64,000 bases of DNA from assembly GCF_048128805.1 (NCBI RefSeq), contig NC_136016.1, positions 19,266,676 through 19,330,675 of the forward strand, read 5' to 3'. The stretch is from Centroberyx gerrardi (taxonomy: Eukaryota; Chordata; Actinopteri; Beryciformes; Berycidae). Position numbers and translations under genes: made by a program. This document shows positions 1 through 64,000 of the stretch, in pieces; position 1 is the first letter of the stretch; every line of letters starts with the position of its first letter. The notes beneath the pieces were generated by a model. It was not told where the DNA came from. It saw only the letters and a program-made list of their open reading frames with translations, and did no database searches.

Positions 1-1203
1 TACACAAAGGCAATTCAAAGTGCATGTATTTTTTAAATACGTGTCTATGGTCCTTAATGTTCTTGAAACAACTTTAAATTGGAGATTGAAAATTCTTCAG
101 TGATGCAAGCCAAAGCTTGAATACTTGATGTGGCCGACTCATCTTCTGAAGTAAAATTGACCAATTACGCCCCCTTGTGGTGAGAAGTGGCGTTTCAAAT
201 CCACTGTCTGCATTTTACCATACTGTTTTTCATACTAATATTCTTGTAACAGATAGTAACTTTAAATAACTTTATCTCTGTGCCAAACTAAACTGAGTGT
301 TTACATGTTCGCATATCCCTTTATGTTAATCTTTATCTTCAATTGGATTTCCTACTATGTTTGTAACATTTGACCAATTACCTCTGTTTTGTCCCGTCAT
401 TGTTTATTATATTTAACATAAAAATGAACTTGATGTATAGTGTATTTGTTTGGTCTGAATGTAATAATGAAAGCTGTACTACCATAAGCAATTCCTAAAA
501 GGTATTGTATATATCCTATGAATGTTTTTCATCATGTGTTGATGTGTAATATTGTCCTTTCCATGTGACTGTAACTTATCATTATACTACTGCAGATCTT
601 TCCCCTTTATTCTCCAAATCTTCATGACGGTTTCTCCTGTACCTTCAGTACTGTAGATGTCAGAAACTGCAGTATATGGGATGTGCAGTGCAGTAATTAC
701 TCTCTCTGCTCTGAACCTGCAGAGAGTAAAGATACTGCATGTGGAAGCGTTCCTGTGACCGGACAGATGAAATGACAGAGAAGCTTATTAAAAGCATGTA
801 TCAAAACTGGTCTCACCACTGCTGCTGCTGTGAAATGTCGTTTAATACCAAGTGAATAACGAACAGCTGTGGAGGAAAAGTAGCAGGAGACGAGTGAGCA
901 GAGGGGCAGCGCTCCTTTATTACTTTTTTAATTTCGATTTTGTAGGCATCCAAAAGAAATGATCACGTAATTTGTAACAAGATACTTTTTTTTGATAGAA
1001 GAAAAAAAGCCCTTGTAGAGCTGCCTGAACCACTTGATGCTGTAAAAGAAGGCTGACAGACTGTTCAATGATGTAAAAACAGGCAGCTGATCATACTGAT
1101 CGGACACGATAAAGCCTCTGCTTGGACCAGTGGGAAACACACAAAGGATTTATTTCCAAAATGCTCTACATTCATGAGGAAAAAATAGATCCCAGCCACT
1201 TCG

Positions 1204-1340
1204 AAAAATAGGTTAAAAAGCCTTTAATCTGTTTGGATATCCATCATGAAAAGTTCACAAACTGCACTCATTGGGCCAAAAGTTTTTTAAACTTTTCATA
1301 ATGAATAGCCAAATAGAATAAAGGCTTTTTAACCTATTTT
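1204..1340. repeat. Long inverted repeat (hairpin-forming)
   Basis: The arms 1204-1255 and 1290-1340 are reverse complements over about 51 bp with about five mismatches, separated by about 34 nt. The outer end of each arm contains AAAATAGGTTAAAAAGCC or its complement. Transcription of either strand would give a stem of about 50 bp. It could be a small fold-back transposon or the precursor of a small RNA. I see no clear target duplication. Confidence 0.8.
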
Positions 1341-3615
1341 GGAGGGCCTCGGATGTTTCAGCTTTCTGCCATCATTAACATCAGAGGCTGAGATGTTTTC
1401 CAGCCTCCTATCTGTTTTTCATGATATATATCCATTTTGAAAAATAATTGCTTCCTGGAAACTTTTTTTTTTAATAATTCTCTTAGTTTGGCTTTTAACT
1501 TCAAAAGTATTCTACAATAAGATGCACTTTTGCAACATGTTTTTTCAGAGAAGTTGCCAGTTTTGTCACATTGGTAGATATCTCATTTTGGAATGGGATA
1601 TCAGACTTGAAGGGCAGATTATGATCTACACTGCATGTACAAAAGATTAGAGATATCTTCCTCATATTGAGTTGCAGCACATCTAAATTATCTCAAAGCT
1701 TAAAAATCCTCCTCTGATTCTCTTCATCTACATCTCCTCCTTTGTGATCGGTATAGATTTAATAAGGGAAATCAATAAGGGATATCGACCTTTACCTGGA
1801 TTAATTTCATCAGTGTACTTCATTAAAGGAGAAGTGTCCCTAAGTATTTTGTATATTCAGTGTACTTTGTACTGTGTGTGCATCCATCATGCCCTCATAT
1901 TATAAAAGGTGATCAAAATCTGGATTCAAAAGCTAAAAAATAATGTTAAAACACCCACACAAATAGAGACACAGCGCCTTATTGAGCAATAAAATAAAGT
2001 ATTAAAAGTATTAAACTGTTTAAATTCTTCGCCTCATACTTCTTTAACTCGTTAAAGGATAGGTAGGATTTTATTTGGATGTGACTGTTTAGAAATCCCT
2101 GTATCAAAGATGACTGTTCAATTTTTTGAAAACAAAGTCCATCTATTTTAATTAAACATATTCCTTCCCACCAGCGTGTTATCACTGAATATTTGTATTG
2201 TGCAACTAGATACAATTTCTCATGTATTTTTATTCACCTTAGCCTTGGAGAGAGAGAAGCTGCTTTATCACTTTATAACGCCCGACCGTACCACCTCTCT
2301 CTCTCTCTCTCTCTCTCTCTCCTTTTCTCTGTTTGTTACCATGGGAACCGCAACGTTTGAAATAAAAGAAAAAGCAACAAGCAAGGACACAGCAGGGTAC
2401 ACTTGAGGAAAAAAATGGATTTCAGGTCTTAAAATAGCAGCACTTGTGACTGGGAGAGCCGGTTAGAAGGTCAGAGGCGGGAGGCCATCTGAATACTTGA
2501 CTCCTGACAGCAGTGGGAGAGTGGGATATGACCTTTAATATGGCTGCCTGTAGCCGGCTGGACCGTTGTAGAAAACACACACACACACACACACCAAATA
2601 CTTTTCAAATAGGTTTCCATAGCAACCTAAACATATCCTGTGTGTACACTCTCACACAAAGGATGAAAATGGGTGCGAGACTCGGCTCTATCCAAGCTCC
2701 GCTGGCGCCGCGCTGTACGGTTAAAAAAAAAAAGAAAAAGTTAAAAGCATCTGTAAGACAATTCAGTGAATGATTTTATCCATTCTGCACCCATCTGACT
2801 CAACAGTTTTAATCTGTCGCTGTCAGGTGAAAACCTCGCATCTCCAAAATGTCAGGGATAAGGGAAAACAACCTTGGTTTTAGCTCGGTGACGATGCATT
2901 TTTGACATTATCCAATGGGTTTTGAAAGGGTTTTGTCCTTCAACAGAAGTGAAAATAATGAAAATCACAACCTTTGGAGTTACAATATTTTCACACGACA
3001 GCAGCAATATGCTCTAATTCCATCTCGAAGTAAGAAAAATCTTGTCAATCTCTCTCTTTATCTCTTAGTTCCCTTCTTAGCACATCTCTCTTACACAATC
3101 ATAACTTTGCACCGATTACGTTGGTGATTTAGGAATTGAAGCTCGTCCTTCTGTTGCTCTCACTGTAAACTGGATCGTAAATAATGATGATGAAATGAAC
3201 CGGTAACACTGTCGACACAAAGCGTTGAGATAATCGATGCTTCAGTGAGTCATTTTTAATGGGATGAGATCTTCCATGCTCATTCATGAATATCACAGTG
3301 CTTCCAGAAACGACACAGACCGGCTTGTCTGTTAATTTATGCAGGAATAAACTTAGGCAACAAAGACCCGAACACAGAAAACAAAACTAGTCAAAAAGAT
3401 TTAAGTCATTTCTCGATACAGTGCATGAACAACAGAAAAAACTCAATGAGGTGAATTAAGTACATTCACTACATCGTTAAAATGAACAAAGCTTGAAAGT
3501 TTAGATGAAAATGTGACGTCATCCCAGAGACCAGCTCCTCGTCCTGCAAGAAACCCGTGGACACGTACAGTATGGCTACATCTTCCCATTTACTGACCCT
3601 CATATTGATATGAAG

Positions 3616-4070
3616 TAGGGACCGATGCGGGTTTTTGAAGGCCGATACTCATATTTTTTTTATTTCATTTTGACCATTTTTCAAGCCAAAATTAATTAAT
3701 TAACATATTCAGTGTTTCCCCCAGAGTTTTATTCTCATCAGGGTGGACAAGCCTCTGAAACGGCATTCAGAGCATCATGGGACACTAAAACTCTCCACTG
3801 AAACCCAGACTGGTGAAATTATTTTAGTGTTTACAGCTCTTTAAGGCAGGGAGACCCGTCCATCTACTGAATGGAAGGGGAAACTCTGGGATACATTTGG
3901 CCTTTAAATGAAGAATTCATTTACAAAAAAAACATGATTGAACAATTAAACGAATAAATAAAATGTGATCAGCGAGGAACCTCAGTTTATTGGAGGTGAA
4001 CGACATGACTGGCCGATATCTGATATTTAGTAAAAGGCAGATATCGCCCCAATATATCAGTCTAACCCTA
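3616..4070. mobile_element. hAT-like non-autonomous DNA transposon, family TAGGGTTAGACCGATA, copy 1
   Basis: The element begins TAGGGACCGATG and ends with the complement of TAGGGTTAGACTGATA. It is flanked by atatgaag (3608-3615) and atatgaac (4071-4078), an 8-bp target duplication with one difference, as expected for hAT elements. It has no open reading frame of note, so it would depend on a transposase elsewhere. Related copies lie at 49068-50118 and 57076-57507. Confidence 0.75.
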
Positions 4071-4544
4071 ATATGAACAGATTAGGGGACGGGATGAGAA
4101 GGCAGAGGGTTTTATGTTACCGTCTTGCTACGGGATGACAAGCGTCCCAGATGAAAGACGACACCGCAGGGGTTTTCTTTCCAAGTCCTGATGTTTTCAT
4201 CCACTTTCCCTGACGCTCGTTCTTCTATCCTCCTCTGTCTTCACCCCTCATCGATCGGGACGGACGAAGACGAAGGGACGCTTTCACTCACTGCATCTAC
4301 ATCCACCTCTGGTCTCTCTGGGGGGGGAAAAATGATCACAGATGGACAGAAGCTACACCCCGACTTTTGGCTTCGGCCATCTGAGCCGCATCGGGACGAT
4401 TCACCAAAAAAAAGAAAAAAAAACACACACGGGTGCTTCTCGATTTCCTCATCGCACTTCGGCGATGCTTCCAACGCTGCCGGGGCGAAGTCAGTTCCAC
4501 TGGCCGTATGTCTCCAAGGATACAAAAAGGGGTGTGTGGGGGAA

Positions 4545-4568
4545 GGGGGGGGGGGGGGGGGGGGGGGG
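4545..4568. repeat. G24 homopolymer (poly-C in mosmo mRNA)
   Basis: There are twenty-four consecutive G on the plus strand, preceded by further G-rich sequence. They lie 18 nt downstream of the mosmo stop codon, so the 3' UTR would carry C24. The plus strand can form G-quadruplexes. Such runs are length-unstable and also prone to sequencing error. Confidence 0.9.
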
Positions 4569-4586
4569 CGGATATATTCGGATTTG

Positions 4587-4772
4587 TCAGCCAGGTAAGC
4601 ACACCTTTCCAGCAAACAGCAGTCCTACTATGGTGAAGAATATGGAGAGAACAAAGAGTACATAGGAGGAGCCCACCACTGTGTTGTTGGGCAGTTTGTA
4701 TGGCTGTCCTCCCACCTCGTTAATGTAGAAGCCTATTGGGAATATGAGAGCTGCCATACAAAACAGGACCAC

Positions 4773-4832
<60 letters not shown>

Positions 4833-7788
4833 TTAGTATCCTATCTAGACGACACATTGTTGTTCACAGTATTAAATATCTAGTTCCTCGTGTCCACTCC
4901 AAAAGACTCATTCAGAAACTGGGCCACTTTACCACCTTTAGAACCAAAATATCACAGCCACATTTCAGACATAACATCCAGATACAAAACTGATCACTGA
5001 ACCTATTCACTGTGTGTGAAAAACTGTCCTTGTCCTCCTAAAAGCAAATAATAGCCGCCGATATGAAGCAGCATCACATAATTCCACCTTCAGAGCCAGA
5101 AAAAGCTCCGGTCGTCCTCGCTAATAGAGACGAGCTTCATCTCTCTCCTGTAAAAATAGAAACCGGTTCATCAGTGAAAACTCTCTGGCAGACACTTCGT
5201 CAAGATGTTTGCAGTCACCAGACGGAAAGCTTTCACTGAAACGATAAGCAGCACGAAGCGCAGAACGCTGATATCAAACTGATCCCCGCTCATATGACAG
5301 GAGATTCTCCAGGTGCAGCTGATTCTCATTTTGCAGTTTGTCAGTGTCACAGTTTCAACCTGGACTTGATTCTCCCGTCTTTTTCCATCATACTGATCGA
5401 TTTAGACCAAAATCTCATCAATTGCTTCACTATAGAGCTACTTCAGCCTTGCTTGGCTCTCTAATACAGTCCAAAAAGGCCAATGGACACTCAAAAAATC
5501 AACCACAAAAGCACCTAAAGCATGTCTTTTTCAGCATATTGATTGCTCGTGTTGGTTGTTGGTTAAAAGATGTAAATGAAAAGTATCTAAAGTGAAAGTC
5601 TTGCGTTTCTCATACAGTTTTGATGCTTCCTTGGCCGTTGTTTCAGCACTTTCTTCTTTACTGTTGTTTACTCAACTGTGGCTGCCTGTCTACGTGCACC
5701 GCTGTGTAAAGTAGTGCAAAATAAATAGTGAAAGTTGTCACTTAAAAATATACATGTCTCATATATTTGGGTGCTTTTAGGGTTGATTTTTGGAGTGTCC
5801 GTTGGCCTTACAGGACTGTATTTTGTATGGTATGATAGTTAGAACGAGCTAAAAAGGCGAAAAAGTAATTTTTCATTCCAGTGTCACAAAGTTTCAATTC
5901 ATCACCCCCTGTGGGCTGAGAAGTGACCGTACCCGACACTAAAATTTCATCTGGGCAAGAATCTACAGGGTCTCAGTTAGCGGGGATGGGACGCTCTTCT
6001 CTACTGCAGCCCCACTTTGTGATTTAGGCTGATATGGTGGGTGTAATTTCACAAAAAAAAATTGACATGTGCAGCTTTAACACGACCAAGGTTAGAGGTT
6101 CAATTCCTATGTTGGCCGATGCTTAAGATGCTGCAAAAAGCTTTGGGTAAAAGCATAGCAGCATCCGCCAAATGTTATATGTTGTGTATAGCCTATGTTT
6201 CAGTTAGGAACTGTGATAGACTTGGTTGTGCAGCGGATTTCAAGCACAGACTTAGAAATAAACAAGTAGTCTCCTGTATATTATGCATTTCTCTGTTCTG
6301 CTTCATCTGCTTTAGATGACTCAAGTAAACATTTCCAGGCTCGCGTCGCATAAATTTACATAATGTGGCGCTGGGAAAAAAAGGACTGCGCAAACAATAC
6401 GAGTCACCTGCGTGTCTGTGAACACATCAGAGACACTGTGGGGGCGGAATAAGACAGAAGTGATGGAGGAGGGCGAACACCTACTCCCGGTGAAGGCGAT
6501 CCAGCGGGCGTATCGGGTGGCCTCGCGCCGCCAGTGTGACATCACCAGCAGGCCGCAGGTGACGGTGAGCGAGATGATGCCCAGGACGATGAAGAAGAGC
6601 GTGGTGACCCACTCCGGGGGCAGCTGAGGGGGGATGCAGGTCCGGTCCCGTCCGTGGATGGTCTGACACTGCCGGACCAGACCCACCGTCAGAGAGCCTG
6701 AGAGAGAGAGAGAGAGAGAGAAGAGTCAACTTTCTCTGTGTTTATAGAAAGAGAAAAGCTCCAGGTTTTATGGGGGAAAAATGTAAAAACTGTAGAACTC
6801 GCAGCTCAGTTTGTTAGTAAATGTCTTCAGCTGTGTGAGAAAATATAAATGTTAAAAATGTATTGTCTGCTGCAGATTTACCCTGCTTTCCTTTTCCCTT
6901 TCTATCCAATTACTCCTTCAAAAGAGTTCTTCTCTTTCCAATATTGATTGTTGTTATTCGTTAGATTACTGTTTATATATTATTAATTATTAGTCAATGT
7001 TGTAGTCTTACCCCATTTGAAATATTGTACTGCTTTGTCAGAGAGAGAGAGAAAGAGAAAGAAAGAGAGAGAGAGATTGATTAAGTTCTATCCATGTTGC
7101 TGCAATTCCTACTGGTGGCTGATAGAGGTTGATAAAGATCAAAGATGCCCCTTTAAATTAAAAAGTGGGTTAAACTATGACCTCCATTATGAGATCATCA
7201 TAAGACAAACCACCACCGACATGAATAAAAATCAGCAAAATATAGATATAGTTTTGGATGTTTTTACAGTGGGAAAACACACATTCTATTCACTTAAAAC
7301 GATTTAGATCTTTTGATAGTTATAGTTATCGTCCTAGATGTGAATGGGCCTGAAGGTTTATCCTCCTCTACATCGCCGACACACAGGAGGCAGAGACAGA
7401 CGGAGTTAAGCATCACATCACATTCCTACAGACACAAACAAACAAACCAAACCCTTCCAACAAGCCAACACAAGCTCCAACTCTTTGCGGCTCTTTGTGG
7501 TTTTCACAACACCAGGTTACTGCACAACGAAACATGACGTCATTTATGAACGTGCGTCGGGAGGGAAACAGGCTGTTGGGCTGCAGGCCAATGACAGCCG
7601 ACATCACCCCCCCCCCCCACCCCCCCACCCACCCACCCACAGCATCACAGGGCGAGAGAAACAAGAGACTAACAGTAAGGTGGAAGTCAACAAATGAAAA
7701 GTTCAGCGGCCCCAACATTAGGTGGTGAGTCACTAACCCCAAAGCCTGGTGGGTCCAATTATGTCAGCTAGGTCAGACCTCTGCACGC

Positions 7789-7825
<37 letters not shown>

Positions 7826-10800
7826 CAAGCAGGGGAACCCCACCCTCCAAGGCCCCGCAGAGAATGCATCTGCTCAGCACTCCGCTCCACTCCTCATCCA
7901 GTCCGACAACAGAGGACTCCTCACATATAAATGAGAGAAATGCAAAATTAAATCCTCCCACGCCTCTTTTGTTGTTTCTGTTTTTCATGTCTTTGCCTCT
8001 TTTGTTGCTCTTTCACAGCATTATCTGGAGCCAGCAGTTGGTGCCAACCACAGAGAGAGGGAACTTTATATTTACGTTTCTGGGATTTATTCAGGGGGCA
8101 ACTTACAGAGTGCAACTGTAGAATAAGATGGGCAACATTACAAGCAACCAAAATTGCAGGAAATGAGTGCAGGAAAATAGAAGGAATCAGAAATATGAAA
8201 TTGACATAAAACCTCTTGCTGCTTTTAAATAAACACCTGGGACTTTCAGTGATTCAAAAAAGAGCTCTTACTTTATAATTAACACCGGAGTATTTTTTAA
8301 AATCATAATTGTGGGCTTTTCATGTGACAGTAGAGATATAAACGAAGATGAGTTGTTGACACAGAGCATGGATAAAACACTTGCATAAAGTATATTCAGT
8401 TAGTTATGAGGACATCACAAGTCGCAATCTTTACAGCAGTGTGTTAAGACGTGCTAAAATAATTAAAGCTGCACTTGGCGGCCCCAAATGGCAACGAGAG
8501 GTAACTGTTTGAATTTTAAAGACTTCAAAACCCAGAAATGATGTAACACGTCGTTGGTGACGCAGCGCTCACTTGTTGCCGTTTTGGATTTCACTCTTAA
8601 ATCTCAATTCTTTATTCCCTGTGTGCTGAGAGAAGATTTCCCTCCGGTGCCCAATATACCAGAATTGAATTTGGGCAATCAGGGCAAATCTGCGAAGTCT
8701 CAATTAGCAGATATGGGACGCTCCGGATGGGTGAATTTTTATAGAGATCTTGCCTGCCTGGTGCAGCTTTAGGTATAAAGCCTCGTGTTAAAGAGAGCGT
8801 GGTTAGATAAGACTATCGTGTAACTGGAAGTTCACAGGTTCGATCCTCTGCAACAGCCAGAGCGTCTCTCCACGTCAGCGTCCTCGATGTCCTTGATCCC
8901 TCTGCTGAAATGGATCTGTGTGTCAGAGGAGCAGGCAAGGAAACGAATCCCCCGGGTGGAAAGACCAAAACATCAGACTCAAGCCGAAGTGCTGTCGCTT
9001 AACTGAAGTTTTACTTGTACACCTGCTGGTATAAAAATCTTGAGTAAAAGTAAACAGTTGCTAATCTAAAATGTACTCAGACATGTAATAGACATTGTTA
9101 AATATGACTTTTTCCCATACAATGCAAAAAACAACAAAAGGACAGAGTTCAACATGTTTTTATTGACTATGTCGAGAGTAAAAATAGACTTTTGAAATTC
9201 ATGTCATTATTTGACCTATGATGTAAAAAAACAAATAAAAAACGCCATTATTCCTCTAAGTTACAACACCGATGTTTCCTTTGCTATTAGCTGTCCAGCT
9301 AGCAAAACAACAACCAGGCTAACACAAATCAATAATACTGTAGCTGGTTTGACGGCTTTTTGGCTAATATTAACTAAGCTACTATTATGGATAAATTTAA
9401 GTATTTAATGTTACAGTTAGTTAATGTTTCCTCCACATGCTCACATGGGTTTGACGCAGGTGAAATTTACCAGTGGAGAGTTTCTGATGTGCAGAAGAGG
9501 ATTAGGGTCACATGTGGAAAATGTATTTGAGTTCTGAGATTAATAGTTTAATAGATGAATAGAATTCCGAGTTTAAAGTCAGAATTAGTCAGTTTATTCT
9601 CAGAATTCTGACTTTATTCTCAGAATCTCAGAATTCAGTTATAGAGTTCTGACAGAATTCTGACTTTATTCTCAGAACTAAAAATGTTTTTTTCACTTGG
9701 CCCTAATCCTCTTCCGTACTGACGCAATGCTTATGGAGAGCCTACAAATTTTTTTACTCTGTAATGGATGTGATTTAAAAAGTAGGCAAGTACAATACTT
9801 AATACTTTTTGTATTAATTAATAAAATTGTAAAACACAAGTACAAGCTCACAAAAAAGTTACTTGAGAGAAAATGTAATTGGTTACCCCCAGCCTTGTGT
9901 ATTCCTAATTACACAGTGTGTAATACGACAACTGAGTACTCTAAAAAATTCTTAAAAACATTCCTCATTCCTCTCCCATATCAAGTTCCCCTCTCATCCA
10001 TCCTGCTGCGTGCCATAAAAATAAAAACAACCTTTTAAATAATTAATGGTCCCATAGTATTAGCCTCAGTTCCTGTACATGGATACAGTGCTGAGTGGGG
10101 AGACGTACTGATACCAGGAAAGGCTGAGGATGTGGGAACCGCATCCTTCTGGAGGCTGACCGCTGTTCCCCCTATACACAGGATATCCTGTTCCCTCTCA
10201 CACATCCTTTCATACAGGGAGGGAGGGGGGGGGGGAAATCTGAATAGTGCCGTTTCATATTTTTTCCCAGACATACTGCATACTGGAGCCCAAGTCAGAG
10301 AGCTTGATTAACAACCAGTGGTGAATCCAGATGTGCTGTTGCTCCGTCTCAGTAAGGAAAATGGCATTTGTTTGTATAATAAGAATATGAATAAGGAAAA
10401 AATATAAAAATAAGAATAAACACTTATTAATCAGCACTTTTCAAAACTTAGTTAGACAATAAAAACGCCAGAACATGAATTAGAAACATAAGAATTAAAC
10501 AGGAAAAAACCCTTGCAAATAAAAACACAGAAATGATGTAAAAGACTATCTGTAAACTGCATTTTAGCAGAGAAAACTTCCAGAGATATACAGCCAATTC
10601 TGCATTCTATCAATTTGAATAACACAGCACAAAATAACGGCTCTTTTATTGGTTTTGAAAGCATTGAGACCGCAACACAAAACTGGGGATACATAAAATC
10701 CCACCACAGAAGGTTTCGGAAGGTTTCTGCAGGGCGTTGTTGTGGGATATATTAAATGGTATCGAATCAATCCAATTGTCCTTTAATAGGATTGGGCATT

Positions 10801-11285
10801 TGGGAAATAGCTGATGCACTTATCCAGAACAACTTGCAATGAGTGTTACAGTGGAATAAGCTTTAATTCCTAGATCCGCAGCATTTCAAGCAATAGTAAG
10901 AAGTCCAAGGGTCAGAGCCGTAATGCCCTGACAATATTCCTGTGACCCCACACCAATTATCCTGTGAGAGAGAAGGACAAGGAAACAAGAGAAATAAGAG
11001 ATAAGGAGAGAAAAACTAGTTTCTTTTTTTTATTAAGATGAGACCGTATTAGACGGAGCGGATGAGAAATGCTTTGTCATGCAGCACAGTGTTGGTGTGC
11101 ATGGTCGTGTGTGTGTGTGTGTGTGTGTGTCGTGTAGGTACAGTATACTTTACAAGCGGCCAGCCAAAATCCGAGGTTGGTAAACACTTCCCGAAACCCA
11201 GACAGTCTCCCACTGCTTCCAAATTCACAACAGAGTACTTACTGTACTTAACTAGGCGGCACACCGGTGTTCATACACAAATAAC

Positions 11286-11330
<45 letters not shown>

Positions 11331-14300
11331 CTCATAAACATGCACTCTAACATTGTGGTACATGACAAAGCATTGGGAATTACAGAACAGCAGCAAAGGA
11401 AAACAAGTTTGCCTTTAAGTGATTCAACAATGTCACAACAGCAGCTAATGAGCGAAAGGTGTCGCCGTCTCCATCTGAACGACCACATGATGACGAGTCA
11501 ACAACAAGTGCACCGCGGGACTGACCTTGTTGTACATTATTAACATCGTGAGGCATTTCAACATTCTTACTGTTTTGTTGGTGTGTAAAAAAAATCTAGT
11601 GAGAAGTAGTATCAGAGCCAGTGTAAGTGCGGGAGGAGGAAACAGTGATTTCCACAGGACGATTCTCCATGTTTTTGACACAAAACGCTCCCAGCCGAGG
11701 GATAATTTCCGTCATAATTGAGCTTGGAGAGCTTCAATTCTCTAAGCGGAAAGTATTTCTGTCCCAGGAGGCCTAATTAAAAGTCACTACACACATCTCC
11801 ATTCACAAACAACACCCACCCCCCACACCCCATCATCAGGTAATTACTATTAGGCTAATTAAACGGGAACAAAAGGCTTTTAGTCCCGTCCGATTTCACA
11901 CCACTGCTCGCTCCTCTGTGGAACAGGAGGGCAGAAGCCTCACATGGAATTAATTGTGTTGAACTTAAGCCCATTTTGAAGGATAAAGAGTGAGATGTGT
12001 TGGCAAAAAAATGTTTTAATTGATTTGGTGGGTTTAGTTATGCAACGTAAACCTGTTTGCCATGCACTGAAGTAGCAGCTGCATTGAGTAGGCTATATTT
12101 GCATCTGATTCAAGCCTGTGATAAACATGCAACACAACTTTGCATATAGTGGTGCGAAGGCCGTCTGTTTGTTGCTGCATCGGTTTTAGTTTTAGTCAAT
12201 GTTTAGCCTTTGGACTTTGGATCTGGATATTACAGTAGTGCGATACCTAGGGAATCTGACAATCTACAAACAAACATAACATATGGTATTTGGTGGGCAC
12301 TTCTACTCTAGGGCTGCACAATTAATACCATATAATCATATATGCAATTTTTGCTCCCACAGCTAATAATCGCAGGCTGTAATATTGTAATAACAGCAAT
12401 AATTAATCACTCAAAACATAAATATTCCATTCAAAACATCTGCTGTGAGTGAAAATAATCATGATGTTAATGTAGATGCCATAAATGCAGAAAAATAATT
12501 ATGTTTGTTTCAAATCATGCGGACTAATAATCATAATTAACAACTGTGATCACAGTATCTAGCAATTATCATTTCAGACACAATTATTCGGCCCTAGTGC
12601 ACATCAGATTTATTCAAAGCAACTTGTAGTAACATGACAACATACTGGTTCTTAAAGGGATCTTTGGTTAGAGCAGTGGGTAATACTGTATTCACTGAAA
12701 AATAAAAAATTCTGGTAAATCAGAATAAAGAGTCCAGCATGGTTTTTAAAAAGGTACCATAAAGGTTCAACAATGTACATTTGAACATGGTCCTATAGTG
12801 AACCTATAAGCTGTAAGCCCTTCTAAAAGGGTTCCTTATAACACCAACAAGGGTTCTGCTATAGTACAGGCCTAAAGAACCATCTTCCTGGTATTATATA
12901 ACGATTTTAGTTAAGTGTGTATACAGGACCAAAAGTTGTCCCTTGAGGGTATTTCATTGAGTGTTTTGGGGACAAGCATTGGAGTAAATTCTTAGCTTGT
13001 TTAACATTGTTTATGGACACCTATTTTGTATTTTATCATTTTCTTAATGTAATTTTGAAGCATACATATGGAAAATGTAACTTTGAAATTGTGCTTTACT
13101 CTAGTTAAGTGGCTACAGCTATTTGGATGTGATGGGATAGTTAAGTGACATCACTTGTTTAGCCTACCGGAGATAAAGTTGGCAGCTTTTATACTAACTC
13201 CAGTGATGTAACACATTCATTTGCATATTAGATATTTGTAAACTTTTCTCATCATGTCATGTGCCTGGTTTGTGTCCCCACCTATCCCATCATGCTAAGC
13301 GCACACAGTTATTGGCTTCTCATAGACAGTGAATGGAGGTGAACTGTTGGTGAAATCGTGTCACCGTCACCCTGTAAGGTCTATCAGTAGCCATCTCCTG
13401 CCTTTACTGCAGCTCTCCACCATAACTCAGCCATGGGAATTTGATAAAGAATACTAATATGGCTGTCAGGCTCTCTGTCCGTCTCTCTGGATCAGAGGCA
13501 CGGCAGAATGACAGTGAACAGATATCCATGACCACGGCTACACACACACACACACACACATCCACAAACACATACACACACTCGTTTCACACATCTGTTG
13601 GAGCATTTTGTCAACTGTCCCTGTCATGGCTGGTACTTGATGCTGAAGGATGGGGGAGAAGAACCTGAAGGGACGAGGAATTTGAACATGTTGGTGCAAA
13701 ATGCCAAAGAGCAGAAGGTGGCTGGTGAAACCTGGGGCGATGGGACAGGGGTTCAGACTACCCAGGGCCCCAAACTGAGGGAGGGGGCCCTAAAGTGTCC
13801 CGACTAAAACGCCTTTTGTGGACCTATATATTTATAAATATTTCATACTTTAATTTCACACTGCTCTGGCATTTGGTGTAAATCTGCAAAACTGCAAACA
13901 AATTACACTTTCTCAAAAATACGGTACTGCAACTGTCGTGGAATAGCTGGAATAATGGTGGTGTGGGGAGGAGAGGAGAGTGGAGGGGGGCCCCAGAGTC
14001 CCCCTCCCATGCATATAGGACCCACAATTCCTAGCTACGCCCCTGGGTGCAACCTGAGTTTCTTCAGTTTGCTTTTAGCTCAGTACCCACTGCCTGAGTG
14101 TGGAGACAGAGGACTCAGCTGGACAGCAGAGGAGAAAGAGGACAAACACTTGGTGGCGAGTCGCACAACAGCTTTGTCAAATCAACATTTTTTAAAGGTG
14201 GTGTTGCCAACAATCTTGCTGAAGAGGACATACAGCTGGGCACTGATTCAATATCATCATTTATGGTCTTTCAGTACAATCATATCATGATGAAATATGA

Positions 14301-15022
14301 TACTGAGTTATTGTAATATGACATTCTGCTGTTTAAATTAATGAAACACAGCAAATAGTAATTAAAATCTCTCACAAAATTAGATTTGAAGCAAAGTTAG
14401 GGATTATTATTTTGAAAATTTGTGGAGTTTGTGCATACTTTATATTAGGCTACATGCAGTTAAATACAATGACCATGAATTTGATTATTTAACATGTGAT
14501 TTTGCATATCTGTGTTTTCTGCTAACACCTCAAAACTCCAATTTTGGTGATTTTCATGATATTCGTTGACCTCTTGGGCGTATTAAACCCTTTCAAAACC
14601 TAATGGATAATGTCAAAAACTCATTATCATCAAGCTAAAAAATAAGGCCTTTTCTCTTCTTCCTAAAAAGTTGACATTGTGGAGATTGGAGGTTTTCACT
14701 AGACAGACACGATACTTTCGCAGATATCGTTATACATCTATATCGCAATAATTTCTTACGATTATCGTGATATGAATTGTTTCCATACTGCCCAGCCCTA
14801 AACAATGGTTGACCCTATAGGACAGTGCACATAAACCATTAACAACCCATCATGTTTGTGATAGTTCACCAGTTAAATGGCAGTGCTGGAGTGGAGAAAG
14901 TGCCAGTATAACTTACCAGCTGATTCCCCGGTGTTGATCCAGTCCGGGTTGGCGATGCTGGCGATGGCGAAGATGTCTGCAGCTAGGAAGAGGCATCCTG
15001 ATATCACGGTGAGTTTATCCAT
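4587..15022 (-). CDS. mosmo: Modulator of Smoothened (MOSMO/C16orf52 homologue), complete, 3 coding exons
   Basis: Coding exons on the minus strand are 15022-14917, 6697-6485 and 4771-4587, giving 167 aa, the length I recall for the human protein. Junctions fall in Gly36 and Met107. The product starts MDKLTVISGCLF and ends GLLFAGKVCLPG. Four hydrophobic segments are visible, at about residues 6-27, 66-88, 101-122 and 139-160, giving a claudin-like four-pass membrane protein. A Cys pair (46 and 56) lies in the first loop. From established knowledge of the family, MOSMO works with MEGF8 and MGRN1 to remove Smoothened from the surface and ciliary membrane, lowering Hedgehog signalling. Intron 1 is 8.2 kb and full of repeats; intron 2 is 1.7 kb. 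Both 3' splice sites carry CT microsatellites. The last exon runs into a poly(C) stretch (mRNA sense) 18 nt after the stop codon. Confidence 0.96.
4775..4829 (-). repeat. CT microsatellite forming the polypyrimidine tract of mosmo exon 3
   Basis: (GA)n on the plus strand reads (CT)n in the transcript for about 55 nt and ends directly in CCAG at the exon 3 acceptor (exon starts at 4771). The microsatellite therefore is the polypyrimidine tract of this splice site. Confidence 0.9.
5460..6078. repeat. Inverted repeat and adjoining MITE remnant in mosmo intron 2
   Basis: About 55 bp at 5467-5519 returns as an imperfect reverse complement at 5763-5818; both arms contain ACAGTCC, AATGGACACTC or a close variant, and AAAATCAACC. 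To the right, sequence up to GTGCAGCTTTAA near 6078 resembles the right half of the element at 8462-8772, including the shared GGGACGCTC. I read this as two degraded DNA transposons. Confidence 0.6.
6075..6178 (+). mobile_element. tRNA-derived SINE fragment
   Basis: A box-B-like GGTTAGAGGTTCAATTCC is followed by a tail TTTGGGTAAAAGCATAGCAG and CCGCCAAATG. That tail resembles the GGATAAAAGCGTCTGCTAAATG ending shared by many fish SINEs and L2-like LINEs. No acceptor stem can be paired, so it is not a tRNA gene. Confidence 0.6.
6699..6722 (-). repeat. CT microsatellite at the mosmo exon 2 acceptor
   Basis: (GA)11 on the plus strand, (CT)11 in the transcript, ends in the CAG acceptor of mosmo exon 2 (exon starts at 6697). 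Together with 4775-4829, both mosmo introns end in a CT microsatellite. Confidence 0.85.
8462..8772. mobile_element. MITE with TTAAAGCTGCAC termini
   Basis: The left end reads TTAAAGCTGCACTTGG and the right end is the complement of CCTAAAGCTGCACCAG, giving a terminal inverted repeat of about 14 bp around 311 bp. Related sequence occurs at 5850-6078 and 17645-18060. No coding capacity. Confidence 0.65.
8795..8960 (+). mobile_element. tRNA-derived SINE
   Basis: The piece contains GTGGTTAGATAAGACTATCG-like and GGTTCGATCC (box B) segments, followed by the body GTCTCTCCACGTCAGCGTCC and ATGGATCTGTGTGTCAGAG. A cloverleaf cannot be completed, so this is a SINE with a tRNA-like head and not a tRNA gene. 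Confidence 0.6.
12309..12597. mobile_element. hAT-like MITE (CTAGGGCTGCACAATTA termini)
   Basis: It begins CTAGGGCTGCACAATTA and ends with ACAATTATTCGGCCCTAG, an inverted repeat of about 17 bp with internal AT-rich CATAATTA-type sequence. The target duplication is not clear. It lies in mosmo intron 1. Confidence 0.7.
13732..14045. mobile_element. DNA transposon copy A (ends GCTACGCCCCTG)
   Basis: The left end CTGGGGCGATGG and the right end CTAGCTACGCCCCTG are approximate inverted repeats. The body shares long stretches with 58859-59405, for example CCCCAAACTGAGGGAGGGG and CTGGAATAATGGTGGTGTGG. It is a non-autonomous copy in mosmo intron 1. Confidence 0.7.
14234..14800. mobile_element. hAT-like MITE (GCTGGGC..GCCCAGCCCTA termini)
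   Basis: The ends AGCTGGGCACTGATTCAATA and ACTGCCCAGCCCTA match the TAGGGCTGGGCGATAT family, of which a better preserved copy is at 22685-23034. The interior is AT-rich with many degraded CGATATC-like motifs. Confidence 0.6.
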
Positions 15023-15796
15023 CGCCAAGAAGACGCGTTTGGTGATGGACAGCAGGGAGGTCAGTGTGTGTATATATGCCTCTATCTCACCCCTCCAAAC
15101 GGGAGACAGGACATTTAAAAGTCCCTTACGTTCAATGGCGAGGATCCATAGCCATGCCCAGATCATGCCCTATCATCGTGGCCATCACTGCGGCGATGGG
15201 GACGATCCTCGGAGCCTCAATGTTGCCTGTGCATCCCGTTTAATCCCGTACAGTCCAATACGCAGACTTATTCCTTTAAAGTTCCTGGTGATGTTCCTCC
15301 TACAGCCGACCATGGCCCGACCTGCTGGCACTTCTCCAGCCCAGGAGAGGATCGCTGACCGGGCTCATGGATATTTAACAGCTCCCTCCAGATGACCGTG
15401 CATCCCGCTGATGTTTGCAAATGGACTGGAGGAAAAACAAACCGGGTGTGTTGCTGTAATCGCTAGTTAATTCCCAGCAGCGGAGACGGATTCATGCATG
15501 CAGCCTACTTATTTCCTGACTCTGCATGAAGCCCCCCTCTCTCCATATGGAAGCTTTTTCCTTCTTTTAGGCAAGCACAAACCAAAAACGCCGCCCATAC
15601 TCAGCCACGGCAAAGTGCTTTCTGTGAAGCTTAAAATACCTCCACTTCTAGTTGAATTTCGTTATTTTACCCCTCTTTAAAAAGCTCTTCAAAAGACGTA
15701 CGTTTCCTCTCCAGCCGCTCCTGGTCGTCTCCCTCTCTCGGCAATGGGAACTGAAAAGCGAGCTCGCGTCTCTCCGTGTGTGTAGTGGACACCAGC

Positions 15797-15806
15797 TCTC
15801 GCGAGA
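15797..15806. promoter_or_regulatory. TCTCGCGAGA palindrome, candidate mosmo core promoter element
   Basis: A perfect TCTCGCGAGA lies about 775 nt upstream of the mosmo start codon in CpG-containing sequence. This palindrome is a known core element of CpG-rich vertebrate promoters (bound by BANP; also linked to Kaiso). That it drives mosmo is an inference from position. Confidence 0.5.
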
Positions 15807-16118
15807 AAATCCGTAAACACCAAACGAGAACGGGAAGCTATTTTCATGTTCCTAAAGTTGGCATCACCACAAATCATGCAATCAGAACTGTAAATGGGTT
15901 GTGAAAATTACTCAGAATAAATCGTGCAATTTCAGTCCAGACAGTCTGACGCCACACAGACATGCGCACAAAACATTTAAATTTAGTCTGTTAATTATTA
16001 AAATTATTGTCCCTAGGTGATGCACAAAATGTCAACTTTCACTACTAAGGACTAGAATTCATCGTATTTATAGTATTCAAAGCATAGTACACCACAAAAA
16101 ACTTTAAGGTAGATAGAA

Positions 16119-16124
16119 TTTATT
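16119..16124 (-). terminator. Putative uqcrc2 polyadenylation signal
   Basis: TTTATT on the plus strand reads AATAAA in the transcript, about 265 nt after the uqcrc2 stop codon at 16389-16391. No transcript evidence was available. Confidence 0.45.
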
Positions 16125-16388
16125 CATTAATTTACATCAGCTATACAGTTCAAGTGGACAAATGAGTGGATCATGACGTTATGATGCACCAGGGAAGCAT
16201 CCACTGAAAATATAAGAACACCTATAAATTACCCAATGGAATAATGGTGACATTTTATCTCCTGGAACAACAGCATTATGATAGGTAATGATCTGGATTC
16301 TCTTTCTGCTTTTGCTGAAATGGACAGAACAAATTCTGCTTTGCAGTTGATGTTACAGTTAGGTTCAGTACGAGGAGACAGGGAGGGA

Positions 16389-19300
16389 TTAGATCTCATC
16401 CACGAAGGGCGTTTTTACAAGGTTTCCGCTGGATGCCATGGTCTTCTTGCCGGACACAAACTTCTTTGCAGCCTGGAAATATACAGGAGGAAAGATAAGG
16501 ACATCATCATTAACTACATAAACCAGAATTTCCCCAAGGGGATTAATAAAGTGCTATCTTATCTTATCTTATCTTATCTTAGATCGATTCCATGTCAAGT
16601 CCTAAGTCTCAATGTAGAACAGCAAGTCAAGTCAGAACAAATCAAGAGTCCAGTATCAATTTAATATCTTAAAGAAAACTAAATATCTAGGACTTTTCAA
16701 TGCAATATGGTTTTAATAGGATAAAAACTTGGTGAGAGCATCATGAGTTTGATTTCTATAATCAGTTTCAACTTCAATAAATTCAATCATTCCATACAAA
16801 TTCAGAAAACAATTTAAATTCAGTCGTCTGCTGGAACAAATCTCATCACTTTCAATCCAAGTCATTTACACAAACACAAGATCTTTTGTCGAGACTTTAG
16901 AAACCTTTTCAAGTCATCAAAGTACAAGTCAAAGTCAAGTCCCAAGTCAAGTCTCAAGTCTTCTCTTCATGCATCAAGTCAAGTCTCAAGCGATTAAAAT
17001 TGTGACTCGAGTCCAAGTCATGTGACTCAAGTCCCCACCTCTGACAGAAATAACAGTGTCATAGTAGAAGAATTTACATCCCTCCTCTTTGTTTTGACGG
17101 CCCTAACAAGCAACTACAGACAGAATAAAACCACTTACGTTGGCGACATCGGTTAAGGAGACGTTGTCGATGCTTTTAGTGATCGACTCGGGAGACTGGT
17201 AGGCTCCATCGGCCAGAGCCTGAGAGCCCATGGCCTCCAGCAAACCCTCCGAGGTTTCCAGAGACATCAGGTACTGGGCCTTCAGCTGGGCCCTGCAGGG
17301 GGGCGGGGGAGACAATTTGGTCAGAAGCCAATAATATTTAACTCTGAGTGTGAAGTATGAGGGGGAAAGGGCAGTACTGTTTACTTTGTCCTCATCTGTT
17401 TTCTACCTTGTGTTGTTATTTAGATTCTTCCAGTTCTGTCTTTGCTTTTTGTTGTTTATTTGTTTATTTTGAGGTGAGATGTTTTAATAATTACATTTTT
17501 TTTTATCTCACCTGCACAAATGTTTGGTTCTCTTCTGTGTTTTTTTTTTTTAATTACTGTATTTTTTAGCACTGTTTTTAAATCGCTTTGCTGTGACTGT
17601 GGGGGGTTAGGAGTGTAACAATTACCCGATTCAATTTGAGGATTTGGTTTAAAGCTACGCTAGGCAACATCGCACACTATCGGCTCCAAATGACAGCAAG
17701 AGGCAAATCTGACATGACCGTAATAAAGTGATTAACTGCTCAGCGAGACATGCTTTAGTTTCTCTCTTTCACATTAGTTTACATCCTACTGCCTTTTTCT
17801 GACTATTGTTCACTCCCCTCTTGCTGTCATATTATGTCTGTGCTTGTGAAGGAGTTCCCACTGCTTACAGAACAAGCCATCTGTCTCACAGTGGAAATCG
17901 AACAGTCGTGTTGGAATATAAAATGGACGGAAATAAAAAGGCTTCTAGCTTATCGAGACGTTCTTAAGCCTGGTTCATGCTTTCTGTTTGGTTAGGCGCG
18001 CGGAAACTGCAACATGTACCTTGGCATTCATGCTTCTCACAACAAGACTTTAAAGCTATTCCCTGTGTATTTCAATGGGCATGGCAAGGCACTAACACTG
18101 CCAAGGTTAGAGGTTCTATTCCCCATTGCGATTCATATTAAACTACTATAAGGCACCTTGAATAAACACATCCAACAAATGGCCAATATCAAATCAAAAC
18201 TAAATTAAACTGTATCTCTAGATGATTTGGCTGTATATTATAGGCCATGCACACAGATATAACAACAAGTAACAGGGAGATATGTACTCTTAGTGTTAGT
18301 GTGTATTAGTGTGTGTGTGTGTTTGTCTTACTTGGCCCTGGTGAGGTCAGCAGCTGTGACTCCACCGTCAGCAACAGCCTTCACCTGGGCGACCGCAGCC
18401 TTGATCACCTGGAGAGACAGGAGAGTGTGGAGGTCAGGCAAGATTGTTTCACTTTTTACAGTTTCATATTTGAAGGTATAATCCAGCTATTTTGCTGAAT
18501 AGCTTGTGCTGATTAATAGACTCTTATCATGACTGAGCTAGAGATGTGGAAGGAATCTGTGGTGGGATACTCACATCACCAGCGGCAGCAGTCTGGGAGA
18601 TGGTGTAGACCCCAAACAGACCAGAGTCAGAGTAGCTTGCACTGAAAGCAGAGGCCTGTACAGAAAAACACACAAGAAAGGGCCAAATGTTGTTGTTTTT
18701 TTAACAGGTGGTGTTGCACTTAATGTTTAACACATCTTTCAATTCTAACACAATAAGCAAGGCAAAAGTAAACAGATTGTCCCCCACAAATGATGCAGTC
18801 CTCATAACGGCCAGTGAGAAACAAATACGTCACCTTGTTTTGACCTGTAATTGTAGTGCCCCCCTTGGGTCAATCAGTATAATTTTGAAAGAGTGTAGTC
18901 GTGAGATGCAAGATTTCCCCAGGTTTCGTATAACCCAATCAGTGGTGGCTGAGATATTGTGTGCGACACACAGACAAATAAATGAAAGAACAAGTTGTGC
19001 CCCCTCAGGCTAATCAGTGTAATTGTGAAGCAGTTGCAGTGCAGTTTTTGTTGGATGTGTATGAATTTTTTTAATTTTACTGGTTATGAAAACCAACTGC
19101 CAGCCACTCACATCGAAGGGGTCGCTGGTTGCCATGGCAACACCCTGGACCAGTTTGCTGGTGGAGTTGGAGCCCCTCTTGATGTGCGGACCGGCCCCCA
19201 GGACGTGCTGCAGCACGCTGAAGGCCAGAGCCTCGCCGGTGCCTGCTGCCGCCGCCTGGCTCACCACCGCCGAGTGGACCAGACCGCTGGAGCTGGGCAG

Positions 19301-22300
19301 ACGAACCTCACCTGGAGAGGGGAAGAGAGGAGAAGAGGATGAGGATGAGGATGAGAGGAGAGGAGAAAAGACAAAAGAAAGGGGATGATGATGAGAGGAG
19401 AGGAGAAAAGAGAAGAGGATGAGGAGAGAGGAGAGGAGGGAAGAGAAGAGAAGACAAGACAAGAGAAGAGAAGAGAAGAGAAGAGAAGAGAAGAGAAGAC
19501 AAGAGAAGAGGATGAGGGCAGGATGAGGAGAGGAGAGGAGAGGAGAGTTTGCCATGTTTAGACTTCTTGGTAGCGGGGGTAAGTGGTCAGCTTTCTCTTC
19601 GACTGTTAATTGTTGTATACCCCCATTCAATTTAGTCAGTTAATTTCCTAAATAGAATTCATAAAAATGCCAAGAAATTAGTTAAAATAGAAATCAAACT
19701 TTATGAACCCAATATTTTGAAGCTTGTTGATACCCTTTGATTCATTAAAACCTATTCTGGTCCCAAAAGTTGGTGTGGGGTCGACACTCAACAGTGATTT
19801 TAGATTTCCAGCTGTCTGGAAACGGATCTCACCTCCACGATACTGGGCTTTGGCCCCTGTGGTTCCCGCCCCACTGCGGATGTTGAGGAACTGCTCGCCC
19901 ACTTGCTTCAGCACAGTGTGGTCGACACCTGGGGGAAAGAGGAACACATGCATGATCCATTGGTTATTTAGAAGACACTGGGTATGCTATTTTAATGTTA
20001 ATTCCCAGTTAAGCTGAGTAATGACATCATGTGTCATTTCAGGTTAATATGGTAATAGTATGGTTATTATAAGAATATTATTATAATGATGTAATGACCC
20101 TTACCAAGTCCAACAAGAGCCATTCGCGCACTTGTGAAATTATTCTGGACAAAGTGGTGCAGCTGGAGACAAACATTAGAAAGAGGGTTTTAAAGGTTAT
20201 GATAACACCATCAGTCACAATGTGATAAATACTGAACCATGAATGAATTTATCCTTCAGGAAAGCTCAGGAAAAAAATGAGGCATCTTACATGGTCAGAC
20301 TTGACGTTGCCAACCATGTGGTCTGGACAGTAGAGGGAGTTACAAAGGGCGTTCTTGTAGGCAGCTGCATGGAGACCTTCAATCACACCTAGAGGAGAGA
20401 GATAAGGACAGGATTAGACCTCAGAATGGGAAGTGAGAGGTGATGGGGGGGGGGATCAAAAGGTAGATATTGAAAAGAGTGTGTGTTATAAGGGAAATGA
20501 AGGCTGACCAATCTGGGCGCTCTGTGCAGCCTGGGCCTTGTCCGTCTTCACCCTGGGTGTGAGGTCCGACACCTCCCACGGCCGAAACTCTGGGGCTGTG
20601 GTCACATTGATCAAATACTCCATCACCGTGTCACTGTAGACAGACAACCAATAAACAAGAGGGAGAGAAACGTGTCAGCCATTTGAACTGCTGTGGGACT
20701 GGGCCAGTATCCTGTGCAGCTCAGGATTGCTCAAAATAAACTCAAAAACAAATCTGCTGGTGGAGGATCTTAAAATCTGTTTGTGCTTTGCAGTTTTTAG
20801 GATCAAAAATCAGAATCGAAAATCAAAAATTACCAAAGATATTTGTATGTACACATCAGTGTAAGAAATTATTGTTGATTGATCTGATTTTTATAGGCAA
20901 TTAGGTTCTTTTTGGGGGAAACCTTTATTAAACTATAAAAATAATACATTTCCACTGCATATTGGAAAATAAACACTAAATTTTTACCACTAAGATTTGT
21001 TTTAACTTCTTTCCCACAACTGGAAAATCAGGGCAAGCCTAACAGAAGAGCATGATGCTGTTTTCCCCACTCTCTGCCCCCAACCGGTCCATCCTCCACC
21101 CCCAATTGTTTAGTTTTTTATGATATTGGTTGTTTTATTTTTTGACGACACAGTGGTTTGCATGGGGTCGGCTTTTTCTTCTCCAGCTGGCTGCAGGGTG
21201 CCAACATTTTCTACTGTTTCAGACTGCGTACTGGGTTGTTTTCTGACCAAAAACCGATCAATTCTTCTCATCCAGAATGCACTGGAATTAATCTTCCTGT
21301 GAATACACTTGTAGTATGAACACAGCACTAGTATTCATCCAAAGACTCACATGTCGTCTCTCAAGCAGTCGACGGAGTAGATCATGTTCTCTCTGGATGA
21401 GGTCACGCTGCAGAGAGGCACAGACATTCAGACATCCAGATAAGAACGCCATTCATGGTGTGTACATACATTCAGAGGTTTTGTTATGACAAATTTTTTC
21501 TATTCCAGTTCAAATTTCTTTGTAACTTGCTGACCTCAGGCTGCCTCCCACTGCCTCCACACCGCGACATATCTTGAAAGCTGAGGCTCCTTTGGTTGTC
21601 TGGAAAAGTAAAAACACTTGTCAACAGCCGGCTGAGACAGAACGTAATATTCATGCTCCTAAAATACATTATTCAAGTTCTCTATGTTCTGCTTTGTAAT
21701 AACAAAAACAAGGGCTGGAAGGATAAAGACTTCATGAATACTAAATCGTCAGCAGCTGTTTGAAGTCCTAACAAAGCGCACAATACACCACAACATCAAA
21801 GTATAGACATTTAAAACATAAGCATTCAGGCATCCTGGGGGCTCAGTTGGTTAAAGTGCGTATATCCTTGGTTCAAATTCGGCCCAGGACCTTTGTCACG
21901 TCATCCCCTCCACTCTGTCTCTCTCCCACTCTTTCCTGTCTATCTCCACTGACAACTATCAAACAAAGGCAAAAATGCCCAAAATCTAATCTTTACAACA
22001 TCAGCATTTAACATTTAGTAGATATGTTGATTTATCTTCAGCAGTGGTTTGGACAGCGGTCCATATGTTCTACACATTAGCCCTATATGTGCAGGTTTTT
22101 CAGCGGAAAAGTAGATAGGTGACAATTTGGTCTAATTTTCTGAGAAGGCATAGGCATTCACAGATGAAGACGGCCTGTCCATCATAATGTTTGTAGGTTA
22201 GTAATCAATAAAGATTTGGTCTGAATCAGAGGTACAGGTGTGCAGTTGCTTTCAGGTCTGGAATTCTTGATAATTTTCCCAAAGCTGGTGAATAAAGACA

Positions 22301-24737
22301 GAGGATGCTCCGCGTTACGGTTTCATACCAGGCTGGAGGCCAGTCGGAGGATGTGGGTGACCCCCTGGTTGTCGGGCGTCTCATAACGACAGCCAGCCTT
22401 GATAAACACTCCGATCTTGGAGGCCGGGGAATAGTTCTCCAGCGAGGCAATCACCAGCCCACTGGGCAGTTTGGTCACCTGGACAGGAGGCAACATATAG
22501 AGATATGTCTTGCATGAAATTTAGATAGAAATTCAACTAAAGCATAAGAGACAAAACTTCAAATCCCATTCTACACAAGCCTCAATGTATACTTCCAAGT
22601 TCAGCTAAGAACAAAGGCACATAATAGTCTTATAAAAAAAGACAAACAGCCTCAGCATTAAGCATGAGCAACACAAACTAGAGTTAGGGCTGGGCGATAT
22701 GGTTGAAATCAGTATCACAATAGTATTTTTTTCTATATCAATATATATCATGATATGATTCACATATGCAAAATTACATGAAAAAAAATCAAATTTATGT
22801 TCATTCCACTGAACCAAATGGTAATGTTAGGTGTGATGTCAAACAAAACTGAAATTTTCAAACAATATTCCTTAAAATGTTTCATACCTCATTTTGTCAG
22901 TTTTTAAATTAAATCTGCTTGTTATCATCAGTTTAGACAGCAGAATTGTGCGTCACGATATCCCAAAATCACCATATCATCACAAAATCATTCCAAGACG
23001 ATAAATGACAATACTGAATTATCGCCCAGCCCTAATTGGAGTAACACAGTTAGAACTATTTTCTAATAGACAAACAAACTCATATCTTCACTCTCAGGCC
23101 CCCACCACACTGCCTGGACACCCAGCCCAGCCCTCCTCATTACTCCCCGACATACATGGACATCCTGGTAGGAGTGGGCAGCCCCCGGAGAGAGCTTGAG
23201 GCCAGCTAGGGGCTGGGCAAGGGACTGGTCTTTTCTGGCAGCCGCATAGAACCGTCTCTGTGGAGAAGAGAGACACGTCAACAACCACTGACCTGCACTT
23301 CCTGCGGCTGAAACTTAACGTGTTCGGCAGCCCCCGTGACCTCCACCTTACGGGCAGCCTGGGCTGCGTAAAGCCTCCTCTGAAAAACCAGAAAACATCA
23401 GAAGGAGGGACATTACAGCTAAGGTGTTGTCGGCCGACTGACCCAAGAGCAGTCTGCTGGCTAGAGAGGAAATCAGTGGCAAGAAAGAGTTTGATGTGAT
23501 GAGAATGAAGGTTAAAAACTAGACTGGATTGTGTTATTGTCATGACCTCTATCCACTTATATATGCTTCTCAAATTCACAGTATTCTGCTGCATCACCAC
23601 ACAGCCATCTTGGTAGGAAAACAACAGGTGATTATAATAAATTAACAGCTGATTATAATCAAATGACAACCACAGCCAATGAGCTGCTTAAATGGCAAGC
23701 AAAGCACCATATTGGTAGGAAATGCATGTGACATCATGGGGAGTACTATGAATATACACAATATTCTAATATACAATTATAGCTGTTCCAACAAAATGGC
23801 AAAAAGCTCGTGACCAGGATATATGTTTGACAGAGTTAAATAGCCAAGAGTTAACTGTCGTCACAGATATAGGCTGAAATCAGGTCAGAAATGATTAAGC
23901 AACTCTTCTTGAGATAACATAAGTCCGCTACATTGTGACAGCAGACAGTCACTGTATTAAATGTATGGCTACTGAGTTGTTGCTCTGATGGAAGCTAGCT
24001 TTATTTTGTTATCGTTGTAAAGCAGAGTATCCACTTTTGAGTCTGTGCATGGAGCAAATACCCAATGCTTATGTGTGACCTAATACATAAAACTGTTTAT
24101 GTAACTTACAACGTATTCCGACTGTCCACATGCTAGCTGTTTATGAACAGATATTCTGACAGTCAAAGCACCGGCTAACGTTACATTGGGGTTTCGAGGA
24201 AAAAACACACAACTACACAAACACCATAAGTTAACTTGTCTGGTCAGTTCTTTATTTTTATCCTTATTTGGATTTGAAACTGATCTGGTCGTTTGACACT
24301 GTCAATGACAGGCGACGCACAGCACAGTGAGCAGCTTAGCTAACTGACTGTGGAAGGATACTTACTAGCTTGGGCAGTAATGCTAGGTAGCCGTTAATTT
24401 AACTAAGCTAGATAGGCGCACGAGCTTCAAGATGCGGCTGGGGTTAATGTTAAATCAGCACGACACGAAAATGAAGCTATAGTTTTCTTTTCGTTTATCT
24501 ATTCGGTGTTGCGTTGCTTTCTGTGGACCTGGTTTTAAGGACAAAGTAGGTGGTGCTTGTTGGCTGATTGCTTCCTCGCTTGTCTTGACATCTGAACTCT
24601 TCTCATATTTTTTTTATAACGGCCGAGAATCCCAGAAAGAGAAACAAATCGGCTGTTGTTCATACAGCTATTCCGACACACGAATATGTAAAGTAAATCC
24701 TTACCGATAACTGACTTATTCCCCGAATCCCCTTCAT
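16389..24737 (-). CDS. uqcrc2: Cytochrome b-c1 complex subunit 2 (core protein 2), complete, 14 coding positions with an alternative exon 2
   Basis: Exons (minus): 24737-24705, exon 2 (23379-23293 or 23257-23156), 22478-22329, 21599-21535, 21407-21351, 20633-20509, 20388-20291, 20162-20105, 19928-19833, 19311-19112, 18655-18575, 18408-18332, 17292-17139, 16472-16389. All junctions keep frame with GT/AG sites. The product is 454 aa with exon 2a and 459 aa with exon 2b (human is 453, from memory). Diagnostic stretches are [36 protein letters not shown] and [15 protein letters not shown]. It is an M16 peptidase-fold protein without an intact HxxEH zinc motif, a matrix-side scaffold of complex III. 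The N-terminus [13 protein letters not shown] is basic and Glu/Asp-free, as for a mitochondrial presequence. The C-terminal Pro-Phe-Val-Asp-Glu-Ile matches the family end. The gene is head to head with snu13. Confidence 0.97.
16523..16581 (+). mobile_element. LINE/SINE 3' tail with TTATC repeats
   Basis: TTTCCCCAAGGGGATTAATA then AAGTGC and five (TATCT)-type units match the usual 3' end of a non-LTR retrotransposon family common in fish. It lies in uqcrc2 intron 13, or just upstream of exon 14, and abuts the element at 16595. Confidence 0.6.
16595..17045. mobile_element. CAAGTCAAGTC-rich transposon, copy 1 (right end intact)
   Basis: The sequence from about 16615 to 16930 is nearly identical to 60783-61080, with only a few differences by eye. 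It is flanked by repeats of AAGTCAAGTC and ends GACTCAAGTCCCCACCTCTG, which is the complement of the left end CAGAGGTGTGACC of copy 2. The left end of this copy is lost at the TTATC tail. Confidence 0.7.
17645..18170. repeat. Composite MITE/SINE remnant in uqcrc2 intron 12
   Basis: It starts TTTAAAGCTACGCTAGGC, like the element at 8462, and ends with a SINE-type box B GGTTAGAGGTTCTATTCCCC, as at 6075-6178. This suggests an old element that carries both parts. No coding sequence seen. Confidence 0.5.
19312..19548 (-). repeat. 237-nt polypyrimidine tract before uqcrc2 exon 10
   Basis: The plus strand is almost pure purine (units GAGAA, GAGAG, GATGAG), so the transcript carries a C/T tract of about 237 nt that ends in the CAG acceptor of exon 10 (exon starts at 19311). 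Parts are mirror-symmetric, the class of sequence that can form triplex DNA. Confidence 0.9.
21833..21990 (+). mobile_element. tRNA-derived SINE
   Basis: GGGGGCTCAGTTGGTTAAAG (box A-like) and GGTTCAAATTCGGCCCAGGA (box B-like) are followed by CCTTTGTCACGTCATCCCC, CTCTGTCTCTCTCCC and the tail AACAAAGGCAAAAATGCCC. This is the layout of a SINE family widespread in percomorph fish. It lies in uqcrc2 intron 3. Confidence 0.75.
22685..23034. mobile_element. hAT-like MITE with TAGGGCTGGGCGATAT termini
   Basis: It begins TAGGGCTGGGCGATATGG and ends TTATCGCCCAGCCCTA, a near-perfect inverted repeat. The flanks actagagt (22677-22684) and attggagt (23035-23042) form an 8-bp target duplication with two differences. 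It inserted in the intron between uqcrc2 exons 2 and 3. Confidence 0.8.
23156..23257 (-). CDS. uqcrc2: uqcrc2 alternative exon 2b
   Basis: This is a 102-nt open exon, phase 0 at both ends, encoding 34 residues that start [12 protein letters not shown] and end SYQDVH. The acceptor is TCTCTCTTCTCCACAG and the donor GTATGT. It resembles exon 2a at both ends: RR(F/L)YAA and an ARK block at the start, and Q(D/E)V(H/Q) at the end, so it looks like a diverged tandem copy. Spliced between exons 1 and 3 it gives a 459-aa protein. The donor of exon 2a lies only 35 nt upstream. Transcript support is needed to prove use, but lack of stops, matching phases and kept motifs argue against chance. Confidence 0.75.
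23293..23379 (-). CDS. uqcrc2: uqcrc2 exon 2a (canonical form)
   Basis: This is an 87-nt exon, phase 0 at both ends, with acceptor TTTTTCAG and donor GTCAGT, encoding 29 residues from [12 protein letters not shown] to FQPQEVQ. By length and by the step into VTKLPSG it matches the usual vertebrate exon 2 better than 2b. The human precursor is cleaved after Phe-Tyr in SRFY (from memory), so the mature protein here should begin just after RRLY. Confidence 0.85.
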
Positions 24738-26181
24738 ATCCACCTCTCTCCTTCAGCCAGGACGATAAAACAATATGGCTGACTTGACAATGTCCTACCC
24801 AGAATTCGTAGCGCGTTGAACTCTTCTTCTGTTTTGCAACGCGTCACTGCGCCCTCTGCTGTCTTGGAGAGTAATAGAGTATTAAAATTATCATATAGTA
24901 AAGAGAGTCTACACATTTATTTACTGTATGTTTCTAGCAGCAATATCGGACTTCTGGAATTTCTGATGATGGACGACAGAAACACAGAATTACGGGTGAA
25001 TAATATAATTTTAATGTGTAATTTCTTTATTTGCCTGAAGACATCCAAACTTTCTCATCTTTCATAAGGAACTGCTCACCTTCACTTCCTTGGAAAATAT
25101 GAAAAGCAAAATTACAAAGAGACTCTTACAATGAACACAAATATGGCATAGTAGAAATACGCCTTGTTAACCCTTTTTGTTTTTAATAATACATATTATT
25201 AAGCAAAAACACAGGCATATAGGAATAGAATATAACAACAGTGTACAGTATGCTCATAACAAACAAAAAGAAAACATGAAAGAAAAGAAAAGCCTGTTGG
25301 TGGAGATTTATACAAACAATTTGACAGTATTATAAGCATCCAAGTTCTTACAGCTTTCAAACTAGATGATACATTTCTTAGTTTTAAATGTATTGTTCCT
25401 TTTACCATATTGCTAATATAATTGTTTCTTAGATTTGTCGTAAACATGGAATCCCAACAAGACATTTTTATATAACAGAGCAAAGTCACTATAAATATTA
25501 TCTACGACAAATCTTGAAGTCTCGCCACGATTTCTCTGAAAAATGGCAATACCAAAACAAATGTAAAACAGTTTAAAGTTGTCTTTTTTTAACGCCTTTT
25601 TTATGATTTATATTTTATTGAATTTTCAAGTTTTATAACATATACATACAGATAGACAAATGATGAGGGACATAATCAAATATATATATATGAAAGCAAC
25701 AAAATAATAATAATAATAATAATAATAAAAGAAACAAACAAAAAAACAACTATATAACGCCTTTTTATTTCAATCAGTACAGTACAATAAGTCAGGTAGA
25801 AAAAAACAATTAAGACAAAAAGTAAAACGAAGTACAGCGATACGACAAGACAATAAATTAAAAAATAAATAAAGTTGTGTATTGCAAAAACTACAGCACG
25901 CCTTGTTAACAAATTTTTTTTTTTAAAAAAGCATTTCCTGTCTGAGAACGGCTGATGCTGAGGCCATCAGTGCGCATGTGCGTCACCACACACGTGTAGT
26001 CACCGAGCGGAGCTGCTGCATGCAACAGAACCTGACGAGCTTTTAGCGACGAAGAAATAAAGACAAGCTCTACAGAAACAGTGCAGTCTGTAAACCTTTT
26101 CCCACCCGGGTGAAAGAAGATAAGTCCTCCGTGAAGCTTTTCGCCGAGAGGGCCGGACTAATTTGAATAACATAATCCAAA
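24738..26181. promoter_or_regulatory. Head-to-head interval of uqcrc2 and snu13
   Basis: The two start codons face away from each other across 1.44 kb. The uqcrc2 5' UTR and promoter should lie just right of 24738 and the snu13 5' UTR left of 26182. The middle (25600-25910) is AT-rich, with TA and AAT microsatellites (AAT at about 25704-25729) and a TTTTATTGAATTTTCAAGTT segment that may be an old LINE tail. No gene seen between. Confidence 0.55.
25971..25996. promoter_or_regulatory. NRF1-like site and CACGTG E-box upstream of snu13
   Basis: TGCGCATGTGCG at 25971-25982 is close to the NRF1 palindrome TGCGCATGCGCA. CACGTG at 25991-25996 is a perfect E-box of the MYC/USF type. Both lie about 200 nt before the snu13 start codon. 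Their use is inferred. Confidence 0.5.
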
Positions 26182-28124
26182 ATGGTCAGTGTTTGCTTTG
26201 TGTTGAATTAACTAACAAGCTAACTGTTTGCTAGGCGCTAGGTAAACGTACCCCATGCTGTAGAGCTAACTGGAACACCCGGATAGTAATTGCCCCGTGG
26301 CTTAAGACACCCTGTATTTCTTTCTTCGTTGTGTAATACTGTTGTCTTGCTTGTTGACAGACTGACGCCGAGGTGAACCCCAAGGCCTACCCGCTGGCCG
26401 ACGCCACGCTCACCAGCACCATCCTGGACCTCGTGCAGCAGTCCTCCAACTACAAACAGCTGAGGAAGGGAGCCAACGAAGGTGAGGAGGGGAAACGGAC
26501 ACATTGTCTTTTTTTAAGTTACAATGTGGCATCTAGTTCATTGATTCTCAACCCCTTTCATATCAACGACCCCCATATTGAGTCCACATTAGGGCCACGG
26601 ACCCCCATTTGATGAGATTTTGTCTCTCAGACCCAAATCTTGAGACTATTTTTATTGTTAGATATGATTTTGTCCAGAATTCCATGACTTACATGATCTG
26701 TATTGTAGGTAGAGAGATAACAGTCAAACTATGATCAAAATAGTCATTTTTCTACATTCTCTTCTCGTATTATGAAATAATGGTGAAGTTTAACAATGCA
26801 TCAGTTTGCTGGGGACCCCCCTCAAGGACCCCTGGTGGTGCCCGGACCCCACGTTGAGAACCACTGGTCTAGTTAACTTATGCTACCCACTAATGCATAG
26901 GGTTGTGCTGAATCAGCCTGGGTTAAATGTGCGTTTCCACTAGTCTTGGATAGACTGCTTAGCACTTACCTTACATTTTCAGGGAGTAATTAGGGCTGCA
27001 ACAAACGATTATTTTCATTATTGATTTTTTTTTTCGATTAATCATTTAGTCTATAAAATGTCAAAATGACAAATGTCCACCCAAGTTACCAGAGCCTAAA
27101 GAGATTATTAAAATTGCGTACTTAGTCTGACCAGCAGCCAGAAAAAAACACCCAAAGTATTCATTGTATAATGATATGAAACAGAGAAAAGCAGCAAATC
27201 TTGGGATTTGTGAAGCTGTAACCAGCAAATATTTGGTCTTTTTACTTGATAAATGACTAAAATGTTTGAGTATCGATTAGTTTTCTGTTGCTCGACTAGT
27301 CATTTCAGCTCTTGGAGTAATAATAAACTTTGCTGCTTGACTGCTTTTATTTCTTTTGTAAGTTTTTTCCATGCAATTGTTTTTAGTGGTGTCCTCCTTG
27401 TTGCCTTATTTGTTTTTTGTTGCATTCAGCAAACAGCTAGCCTTCTTATCCTGTCTCCTTGTATTTTTTTCACTATTAATATTTTATTTTAATCTGTTTT
27501 TTTTTCTCCCATTTCCCCCAATTCCACATAAAAGGGCATTTTGCCTCAGTCTTTTTAGGTCGTTATTGTAAATAACAATTTGTTCTGGATTGACTTGCCT
27601 GGTTAAATGAGACATTTTTCCTAACCACTGTTACAAAGTGCTTTAAAAACACATAAGAGATGAATAAATACAATATAGGAGTAGATAAAAAAGGAAACAG
27701 ACAAATGAGAATAAAATGGAAAAGGAGACAGACACAATTACAGCAGGGTTAAAGCACGACATTAAAATTAACTTTGTAAAAAGACTTTCTTGTACAAACT
27801 GGGGGTGATGTGATATCATCCTAAACTTTGTCCATTTCTTCTTCTCCTCCACAAACCTCAGCCACTAAAACTCTGAACAGAGGCATTGCCGAGTTTATCG
27901 TGATGGCCGCTGACGCCGAACCACTGGAGATCATCCTCCACCTGCCGCTGCTCTGCGAGGACAAGAACGTCCCGTACGTGTTCGTCCGCTCCAAACAGGC
28001 CCTGGGCCGCGCCTGTGGGGTGTCCCGCCCCGTCATCGCTACCTCGGTCACCATAAAGGAAGGATCGCAGCTCAAACCTCAGATTCGGTCCGTTCAGATG
28101 TCTATTGAGAGACTGCTTGTGTGA
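26182..28124 (+). CDS. snu13: SNU13 / NHP2-like protein 1 (15.5K), complete, 3 coding exons
   Basis: Coding exons are 26182-26184 (only the ATG), 26361-26481 and 27862-28124, giving 128 aa, the same length as I recall for human SNU13. The protein belongs to the L7Ae/L30e family. It binds the kink-turn of U4 snRNA and of box C/D snoRNAs and nucleates assembly of Prp31 or the NOP56/NOP58 proteins, in the nucleus and nucleolus. The RNA-contact stretch [13 protein letters not shown] is intact at about residues 37-49. [20 protein letters not shown] and the end SIERLLV are also kept. A first coding exon of a single codon is notable but fits the phases and GT/AG sites. The gene is head to head with uqcrc2. 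A polyadenylation signal follows at 28352. Confidence 0.97.
26539..26866. mobile_element. hAT-like MITE with GATTCTCAACC..GTTGAGAACCACTG termini
   Basis: It is 328 bp, flanked by atctagtt (26531-26538) and gtctagtt (26867-26874), an 8-bp target duplication with one change. The right terminus GTTGAGAACCACTG is the complement of the left CATTGATTCTCAAC with four changes. It lies in snu13 intron 2. Confidence 0.85.
26991..27313. mobile_element. hAT-like MITE with TAGGGCTGCAAC termini and perfect 8-bp duplication
   Basis: It starts TAGGGCTGCAACAAACGATT and ends near TCATTTCAGCTCTT. ggagtaat at 26983-26990 is repeated exactly at 27314-27321. The interior has the TCGATTAATC motifs of this fish family. 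A second copy is at 32738-33082. It lies in snu13 intron 2. Confidence 0.85.
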
Positions 28125-28351
28125 TTATGTTGCACTGTTGTACACAGTGGTGACAGTCTTCTTGAAAGGGGAAGACTGACTTCGTAAAGTGAAAGTATTC
28201 CTTTTTTTTTATTAAAAGAAAAACATTTTTTGCCATGACCTGGAAATATAGCTATAAGTTTTAGGTTTTTTTTTGTTTTACTTCTCAGGACAATGACAAT
28301 GGTCCATTTCAATGTACTAGTTTGCCAAGTCATAATCTGATGTTTTGTAAT

Positions 28352-28357
28352 AATAAA
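28352..28357 (+). terminator. snu13 polyadenylation signal
   Basis: AATAAA lies 228 nt after the snu13 stop codon, followed by T-rich sequence (GTTGTTTTTGATTTTT), the expected arrangement of signal and downstream element. Confidence 0.65.
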
Positions 28358-28514
28358 ACATAATTTCTATTTAAAGTTGTTTTTGATTTTTTCATGTTCA
28401 CAATTTTGTAAGGAGTGCATCTTTTACATTGAGATAATTTTTGGGGCTTTAACAATGAAACAAATCAAATGTGTCCAAAGTCATTAAACGCTGAAAACCA
28501 GAATAAATGGGATA

Positions 28515-28965
28515 TTCATTCGGCGGCGCATCTCCGTGTGTCTTAAAGACCTCAGTGCTTGGATGTCTGTGCACCACCTGAAGCTCAGTCGTGACAAGAC
28601 GGAGCTCCTCTTTCTCCCAGGGAGAGAGGAAACACTGCCTCACACAGACCTCCATCACCACTGAGAAGACCACTGTGTTGCCCTCTCAGACGACCAGCTG
28701 TCCTGCTCTGCCCACACAACCCCAAAATACGCCCGTTCCTTACAAGGGAAGCGGCACAACTCCTGGTCCTGGGCTCCTGCACCGCTCTCCTGGCCGGGCG
28801 ACCCTCTGCCATCAGACCTTTACAGCGCATTCAGAGCGCTGCAGCCCGTCTGGTGTCACTTCACTGGCTTCTTATCTCCGCTCGCATCAAATTTAAGACC
28901 CTGGTACTCTCCTACAGGGCAGGACATCAGACTGCCCCTCCCTATCTGCAATCACTGGTCAGGTT
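28515..28965 (+). pseudogene. L2-type LINE reverse-transcriptase fragment, broken
   Basis: Conceptual translation gives stretches typical of the end of L2/Maui reverse transcriptases: CLKDLSAWMSVHHLKLSRDK, TELLFLPG, and further on RPLQRIQSAAARLVSLHW, ARIKFKTLVLSY and TAPPYLQSL. The pieces lie in different frames with internal stops, so it is a dead 5'-truncated copy. It sits between snu13 and crym. Confidence 0.7.
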
Positions 28966-29941
28966 AGGGCCTATAGGGTAGAAAAAGCAGAACCATGATT
29001 TTCAAAAAATGTCGTGTCTCCTTAAAGAAATTAATGGTTGTATAAAAATATTTTACAGCTAGCCTAGAATAATAGACAAAGTGACACTACAAAAGTTGTG
29101 AGGGCGCTGAAAACTATTTTGATTGAGGTAAGGAGCGCATAAGGCCGATCAACATGGCACTGGATAATCCGAAACATTCTGAGAACTCCAAATTGTTAAA
29201 GACCAACACAGGATATACAGGTTTGTCTAGTTTCATGGAGGATCCACCTCCTGAGAAATCAAGAGCAAGAGAAAGATCAGCTGCACCGGCCTCCACCCCT
29301 CTGTCCATCTTGTTCCCTGGTGAGCCACTGGCAAACAGACCTGTTCCTCTGTGAAGAAATCATCGAGAGTTAAATTTCATACGTTAATTAAAAAACCCTT
29401 CAGTTACACATGACTTGACCTGGGCGATTGCACAGCAGGGTAAAAGACAGAGAGAGGTTAGTACGTACCGGCCTCCATCCTCTGCAGCTGGGCCCTGGAG
29501 AGCCAATAAATAGTTTTTTACAGTGTAGGCTAATGGGTTGCAGTGTTAAAACAATAACAAATTTTCCTTACTAAGAGACAGCATTGTATGTTTAAGTAGG
29601 CTACTCCTCCTCAAGATGAGAAGTGTGCAAACGACCTCACATGTTAGTCATCCTCTGCAGGTTATAAGTAATAAGTGAGAAATAATTACTGGCTCTTAAA
29701 GTGAGACTCAGATATATACTCGAGTCTTAAAACAGAGTAGGTCTAGTGCAGCTCACACAATACAAAAGATTTGGTATTAAAATATTACATCTGCAGTGCA
29801 ATTTAAGAACATATTTTGTGTTTTTGTTCCTTTTAAAGCAATACAATACAACACAATACAATAAGCTGTAAATATTATGTTCAGCAACTGTTATCATGGT
29901 AAGTGAAACATGACATGAAAACATGATAAACCTGAAAGGTG

Positions 29942-29980
29942 TGATATGATATATATGATATGATATGATATGATATGATA
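29942..29980. repeat. TGATA pentanucleotide repeat near the crym promoter
   Basis: Seven to eight units of TGATA, slightly interrupted, end about 180 nt before the crym start codon. Each unit carries a GATA core. Confidence 0.85.
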
Positions 29981-30159
29981 ACCCGCGCCGGTCTGACCTG
30001 TAAGACAGCGCTGAGGGCTCAAACCGCTCCTGGACAAACTGAATATAAGTCGTTGCCCATTGGACCATTGGACCCACACCCTGTCAGACACACACAGTGG
30101 GCTCTTTGGGCTTTATGTCACGTCCTGGTTTAGGTTTAGACTCTGCCGGAGCAGAAGCC

Positions 30160-36015
<5,856 letters not shown>

Positions 36016-38149
36016 AGGGAGTCAGCCAGGAAGACAAAAAAAATGACCTATGAACCTGAAAAGCCTGAAATTGTTTTCTTCTTCTCTTCTCTTTCTCTCT
36101 CTCTCTCTCGACCTTTATAGTAAAAGTTTATCAAGATCAAGGAAATGTAACAAAAGGCCAGAAATAATGTCTTTCACGTTACTTAATCCACACTGGGACA
36201 GCCTCCTCTGAAAGGTTCACTGCTGTAAAATCTGATCCTGCTTGCCATAAATACAGTATGTGTACAGTTTGTGCTCAAGATTAGAGATTATACAGTGTGG
36301 GAGCTTGACTCAATATAAGAAACCAACATGGAGAAGGTAAAACTTGTTCAACCTGCCTTGAACTGATGTGTGATTACAAAGTTGATATAAAAGACGACAA
36401 CGGGTAATTTTAAACGAATTTATTTGCTTTTTTAAAAATTCAGCAGATTACTATATTATGTCAAAATAAAACCACATTTAGCAAGAAGGTAAATCAAGTG
36501 TGTACTTTCACTGTGCCATTGAAACACTGCTAAAATGAATCAACAGTTACAATGACTCCCCAGACCACCTATGCATTTTGATCATTGCTCATTTCAAAAT
36601 AAAAAAAAAATAAAAATGTACTTGGAAAATAGTTAACTGCTGAAGTATGTTGTATAACAGACAAACACATTGTAGTCGGTTGCAACCTCTGAATGCTGAT
36701 ACACTGGATCATAAACTTTGAGATACAGTAATAGATCGGCTCAAAAATGACACGGTTACAAACCATCATGATAGCAATAAGAGCATCGTATACTGAGTCA
36801 AAAGCCTAGATTATCCAAGTAAAAAAACACCAGAAATCTTCAAACAAGAGTTACGATGAAAACTTCAAACGATGGCCACGACTACCAAATGAATCCAACC
36901 TTTACGGGAAATGGAGGATGTACTGTAGGTCACAGAACGGGTATAACAACATAACATTCAGTCAAACCTCTGGCAATGGAAATCACATACAGAAATGCTG
37001 ACAAACCATGAAGTTGATTGAACTAACCTGGAGCCTCTCTCTTAAAAGAGGCATTTCTCCCAACACTGAAGCTGAAAGACCGTTGCGTTTTCTCTAAACA
37101 CAGAATGCAGCGGTGGGCAAAGGGATATTCAGGTTCATCTACAAAGCTTTACAGATAAAGTAAGAGCCATTTTCCATTTAATATCTAGTGTACTATGGTA
37201 TATTTATTGTTCTGACTGAACTGGAAGATCACAAAAAAATTGCACCTCAACAAGCAGAGACTGCGTTATAAATTTCCTTCCATTGTAGAGAGTAATCATC
37301 ACAGATCTTAGCAGCTGCTACAACACTTGTTATGGAGCCATTTAGAGTTCATTAACATTTCTCACAAATAGTTAAAACCGTTCTTTCAAGATTGCAAATG
37401 ATGGTATCTTATACAGGATTAAAACAAAACTCAAAAGGAACAACTTCATTGATACATTTAGTGTACACGGAGTGACTACAAAGTGACGACCGTTAACTGA
37501 ATTTTGGCAACGCCTCAGTCTAGACAATTGAAGAATGTAAACAAAACGGTCTGTCGAGAAGAGCGGAAAAGGAACTGACACTGAAAAAAGGAGAAATTAG
37601 TTTTTAAATCTTCCAAAAGTAAAATTTTAAGAAGGCAGCAGGAATTTCTTAGTGTAGGGGGGAAAAGAGCGCAGCGTGGGACCTTTCTCTTCAATCTGAC
37701 GAGAGTTAATTCTAGGGTCATTTTTTATGATAAAATCATATTTAAGTAGTACTTCTTACAATACCAGAGAGAAAAAAATGACATATGGATGCATATGCTT
37801 TTGTAGAATCTTCCCTCTTTCTCCGAATGCGCAAACCCAAAATCCCAAATCAACTCCCCCTACCCCCCGCCTTACCTAATTCACTTCATTTCTGTCGATC
37901 TGAAAGAATTTTGACAGATGTAAGCAAGTCAGGAATAAATCTACCTGAACCATCAGATCTGATCATTTCAGCGTTGCTTAAAGCTATCAAATGCTTTCAG
38001 ATGCAAGCCTCATCTAACAGGAGCATCTAAGGAAGCGAGGACAAAAGGGGGTGACTTGAGATTCGGGGTACCCCACTATCACCTTCTTCCCCTCTGAATA
38101 GGCGAGCTCTGACTGCAGCCGTGTACCTTCTGCTCCCCGTGCGTCGCGT
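36016..38149. other. Converging 3' UTRs of crym (plus) and rac1 (minus)
   Basis: crym has AATAAA at 36465-36470. rac1, read from the other strand, has AATAAA at 36424-36419. If both signals are used, the crym 3' UTR is about 470 nt and the rac1 3' UTR about 1.7 kb, and the transcripts overlap tail to tail by some tens of nucleotides. No other gene seen. The stretch 37780-38149, near the rac1 stop, has higher complexity than the rest. Confidence 0.5.
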
Positions 38150-42989
<4,840 letters not shown>

Positions 42990-43950
42990 CGGACGCCTCT
43001 CTCGCTAGCAAGCCAGCTAACGTTAAAGTAGCCCGTTCTCGGTTAGCTTAGCTAACGTTAGCTAAAGTAAACCACTCTTGTGTGTCGCGTGAACCTATTT
43101 TCCCAAACAGGGAAAAGAAGTGATAAGGCCTCGACTTTAAGGCAGAAGTTGTTTTAAAAGTTGTCGTGGCGGAAAATATCCCTCTCGTCCCACTTCCTCA
43201 GCAACACCTGGGTGGAATTCCAAAGTTGTAAACCAGCAGCAGGCAACACCCAAAAACTCTGAGTGGAGATTGAAAAAACGCCCTCAGACGGAAGCTGCGG
43301 CTCGAGATCCATGCAAGTCATTTCCGGTCAGGATTGTCAAAAATGGCCATCTAGTGGTGATCAAGGAGGTTGGAGATACCTACGGGTGATACCCAGGGTG
43401 ATACCCACGGTGATACCTCAGTGATGACAACATGCCACTGAGCTTCAGTGATCAACATCCTGAAATAGAAAAAGCCGCAGTGTTCACAGTTAACAAAAAC
43501 AAACAACACAGACCGAACAGACTTGTTGGAAATCGGCCTCTGGTGAGTTAATGGGAATGCCACTCATTAAAAAAAACCAAAACACATTACCCAGGACACT
43601 TCAACCAATACTTGTGAACATGCACCACAGTTTCCTGATGTCACTGGAATTTAAAATCTGGCACTGCTCCATAGACAATGAATGGGGCACTGATTTTGTT
43701 GATGCATAAGGTTTTTGTGCGAGTTGTTGCACCCAAATGAGGTTTAAATTCAGGTTAATATCTGTTGGCATTGCTAGAATGTAAACTTAATTTTAGTGTG
43801 ACAACTCAACTTAGCATCTCATGGCTCCACAAAGTCAGACAGCGCCGTTTTCATTACCTATGGAGTAGACGCTGGTTTAATGTCCAAATTACAAATTCAA
43901 GGGGTTTCTCTCTGATTTTTAGCTTTAGGAAAGAGTGGTGCAAGTTCACA

Positions 43951-43983
<33 letters not shown>

Positions 43984-44321
43984 TGACTGAACTATCCTGG
44001 CCTGGGAGAAAACAAATAACAGATGTGAATTCCTAAAATGGGTGGCATTCCCCCTTAAAGCTACAAAAGTCATTATCCTACATTCCACAGTTTAGCATGT
44101 GAACACCAGAGAGCAGCATTCACTTTTAGATGATTATCCATGCTCAATTCAAACTTGTATTCACAGATTAACCACATAACGCTTTATTGGGGTTTTGTTT
44201 TATATGTAAATGTTTTGCATTGATCAATTTTACCATTTTTAAAAGTACTGACTGAAAACTCTGCTAACCCAACCTGGAGAAAAATATAAACCATCCAAAT
44301 CCTCTCTCTTTTTCCTCAGTC

Positions 44322-44323
44322 TG

Positions 44324-44383
<60 letters not shown>

Positions 44384-44562
44384 TATCTCGCTCTCTCTCT
44401 CTCTCTATCTCTGTCTCTCTCTCTCCCTCTCTCTTTTTTTCTCTCTCTCCCTCTCTCAATTCAATTCAATATGCTTTATTCTGACTCTTTATTATGACTC
44501 TTTCTCTCTTTCTCTGTCACTGTCTCTGTCTCTCTCTCTCTCTCCCTCTCTTTCCCTCTCTG

Positions 44563-44610
<48 letters not shown>
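44322..44610. repeat. CT-rich array A with embedded CAATTCAATTCAATATGC island
   Basis: Nearly 290 nt of (CT)n with interruptions, broken at 44457-44505 by CAATTCAATTCAATATGCTT and TATTCTGACTC. The same island interrupts the array at 47690-48043. A CA tract follows at 44751-44785. Confidence 0.9.
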
Positions 44611-44611
<1 letters not shown>

Positions 44612-44745
44612 GTGTCTTCCTAATCAAGGTCTTTACCTGTCATCATTCTAATGGTTTTACCTCTCCATTAATTAATCACTGTCTCCACGGCAACCACTCA
44701 GTGCAACATCACCTTCCACCTTTGCACACACAATGTAGACACGCT

Positions 44746-44786
<41 letters not shown>

Positions 44787-45919
44787 TCATTAGTAACCTT
44801 GACTCTGGATTATGTTATTGGGGGATTTTCAAGCAAACAACACATTAATAGGATAAACGGCAACGTTAAGCGGGGGGGGGGTAAAAGCAGAGGAGAGAGA
44901 TTAATGAAGGATAAACAGGCCTGTCGCCGGCACATTAGAGGCTGTAAAACACAGAGGAGACACACTGCGGGACCTTGGCATGACAAACAGAGAACAGAGA
45001 TTAAAGGGAAAATCTGCCCTGAAGCAGAGTTAACACATTGTGGTAAAAAAGAACATATGACTGCAATATTTGTGGTGTTTTTATATGCAGTATTTGTGTT
45101 ATTTATGTGTTGAATGTGTTTTATGCACCTTGGGCCTTTGAGATCTGTTTAAAACCCACTGGATATTTTCAAGAATACACTGGCGTTTTTTTTTTTCTCT
45201 TGCTTTGTGTGGCCTGTAGTAAAACCCTTGCTTATTATGTGACCACTTTCTATATCTCAGGTACCTGCCTCCGCTTGAGAAGGCTTGTATAAAGAATGTA
45301 TAAGAAAGAAAAGCCTGTCGAATGTTGTTGCGGGCTCTGGGTGTCACCCTTGCATCCCCCCCCCCATGTTATCTTTATTTCTGTTTTGTTATGCAGTGTT
45401 GTCTTTCGTATTACCTTGTCCATTGCGTGTTTTGTATAATGATGAAAATGTACAATAAAACTCTTAATATAAAAAAAAAAAAAGAATACACTGGCGTCAA
45501 TGAGAAAATAGGTATTCTTTCCATAATCCCTGAAGAAAACATACTTTTTGCAGTTATGTTTTGTTTTGGTCAGACAAAAGCATGCAATATGTCATCATGT
45601 GAACTGATATTTGCAAACATTTTTGTCTTGCTCCCAATCCATAACCCGGAGAATCAAGACTCTAATGTGTGATGGCACTAAAGTGACACTTCTGCAGCGG
45701 ATCCATTGATAATCAATGGGAGGGATACATTATCAATGGAGCAACACAGGATTTCTGTCTTTGGGAGTACTTTAGTGTTATCTTGCTATAACAGTTGGCT
45801 TTGGAAGAAGAATTGGTACGAGGAAAAAAGAGGTTTAACCAAGCAAGAGAAGATATTAAAGAGATGAGATTAGATAGGCTGTTTAATATATGAACTTTGT
45901 CGGAAAGAGCTATTTTTCT

Positions 45920-45958
<39 letters not shown>

Positions 45959-46019
45959 CTGCCCTCCTTCTCCTTCCCTGCCTCCCTCAGTCCTTATGTA
46001 TCTTCCTTCCAAACTGCGG

Positions 46020-46210
46020 CTCGGATTGTCATTTCACCGGATCATTATGTTCCCCCATTATTCCTCTGAATAATCACCAAGATTTAATGACCCCCATCAC
46101 AGGACTCCCATTTGCATAGCAGTCAGATTGACAGTCTGCAGGCAATCAACATGTAAATGCCTGCATGTGCTCCGTAATGGCAGCACTGGTAGACCATGTG
46201 TGGCGTTGTA
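46020..46210. promoter_or_regulatory. Candidate conserved non-coding element
   Basis: A block of high-complexity sequence between repeats contains ATTTGCATAG (octamer-like), GGATCATTATG, CCATTATTCCTC and TAATGACCCC homeodomain-type cores, and CAATCAACATGTAAATGCC. It has no frame and no repeat signature. Calling it regulatory is an inference from composition alone. Confidence 0.25.
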
Positions 46211-46662
46211 TAATGTGGGAAAGAGTCAACATTTTAACAAAGTGAAATGAGAATTAGACGGCTGAATGATGGAACCAGTAAGAAGAACCGAATTTGTGTT
46301 TTTCCTCCCTTTACCTTCCCTGTGTTATGTGATTATGAACACACAGAACTGAACCCAGCTGAGGCGTTGCCTTCTGTGCCGTTATCTCCACTTCCCACAT
46401 GATCAATACGAGGCCCTCTGCTGCAGTAATATGATACTGTAGATAACAATGTGCTGTGATTCATTTAGCAGCTGAGATGGGCCGCCACATCTGATGGATT
46501 TCCTGAGAACTTCTGCAGAAGCCTGTATGCGTAAGGTGTTGTAAATGTGGATTTTTTTTTGATCTGATAATATGAGTGTGTTTTGATTTCACAGCTGCAT
46601 CAAAGAATAGTAGCCACCCATGAAGGCCTTTCTATCAAATCCACCCACTAAGCCGAATGTTA

Positions 46663-47020
46663 CACTGCAAAAAATCTCCATCTTAACAAATCATTTAGTT
46701 TATTATTGAGTCCTGAAATCGCAATTTTCTTAAAATAAGTGAAAAAATCTTCCAATGCGGTTAGATAATTTCACTCTTTTCCAATGCAAATCAACTTGTT
46801 TCAAGAATTTTGTAGAATCAAGTGTCATTTTCTTGATAGTGGTGCAAAGTAGCTTCTTTCAAGATACTGTCACTCATTTCTTGAAAATTCCTGAAACAAG
46901 TGAAACTGCATTGGAAGCAGGTGGAGTTATCTCACCTCGTTGGCAGAATCTTTATCTTGTTTTAAGAAAAATCAGATTTGAAGGATGAATATGAGACTAA
47001 ATGGATGTTTTTTTGCAGTG
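46663..47020. mobile_element. MITE with CACTGCAAAAAA..TTTTTTTGCAGTG termini
   Basis: Perfect inverted CACTGCAAAAAA ends frame 358 bp rich in TTTCAAGA and TTCTTGA motifs. A related copy without clear ends lies at 52190-52450 (shared TGTTTCAAGAATTTT). Confidence 0.8.
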
Positions 47021-47689
47021 TCACACAGAGCATAGCACGTACACACACACATGCACACACATGCACACAAAAGCTCTCTATTCCCGCACTGCATTTACAG
47101 CTGTGTCAACACTTCAAGCACCGCAGCACAACAAATCCAACCTGAAAATGCCTTAGCGCTAGAAATTAATTCCTCTTTTTTTCTTCGTCACAGGCCGTAA
47201 ACTGCCTCCAGATCCTTCCGCTCGCTTTCTCAAACCCCTTTGACTTATTAGACTCGTGTGTGTCGTATAGAGCGATGTATAGCCTACTTCAGGGTGTTTA
47301 TTACCCAGAAGCTATCTAAAGATAACCCCCACTTTTGATGAAGTCTCCACACTGCATGAACAGCGATGTACAGCTCGGTACACACAAGCTTCTGTCGTTA
47401 GTCATCAGATGAGGAGGACTTCTGTGTGATTCGTGGTGTCCGGTCCCATCTGCTCACAGGGGCTATTTTTCTCTGATGTCAGTATGTTATGATAAATGTA
47501 GCGTTCTCTAACAATCAGCCCATGAGTCATTTTTGCAATCAGGTTTGATCAGCGAGAGCGGAGCAGTGAGGTGAGTCACAGTCACATGCTGCTGCTGTGG
47601 TGAGCGGGATGGGAGGCTCCGGTCAAAAAACAGCAAATCACATCACAGTCACTCCTGGCCGGAAAGATGTGCCACATGTTTCCTTAGTC

Positions 47690-48043
<354 letters not shown>

Positions 48044-48131
48044 TCCTCATTCTCTCTTCTGTTATTCCCCAGAATTGCCTGCTTCAGTCTCCCACCCTCT
48101 GTGAGAAAGGAAGTGTGTCACATTCACTTGT

Positions 48132-48132
48132 A

Positions 48133-48208
<76 letters not shown>

Positions 48209-48220
48209 TGTGTGTGTGTT
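48132..48220. repeat. GT microsatellite, about 44 units
   Basis: (GT)n from 48132 to about 48220 with one TA interruption near 48201. It is the longest dinucleotide GT run in the window. Confidence 0.9.
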
Positions 48221-49067
48221 TGCATTAGCAGGAATGTGTGTGGGACTGCTGCTTCTATCGGTTCCTGATGGGTTTCCTGCATGGGGTTCAGGAATTTCTT
48301 GGGAACTCACCAGGCTCCAACACTGACCATCTATTTTCTTAAGCCCAGATGTGAATATTTATTAAACATTATTTTTGAGACAGATTTTGAGAAGAATCCA
48401 AGATTTCTCAATCAATCATTACTCATGGCAGATTTTTTTCTGTGATTATGATAAGTTCCCAATGTTGCTGAATCCATTTCTAAACATATTCCACAGAAAT
48501 GCATCACATCGTTTTAATCACCGTGTTTTAACTTGAAGATCTTTCAGCTGAGGAATTAATGTCTCAATTTTACTGCATGTCAAACAAGTGAATGACAGAC
48601 AAACTGCAGGGTTGAGTAGACATGAAGTAGTCCGTGTATTTAAATCAAACCTAGATGGAGCAGAGTCTTTCACACAGATGACTGAAACTCGGCCAGTTGG
48701 CTCCTGTCAACGCGTACCTCATTATAACAGCATGGGTCACGAAACGGGTTATTCTCTCACTTGTGCATAATGTGAACGCCGTGCGACCGCAGCCAAGAGA
48801 CACACTGGATGAAACCGGTTCCATGCGGGGTCGTTTCCTCGAGGAGCGTGATGAAACTTCAGGCCATGAAATTTGGATGAGCCGACATGGAGGACAGATA
48901 TAAGGCGTGACTGCGACACTGACAGGCTACAGTGTGTTAATCCTGTGAGAGATCTCATCTGCAGCGATGCGAGACACTTAGATGTGTGTGTGTGTGAGGG
49001 TGTGTGTGAGGGTCTTTGGGTGTGTGTTTGGCTGGCAGTGTATGTGTGTGTATGAGTGTGAGTCTAC

Positions 49068-50118
49068 TAGGATTTGAGTGATATGCGTTTGTGAAGGCCG
49101 ATGCTGATATTTTTAGGTTGAAACTGCAGATAGTTGAATTTTTTTGCTGATATTCTTTCTTTAAATTTGACCATTTTCATGCCAAAAACAAGGAGTCAGT
49201 CTTTCCCCTAGAATTTTATTCTTTAGAGGGTGATAAAGCCTCTTATAAAGCATTTATAGACCATCACGGGACACTAAAACTCTCCATTGAAAGCCACTAA
49301 TTAAATTATTTTAGATGGCTTTGCAGCTCCTTGCAGGAAAATCCCACCCTCAGATAATCTTACATATCATAAATTTTTGATGTTCAATACGTTCCAGCAG
49401 TTATTTTATGATGAATTGTTGTAATTTACTTTTTTTTTGGTGAACCCACTTTCCCTCAACCTGCCTCGTCTACTTCTACTTCAGTTAGCGATTGCCTACA
49501 TTTCCCAGAATGCCTTTCAACAACCTCCAGAGAACGAGCCTGAACTTGTTCCATTCAGCTGCGGGTTATTAAGTGTAGGTGGAGAGAGCGATAGTGATAG
49601 CATAGTAAGAGCAAGAAAGCAAGTTTCTTCCAGTGGAGAAAAAGTGAGAGTCGCGTCCCCTTACTCAGAACATTTGTTTTATGGCTGCATTGCATTCTGG
49701 TCTCTCTCCTGCTCCTGTGGGTGGAGAAATTGGTCTCTCTTTCTCTTCTACGATGGATTTCTCCCTGTATGACTGTTGAACGTCTCTTGGTGCAAAATGG
49801 CGGCTCTAGAAAGAAGCCCTCGCTCTTTGATACTGAGGGACTGACACCAAAACCTGACGTTTACCGCTGATGTTGAAACATTTTCTGCTTTTAGCTTTAA
49901 GAAAAATACACCACCAAACCAGAAATGCAAGATACATCGCCAACAGCTGTTTTTTAACCGTGTTAAAGTGTTTTGGGATGGATTTTTCCTTGAAGGCTGA
50001 TCCCCTGGTTGAGTAAAATCAAATCCTTACCTCCATAATAGCAGGGCACGACACTCGCTGATATCTGATTTTTATTAAAAAGCCAATATCAGCAAGCTGA
50101 TACATGTGTCTAAGCCCA
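49068..50118. mobile_element. hAT-like element, TAGGGTTAGACCGATA family, copy 2 (long form)
   Basis: The left part TATGCGTTTGTGAAGGCCGA and the right part AAGCCAATATCAGCAAGCTG, then TCTAAGCCCA, correspond to the ends of the copy at 3616-4070, but the middle is about 500 bp longer. Flanks gagtctac and gcgcctgc agree at five of eight bases, so it is old. Confidence 0.55.
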
Positions 50119-50365
50119 GCGCCTGCAGAGTGCGGATGTGTTCACCCTCCCTGCAGCTCCCATCGGACAGCGGCAGATGAGCATGATTGTCCATGACCGC
50201 TCAGCGAGGGTCGAGTTAGCTCGGCCCGTTCATCACCGCTCCCTCGCCCCGCGCTGCGATGCCTTAATCTGCCTGACATATGCTGCCTTGTGGGAAACCC
50301 GCTTCCAGAGAAATATGGAAAGCATCCATGCAAATGTTTTCCCCTGGCTTGTAAATGGGGAATAA
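50119..50365. promoter_or_regulatory. Candidate conserved non-coding element with perfect POU octamer
   Basis: It is unique-looking sequence immediately right of a transposon end. It contains ATGCAAAT at 50328-50335 and several CpG-containing words. It has no convincing splice sites. Function is not shown by the sequence alone. Confidence 0.25.
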
Positions 50366-52189
50366 AGAGAGATATATAACTAGATTTTAGACCTTATTTT
50401 AATTTATTTTTTTATTTTTTAGGGTAAAGATGATGTAAGATAAGAGTGAGGTTGAGTTGTGATACGTTCTTTGATAAAAAGGGACTCTAATGATTTTCAT
50501 AGTCAAGACATACAGTGTCATACAGAGTGTATGGGTGAAAAAAATAGGAAAATAGTCAAGCCAAGTAAAGTGAATTCTTATATATGAGGAGTTTCACTTC
50601 AAAATGAGATGTCCATCATTTGAACAAAATTATATCTAATCTCACAAAATATTTGCTAGCATAGTCACATTATGGATTACTTTTGAATATTCCCAAAATC
50701 TGTAGGTTTTTACGGTTAGAATGATCTGTGGTTTTGAGATATTGGCTCATGAATTTTAGTTAGCAAAATTGTTAAAAAATAAATCAGATATCCATGTAGT
50801 GTTTTGGACTAGACTTCTGAGACTTCTTTGGACTTCTGGGTCCAAATATTCCTGTAAACACACTGGACACCATGTGAACAGCAAATGAATTCAACCCCAT
50901 GTGTTGCGTCTGTATTGATTAAAGGGAAATGGATGAATTGTGTGACGGAGGCGGCTGTTCCTGGACTCCACCCTGCTGGTTTTCACTATGGGAGTGAAAC
51001 TGGAAATGGAGCCTCTTCCTGGACCGGGCCGGACATCTGCTCTCAACACAGGAAATCATTCCCCAAACTGAAGGCCTCCACGTTCCTGACACAAAAACCC
51101 CCATGATTTCTGTCTGTGTGTGTGTGTGTAAGAGGAGCTGTGTGTGTGTGTGTGTGTTTGGTTTGACGGAGATGAGACAGCTGTGGGTAGAAAAAATGAG
51201 AGGGAGACAGAAAGAGAGAGACAGAACTTCCCTGATGAAGATTTCATACGTTCAATCAACATTCCCCTCAGGGTCCTCTGTGAAGAAATATAAGGGACCC
51301 ACGGTGTTTTGGTTGCTGGCCACAGGCGCGGCTCTGGGGCCGCATGAGGAGGACGTTATGGGAACATGCCGCAAATTAGTTGTAACTATCAACGCTGAAA
51401 TGAGCTGCGGAGCCTGTATTTGTTTACGCCTGGAGCCTTTGAGGGGGGAAAAAAGCAAAAACAACTGAGGCCATTAATTTTCTATTTTAGGAAGGAGATG
51501 ATATATGGTAAGACAGTATGATGTCATTGCGTTTGGGGTGGAAAGTATATAAGTGAGGAACTTTTAAGCAAGTACTTTACAGAAATAGACTTTTGAGGTG
51601 GTGGTTCTTCACTTGAGTAGCTATTCCATTTTAAATAATACTCCACTGCCTTTCAGAGAAAATGCAAAGCATCTTTTTACGCCCTTTCAATGAGAGGGTT
51701 TGCATCCAAAACATGTGATCAGCTCATAAGACTGATGCTCTTTTTGACATTGAGTTAATCAACTTATAAAGGTAGTTATCAGGGTAAATATAACTGGACC
51801 ACCAACCCTGTAAACTTAATCTTAATCTAAGGTTAATGAATTGAAAATGGAACACATTGTTTAATCTGAAATAAGAGCAAATGACAATATGTTGAGCATG
51901 TTTTGTTTTGATATCTGAGAACATTTAATATCCAATAGTTTTAGTTGGAAAGACTTTTGAATGGAGGCGTTCTACTGTTAACACAGCGCTGTTTTCTCAG
52001 GCTATTTTTACCTTTAATAAAGTCAAATATTTGGGTGCTTCTTCCCCCACTGGTTGGATTATGATTAGCTACAATAGACATCTCAGTGTCATTACTGTGT
52101 TTTATAGTAATAAATGCAGAAGTGTTTTACCCAACATGTATATACAGTATTTTTCATACATGTTTAGATTACTGTTACATAAAAAAAAA

Positions 52190-52450
52190 AAATCCCAAGT
52201 CATATAAACATATATTGAGTTAAAATCTTGTCTTTCTCAAAACAAGTCAAATATCTGCCAGTGGTATGAGGTAATTTCACTTTTTTCTATTACAAATCAT
52301 CTTGTTTCAAGAATTTTCTCAAGAAAAAGAAAGTTATATTATCTTGAAACATACGGAGTGATTGGCCTTATTTCAAGATATTGTCAGTTGTGAAAGTGAA
52401 AACAGCATTGAAAACGAGAGAAATTATCTCACCCAATCAAGATTTTTTTT
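52190..52450. repeat. Remnant of the CACTGCAAAAAA MITE family
   Basis: It shares TTTCACTTTTTTCTATTAC-like and CTTGTTTCAAGAATTTT segments and the order of motifs with 46663-47020, but has lost both ends. Confidence 0.5.
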
Positions 52451-54856
52451 TCTCCACCTAATTTAATAAAACAATATTCCTAAGACTCAGTACTAGATTT
52501 ACGGAGTTGTCAATATGGGTATTGTTTTCTTTTTTCGAAGGGCATGAAAATCATGACCAAATCGCTGCAGGTAGGGAACATTTGTAAATGGGTTAGTGCT
52601 TGTGTGTTTTATAAGCTTGTTCCAGTAACAGTGAGGTCATTCCCAGTGTATGAAACAATGGTTATGTTCATCCAGTTCCTCTTATACAGTTATGTCACGC
52701 TCGGCTGTACTGCCAGCAGGTCGACTTTCAGAGCAATTGAACTGTGATTTAAACATGGAAGTGAAGCGAAGGGCGGGAGCAGCAGTCAGTTTCCCATAAT
52801 TGTTGCATAACAGTTCAAGCTTTCCATGAACAGAGGGAAAATCCAAGGTATCCCACCTAACGCTCAGCAACAGTCAGACTAATTGAGCACAGACTGCAAA
52901 ATATACACTGTTCGACCATTTCTCAGAGTGTGTATTCTATGTAAGGTTATAAGGGATGAGAGGGGTCCAGCTATAGGGGAGGAGCTTTTTTACAACCCAG
53001 AAAAAAACATATTGAGCTGAATACAGGGGACAACAGCAGACTAAATGAATACATTAGAAGTTCATCCTTCCACTTTAGACCTACTGAGAAGATGGTAGGT
53101 TAGATTAAGTGAAAATCTTACAAACTGCAGGTCAGGATACCTTTAACACACATGTTCTGTTAAATCAGATGATTATAGCAAATGTATAGATATACCACGG
53201 AAAAGAATAGACTATAGAGTAAAAGTTGATCCATCCAATCCAACAACACTTTTTTGCCGTCTAGCTGTGAGTCCTCAGGTCAAAACCTGTGTGAGTTTCA
53301 TTCCAAAAAGAGATATCCACCATTTCATAAATAATTAACATCTTCTCTTTAAAAAAAAAAAAGTGCAACTCATTGTGGAATACTAATTGAAGTTATTGGC
53401 CAACCAAAGAATTTTTCTTACAAAATAGCGACACTTTTGAGAAAGACCCATATTCATGAAATATTGACCAAAACATTTCAGGTGACATTTGAAATATTTT
53501 TCAGCATGGATATACAGTATAGCAGTTTGGAATTAAACTCTTCAAATGTAAATGTAAATCAGCTTTCATATTAGTGAGCGGATTGGGGAGGGTGCATCAT
53601 ATCACTTCCTTTACTGTAACTTTCTTCTATCGCCCCCTGCAGCGCTCTACAATAGGTTTAAACAGAACTCCCTTCCTGAACGCTGGACCGTGCGCTGGCT
53701 CCTCCCTCCATATTCCTCCTATAGATGGATCACAGCTGGACTGGATCCTGTCTGGAAAACCCTCTGAGTCAGTGAGGTTCAGTGCTGTGAGCTCACAGCT
53801 GGGCAGGGACAGGCAGGAAGGAACCACGCAGGATTCATCTGGTCCAACGCCTTGGAAGATGTCATCATGCCTGCATCAGCAACAGAGGATGCAGGGTGTG
53901 TGTCCTCACTGTCCTGGGGCAAGATTCATATGTACGAGCTTCTCAAATAAGGCCCGCCTAACAGCTGTGATGTAAACAAGCATAAGGAGTTATTTTAGCT
54001 ATAGCGATATAACCTTTGTTGGTTTGAAAATGGAAATCCACACGCACAACAATAAAATGTTAATCTTAAAATGTAAGATACAGTAAGTAAAGCTATTCAT
54101 ACTTGGAAATACGTAAAGTTCCAATGAAACCGCATTTTGAGAGCATCTTGCTTGTGATGTAGGCTTCCAGGCATCCTGTTGAAACAGGATGCTGGGGCGG
54201 GACGGACCATTCAAAAGTGTAAACTAATGGGAGATCAGTTAGGGAGAGAAAGGAAGTTTTATTTGATGGGAGGGGCGGGACTGTTCAAAACTCTGTGATG
54301 GTTTTATTGGTTTGAATTTTGATGCTGCCTCCTGGTACACAATGATGTCACCACTAAAGATTTGCTGTTTTCCAGAAAGTAGAAGTAGGCTAATGACATG
54401 TTGATATAAGAATACAAGAAAATTATTTTTTTGTCAGTTTTTTTTGGCATAAATTGTAGGTGGGAAGAGAGTAGGCTCACCATGTGCACACAGTGTTGAT
54501 GTGAAAAGGTTCAACATGATGCACAGAACGAGAACCAATCACATTCGGGCAAAAATCCAGTCCTTTTTGCCTAAAGACATCTCATTCAACATTATTTCTT
54601 TGTTTACAACATGTAGCTAGCCTTAGCCACTAGAATAACATCATTTCAAAAAGAAAAGATTAAGAAAACGAAATGAAAAAAACACCCAGTGAAACACCTA
54701 CAAGCAATGAGTCAGTATATAACTCAGTAACATCCCTTGTGCAATTCTGCAGAAAGTAGTAGCCTAAGGAGTAAAACGATTTTATTTCAGTTAGTTTCTC
54801 CGCTTATTCTTGCAACAAAAACAACATTGGAGCCTTGCGGTGGCTTTTGCTGTGTT

Positions 54857-54930
54857 TGTGTGTGTGTGTGTGTGTGTGCGGGAGGGTAAGGGGTGGGGGG
54901 GGATTGGCAGGGGCGGGGCGTGATGACGTA
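54857..54930 (+). promoter_or_regulatory. Candidate promoter of the cyth3-like gene (GC box and CRE)
   Basis: After a GT tract (54857-54879) come GGGCGGGGC at 54911-54919 (Sp1 type) and TGACGTA at 54924-54930 (CRE-like), followed by a CpG-bearing stretch, about 370 nt upstream of the first start codon of the gene to the right. Confidence 0.4.
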
Positions 54931-55294
54931 GCCGCTGGTTGCGGTGTAGCGAATGTGAATGCAGACTCGGCCAGCTGAGGATCCGGCTTGGATGGAGCTG
55001 AGAGGGAGGAATGAGCCGTCTCTCTCACATCGGACCCAGACACCCGTAAAATACCCGTCCACAATTAAGGATTTCCCTCTAATTCAGAGCCACACTGCGG
55101 TTTCTTCTTGTTCATGTGTCTGCTGGTTCACTTCACCCATCTGTCAACCACCGGCTTCGTCAGTCTGTCAATAGACATTTATGTTGGTTTTTTTTTTTGG
55201 TATCCTGTGTGTAACCAGTCAACAAAACATATTTTTGCCGTGAGATTTCAGCTGAACACACCTTCTGTTGCTCTGCCTTGTCAGCGCTGTCAAT

Positions 55295-55313
55295 ATGGAT
55301 GAAGACAATCACG
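55295..55313 (+). CDS. cyth3: Probable first coding exon of cytohesin-3 (partial gene)
   Basis: ATG GAT GAA GAC AAT CAC G is followed by the good donor GTAAGCC, encoding MDEDNH with a phase 1 exit. As I recall, human CYTH3 begins MDED, and cytohesins have a very short first coding exon before the coiled coil. The gene is divergent from rac1, as CYTH3 and RAC1 are in human. The remaining exons (coiled coil, Sec7 and PH domains, an Arf GTP-exchange factor recruited by PIP3) would lie right of the window. Six residues cannot prove identity, so the call leans on neighbourhood. Confidence 0.5.
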
Positions 55314-55889
55314 GTAAGCCTCTGTTTTCCCTTTCCTCTGCCTGTAGTCCGTATGTAGAGATGGATGGAGATGGATCCATACGAGTCGAGGGGCTCAGAT
55401 GGTAACAGCTGTGCTTGGATGTGGATATTTTAGAGACAGGCTGTTATCATCCTAGTTATTCAAAAGACATCGAGGAAATTGAGAAGAAATGACCCCAGTC
55501 GGTTGTCACTGTTTACAAATTGAGAATTAAGAAGAAGCCACATCCAGGAGAAAAATACGCTCCTGTTGGTTTCCATGCTCACCATTCTCGCAGGTGAGGG
55601 GATATCAGGATATTTCTCCTCACATAAAAACGTTTGTGTTAAATACATATCGGAAGTCTTCATGAAAAAAAAGAAAAACACCTCAGTCTGTCGTACATGT
55701 AGCCTATGTCCGTTTGCCAGTTTCCATCTGTTTGATGTCTTGCTGCAAGGCTTTGAAGTTTGTTTGCTCTTATTCTCACTATCTTGTCGCGCCGTTTGAA
55801 GCCACTAAATGGGGGGAAATTGATAAGATAAGATGTCCATCATCCATATGGAGGATTCTCCAAGGAAGATATTGATCCCCTATACGAAA

Positions 55890-57060
55890 AAGAGCTATAG
55901 TTTCCCTATAGCAAATTACAGAAGGATACTTTACAAATATCACAGCAAAAAGTCCCTATAGCAGTAGGCTATTATAGGAATATTAACCTATAATGAATCC
56001 ATAGGAGTTAAAACATACCTTAAAGTACGATAAGACCACTATAAACTCACTATTAAGCACTCCAGGCACGCTGTAAATCCCTATAGTTATATATCATATA
56101 TAGCTATATGATAGTAGGAATATTATAGTGATACTATAGTTAGGTGGTAAAAATATCGATAAGGTTATAAGCTCACTGATGAGTACCATAGACACGCTGT
56201 AAATCCCTATAGTGATAGGCTATTATAGGAGTATTACAGTAATACCATAGGAGATATAAATAGCTTTAAGGTCACTAGAAACTCTATTGAGCACCATAGA
56301 CACGCTATAAATTCCTATAGTGATACCTTAGGAGATGAAAAAAAAAAAAAAGTATGATAAAGTCACCATTGAGTTCCAATAGTGATTTCAGATGAATATT
56401 ACAGTGATTTTTGTATAGGGAATTATGTCTATTCAACCCATGCAACTGTATGCAACTGTATGCAATTTGACTAACCCAGATTACTGCTCACATGGCTGCA
56501 CTCGGCCTCCCATATCGGTATTATGGTGGTTAAACACACAGAGGAGATAATCCAAACCGTTGTGCGGGGTGAAGGTCTTGTTAATGTAGTGTCAACAAAT
56601 GTCTTAGTCCGGACCGCGATAACATTTTGTCAGTTAAACTGTGGGAGATTAGCAGATGCTGGCTGGGGAAGCAGGAGCCCGGTCTGTCTGAACCACAGTC
56701 CTCCACCCGCTTCCTCATCTACATCTTCATGTCTCACCAGGCTGAAAGTATCCAAAACTGAATCTTTGCCATGAATTTCAATGGAAGTGGAGATATATAT
56801 GAACAACCTAATTAGACACATTTCATTATAGTTCCTAAGGGGAAATCACTATAATATTGCTGTTTTATTCCTATAGGGACTTATGGTACTCAATAGTGAG
56901 TTTATTTGACCTAATTGGATTTTATGGTATTTTTTCTTTTATCTCCTATTGTATCACTATAGGATTTTCTGTGGTATGCATATATATTTAACCTGTAATA
57001 GCATGATATGTTAAGGTATTGCTGTGATATTTGTATACAGTAGTAGCCCTCTAAAATCTA
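55890..57060. mobile_element. Palindromic element with internal tandem repeats
   Basis: The left arm TTACAAATATCACAGCA (near 55931) and the right arm, complement of TACAAATATCACAGCAATAC (near 57040), are inverted, as are further CCTATAG motifs toward the centre. Between 55953 and 56390, three to four units of about 108-125 bp share GACACGCTGTAAATCCCTAT and CCATAGGAGAT. The centre (about 56430-56820) is unrelated unique sequence. Confidence 0.6.
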
Positions 57061-57075
57061 TTAGAGAATAACTGT

Positions 57076-57507
57076 TAGGGTTAGACCGATACATTGGTTT
57101 GTTGATATATTTGGCCGATATCTGCCTTTTCTTAAATATCGGATAGGATATCGGCCATGTTGTCTACTGCTGATATGATGGAGGTTCCTTACCACATGCA
57201 ATCACATTTTTGTTTCTTTGCACATTTTGTTTATTCATTTATGTTTTTTGTAAATGTATTCTTCATTTAAAGGCAATAATGTATCCCAGAGTTTCTCTTA
57301 CCATTGAATAGGTGTAGTGGGTCACCCTAAAGACATTTTATTTTTATGGTTTTCATAGAGTTTTAGTGTCCCACATGGTCTAAATGCTGTTTCAGAGGCT
57401 TTTCCACCCTGACAAGAAAAGGTCAACTTTAAAGATACTGAATATTGGCACAAAATATCGGCTATCAGCAACTTCAGTCTCACAATATCGGTATCGGTCG
57501 AACCTTA
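57076..57507. mobile_element. hAT-like element, TAGGGTTAGACCGATA family, copy 3
   Basis: The ends TAGGGTTAGACCGATAC and GTATCGGTCGAACCTTA are inverted with two differences. The interior shares the GGCCGATATC and CCCAGAGTTTC motifs of copy 1 in reverse order. The target duplication is not clear. Confidence 0.7.
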
Positions 57508-58019
57508 ATTCCTACAGTTCTTTTTCATAAGCGCTGCACTCTGTTTAGTGAAACAAACACCCGGCTTCAACCCTTTCCAGGCTCTATAAATGGAGTCCTT
57601 ATCTCTTTAGATGAAAGTTGTGTCCCAGTCGTCTGTCACGCTGTTCACCACTGTAAATGTCAAACTGCTGGGCGACTCACTATTGATTTAGCCTCTTAAG
57701 GTTACAAGTGTGAAACCACTGTGGCTTCTGGTGAACCAGACTAGAAATCAAACCCATCAAGCATGCTTTTCATCTACATGGTCTTTACTGTAGGTCTCAG
57801 ACAGAAGGTAAAACTACAGTAATAGATCTATGGAGTTTAAGAGCTTCTTATAAAGATCCATTACACTGCTTTTAAATGATTTTCACGGCTTGTTGTTTGT
57901 TGTTGAAGGTAATAATATGCTGAATTTAGGCTTTGACATGCAGCCTCCTTGCACTGTAGACCATGAGGATATGCTGTAGCCCATAACTGAGCTTTACCAT
58001 TACCAGGAAAGTGTTTTGT

Positions 58020-58250
58020 ACGTGCCGTTTCCCCTCAAAATCAGTTATTCAAATGTATTGCAAGTGCGATCACCTGAGCCGAGGCCGGTCAGCCACACAG
58101 AGAGCCGCTGGTCACCGGATCATGTGACAGGAAGCCAGAGAGAGCAGAGAGGCATGCGGTCCTGTGATCAAAACCGGAAAAGATAACGAAGACAAGAGCC
58201 TGGAAAGATTCTGTGCAGCGCCACGCGGCATGAATTATTAAAATAACTCA
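58020..58250. promoter_or_regulatory. Candidate regulatory block in the presumed cyth3 intron 1
   Basis: Unique high-complexity sequence holds GGTCACCGGATCATGTGAC, GTGATCAAAACC, AAAGATAACG and GCATGAATTATTAAAATAAC, mixing E-box, TCF-like, GATA-like and homeodomain-like words. No frame, no repeat match. Inference only. Confidence 0.2.
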
Positions 58251-58858
58251 CCATAAATGTTAAACATATTAAGAGAGTGCTCCCCCCCTCCTCCCTCTCT
58301 CCTGCACACAATCACATTATCTTGAATTGCATACACACTTACCAACGCACAGACACTATACATGCTAAATTTGCTTCCTCCAGTCACTTAACAGCAGCGC
58401 TAGTTACAGAATTCCACTTTCATCAAGACAAGCTCTTCAACCCAGAGCTATTAAATATATCACAGAGTCAGGAGTGTGTGTGTGTGTGAGAGAATATGTG
58501 TGTGTGTGCTTCATCTCAGTGGCTGTGAATGCCTCCAAAGACAAGCTGTGCATTGTTGTTGCGTGCCCACAAATGTGTAGTATATCATAGTCATGTGTGT
58601 GTGTGTATGCAAATGTGTACATTAGGGGCTATGCTGTCCACACGCCACATGTACAGTAGGCTATGTGTGCGTGCAAACTGTACAACATATGCTCAAAGTT
58701 GGGGCCGTAATTTGTTCTGCATCAGCGGGCCGGCCATGTTAAAACAACAGGGAACGGAGCCAACAGATGCCATGATACTCTATAGGATTAGATCGTGGAC
58801 AAATGAACAGCCGACGCTCTCACTGGCTACTTCTCATGACACAGAAAAGCAGTGAAAC

Positions 58859-59405
58859 CTGGGGCGATGGAGCAGGGGGGAACAGGGGTACGGACTATAC
58901 CCCAGGGCCCCAAACTGAGGGAGGGGCCCCAAGGTGTCTGGCCTTTTGTGGTCCTTAAGTGTATTGTCTATTTCACACTGCTGTGGTTTTGAAACAGGAT
59001 TTTGGATGAAAAATGCAGACAAATCAGGCTTTCTCAAAAATATGATACAGCAACTGTTATCTGAGAAAAACTGGAACAAGCAGGAATGAAATTTGGCTCG
59101 GTTTTTACATTTCTTGTGCAAAATAACACAACATTTGTCCTCTCTAGACAGATTTTGAACAGAGGAATACTGGTGAAAGTATGACTATAGCAGCCGATTA
59201 GTACTATCAGCCCAAACTCCATCATTTAAATTAGGGATGTGTCTGATAATTGATCAGTAAGTGAATGTGTGGAGTTGTGTGTTTGAGTTGTAGATGGGTA
59301 GATGTTTGTCATAGCTGGAATAATGGTGGTGTGGGGAAACTGTAGGGGGGGGGCTCAGAGTCCCCGTCCTGTACAAAGGACCCATAATTCCTAGCTACGC
59401 CCCTG
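58859..59405. mobile_element. DNA transposon copy B (ends GCTACGCCCCTG)
   Basis: It matches 13732-14045 at both ends and in several internal blocks, but is about 230 bp longer, with extra sequence around 59090-59300. The difference could be an insertion here or a deletion in copy A. Confidence 0.65.
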
Positions 59406-59439
59406 ACTGAAACTATAAACTATGCCACTGTGCAGTATT

Positions 59440-59760
59440 TGCGGGACGAGGCTATGGCACGGGATTCATTACTCCCATGTTTACTGCGTTCCCTAATCAG
59501 AGTTGGCGCTTCTACGCCTCGGTTTACACGCCGCAGAGCAGACACGGCCTGGCCTCCAAATGAATATAAATCAGCGACAGGCTTGAAATCCTAAGTGTTT
59601 TTATTGCTCATGAGTCTATTTTTAGCCGCCGTCGTATAGCTGGACGGAGAAGTGGAAAGAACACAGAAGCAGAAATTGGCTGACAGCGGCAGGGTGAAGT
59701 CAGTCAGGTCGCTGGTGGACGCCGGCCACGAATTTTAACACTCAGCGCTGCATTGCTGTA
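59440..59760. promoter_or_regulatory. Candidate conserved non-coding element
   Basis: Repeat-free sequence contains TTTACTGCGTTCCCTAATC, CAAATGAATATAAATCAG, GTTTTTATTGCTCATGAG and CTATTTTTAGCCGCCG (MEF2-like CTATTTTTAG). It has no reading frame. The regulatory reading is an inference. Confidence 0.25.
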
Positions 59761-60677
59761 GTTAAGGGAGAGAATGAAATTGTGCTGATTAAATGGTCGT
59801 TTTGGGTTCCTGTGAGGTTCACTCGGCCATATTTCCTCTGCTGATAACCCCACTGACTCTTTCTGTCAGTCAACACTCTTCTCTCTGTCTGACTGTGGGA
59901 AAAGCTGAATGGGAAAGCCCTTTCCTCCAATTCTTCTATTCTCTTTGGACTCTGAGTGTGTGTGTGTGTGTGTGTGTGTGCTAAAATAACAAATATCTAA
60001 CTGCGTTACTTCTGCTTTTGTCTGTATGAGCCTTTTAATGCTGCACACAAGAATAAATGATGGTGTGTGTGTGCAGATTCTGTTAATAGACATTTGTAAT
60101 CATGAACGTGCACCTTGCCTTTGCGATTGTTCTTCTTCTGCGCTGGAAAAAAATGAAATTGTGCCTTTCTTCTCAGTACTTTTTTGCAATCATCTTCCTT
60201 CTCAAGCCTAATGGACATCTTCCGGGACGCAGTTATTCCGTATAGAGTTCTCCCCCCGCAGGCATGCAACCAAACCCAAGGTGGTTTTCGGAGAACTCGA
60301 ATCAACGCGTATTAGTGGTTTCGCGGAGAGTGGGTTTAGGTGGGGGAGGTCGGTCTGAGGCGGGCACCATCTTTGTTGTGGCTGTAGGGTGGGTGCGTGG
60401 GAGGACATCAGACAGTCACTGGGTGCCAGCTGTGGGTGCTGTGTGGGTATACTTCACCCTGGGGGGCTTAAAGCAGGCGGTTGGTACTGAATGGCCAGAC
60501 AGCAGCAAAACAGACATCTGAGCCCAAACATCTGTTTCTCGCTCTGTATCTGTAGCTTTCATCTGTCTAATGTCAACCTGTAGATGGACAGTACGTGTGT
60601 GCATGGTGCATTTTGCTTGGGTAAAATGCATTAGTTGGCTATTCAATAATGTAAAGCTAAAGGCACCACAGTAGCTT

Positions 60678-61105
60678 GCAGAGGTGTGACCAAGTCAACT
60701 TTGCTCGAGTCCCAAGTCTAAATGTAGTCCAAGTCAAGTCCATGTCATTAATGTCAAGTTTCAAGTCTAAATGTAGAAACACCAAGTCAAGTCAGAACAA
60801 ATCAAGAGTCCAGTATCAATTTAATATCTTAAAGAAAACTAAATATCTAGGACTTTTCAATGCAATATGGTTTTAATAGGATAAAAACTTGGTAAGAGCA
60901 TCATGAGTTTGATTTCTATAATCAGTTTCAACTTCAATAAATTCAATCATTCCATACAAATTCAGAAAACAGAATTTAAATTCAGTCGTCTGCTGGAACA
61001 AATCTCATCACTTTCAATCTGAGTCATTAACACAAACACAAGATCTCAAGTCAAGACTTTAGAAACCTAAAAAGTACAAGTCAAAGTCAAGTCCCAAGTC
61101 ACCAG
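60678..61105. mobile_element. CAAGTCAAGTC-rich transposon, copy 2 (left end intact)
   Basis: It begins CAGAGGTGTGACCAAGTC and continues with about 300 bp nearly identical to 16615-16930, including TAATATCTTAAAGAAAACTA and TCGTCTGCTGGAACAAATC. The right end is cut at AAGTCCCAAGTCACC. Confidence 0.7.
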
Positions 61106-61854
61106 AATTGTGTTTTGTTTTTATCTGACTAGAGCTGGCCAGTCACACAGTACTGTAGTTCAACAAGTGATTTTCCCCGTGTTATCCTGTCCAAAGTCAT
61201 TCTCTTGTTGATTACAGCCGATCTGTATCAAATCGGCTTATTATCTTTTACGTTGGTGAAGCAAAGCTCCATTATGTGATTGCTATCATCAGTGATTGTG
61301 AATGTTTCAGCCTCACCAAACTCCCGACCAATCACAACAGCTCTTACACTCGTTTCACTGGTTTAATCTTACTGTATCAGTCTGATCCACCGTTCTTTCG
61401 AGCATTCACTCTGTCTGTGATGCTCAAGGTTCCTAAACAAAACTTATTCCATGTGTGTGTTGATGCAGATGCCAAAAGATGTGCCAACATGCAGAGTTCG
61501 TTCCGGCCCCCTACCAGGCTGCGTTATTCAAGGGCTTAAAGGGAGATTTGGAAAAGAACAGAATTCATTTTGACTGTCTAGATTATGGGTTTTGTGGCGC
61601 AACATTAGAAGATTAGACACACATTACACCACATGCAAAAAAGCAGACAAATACACACACATGCACACACACACACATTGTCGGAGGGGGTTATGCATTA
61701 ATGGCAGTGTTGGTGCGTGATGTGGAGGGAGTGAGAGGGAACTAGTAAAGGACGGCCGTACTGAAGCGTTAAGAGAGGGAGCGAGGAAGACTACATATGG
61801 ACCTGATTAGGAGAGAGACTGGAGAGGCTTCCCGACATGTTCCCATCACCATGG

Positions 61855-61892
<38 letters not shown>

Positions 61893-64000
61893 GTGTGTGT
61901 GGGTGGGTGGGGGGTGAGGCACTGTTGCTGTTTGTCCGCCCGGCAGTACACAACATATTTGTGCTGTTGTGAACGGAGATGCGCTCTAAAAGGGACGGCA
62001 GGTGAAATAAGGAGGAGTGAAAGCGCTGGGGAGTGAAAGGTGAAGACAGTGTGGGCAGAGGAGTGCTACGCTTGAGTAATCCACACCTAATTTCAGTGGA
62101 AGGCGAGCTAAGTGAAAACAGAGCCTGGCTAACCATGCCGGCATTATGGGGGGATCCAGGGAGGCTGGAGGCTGAAGGACTTGTGTTTCTTGGCCTCTGG
62201 AGCTTCTGGGCTTCTGGTCCGATCAGAACGGAGAACCGCACCAACGTCCCGCCTCGTCCCGGCAATCTTTTGGGCATCGCTTCACTCCTTTCCCCCCACC
62301 GCTATTTCTCCATGTCCAAGTGTATATTTTCTCCTCTGCTCTGCTCTTGTTTTGAATGGGCTTGTGTGGGCAGCTGGCTTTAGTAGAAAGTCTTTGTTCA
62401 GGCGTTCAGACAGAGAACAGGTAGCCATGGGACAGCTTGATGTTTAACATGCTCTATATGAGGAAGTGTGCAGCACTTTGAGGCAATACCAAGAGACGTT
62501 GTGGGTAGAGTCCGCAGCCTGTTGTTTTGATCAAAGGTCGTTTTAGTCTCGTCTTGAAAGGCATCAGGGTGGTCCGCCAAACCCTGTGTTATTGCGGGCA
62601 GACGGACAACCATCACAGGAACATCCTGAACCTCCAGGCGGGCTTGGGGGGGGGCGACTGCACCTTCTCACTGGAACTGCGACCCATCCAACAGAGCTGC
62701 ATGGTCAAAGGATAATACCAGTGGTTTTTTTTAAGTTTGTGCCAATCGTCTAGGTTTCTCTTATCCTTTAAATTATTTCTGCTGGAGCACAGTCAGCGTG
62801 GAGATATCAGAGCTTGTTTTCCTCCTTCAGAAGAAGCCGTTTGCTGCCGTTCATTCCTGTCCAGTATGAAAAGCAACTTCCACAGAGTGAGAGAATCCAT
62901 CACAGTAAACATGAAGCCTTCATTTGGTTTTGTCAGAGTTTCTGTTTTATCTGTATTTCATTGTGGCAAGTTGAATGTTTTCATATTAGCGCTGCATTAT
63001 CGAAATCGAATTACATACGGCACGCATTCCAAACTGATTGGGGGAAATGTAAACTAGACGCAGATGCAACTAAATGGGCTGTAACTCTGAATTTCACTGG
63101 TATTCTCCTTTAAATTGGGCCCTTTTTTGCTAAATTTCAGATATGTGAGAATATGGAAAGTGGAGAGTATAAACATGGAGGCTATTGCAGCTTCTCTGCA
63201 GGTTCTGAACAAGGACACCGTGGAGGAAGCTACTTGGACCGGACCCAGTCTCATAAAAGCCCCCGATCCTGCCTGGATGCCAGAAGAAACAGCATCCGCC
63301 TCCTTCGCTCTCAGGCCTATCAAGTCATCAGATTATGGTTACTTTGGCTGCTAGCATATGGCAGTGGAAGCCCTACAGATCCTACCGGCGGTGTTCATCA
63401 AATCAAATGTTGACATAGTGCTGATTCTGAGCAGATGTGTGATATAAGGAGGACATCGTGTGCAGACCACCTCCTATGCAAACACACACACACACACACA
63501 TGCACACACAGCAGGGGGGCTCTACCCAAAACTGCAGATTAACCAGTGTAATCAGTGTATGGGCAGTTCAGCCCCCGAGCCCCAGATTCCCCCCCAGACC
63601 CCAGAGGTAGTTAAACACTCACATATTAGCTCCCCAAATCTCTCTTCTCACGCAAAGGGCAGACTGTTATTACTGAATGATGCAGGGGGCAGCATCATGT
63701 TCCCTAATAATGCACGGGTCCATAGGCAGAGATACAACATGCACACAAAGATGAGCTTTACACTCATTATCAGGAATTCATATAATTTGAAAGGGAATGG
63801 GAAGGGAAAGTGTGAAAGTAATAATTAGTGACATTTTCATATAAATCAATTTCCATTTTGCTACTCTCTATCGCTGATTTGTATACCACAATATTGATTA
63901 ATGGACACATTGACTGCACTTACATGCACATCAATATCCTGTTAATATTGGGGTTATTGGCGTGCGCACATATGATATTCCGTTACAAATAGCTGGATAA

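Follow-up and report, generated by a model that had tools for sequence, protein, structure and literature searches.

A putative pair of mutually exclusive second exons in a uqcrc2 gene of Centroberyx gerrardi, with one exon type in the ohnologous copy

Introduction

In the respiratory chain, subunit isoforms are familiar from cytochrome oxidase, and in mammals the presequence of complex III core protein 2 is cleaved after a tyrosine residue. As for alternative exons in duplicated genes, mitf is a case in which teleost ohnologs keep different alternative exons. The uqcrc2 locus considered here resembles mitf in that an ancestral alternative exon pair would have been kept unequally after genome duplication; it differs in that uqcrc2 is a housekeeping respiratory gene, one copy of which keeps both exons and the other only one.

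Among mitochondrial enzyme subunits, OGDH carries an adjacent exon pair, 4a/4b, found from fish to mammals, which according to the available text of PMC7969005 switches calcium sensitivity and uses a branch point distant from the 3' splice site together with a long pyrimidine tract. The uqcrc2 pair is similarly an adjacent exon pair in the gene of a mitochondrial enzyme subunit, but that branch-point arrangement sets OGDH apart from it, and what the uqcrc2 pair swaps is the cleavage region and the tail of the mature protein. Tandem exon pairs in human genes are rare and mostly ancient, and the mutually exclusive substitutions of tandem duplicated exons are enriched there at protein termini (PMC9741552, available text). 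The uqcrc2 exons are comparable as a mutually exclusive tandem arrangement, whereas their interiors, unlike those of the human duplicated exons, are not alike; UQCRC2 has 0 occurrences in the available main text of PMC9741552. Cytochrome oxidase subunit isoforms are treated in the available text of PMC12467167.

Several published data sets touch upon the gene itself. In the brain of Betta splendens (W0 vs L0), uqcrc2b is among the differentially spliced genes, the event type being unnamed in the available text (PMC9150285). UQCRC2 is printed in a gene table from work on splicing in human macrophages (PMC5352146) and is one of the oxidative phosphorylation genes named in a study of splicing in chicken (PMC8678468), in both cases without event details in the text available. 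In rainbowfish, uqcrc2b was higher at raised temperature at the gene level (PMC4831457, available text). The literature search, within the texts available to it, found no description of an alternative uqcrc2 exon 2, or of complex III core proteins with such exon use, in fish. Both isoforms may already be present in automatically generated fish genome annotations.

Results

Structure of the uqcrc2 gene and its exon pair

The window, i.e., the whole analyzed stretch of 64,000 nucleotides of C. gerrardi DNA, contains on its minus strand a uqcrc2 gene encoding complex III core protein 2 (24737-16389). Exon 3 matches the solved core protein 2 chain 3cwb_B in sequence (E 1.4e-15), and the joined exons 1, 2a, and 3 match chain 9h8t_K (E 1.4e-23). 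Exons 1, 2a, and 3-13 form a continuous frame with 0 stops and exon 14 terminates with TAA, so that the gene looks intact. The features are listed in Table 1.

Table 1. Features of the window around the uqcrc2 exon pair
Feature	Coordinates	Strand	Remark
Downstream neighbour, taken as mosmo	6321..15166	-	ORF 6686-6321, Pfam Atthog; ORF 15166-14873, MDKLT... exon
uqcrc2 exons 4-14 plus introns	16389..22328	-	
uqcrc2 exon 3	22329..22478	-	VTKLPSG..., common acceptor exon
uqcrc2 exon 2b	23156..23257	-	102 nt, 34 codons, type b (ohnolog-like exon 2)
Spacer intron	23258..23292	-	35 nt, GT...AG
uqcrc2 exon 2a	23293..23379	-	87 nt, 29 codons, type a (mammal-like exon 2)
uqcrc2 exon 1	24705..24737	-	presequence start, 11 residues
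ORF with presumed rac-type GTPase C-terminus	38150..38464	-	synteny marker

An earlier sequence-only reading of this DNA had described two adjacent open exons of 87 and 102 nt in phase 0 and had proposed that either of them joins exon 1 to exon 3. Every coordinate proved correct to the base. Both exons are open and have the same phase (0) at both ends, and the frames bear out that 2a or 2b alone links exon 1 to exon 3. The lengths are 1325 nt for intron 1 and 677 nt for the intron following 2b. The GC content of third codon positions is 0.69 in 2a and 0.65 in 2b, and that of the flanking introns is 0.40 and 0.35.

The interval between exons 1 and 3 was scanned for AG-open-GT blocks of 20-50 codons having a K/R..Y/F-A/S motif at the start. 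Of the 8 matches, 3 corresponded to 2a and 5 to 2b, as variants with different 3' ends, and the same scan of the reverse strand of this interval gave 0 matches. Since only 2a and 2b were recovered and nothing on the reverse strand, the exon pair goes beyond chance.

The second uqcrc2 copy and its neighbourhood

A search of the genome (779 Mb, 278 contigs) with exon 3 gave two matches, namely, the window gene on contig C20 and a copy on contig C7. A retrocopy of a spliced isoform was not found in the whole genome using the exon 3 query at E <= 0.001, which returned the two gene copies only. The search for relatives yielded 2 pattern stretches in viral contigs and 35 in genome contigs, with 0 relatives by tblastn.

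The genes of a rac-type GTPase, uqcrc2, and mosmo are arranged identically on the two contigs, C20 and C7, as regards both order and relative orientation. The mosmo exon starting with MDKLT is identical in 35 of 36 residues between the two blocks. The name mosmo comes from the Pfam Atthog match of ORF 6686-6321, the MDKLT peptide of the window having no Pfam match, and we infer that the two ORFs belong to one mosmo gene. The synteny marker has a C-terminus that we take to be that of a rac-type GTPase. Its 43 residues gave 14 genome matches, the closest of which, besides the window's own, was the C7 copy. The two C-termini (C20:19304828-19304956 and C7:17536366-17536494) are 98% identical, a conservation far beyond that of uqcrc2. 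A second rac pair is present on C7 (5355259) and C20 (3073106).

Because the order rac-uqcrc2-mosmo is common to both contigs, the C7 and C20 copies were taken as ohnologs, presumably derived from the teleost genome duplication; they are designated uqcrc2a (C7) and uqcrc2b (C20).

Two types of exon 2

Exon 2 of the C7 copy (C7:17573170-17573271) has 34 codons and encodes KRCYAAARRSEALTEPYGVRKAAPAAPLPAQDVQ. Its ungapped alignment with 2b contains 14 identical residues out of 34 (score 65, z 9.5), and none of 2000 shuffles was as good. The alignment of 2a with the same exon required gaps and scored 25 (z 4.7), again with 0 of 2000 shuffles as good; 2a also matches the ohnolog exon over the full length because both ends are common. 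At the DNA level, codon shuffles as good were 0 of 2000 for 2b and 53 of 2000 for 2a against the ohnolog exon.

Analysis of the interiors only gave a different picture for the two exons. The interior of 2b was matched against that of the ohnolog exon by just 1 of 2000 shuffles, whereas for 2a this number was 1366. Conversely, the interior of 2a resembles that of the mammal-type exon 2 of chain 9h8t_K (0 of 2000 shuffles as good), the two exons being aligned gap-free with 10 of 29 residues identical. When 2b was compared with the aligned solved core-2 chains, matches were seen towards the end of 2b only. Since the interior comparisons separate them, 2a groups by sequence with the mammal-type exon 2 and 2b with exon 2 of the ohnolog. 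The types are told apart by the interior, the length, and the higher score of 2b only.

Genome-wide search with 2b, up to E = 10, retrieved 2b itself and exon 2 of the ohnolog at E = 8.08 and nothing else; this E value alone is not significant, and the case for the match comes from the position of the exon in the ohnolog and from the shuffles. The same search with 2a found 2a itself only. As the only exon 2 type found in the ohnolog, type b is not a lone curiosity of the window gene.

The exon duplication assumed by the sequence-only reading is plausible rather than proved. Over their whole length, 2a and 2b are more alike than shuffles (0 of 2000 as good for protein, 1 of 2000 for DNA), but this likeness consists of the ends RR.YAA and Q.V only, and the interiors display no similarity (z -0.9, 1692 of 2000 shuffles as good).

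A relic of 2a was not found in intron 1 of the ohnolog (score 15.0 vs a shuffled mean of 17.3), so that the loss of type a from this copy is presumed. In nine local comparisons, the strongest was that of 2b with ohnolog intron 2 (23 columns, 2 of 300 shuffles as good), followed by 2b with uqcrc2b intron 1 (22 of 300) and then with uqcrc2b intron 2 (30 of 300).

Probable age of type b, splice sites, and possible selection

Fourfold sites of 2b and the ohnolog exon are identical in 4 of 9 cases, the exon comparison comprising 9 sites only, vs 72 of 148 in exons 3-13 of the gene pair; identical third positions amount to 15 of 34 and 0.525, respectively. In silent divergence, the exon comparison comes close to exons 3-13, which makes it probable that both copies already had type b when the ohnologs split. 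The protein identity of 2b and the ohnolog exon is below the 0.69 observed for exons 3-13, which indicates that the exon 2b segment is fast-evolving. The simplest reading is that the exon pair predates the ohnolog split, one copy having kept both exons and the other type b only. The sequence-only reading had proposed to date 2b within percomorphs; if the match to the ohnolog reflects homology, type b dates back at least to the ohnolog pair. The earlier interpretation was right in outline and probably understated the age.

Splice sites were scored leave-one-out with a small matrix derived from both uqcrc2 genes; the sample was small, and the sites of 2a and 2b were kept out of the training. The donor of 2a ranked 1st and that of 2b 8th among 17 donors, and the acceptor of 2b ranked 7th and that of 2a 15th among 16 acceptors. 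The acceptor of the ohnolog's own exon 2 ranked last in the same scoring; therefore, a low rank is no sign of disuse.

Neutral drift of 2b was simulated under the Jukes-Cantor model with 0.38 and 0.43 substitutions per site and branch (from third positions and fourfold sites, respectively), in 20,000 runs each. The runs started from 2b itself, any indel was counted as breaking, and indel rates were assumed. The open frame together with AG and GT was kept in 8-10% of runs without indels; the fraction was 0.8-1.4% when indels were set at 5% of substitutions and 0.08-0.2% when they were set at 10%. Under this model, the simulation favours selection keeping 2b, short of proof.

These data bear on an unlikely alternative, according to which 2b was once used and is now silent or very rare, with uqcrc2b giving the 2a form and uqcrc2a the b form. 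The fraction of zero-indel runs in which a neutral exon keeps its frame and splice dinucleotides leaves some room for it, but the 0.08-1.4% obtained with indels at 5-10% of substitutions speaks against it, as do the open frame, the 34 codons shared with the ohnolog exon, the kept cleavage motif, and the middle ranks of both 2b splice sites.

Equally unlikely is an alternative concerning the origin only, namely, that type b originated in one of the ohnologs and reached the other by gene conversion, or that the 34-codon exons converged. It draws on the fact that the order of events is read from one genome and thus is not directly dated, and on the restriction of matches between 2b and the solved chains to the exon end. 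Recent gene conversion between the copies was rejected on the fourfold sites given above, and any conversion must be old, whereas convergence leaves the interior match of 2b and the ohnolog exon unexplained. This alternative is compatible with both exons being in use, and the alternatives to the preferred reading overlap.

The spacer and predicted mutual exclusion of the exons

The spacer between 2a and 2b has the sequence GTCAGTGGTTGTTGACGTGTCTCTCTTCTCCACAG. Only one stretch of it, TTGAC, resembles a branch point by matching yTnAy, and the A of this match is at position 15. The spacer is far shorter than any of the other 13 uqcrc2 introns (120-1325 nt). Its retention results in an in-frame TGA.

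In the available text of PMC7969005, approximately 50 nt is proposed as the steric minimum between a 5' splice site and a branch point, and this limit is used there to explain the mutual exclusion of the OGDH exons. As the whole uqcrc2 spacer comprises 35 nt, it lies below this limit wherever the branch point falls and should be too short to be spliced out. Joint inclusion of 2a and 2b is not expected, since the spacer is under the steric limit and its retention gives a stop. The exclusion may leak, because in mammalian cells OGDH reporters from fish, in contrast to endotherm reporters, additionally yielded products with both exons or with neither (PMC7969005, available text). The two exons are adjacent, have the same phase, and keep the frame, and their arrangement should preclude joint inclusion, as in mutually exclusive tandem exons.

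That the exons form a switch between productive and unproductive transcripts (spacer retained or both exons skipped) rather than encode two proteins is very improbable: the TGA in the retained spacer and the double skip, which would keep the frame and remove the cleavage motif, agree with it, but one poison exon would be enough, and the finding of no exon 2 other than type b in the ohnolog is left unexplained.

Predicted N-termini of the protein

Exons 2a and 2b start with R-R-(L/F)-Y-A-A and exon 2 of the ohnolog with K-R-C-Y-A-A. With cleavage after Tyr, the presequence would be the same, and the mature tail would comprise 25 residues for 2a or 30 residues for 2b and the ohnolog. The different mature N-termini suggested by the sequence-only reading were upheld, as both exons bear the cleavage motif and the predicted tails differ. 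Its further suggestion, a use of the two forms that depends on tissue, temperature, or hypoxia, is conjectural. The two core-2 genes may also differ at the mature N-terminus without alternative splicing, as uqcrc2a shows type b only.

The deposited chains 5xte_K, 6haw_B, and 6xvf_B begin only near the end of the exon 2 segment. Because several deposited chains start there, the N-terminal tail may be mobile; this is a hint only, as other deposits (1be3_B etc.) are longer. If the tail is mobile, tail contacts or modification are more likely to be altered than catalysis.

Discussion

Taken as a whole, the data point with a probability of about 0.75 to 2a and 2b being mutually exclusive exons of uqcrc2b, with the ohnolog uqcrc2a fixed for type b and the pair being older than the ohnolog split. 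The proposed mechanism is as follows. The U1 and U2 particles should not fit together on the 35-nt spacer, and 2a would not be joined to 2b; each transcript would hold either 2a or 2b between exons 1 and 3, while retention of the spacer would lead to a stop. Exon 1 and the R-x-Y-A cleavage motif are common to both forms, and import and cleavage would be alike. The switched part would be the beginning of the mature tail on the matrix side, 25 residues with 2a or 30 with 2b. Its function would most likely lie in tuning core-protein contacts or in modification of the tail rather than in catalysis. The exon pair would be older than the ohnolog split, which was most likely the teleost genome duplication, after which uqcrc2a may have lost type a and become a fixed type-b gene, with uqcrc2b still able to make both forms.

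A broader version of this reading is tentative and has a lower probability. It assumes ancient core-2 tails a and b and a steric switch that existed before the duplication, with uqcrc2a fixed for b and uqcrc2b switching, so that a ratio depending on tissue or stress would tune core contacts or supercomplexes.

The pair would extend the known class of mutually exclusive tandem exons to an unexpected gene, and the C7 ohnolog of uqcrc2 with its type-b exon 2 is new here. If the proposed exon use is real, splicing sets part of complex III diversity in fishes. The ohnolog pair would then provide a natural comparison, one locus being fixed for tail b and the other able to switch. Studies of fish uqcrc2b at the gene level, such as the temperature work known from the available text of PMC4831457, may mix two proteins.
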